A model generated the notes under the pieces. That model did no database searches. It saw only the letters and a program-made list of their open reading frames with translations, and was not told the origin of the DNA. From assembly GCA_021796155.1 (NCBI GenBank), contig JAJYOO010000101.1:1-7692 (forward strand): a stretch of DNA of 7,692 nt, in the 5' to 3' direction. The DNA is from Chloroflexota bacterium. Lineage in GTDB: Bacteria; Chloroflexota; Anaerolineae; Anaerolineales; Villigracilaceae. Positions 1 to 7,692 of this stretch are shown here, piece by piece (positions within the stretch are counted from its first letter, which is position 1; each line of letters begins with the position of its first letter). A program made the position numbers and the translations under genes.

Positions 1-106
1 CTTCGCTCTCGATCCCACGCGAAAGAGCGTCAATCAGAAAACGCTTTAGCTTGGCAAGATCAGAGGAGGAAAAACGAACAGAATTCGGCGATGCAGGCTG
101 GGCCAT
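1..106 (-). CDS. Unknown protein, N-terminal 35 residues only
   Basis: This is the beginning of a gene that runs off the left edge. The ATG is at 106-104, five nucleotides after the stop of the preceding small gene, and a purine-rich AAAGGAA that could serve as ribosome binding site lies in the last codons of that gene, so the two are probably translationally coupled. The visible protein starts MAQPASPNSVRF and continues with a charged, probably helical stretch (SSSDLAKLKRFLIDAL, about residues 13-28). There is no signal peptide or membrane segment in the part that can be seen. No family can be recognised from so few residues. Its position after a CpaE/TadZ-like ATPase makes a secretion or pilus role conceivable, but nothing in the residues shows that. 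Confidence 0.6.
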   Translation of the reverse strand, partial: MAQPASPNSVRFSSSDLAKLKRFLIDALSRGIESE

Positions 107-111
107 GAATG

Positions 112-399
112 TTATTCCTTTGACGTTTCTTCGTCCGGCATGACCCACACAATTTGTGCGCGGCGCACGGCCAGGAAAGGCGCGGTAAATGCAACCTGTG
201 CGTCGGCTCCGAGAATAACCGCGTCCGTCATTGCGAGGAAAAGTTCATCGCGGTCCAATTCATCCTTCAAACGCTCGCCCTGCCGCACGTGGACTTTGCC
301 GCGCACCAATTGATTCGTCGTCTGGATGGTGGCGCGCACCGCGACCTTGGTCACCACATCGGTGAAGAACTTTCCTTTTTCGTCGTATTCAATCGCCAT
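112..399 (-). CDS. Small conserved-looking protein of unknown function (95 aa)
   Basis: A 95-residue soluble protein with no signal peptide or membrane helix. The start ATG (399-397) has an AGAGG ribosome binding site six nucleotides upstream (406-410), and only 20 nucleotides separate it from the stop of the REC-ATPase gene, so it is co-transcribed with the signalling cassette. The sequence alternates short hydrophobic strands and charged turns: a probable strand pair around residues 18-40 (VAVRATIQTT, then GKVHV), a polar loop RLKDELDRDE at 43-52, then FLAMTDAVIL at 54-63 and a final strand with RAQIVWV near 80-86. The pattern 'R-L-x-D-x-L ... F-L-A-x-T-D-A' recalls small beta-rich domains of unknown function that I remember from Anaerolineae and other phyla (possibly the DUF6812 group; recalled, not verified). 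A small beta-barrel adaptor acting with the neighbouring ATPase is a guess. That it is a real gene is well supported by spacing, ribosome binding site and protein-like composition. Confidence 0.82.
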   Translation of the reverse strand: MAIEYDEKGKFFTDVVTKVAVRATIQTTNQLVRGKVHVRQGERLKDELDRDELFLAMTDAVILGADAQVAFTAPFLAVRRAQIVWVMPDEETSKE

Positions 400-419
400 G
401 GAATGCCTCTGCTTTGTAT

Positions 420-1571
420 TTATAACGAACGTAAATGTCTTGCGAGTTCTGCCATCTGACGGGATGTATCTTTCAAGACAATGGATGCCGTGTCATTCGG
501 GAATTTGGTTGTGATCGGTTGATGCTGGTTGTTCGCCAACGCGAAGTTCCCACCGAGATACGGCATGGCTGTTTTGATATCAATGCCGATGATCTTTTCC
601 GCTTCGGCTTTGGTCAATCCTTCCAAACCGACGGCTCGATTCAAAATCGTGAAAACAGATGAAGCCTGCAAGCCCTTGGTCTTCAAATAATCCCAGACCG
701 TTTTCGTAAGCGTGACCGTACTCAAATCGGTGCTGACGATCATCGTAACGAGGTCGGCATTTTCGATCAACGGCAGGCTGATGCGCGAGAGTGAACGTCC
801 AAGATCGAGGAAGACAAAATCGTATGCGAGCCTCAACGATTGGACAATGTCACCGATCTTCCCGACGTTAAGCTGGTTCCCGCTTTCGGGATCGGGCGAA
901 CCCGCCAGCAAATGGAAATGCCAGGCGCTCAATTCAGTCAGGCTTTTGCGGAAGAAATCAGATGTCAATTCTGAAGATGACATTCCCGCAATCGTCACCA
1001 GGTTTTGATCGCCCTCGTAACCGACGATTTCTGCAATCGAGCCGATTGGCAATACCATATCCACAACCACAATGCGCGCCTCCGGTTGATTGGTGGCAAC
1101 ATTCATGGCAATGTTGGAACACAACGATGAAGTGCCGGTCCCGCCTTTGGCGCTCAAAAAAACGATCAACAGGCCGCCGTCTTTCGCCACCGAAACGGAT
1201 GCGCCAGTCAGTCGTCCAATCGCTTCGATCAGAACTGGGATCGCCTGCCCTGTCTTTATCAAATATTCCTTGAAGCCCGCGTCGAGGCAGGCACGAGCGC
1301 GCGATTGTTTTGGATCACTGCTGAGTGCGATCAGCGGCGTTTTGGATGTACGCGCGTCGGACCGCAGACGAAGCGCAAAATCTTCCCCTTTTAAATCAGG
1401 CATCACGGGGTCTATGATGATGACTTCAGGATGATCCCGCCAGGCAGAAACCAAACCTTCCCTGCCTGAGCCAGCCCGCAGAACTTGATAACCCGCTTTG
1501 AGCAAAGCTGCCGAGACATAATTGAGACTCGCAGCGTCTGCATCAACAACTAGGATCTTGTTCCCGGCCAT
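420..1571 (-). CDS. REC-ATPase fusion, CpaE/TadZ-like (degenerate REC domain plus atypical Walker A)
   Basis: A 383-residue two-domain protein. Residues 4-122 form a response-regulator receiver domain: candidate phosphoacceptor D54 (IIIDPVMPD), S84 in the switch position and K106 (EYLIKT). The usual Asp-Asp pair is D10-A11, so one Mg2+-ligand aspartate is missing, and the Pro after the conserved Lys is Thr. Residues about 134-383 are a ParA/MinD-fold ATPase: deviant Walker A at 142-149 reads KGGTGTSS, keeping the signature lysine K142 but with Thr147 where ParA/MinD have the catalytic-loop lysine. Walker A' is around D171 (VVVDM) and Walker B around D256 (FVFLDLG). REC plus lysine-less ParA ATPase is the architecture of CpaE/TadZ, which localise Tad/Flp pilus machinery at the pole; the C-terminal region (MPYLGGNFALANNQHQPI) also fits that group. 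The gene begins eight nucleotides after the response regulator stop, so it is in the same operon. An alternative role is a two-component output ATPase unrelated to pili; no pilus gene lies inside the window. Confidence 0.9.
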   Translation of the reverse strand: MAGNKILVVDADAASLNYVSAALLKAGYQVLRAGSGREGLVSAWRDHPEVIIIDPVMPDLKGEDFALRLRSDARTSKTPLIALSSDPKQSRARACLDAGFKEYLIKTGQAIPVLIEAIGRLTGASVSVAKDGGLLIVFLSAKGGTGTSSLCSNIAMNVATNQPEARIVVVDMVLPIGSIAEIVGYEGDQNLVTIAGMSSSELTSDFFRKSLTELSAWHFHLLAGSPDPESGNQLNVGKIGDIVQSLRLAYDFVFLDLGRSLSRISLPLIENADLVTMIVSTDLSTVTLTKTVWDYLKTKGLQASSVFTILNRAVGLEGLTKAEAEKIIGIDIKTAMPYLGGNFALANNQHQPITTKFPNDTASIVLKDTSRQMAELARHLRSL

Positions 1572-1579
1572 AAAGTATT

Positions 1580-2275
1580 TCAGGCTTCGAGTGGCGGCAT
1601 CAAATATCCAAGCCCTGAACGCGTAACGATATGATGCGGGTTATGAGGATCGGCTTCCAATTTTTGACGCAGGCGTGCAATGCTGACCCACAGGATTTCC
1701 TTGTCGAGTTTGTATTCCGGACCCCAAACGCTGGTCAGCAAATCTTCGGATGTCAGAATCGTTCCGATGTTATGAGCAAACTGCAGGAGCAGCCGATATT
1801 CTGTGGCAGACAGGGAAACAGCCTGGTCGTCCTTCCAGACTTCAGCGCGCGCAAAATCAATTTTTAGATTATTGTGCGTGAAAAAGCGTTCCTGTCCATG
1901 CTCAGTGGGAGGCTGCGCGCGGCGCAGAACAGCACGCACCCGCGCCAAAAGTTCGGTCGCCGAAAAAGGCTTGACGAGGTAGTCGTCCGCTCCGAGGTCC
2001 AGGCCTTTGACGCGATCCTGCTCCTCGCCCTTGGCCGTCAGCATGATGATCGGCACATTGGAGAACTCGCGGATGCGCTGGCAAGCCCCGAAGCCGTCGA
2101 GCCGCGGCATCATAATATCGAGCAGGATCAAATCAACGGGCTGGGCGGAAAACGTGTCCACGGCCTGCATACCGTCCGATGCAGTGATAACGCCGTACCC
2201 CTCTGTTTTCAGATTGGCCTCCAACAAACGGAGGTAGCGAGGTTCGTCATCCACGATCAATATTTTCTTGGACAT
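1580..2275 (-). CDS. OmpR/PhoB-family response regulator transcription factor
   Basis: A 231-residue DNA-binding response regulator. The receiver domain (about residues 3-117) is canonical: acidic pair D9-D10, phosphoacceptor D53 (LILLDIMMP), switch T80 (IIMLTAK) and K102-P103 (DDYLVKPF). After a short linker (PPTEHGQE) comes a winged-helix DNA-binding domain at about 129-228, with LSATEYRLL for the first helix, the recognition-helix segment IARLRQKLE, and the wing HHIVTRSGLGYL. The start is chosen at 2275 because AAGGAGG lies four nucleotides upstream and VDDE falls at the normal distance from the N-terminus; a longer reading frame from 2380 adds 35 residues that only mirror the end of the kinase gene. 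It lies 25 nucleotides downstream of the GAF kinase and eight upstream of the REC-ATPase. It is the obvious phosphoacceptor for one or both adjacent kinases. Its target promoters cannot be read from this window. Confidence 0.96.
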   Translation of the reverse strand: MSKKILIVDDEPRYLRLLEANLKTEGYGVITASDGMQAVDTFSAQPVDLILLDIMMPRLDGFGACQRIREFSNVPIIMLTAKGEEQDRVKGLDLGADDYLVKPFSATELLARVRAVLRRAQPPTEHGQERFFTHNNLKIDFARAEVWKDDQAVSLSATEYRLLLQFAHNIGTILTSEDLLTSVWGPEYKLDKEILWVSIARLRQKLEADPHNPHHIVTRSGLGYLMPPLEA

Positions 2276-2279
2276 GATG

Positions 2280-2286
2280 CCTCCTT
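2280..2286 (-). promoter_or_regulatory. Ribosome binding site of the response regulator
   Basis: On the minus strand AAGGAGG is followed after four nucleotides by ATG at 2275-2273. It is a near-perfect anti-16S match and decides the start of the response regulator in favour of MSKKILIVDDE over the longer in-frame ATG at 2380. It lies in the 25-nucleotide gap after the kinase stop codon. Confidence 0.85.
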
Positions 2287-2300
2287 CACAGAAAACCGGA

Positions 2301-3488
2301 TCACATAGCGGGTTCGATGGGCAGTTCGATAAAGAAGGTTGTGCCTTCGTCCAAAATGGACTCTGCCCAAATCTTACCATGATGCGCGAGAATTATCTGC
2401 TTGCAAATATAAAGTCCCAAGCCGGTACCAGTAACCGTAGCCTGTCCAGGGACGCGATAAAAACGTTCAAAAAGGAACGGAAGATAATCTTCCGGGATGC
2501 CGGGGCCGCGATCGGCAAAGACCACTTTCAAAGTTTTGCCAGCGCGACGAATGCTGATCGCGATGGGCGAATCGGGAGCATACTTCACGGCATTGCTAAA
2601 CAAGTTTTCAAAGACCTGCGACAGCCGCACGCCATCGCCGAGGATGGGCGGGACATTCTCGAAATCAAGTTTTACCTGCAAATCACTGTGATGAGTGTGA
2701 AGCCGCGTAGTGACATCACGGATCAAAGCATCCAATCGCAGTGGCTGGAATTTGAATTGAAGTGTCTTCGTCTGCAAGCGCGCTGACTCGAGCATATTCT
2801 CGATGAGACGAGTCAGGCGGTCAGCCTCATCATCAATGATCGCCAAAAATTCGTGCTGGGTTTTTTCATCCCATTTCGTATCTTGCCGCAGCAGGCTGGT
2901 GCTGTAACCTTTGATAAAACCAAGCGGTGTGCGAAGCTCGTGCGAGATCGTGGAAACAAAATCATCTTGAAGGCGCATTTGCTTCTGCACGGATTCCAAA
3001 TCGGTGCGCGCTTCCTGCAAAGCTTTGGACGCCAGCAGCGACGCGACCGCGGTCGCGATCAGTGCCGCCATGCGGACATGGATCGCGGAATAAGCCGGGC
3101 CGCCGAACCGGACAAAGACCAGCACGCCGCTCAAACGTCCCGCGGTGAACAATGGTAAGCCAATCAAATATGGAAGATCAAGCCGGTCCGTGTTTGGATT
3201 TTGGCCGGGCTCATGCACGATCACTTCCTTCCGACTGACGACTTCGCCTGCAACCCCTTCGCCCCAACTGACATCCGCTTCGGCGTTCTTGCCGCGTCCC
3301 ACCGCACGCGCATAAGCGACATCCAAACCACTGCCAGAATCAAGCACATAGACAGCTACATTGTCATATACAAATTCTTCGCGCAGGGCAGCCAGCAACG
3401 TATCCAGGGCTGCTTTCCAATCGGCCTTTGCATTTACAGCCTGCAGGATGGTATAGAGATAATCGAGCGTCTGCGGATCAACCGACAT
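2301..3488 (-). CDS. GAF-domain sensor histidine kinase (soluble)
   Basis: A 395-residue histidine kinase with no transmembrane helix, hence probably cytosolic. Residues about 20-155 form a GAF-type sensor domain (FVYDNVAVYVL, then WGEGVAGEVV at 75-84 and the strand LSGVLVFVRF at 119-128). A helical linker at about 140-175 leads to the HisKA domain with the H-box ISHELRTPL, phosphorylated residue H183. The HATPase_c domain has the N-box with N299 (NLFSNAVKYAP), G1 box D326-R-G-P-G330, F-box around F340 (FLFERFYR) and G2 box GTGLG at 354-358, so all catalytic elements are present. The ATG (3488-3486) lies one nucleotide after the stop of the upstream kinase and has no clear Shine-Dalgarno of its own, which points to translational coupling. 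The response regulator follows after 25 nucleotides and is the likely partner. The GAF ligand cannot be predicted: no haem- or bilin-binding signature is evident. Confidence 0.95.
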   Translation of the reverse strand: MSVDPQTLDYLYTILQAVNAKADWKAALDTLLAALREEFVYDNVAVYVLDSGSGLDVAYARAVGRGKNAEADVSWGEGVAGEVVSRKEVIVHEPGQNPNTDRLDLPYLIGLPLFTAGRLSGVLVFVRFGGPAYSAIHVRMAALIATAVASLLASKALQEARTDLESVQKQMRLQDDFVSTISHELRTPLGFIKGYSTSLLRQDTKWDEKTQHEFLAIIDDEADRLTRLIENMLESARLQTKTLQFKFQPLRLDALIRDVTTRLHTHHSDLQVKLDFENVPPILGDGVRLSQVFENLFSNAVKYAPDSPIAISIRRAGKTLKVVFADRGPGIPEDYLPFLFERFYRVPGQATVTGTGLGLYICKQIILAHHGKIWAESILDEGTTFFIELPIEPAM

Positions 3489-3489
3489 A

Positions 3490-4542
3490 TTATGTGGAAT
3501 GTTTTTGCTTTTTTTCTTCTGCCACTGCCAGGAGCGGGAACTTGAACGTGGTGCTGCGGCCCTCGATGGAATTTACATCGAGCAGCGAGCCGTGCGCCTC
3601 TACGATCTGACGCACCAGCGAAAGCCCAAGGCCGGTGCCGCCCGCTTTGCGCGTGGATGAACCGTCGAGTTGGTGGAACGGTTCAAAAATTTCACTCAAA
3701 CGGTTCGACGGGATGCCGATGCCGGTATCCGTCACAGAAATCATCACGAGATTTGCGCCTTCTTCCTTCAAACTGACAACGACCCGTCCGCCAGACGGCG
3801 TAAATTTGACCGCGTTATCGAGCAGTTGATTCAATACCCAGCTGATCTTTTCCGGGTCGCCCTGAACGAACGGCAGATTCTCATCGGCAACGACATGCAC
3901 CGTCACGCCGCGCTCGTCCGCTTTTTGAACGGCAGACTTGGCTGCGAGATTTGCAAGACGGCGAATATCGAACGCTTCCTGCTTCATGCTCATCTCGCCG
4001 CGCGATGCCAGCGAGAACATGATCAAATCTTCGATCAAATTCTCCAGCCGGTCGGAGGCTCTTTGGCTGACTTGTAGCGCGTGACGTTGTTCGGATGTCA
4101 ACGGTCCAAGCGAATCCGTCACCATCAATTCAAGATAACCTTTGATGTGAGTCAGCGGCGTCCGCAATTCGTGAGAAATATTTGCGACAAAATTGGCTTT
4201 CATCTGGCTGAGTTCGGAAAGCCGTTCGAGCGCCTCCTGCAATTCCGCCGTCCGCTCCTGGACGCGTTGTTCAAGATTGCGGTTGGCCGCCTGCAACGCG
4301 GAACGCAATTGAATAATCTGTTCGGTGATCGCCTGGTCTAATGTGGAACGTTCGAGAAGTTTCAGCTCAAGAAGAGCCTGGCCGAGCAAATACGTTCTCC
4401 CCTCCGCAATTTTTTCTTGCTGATAGGCCAGCGCTTTTTGCAAATCCAATTCGGTGATATGCCCGCCTCGTACCAACGCTTCGCCAAGCCGCGGTACGAG
4501 CATTTCAGGAGTCAGTTGGGATGATGGCTTTGTACTCGACAT
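3490..4542 (-). CDS. Histidine kinase with N-terminal MshEN-like (putative c-di-GMP) domain
   Basis: A 350-residue soluble kinase. Residues 18-75 hold two tandem 24-residue motifs of the MshEN/GspE N-terminal type (see separate entry). Residues about 76-115 are a strongly charged heptad-like coiled coil (NRNLEQRVQERTAELQEAL and following) typical of signalling helices. The HisKA domain has the H-box ISHELRTPL with H124 as phosphoacceptor. The HATPase_c domain shows N243 in the N-box (QLLDNAVKFTP), the G1 box D272-T-G-I-G276, an F-box at F286 (EIFEPFHQLD) and the G2 box GGTGLGL at 301-307. The core is complete and expected to be active. Start ATG at 4542-4540 is supported by GAGGAG eight nucleotides upstream (4551-4556). 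It follows the amidohydrolase by 44 nucleotides and precedes the GAF kinase by one. No separate regulator is paired with it, so it may share the OmpR-type regulator or the REC-ATPase with the second kinase, or the two kinases may interact. Confidence 0.94.
   Translation of the reverse strand: MSSTKPSSQLTPEMLVPRLGEALVRGGHITELDLQKALAYQQEKIAEGRTYLLGQALLELKLLERSTLDQAITEQIIQLRSALQAANRNLEQRVQERTAELQEALERLSELSQMKANFVANISHELRTPLTHIKGYLELMVTDSLGPLTSEQRHALQVSQRASDRLENLIEDLIMFSLASRGEMSMKQEAFDIRRLANLAAKSAVQKADERGVTVHVVADENLPFVQGDPEKISWVLNQLLDNAVKFTPSGGRVVVSLKEEGANLVMISVTDTGIGIPSNRLSEIFEPFHQLDGSSTRKAGGTGLGLSLVRQIVEAHGSLLDVNSIEGRSTTFKFPLLAVAEEKKQKHST
4318..4491 (-). other. Tandem MshEN-like motifs at the N-terminus of the kinase
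   Basis: These bases encode residues 18-75 of the kinase. Motif 1 (18-41) starts RLGEALVRGG and has R18-L19-G20, L23, V24, G27, I29, L34, L38 and Q41 at the spacing of the published 24-residue c-di-GMP motif of MshE (RLG, hydrophobic 6-7, G10, hydrophobic 12, L17, L21, Q24); only position 11 (His) departs. Motif 2 (52-75) starts LLGQALLELK and keeps L53-G54, L57, L58, L62, L63, L68, I72 and Q75, but has Leu instead of the Arg at position 1 and Lys instead of Gly at position 10. The linker between motifs is 10 residues, longer than the short one in MshE. The fold assignment is fairly safe; ligand binding is inference. Confidence 0.75.
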
Positions 4543-4550
4543 AGGTCGTT

Positions 4551-4556
4551 CTCCTC
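4551..4556 (-). promoter_or_regulatory. Ribosome binding site of the MshEN-like kinase
   Basis: GAGGAG on the minus strand, eight nucleotides before ATG 4542-4540. It fixes the start so that the whole first MshEN-like motif is translated, rather than starting at Met14. It lies in the 44-nucleotide gap after the amidohydrolase; I see no convincing promoter or terminator in that gap. Confidence 0.75.
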
Positions 4557-4586
4557 AAGCTGTAACCACTAATAAAACGCAACCCT

Positions 4587-6164
4587 TCAATTACCGGGCA
4601 AAACCCACTCTCCGCCGACCATTGTAGCAGAAGATTGAAAATCTTTCACTTCCTGCGGATCGGATTTGAACGGGTCTTTTTCCAGGACGATCAAATCGGC
4701 GAGGAAACCCGGGGCCAATTTGCCCTGACGGTTTTCCGCGTACGCCGCGTACGCCGCGCCGGTCGTAAATCCTTCGATCGCTTCCTGCATCGAAAGCCGC
4801 TGTTCAGGATGCCAACCTTCGGGATTCGGCGAACCGTCCGCACGTCGGCGCGTGACCGCCGCGTGGATTCCCCAAAACGGATTCGGCGACTCGACCGGTG
4901 CGTCTGAGCCAAACGCAACACGCGCGCCCGCGTCGAGTTGAGTCCGCCAGGCATAAGCCAGCGACGAACGCGCACCCCAATATTTGTCAGCCATCAACAT
5001 GTCAGATGTGGCATGAATCGGCTGCATGGATGCGATCACATTTAATTTCGCAAGCCGCGCCGCGTCATCAAGATGCAAAACTTGTACATGTTCAATGCGA
5101 TGTCGCAAATGCGGCAAGCCTTTTTCGGTTTCGTAAGCGCGCAACTGCTCGTATGCATCCAATACTTCATGATTGGCGCGGTCGCCGATGGCATGGACGG
5201 TCATGCCAAGGCCAACATCCGCGGCGTGACGACCATATTCAAAAAGTTGTTCGCCATCCATGTTGAGAATGCCTTTGTTTTCCGGCTCGCCATCGTACGG
5301 TTGGAACATCGCCGCTGTGCGCGGGCCAAGCGCGCCATCCATAAAAGCTTTGACGGAACCAATGCGAAGCCAATCGTCACCGAAGCCAGTGCGGAGTCCA
5401 AGTTCAAAAGCCTGGTTGAGCAATTCAACAGGAAGATTTTTCGTCACGCGCAACTTCAACTTGTTTTGCAAATGTAGAATTTGTAAAGCCATGAACGAAT
5501 CGCGGCGGTCAAAATCGTGGACGCTTGTCAAGCCCATCTTCCATAAAATTGGCTGGGCCCTTTCAATAGCGTTGGCAATTTCACCAACAGTTGGCGCAGG
5601 CAGAACACGATTGATCAATTCCATCGCGGACTCGAGCAGGATTCCGGTCAAAGCACCGCGTGAATCACGTTGGAGCTGGCCGTTGACCGGGTCCGGCGAA
5701 GAAGCGGTGATGTCAGCCAACTTCAACGCAGCCGAATTTGCCCATCCAGCATGTAAAGATTTTGCTGTTAGATAAACTGGATTGTTTGGTGAAATTTGAT
5801 CGAGCGCGGATAACTCCGGCCAGCCGCCCCACACATTTTGATTCCAGCCGTGACCTAAAATCCATTCGCAGGGCTTTGCTTTTTGCACGCGCTCCTTCAC
5901 GCGCCGCAAACAATCATCGAGGGTGTCGGTTTCGCAATCAACTTTTTGCAGGCCGAGCGAATAATGTTGAAGATGCAAATGCGCGTCGGTGAGGCCGGGC
6001 AAAACAATTCGACCGCGTAAATCTTCTTTCTCTGCGCGGTCGAATTCCTTCAGAAGATCATCGCCGCCGATGGCGATAACTTCGTCATGATCAATGGCGA
6101 TGGCTGACGCGGTTGGTTTTGATTTATCAAGTGTATAAATTTTTGCGTTGTAAAGAATCTTCAT
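4587..6164 (-). CDS. Metal-dependent amidohydrolase, YtcJ/amidohydrolase_3 type
   Basis: A 525-residue hydrolase of the amidohydrolase superfamily, close to the usual length for the YtcJ-like group. The N-terminal beta-sandwich segment (MKILYNAKIYTLD, AIAIDHDEVIAIGG) leads to the metal motif D60-A-H62-L-H64. Further ligand candidates are K272 in SVKAFMDGALG (the lysine that is carbamylated in related enzymes), H324 in TVHAIGDRAN, H359 in HRIEHVQVL and D421 in FGSDAPVE. The C-terminal part GKLAPGFLADLIVLEKDPF is the returning beta-sandwich typical of this family. All the key residues are present, so an active cytosolic hydrolase acting on an amide, urea-like or cyclic amide bond is likely, but the substrate cannot be named. 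There is no signal peptide. It begins 36 nucleotides after parB with only a weak ribosome binding site and ends 44 before the kinase genes, so it may be co-transcribed with either side. No functional link to segregation or signalling is apparent. Confidence 0.93.
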   Translation of the reverse strand: MKILYNAKIYTLDKSKPTASAIAIDHDEVIAIGGDDLLKEFDRAEKEDLRGRIVLPGLTDAHLHLQHYSLGLQKVDCETDTLDDCLRRVKERVQKAKPCEWILGHGWNQNVWGGWPELSALDQISPNNPVYLTAKSLHAGWANSAALKLADITASSPDPVNGQLQRDSRGALTGILLESAMELINRVLPAPTVGEIANAIERAQPILWKMGLTSVHDFDRRDSFMALQILHLQNKLKLRVTKNLPVELLNQAFELGLRTGFGDDWLRIGSVKAFMDGALGPRTAAMFQPYDGEPENKGILNMDGEQLFEYGRHAADVGLGMTVHAIGDRANHEVLDAYEQLRAYETEKGLPHLRHRIEHVQVLHLDDAARLAKLNVIASMQPIHATSDMLMADKYWGARSSLAYAWRTQLDAGARVAFGSDAPVESPNPFWGIHAAVTRRRADGSPNPEGWHPEQRLSMQEAIEGFTTGAAYAAYAENRQGKLAPGFLADLIVLEKDPFKSDPQEVKDFQSSATMVGGEWVLPGN

Positions 6165-6200
6165 AATTTCAGTGATGGCGCGACGCGTTGCTAAACGAGT

Positions 6201-7046
6201 TTATAAAAGTTTTTCGAGCAAGGCATCCAGTTCTTCCTCCGAATAATAATGGATGGTGACCGTCCCGCCTTTTTTGCCGTGCTTCAATGCCACTTTCGTC
6301 CCGAGGCTGGCGCGCAAGCGGCGTTCGATGTCGCTCACATTCGGATTTCGGGCCGGTTTCTTTTTTGACGCGGGTTTCTGCCCTCCGAGTTTTCGCGCCA
6401 ACGCTTCGGCTTGACGGACACTCAAATCGAGATTAAGAATCGTTCGCAATGCAGCTTCCTGCGCCTTTGTAGATGTCAGCGCAAGCAAGGCGCGCGCGTG
6501 ACCTTCGCTGATTTTTCCATCTACTAGGGCCTGTTTCACCGCAGACGATGCATCGAGCAGACGAATCGTATTGGTCACAGCCACGCGGCTTTTGCCAACG
6601 CTCGTAGCAATCTTCTCGTGTGACATTCCAAATTCTTTGGCAAGGTGTTGGAATGCCTCGGCTTCTTCGATTGCATTCAAATCCGCGCGCTGGACGTTTT
6701 CGATCAACGCCAATTCAAGCAATTGCTGATCACTTGCATTGCGAACAACAACCGGGACGATCTTCAAACCAGCGCGGCGCGCGGCTTGCCAGCGTCGTTC
6801 GCCCGCGATCAATGTATAAGTTCCGTTCGATGCAGGCGAAACAATTAGCGGCTGGATCACGCCGTGTTCACGAATGGATGTGGCCAATTCTTCCAGTTCA
6901 TTTTCCTTGAATGATTGGCGCGGTTGGCGCGGGTTGCGCTGGATCGAATCGATGGCGACTTGCGCCACGCCGCCTTCGACCGCTGCGGACGATCCGCCGG
7001 GGATGAGTGCATCGAGTCCTTTTCCGAGTCCTGAACGTGGAGGCAT
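6201..7046 (-). CDS. parB: Chromosome-partitioning protein ParB (Spo0J/Noc superfamily)
   Basis: A 281-residue ParB, normal length. The N-terminus MPPRSGLGKGLDALIP is the conserved short segment through which chromosomal ParB proteins contact ParA. The CTP-binding/N-terminal domain covers about residues 27-125: Box I N38-P-R-Q-P-R43, the GERRWQAARRAG motif at 82-93, and ENVQRADLN at 116-124. The helix-turn-helix for parS follows (about 139-164, MSHEKIATSVGKSRVAVTNT), then a helical region and a Lys-rich linker near 226-236, and a short C-terminal dimerisation domain ending EEELDALLEKLL. The start is set at 7046 by AAGGAG seven nucleotides upstream; an in-frame ATG at 7091 would translate the intergenic palindrome and has no such site. 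ParB spreads as a clamp around parS and works with ParA to move the origin region. No parS-like site was found in the window. The gene is 57 nucleotides from parA. Confidence 0.97.
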   Translation of the reverse strand: MPPRSGLGKGLDALIPGGSSAAVEGGVAQVAIDSIQRNPRQPRQSFKENELEELATSIREHGVIQPLIVSPASNGTYTLIAGERRWQAARRAGLKIVPVVVRNASDQQLLELALIENVQRADLNAIEEAEAFQHLAKEFGMSHEKIATSVGKSRVAVTNTIRLLDASSAVKQALVDGKISEGHARALLALTSTKAQEAALRTILNLDLSVRQAEALARKLGGQKPASKKKPARNPNVSDIERRLRASLGTKVALKHGKKGGTVTIHYYSEEELDALLEKLL

Positions 7047-7053
7047 GAATATT

Positions 7054-7059
7054 CTCCTT
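7054..7059 (-). promoter_or_regulatory. Ribosome binding site of parB
   Basis: AAGGAG on the minus strand, seven nucleotides before ATG 7046-7044. It places the start at MPPRSGLGKG, which agrees with the conserved ParB N-terminus, and excludes the ATG at 7091 inside the palindrome. Confidence 0.85.
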
Positions 7060-7076
7060 ATCCAAACAATTGCAAT

Positions 7077-7100
7077 GTAGGGGCGATGCATCGCCCCTAC
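7077..7100. repeat. Perfect 24-bp palindrome in the parA-parB gap
   Basis: The arm GTAGGGGCGATG is followed directly by its exact reverse complement CATCGCCCCTAC with no spacer; the bases next outside (T7076, G7101) no longer pair. It fills almost half of the 57-base gap between parA and parB. As RNA it would form a GC-rich hairpin with a very tight loop, but no T-run follows in the direction of transcription (the next minus-strand bases are ATTGCAATTG), so it is not a classical intrinsic terminator. It is unlike the parS consensus, which has a CACGTG core. I recall very similar 'GTAGGGGCGATGCATCGCCC' units as dispersed intergenic repeats in Chloroflexota and cyanobacteria; this is memory, not a search. 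Confidence 0.85.
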
Positions 7101-7103
7101 GGA

Positions 7104-7692
7104 TTATTGATTATGAATTCTTATTCCATCGCCTTTGAGCAATTCTTTGGTCAATGCTTCGTACGCCTGCGCACCCACGGATGAAGGCGCATACACCGAA
7201 ATTGGAAGTCCATACGAAGGCGCTTCTGCAAGACGAACGCTGCGCGGCACGACCGATTTGAAAACCTGTCCGGGAAAATGGCGATTGACTTCCTTGACCA
7301 CATCGGTCGCGAGATTCGTCCGCGGGTCGAACATTGTCAGAACAACGCCGCGCACTTTCAATTCCGGGAAAAGAGCCGAGCGGACGCGTTGAATCGTCTG
7401 CGTGAGTTGGCCGAGTCCTTCGAGCGCGAGATATTCACATTGGACGGGAACCAGCACGCCGTCCCGCGCGGCAACCAATCCATTGACGGTCAACAAACCA
7501 AGCGATGGCGGGCAATCAATCAAGACGTAATCATAGCGATCAGCAATTGGATCAACAGCTCGTTTGAGACGCATCTCGCGCGCCAACTCTTCGACCAGTT
7601 CCACTTCCGCACCCGCCAGTGAGGGAGACGAAGGCAAAAGTGAAAGTTGAAGGCGCTCATTCAGAAGGAAGTCAATCGCCATTTTCCCGGAC
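7104..7692 (-). CDS. parA: Chromosome-partitioning ATPase ParA/Soj, C-terminal part
   Basis: The C-terminal two thirds or so of a ParA-family ATPase, cut by the right edge. The reading frame stays open to base 7692, upstream of the first visible ATG at 7682 (codons read S-G-K-M), so that Met is internal and the true start, with the Walker A and A' motifs, lies outside. Visible elements are LLPSSPSLAGAEVELVEEL, the conserved segment before Walker B; Walker B YDYVLIDCPPSLGLLTVNG with the Asp codon at 7517-7515; VVLTMFDPRTNLATDVVKEV; and VPRSVRLAEAPSYGLPISVY, the nucleotide-contacting C-terminal signature of Soj-like chromosomal ParA proteins. The protein binds DNA as an ATP dimer, is stimulated by ParB, and drives origin segregation. 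It is followed by parB on the same strand, the usual order for this pair. Confidence 0.95.
   Translation of the reverse strand, partial: SGKMAIDFLLNERLQLSLLPSSPSLAGAEVELVEELAREMRLKRAVDPIADRYDYVLIDCPPSLGLLTVNGLVAARDGVLVPVQCEYLALEGLGQLTQTIQRVRSALFPELKVRGVVLTMFDPRTNLATDVVKEVNRHFPGQVFKSVVPRSVRLAEAPSYGLPISVYAPSSVGAQAYEALTKELLKGDGIRIHNQ

Follow-up and report, generated by a model that had tools for sequence, protein, structure and literature searches.

A predicted c-di-GMP-binding MshEN_N domain on a soluble HisKA histidine kinase from a conserved Chloroflexota operon

Introduction

MshEN_N is a small c-di-GMP-binding domain that is best known from pilus motor proteins. The isolated N-subdomain of MshE has a reported KD of 0.35 uM (PMC5013675), and that of PilF one of 54 nM, with the MshEN_C subdomain adding about ninefold affinity in the latter (PMC11731258). 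The GSPII-B domain of PilF, whose two motifs start with Lys and Leu, binds c-di-GMP with a KD of 6 nM; binding is weaker in the L196R variant (23 nM) and tighter in K167L (2 nM), and the study widens motif position 1 to R/K/L (Neissner and colleagues, 2024; PMC11731258). In the same domain, disruption of the opening turn of helix 1, directly ahead of motif 1, by L166G brings the KD down to 3 nM, and Gln218, the equivalent of the motif-2 Gln, is flexible without ligand (PMC11731258). In the non-binding GSPII-A domain of PilF, binding became measurable only after three positions had been changed, and high affinity required a change at a fourth; Ile at two of the Leu positions seems to be tolerated (PMC12002112).

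MshEN has also been reported on signalling proteins, including fusions to CheA, REC, HD-GYP, and CheX (Wang 2016, PMC5013675), and direct c-di-GMP input to a kinase has been described for CckA and ShkA of Caulobacter and SgmT of Myxococcus, with CckA being shifted to phosphatase and SgmT spatially sequestered (for CckA and SgmT, PMC3509222, PMC4853435). The terms "histidine kinase" and "HisKA" are absent from the main text of Wang 2016 (PMC5013675), whose supplementary architecture table might list such a protein. A literature search covering titles and the first part of abstracts returned no description of MshEN on a HisKA kinase, and a further search on c-di-GMP in Chloroflexi with histidine kinase and pilus returned no title on the subject. 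Here, a histidine kinase gene of a Chloroflexota bacterium is compared with these systems.

Results

Gene neighbourhood

The window, that is, the whole stretch of 7,692 nucleotides analysed, carries on its minus strand a tightly packed run of genes, delineated with ORF calls and Pfam:

7104 to window edge, minus strand: ParA-like gene
6201-7091, minus strand: ParB gene
4587-6164, minus strand: amidohydrolase gene
3490..4542, minus strand: histidine kinase with MshEN_N, the gene under study (ORF of 350 aa)
2301..3488, minus strand: GAF-domain histidine kinase, partner gene (Pfam GAF_2 6.6e-12, HisKA, HATPase_c)
1580..2380, minus strand: OmpR-type response regulator (REC and Trans_reg_C by Pfam)
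420..1571, minus strand: REC and CpaE/MinD-like ATPase (Pfam Response_reg 1.4e-13; AAA_31 sub-threshold)
112..399, minus strand: DUF6812 protein (Pfam PF20660 5.8e-14)

The GAF kinase starts 1 bp downstream of the MshEN_N kinase, and the true start of the OmpR-type regulator probably lies near 2275. The REC-CpaE protein matches the NCBIfam CpaE-homologue model TIGR03815 at 2.8e-11, under the cut-off of that model. Among the genomes compared, the nearest relatives belong to the Chloroflexota (Anaerolineae and others) and are, with few exceptions, metagenome assemblies, and the kinase of the closest related locus shows 92% identity.

The neighbourhood was followed in 47 loci, after exclusion of four (L048-L051) of an initial 51 whose matches are confined to later portions of the query. 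Of the loci in which this could be tested, 42 of 44 have the GAF kinase directly after the MshEN_N kinase and 39 of 41 contain the OmpR-type regulator, with L032 and L036 being the loci devoid of both. The phospho-Asp of the regulator is kept in 40/40 aligned sequences and the H-box His of the GAF kinase in 44/44 (window counted in both cases); the possibility, also considered, that the GAF kinase had lost its phospho-acceptor was rejected on this alignment. DUF6812 co-occurs with a TadA-like ATPase, whose gene would here fall past the window edge, in the same 27 of 38 testable loci, and a double helix-turn-helix protein is found in 35 of 38. The top NCBIfam match of the TadA-like ATPase is TadA, at 338 bits versus a cut-off of 373. 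The REC-CpaE protein was found in 21/47 loci, contig ends not being allowed for, and this figure is preferred to an alternative count of 24/38 testable loci that may contain cross-matches to the REC domain of the regulator. Further upstream, the amidohydrolase is present in 29 of 42 testable loci, and the chromosome-partition genes parA and parB precede the signalling operon in 31 of 40 (6201-7691 in the window); none of these three genes has an evident connection to the signal. Riboswitch searches of the window and six loci gave no match at the gathering threshold. The genes of the MshEN_N kinase, the GAF kinase, and the OmpR-type regulator hence form a conserved operon that frequently lies close to a TadA-like ATPase.

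Kinase architecture

The kinase was aligned with its orthologues in a set of 67 sequences, made up of the window, the 47 loci, and 19 more obtained through profile searches of whole genomes. Its domain order is MshEN_N, signalling helix, HisKA, and HATPase_c, with the following features:

4492..4494, minus strand: Pro17, a helix breaker directly before motif 1 (Pro in 63/67 orthologues)
4420..4491, minus strand: MshEN motif 1, residues 18-41 (R18, L19, G20, G27, L34, L38, Q41)
4318..4389, minus strand: MshEN motif 2, residues 52-75 (L52, L53, G54, K61, L68, I72, Q75)
4198..4317, minus strand: signalling helix (S-helix), residues 76-115, with ERT signature
4012..4200, minus strand: HisKA (DHp) by Pfam, residues 115-177, phospho-acceptor His124
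3535..3861, minus strand: HATPase_c by Pfam, residues 228-336

Pfam recognizes both HisKA (3.1e-19) and HATPase_c (1.5e-27), the phospho-acceptor His is kept in 67/67 orthologues, and the N, G1, and G2 box residues of HATPase_c are conserved, so that, as judged from its DHp His and catalytic boxes, the protein is a HisKA-type sensor kinase. No transmembrane segment was found in it, the top 19-residue mean hydropathy being 0.91, and its initial description as a soluble HisKA kinase is borne out.

The AlphaFold model of the full-length kinase (pLDDT 85.8) places residues 65-141 in one unbroken helix, which holds L68, I72, and Q75 of motif 2, then the ERT coiled coil, and then the phospho-acceptor helix. 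The C-terminal alpha/beta subdomain (MshEN_C) is absent, and the motif-2 helix leads straight into the coiled coil. The S-helix signature reads ERT in 52/67 orthologues, another xRT in 14, and EHS in one. The distance from the motif-2 Gln to the phospho-acceptor His is 48 residues in 67/67 orthologues, whereas the gap between the two motifs is variable (10 residues in 56 orthologues, 11 in eight, and 6, 9, and 13 in one each). Two orthologues (L035 and L036) present an additional zinc-ribbon-like stretch ahead of MshEN_N, recognized by Pfam Zn_ribbon_3 (4.8e-5) in L036 and by eye in L035.

Motifs, profile matches and predicted fold

The two motifs span residues 18-75 of the kinase, which correspond exactly to window positions 4491-4318. 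The preliminary description had reported a nearly complete motif 1, and the Arg-Leu-Gly start, the turn Gly, both Leu residues, and the Gln are indeed all in place; position 11 of this motif is His. It had also reported that motif 2 lacks the Arg and the Gly, and this too is the case: motif 2 has Leu at position 1 and Lys at position 10, and, additionally, its position 21 is occupied by Ile where the motif calls for Leu. The MshE spacing that it had proposed, on the other hand, holds inside each 24-residue motif but not between motifs, which lie 10 residues apart here and 5 in MshE. Against the consensus (R/K/L)LGxx(LVI)(LVI)xxG(LVI)(LVI)xxxxLxxxLxxQ, with 11 specified positions and R/K/L permitted at position 1, motif 1 scores 10/11 and motif 2 scores 9/11, for a pair score of 19/22. 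When the first 110 residues were shuffled 3000 times, no shuffle attained this score, the best reaching 14, and the motif pair therefore exceeds chance.

Pfam is silent on this region and single-sequence matches to it are weak, as might be expected if the likeness were fortuitous and this cytoplasmic histidine kinase simply began with an ordinary helical leader. The shuffle result runs counter to such a reading, as do the profile matches of the N-terminal domain to PilF (2.9e-15), MshE (1.7e-7), and PilB (2.3e-7), of which those to MshE and PilF refute chance unless they are composition artefacts. Furthermore, the predicted structure of the domain forms an MshEN_N four-helix bundle, the top 14 PDB folds in its fold comparison are all of the MshEN type, and the contact positions are conserved across 67 sequences (see below). 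A chance likeness is consequently most improbable, and the agreement of profile, predicted fold, and conserved contact residues upholds the original proposal of an MshEN_N domain fused to a histidine kinase.

A Pfam search had been put forward as a decisive check on this proposal. No PF05157 (MshEN) match was obtained at E up to 1, and this outcome was judged a false negative: PF05157 is the wrong test for the N-subdomain because its matched stretches begin after the motifs. In a Pfam-positive protein of genome G015, an RLG or KLG motif fills the 25 residues directly ahead of two of six PF05157 stretches. Pfam was accordingly rejected as the deciding test, its PF05157 matches in one genome covering the part behind the motifs. 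PF05157 was detected in 1/25 genomes, which does not mean that the other 24 are without MshEN_N, because the Pfam model covers the other subdomain. The precomputed Pfam domains of 190 homologues include no MshEN label and are nearly all HisKA and/or HATPase_c only. DUF4388 (PF14332) was also considered, with a weak match in 22/48 members (best 0.00035) that in the examples inspected overlies part of the MshEN region and falls under its cut-off; it was rejected and taken as a distant helical-repeat likeness. A glycosyltransferase-like protein, identified as such by eye (L109), contains six PF05157 stretches in which the matched part follows the c-di-GMP motifs.

Conservation of the contact positions

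The 47 loci were found partly by peptide patterns inside the motifs, which entails an ascertainment bias, and the 19 profile-found orthologues were added and conservation recounted because these patterns fall within the motifs. Conservation held in the recount, with one of the added sequences presenting an Arg at motif-2 position 1 that had been seen in 0/48 before; the profiles behind the 19 also include the motifs, so that the bias is lowered, not abolished. In motif 1 (n = 67), position 1 is Arg in 63 sequences and Lys in four, position 2 is Leu in 54, G3 is invariant (67), and G10, L17, L21, and Q24 are present in 58, 66, 66, and 66, respectively. In motif 2, position 1 is predominantly Leu (52), followed by Met (9), Gln (2), Val (2), Phe (1), and Arg (1), while position 2 is Leu in 58, G3 is again invariant (67), L17 is found in 64 and Q24 in 62. 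Position 21 of motif 2 alternates between Ile (38) and Val (29), and its turn Gly at position 10 is loose (Gly 25, Lys 19, Asn 17). Mean entropy in the 48 sequences from the window and the 47 loci is 0.85 bits at motif positions versus 1.74 bits for the remainder of residues 14-79 (permutation p = 0.00026). Save for the motif-2 turn Gly (25/67) and position 21 (Ile/Val), the survey of homologues called for at the outset therefore finds the contact positions conserved in the 67 sequences.

Expected ligand binding

Motif 2 is not degenerate in a manner that speaks against binding. Its Leu at position 1 is a recognized type, known as a high-affinity variant from PilF GSPII-B, and the suspicion that a half-degenerate motif 2 might compromise binding is not supported. 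The kinase has none of the four GSPII-A non-binding residues reported for PilF and, taken together with the PilF Leu and Lys data, this leads us to expect that its domain binds the ligand. Binding of c-di-GMP by the N-terminal domain is hence considered highly probable, with a KD that, by analogy, would probably be sub-micromolar. The Lys at motif-2 position 10 lies outside the binding variants covered in the available text of the PilF studies.

The deviations of motif 2 at positions 10 and 21, and the pilus-type genes in the operon, would also suit a fold repurposed as a ligand-free docking module that would, for instance, recruit the kinase to a pilus complex or the GAF kinase, and PilF GSPII-A has been proposed as a landing pad of this kind (PMC12002112). 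Yet the positions that destroy binding in GSPII-A are of the binding type here and among the most conserved (G3 in 67/67 in both motifs, Q24 in 66/67 and 62/67), and GGDEF proteins are encoded in 25/25 host genomes of the 47 loci, making a docking role quite unlikely. PilZ is found in 22/25 host genomes; the closest relative (G001), which may be incomplete, belongs to the three genomes that gave no PilZ match.

If the domain binds c-di-GMP, as we expect, the ligand might instead be always bound, acting as a structural cofactor of the kinase dimer while the kinase senses something else, such as a partner protein or the GAF kinase. Both the Leu at position 1 and the helix breaker ahead of motif 1, with Pro17 occupying the site of the PilF L166G helix break, indicate high affinity, and the PilF authors raise constant loading for GSPII-B because its KD falls under cellular c-di-GMP levels (PMC11731258). 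The kinase, however, is without MshEN_C, which contributes about ninefold affinity in PilF, and its affinity may therefore be weaker; moreover, the motif-2 turn Gly is loose, and a helix of fixed length that reaches the phospho-acceptor without interruption speaks for signalling. Constant loading is accordingly regarded as unlikely, and it is likely that c-di-GMP gates kinase activity.

Distribution and other MshEN_N proteins

The full-length kinase is present in at least 10 of 199 genomes of the class, where 16 matched, six of them in the kinase part only, and in 23 of 350 genomes of the phylum, where the N-terminal profile matched 60 and the other 37 did so more weakly. One orthologue (L027) comes from the cultured Leptolinea tardivitalis. 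One kinase homologue (P0128) carries the source name of a Bacteroidota MAG and would represent either contamination or transfer outside Chloroflexota. In 12 genomes, the MshEN_N profile A2, a better test than PF05157 for this domain, gave 15 matches, corresponding to 12 such kinases, two GAF proteins, and one CheA; no TadA-like ATPase is among them, all 15 lying in other proteins.

Several proteins with MshEN_N or MshEN_N-like stretches present distinct architectures. In two loci (L080:1210-3258 and L081:1459-3246), the same MshEN_N is followed by GAF domains in a sister architecture cut by the locus ends. The CheA protein (L082:193-2538, minus strand; Hpt, P2, dimerisation, HATPase, CheW) bears an MshEN_N-like stretch at residues 286-346, directly before the dimerisation domain. 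A 451-aa Chloroflexota protein (L106:439-1791, minus strand) combines MshEN_N-like residues 39-97 with a DivIVA domain at 322-422, and might possibly be a cell-pole or division protein that receives c-di-GMP input. Lastly, four Chloroflexota proteins of ~250-300 aa (L102, L104, L107, and L108) have up to three MshEN_N-like stretches towards their C-terminus; a Pfam scan of L102, the one of the four scanned, gave no clear domain, with weak DUF4388 and FumaraseC_C matches.

Discussion

The evidence assembled here makes it a good prospect that this protein is a cytoplasmic c-di-GMP-receptor histidine kinase gated by its ligand. By analogy with MshE and PilF, its first 75 residues would form a stand-alone MshEN_N four-helix bundle holding one c-di-GMP between the motifs, with guanine 1 placed between R18 and the L34/L38/L53 cluster and guanine 2 between L52 and the L19/L68/I72 cluster, the phosphates contacted by Q41 and Q75, and the Hoogsteen edges met by the backbone at G20 and G54. 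Helix 4 of the bundle (L68, I72, Q75) is predicted to run via the ERT signalling helix into the His124 helix, and the ligand may order the top of the signalling helix. Such a clamp would alter how the two signalling helices of the kinase dimer pack against each other, and thereby shift the kinase/phosphatase balance, in either direction. The likely partner would be the OmpR-type regulator encoded two genes downstream, common to the GAF kinase, with the pilus and other operon genes as plausible targets, and c-di-GMP, a biofilm signal, would probably in this manner operate a two-component switch of gene expression encoded beside pilus genes.

A broader scenario, which we advance only tentatively, is that in the Chloroflexota (Anaerolineae and relatives) c-di-GMP sensing has shifted from the pilus motor to transcription, through a stand-alone, Leu-type, high-affinity MshEN_N set at fixed register on a HisKA kinase. 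This domain would gate two kinases and one OmpR regulator, integrate a GAF-sensed cue, and govern a Tad-type pilus operon whose ATPase is without MshEN_N.

The analysis provides this kinase family with a concrete candidate ligand, and suggests that MshEN_N may be going unnoticed on further proteins that are not ATPases, because the Pfam model sits on the other subdomain. Should binding be confirmed, the family would offer a direct c-di-GMP route to a two-component transcription switch in the Chloroflexota, as well as a simple system for how a small bundle atop an S-helix gates a kinase. If the proposed gating is true, the fixed register would also make it a clean model for ligand control of a kinase via the top of the signalling helix.

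With respect to described systems, both the presence of MshEN on signalling proteins such as CheA and the existence of other kinases that bind c-di-GMP are established, and no MshEN on a HisKA kinase was found in print within the searches made. The domain resembles MshEN of V. cholerae MshE (PDB 5HTL, PMC5013675) and GSPII-B of T. thermophilus PilF (PDB 8PDK, PMC11731258) in its two 24-residue motifs, four-helix bundle, helix order, and contact residues, as these are reported, and shares with GSPII-B a Leu at position 1 of motif 2. It differs from both in the absence of the C-terminal alpha/beta subdomain, in its inter-motif gap of 10 rather than 5, in residing on a histidine kinase and not on a pilus or secretion ATPase, and in the extension of its last helix into a coiled coil. 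The MshEN-CheA and other fusions described in the main text of Wang 2016 likewise use the domain as a c-di-GMP input module that can be carried over to a phosphotransfer protein, whereas here it sits on a HisKA kinase of the classical two-component type that has an S-helix. In the three kinases cited above for direct c-di-GMP input, the binding module is a PAS domain (CckA), a pseudo-receiver (ShkA), or a GGDEF domain (SgmT), and in none of them MshEN. Lastly, the kinase shares with signalling-helix proteins (PMC1592074), in whose available text MshEN is not named among the upstream S-helix partners, an ERT coiled coil that links the input domain to the histidine kinase.
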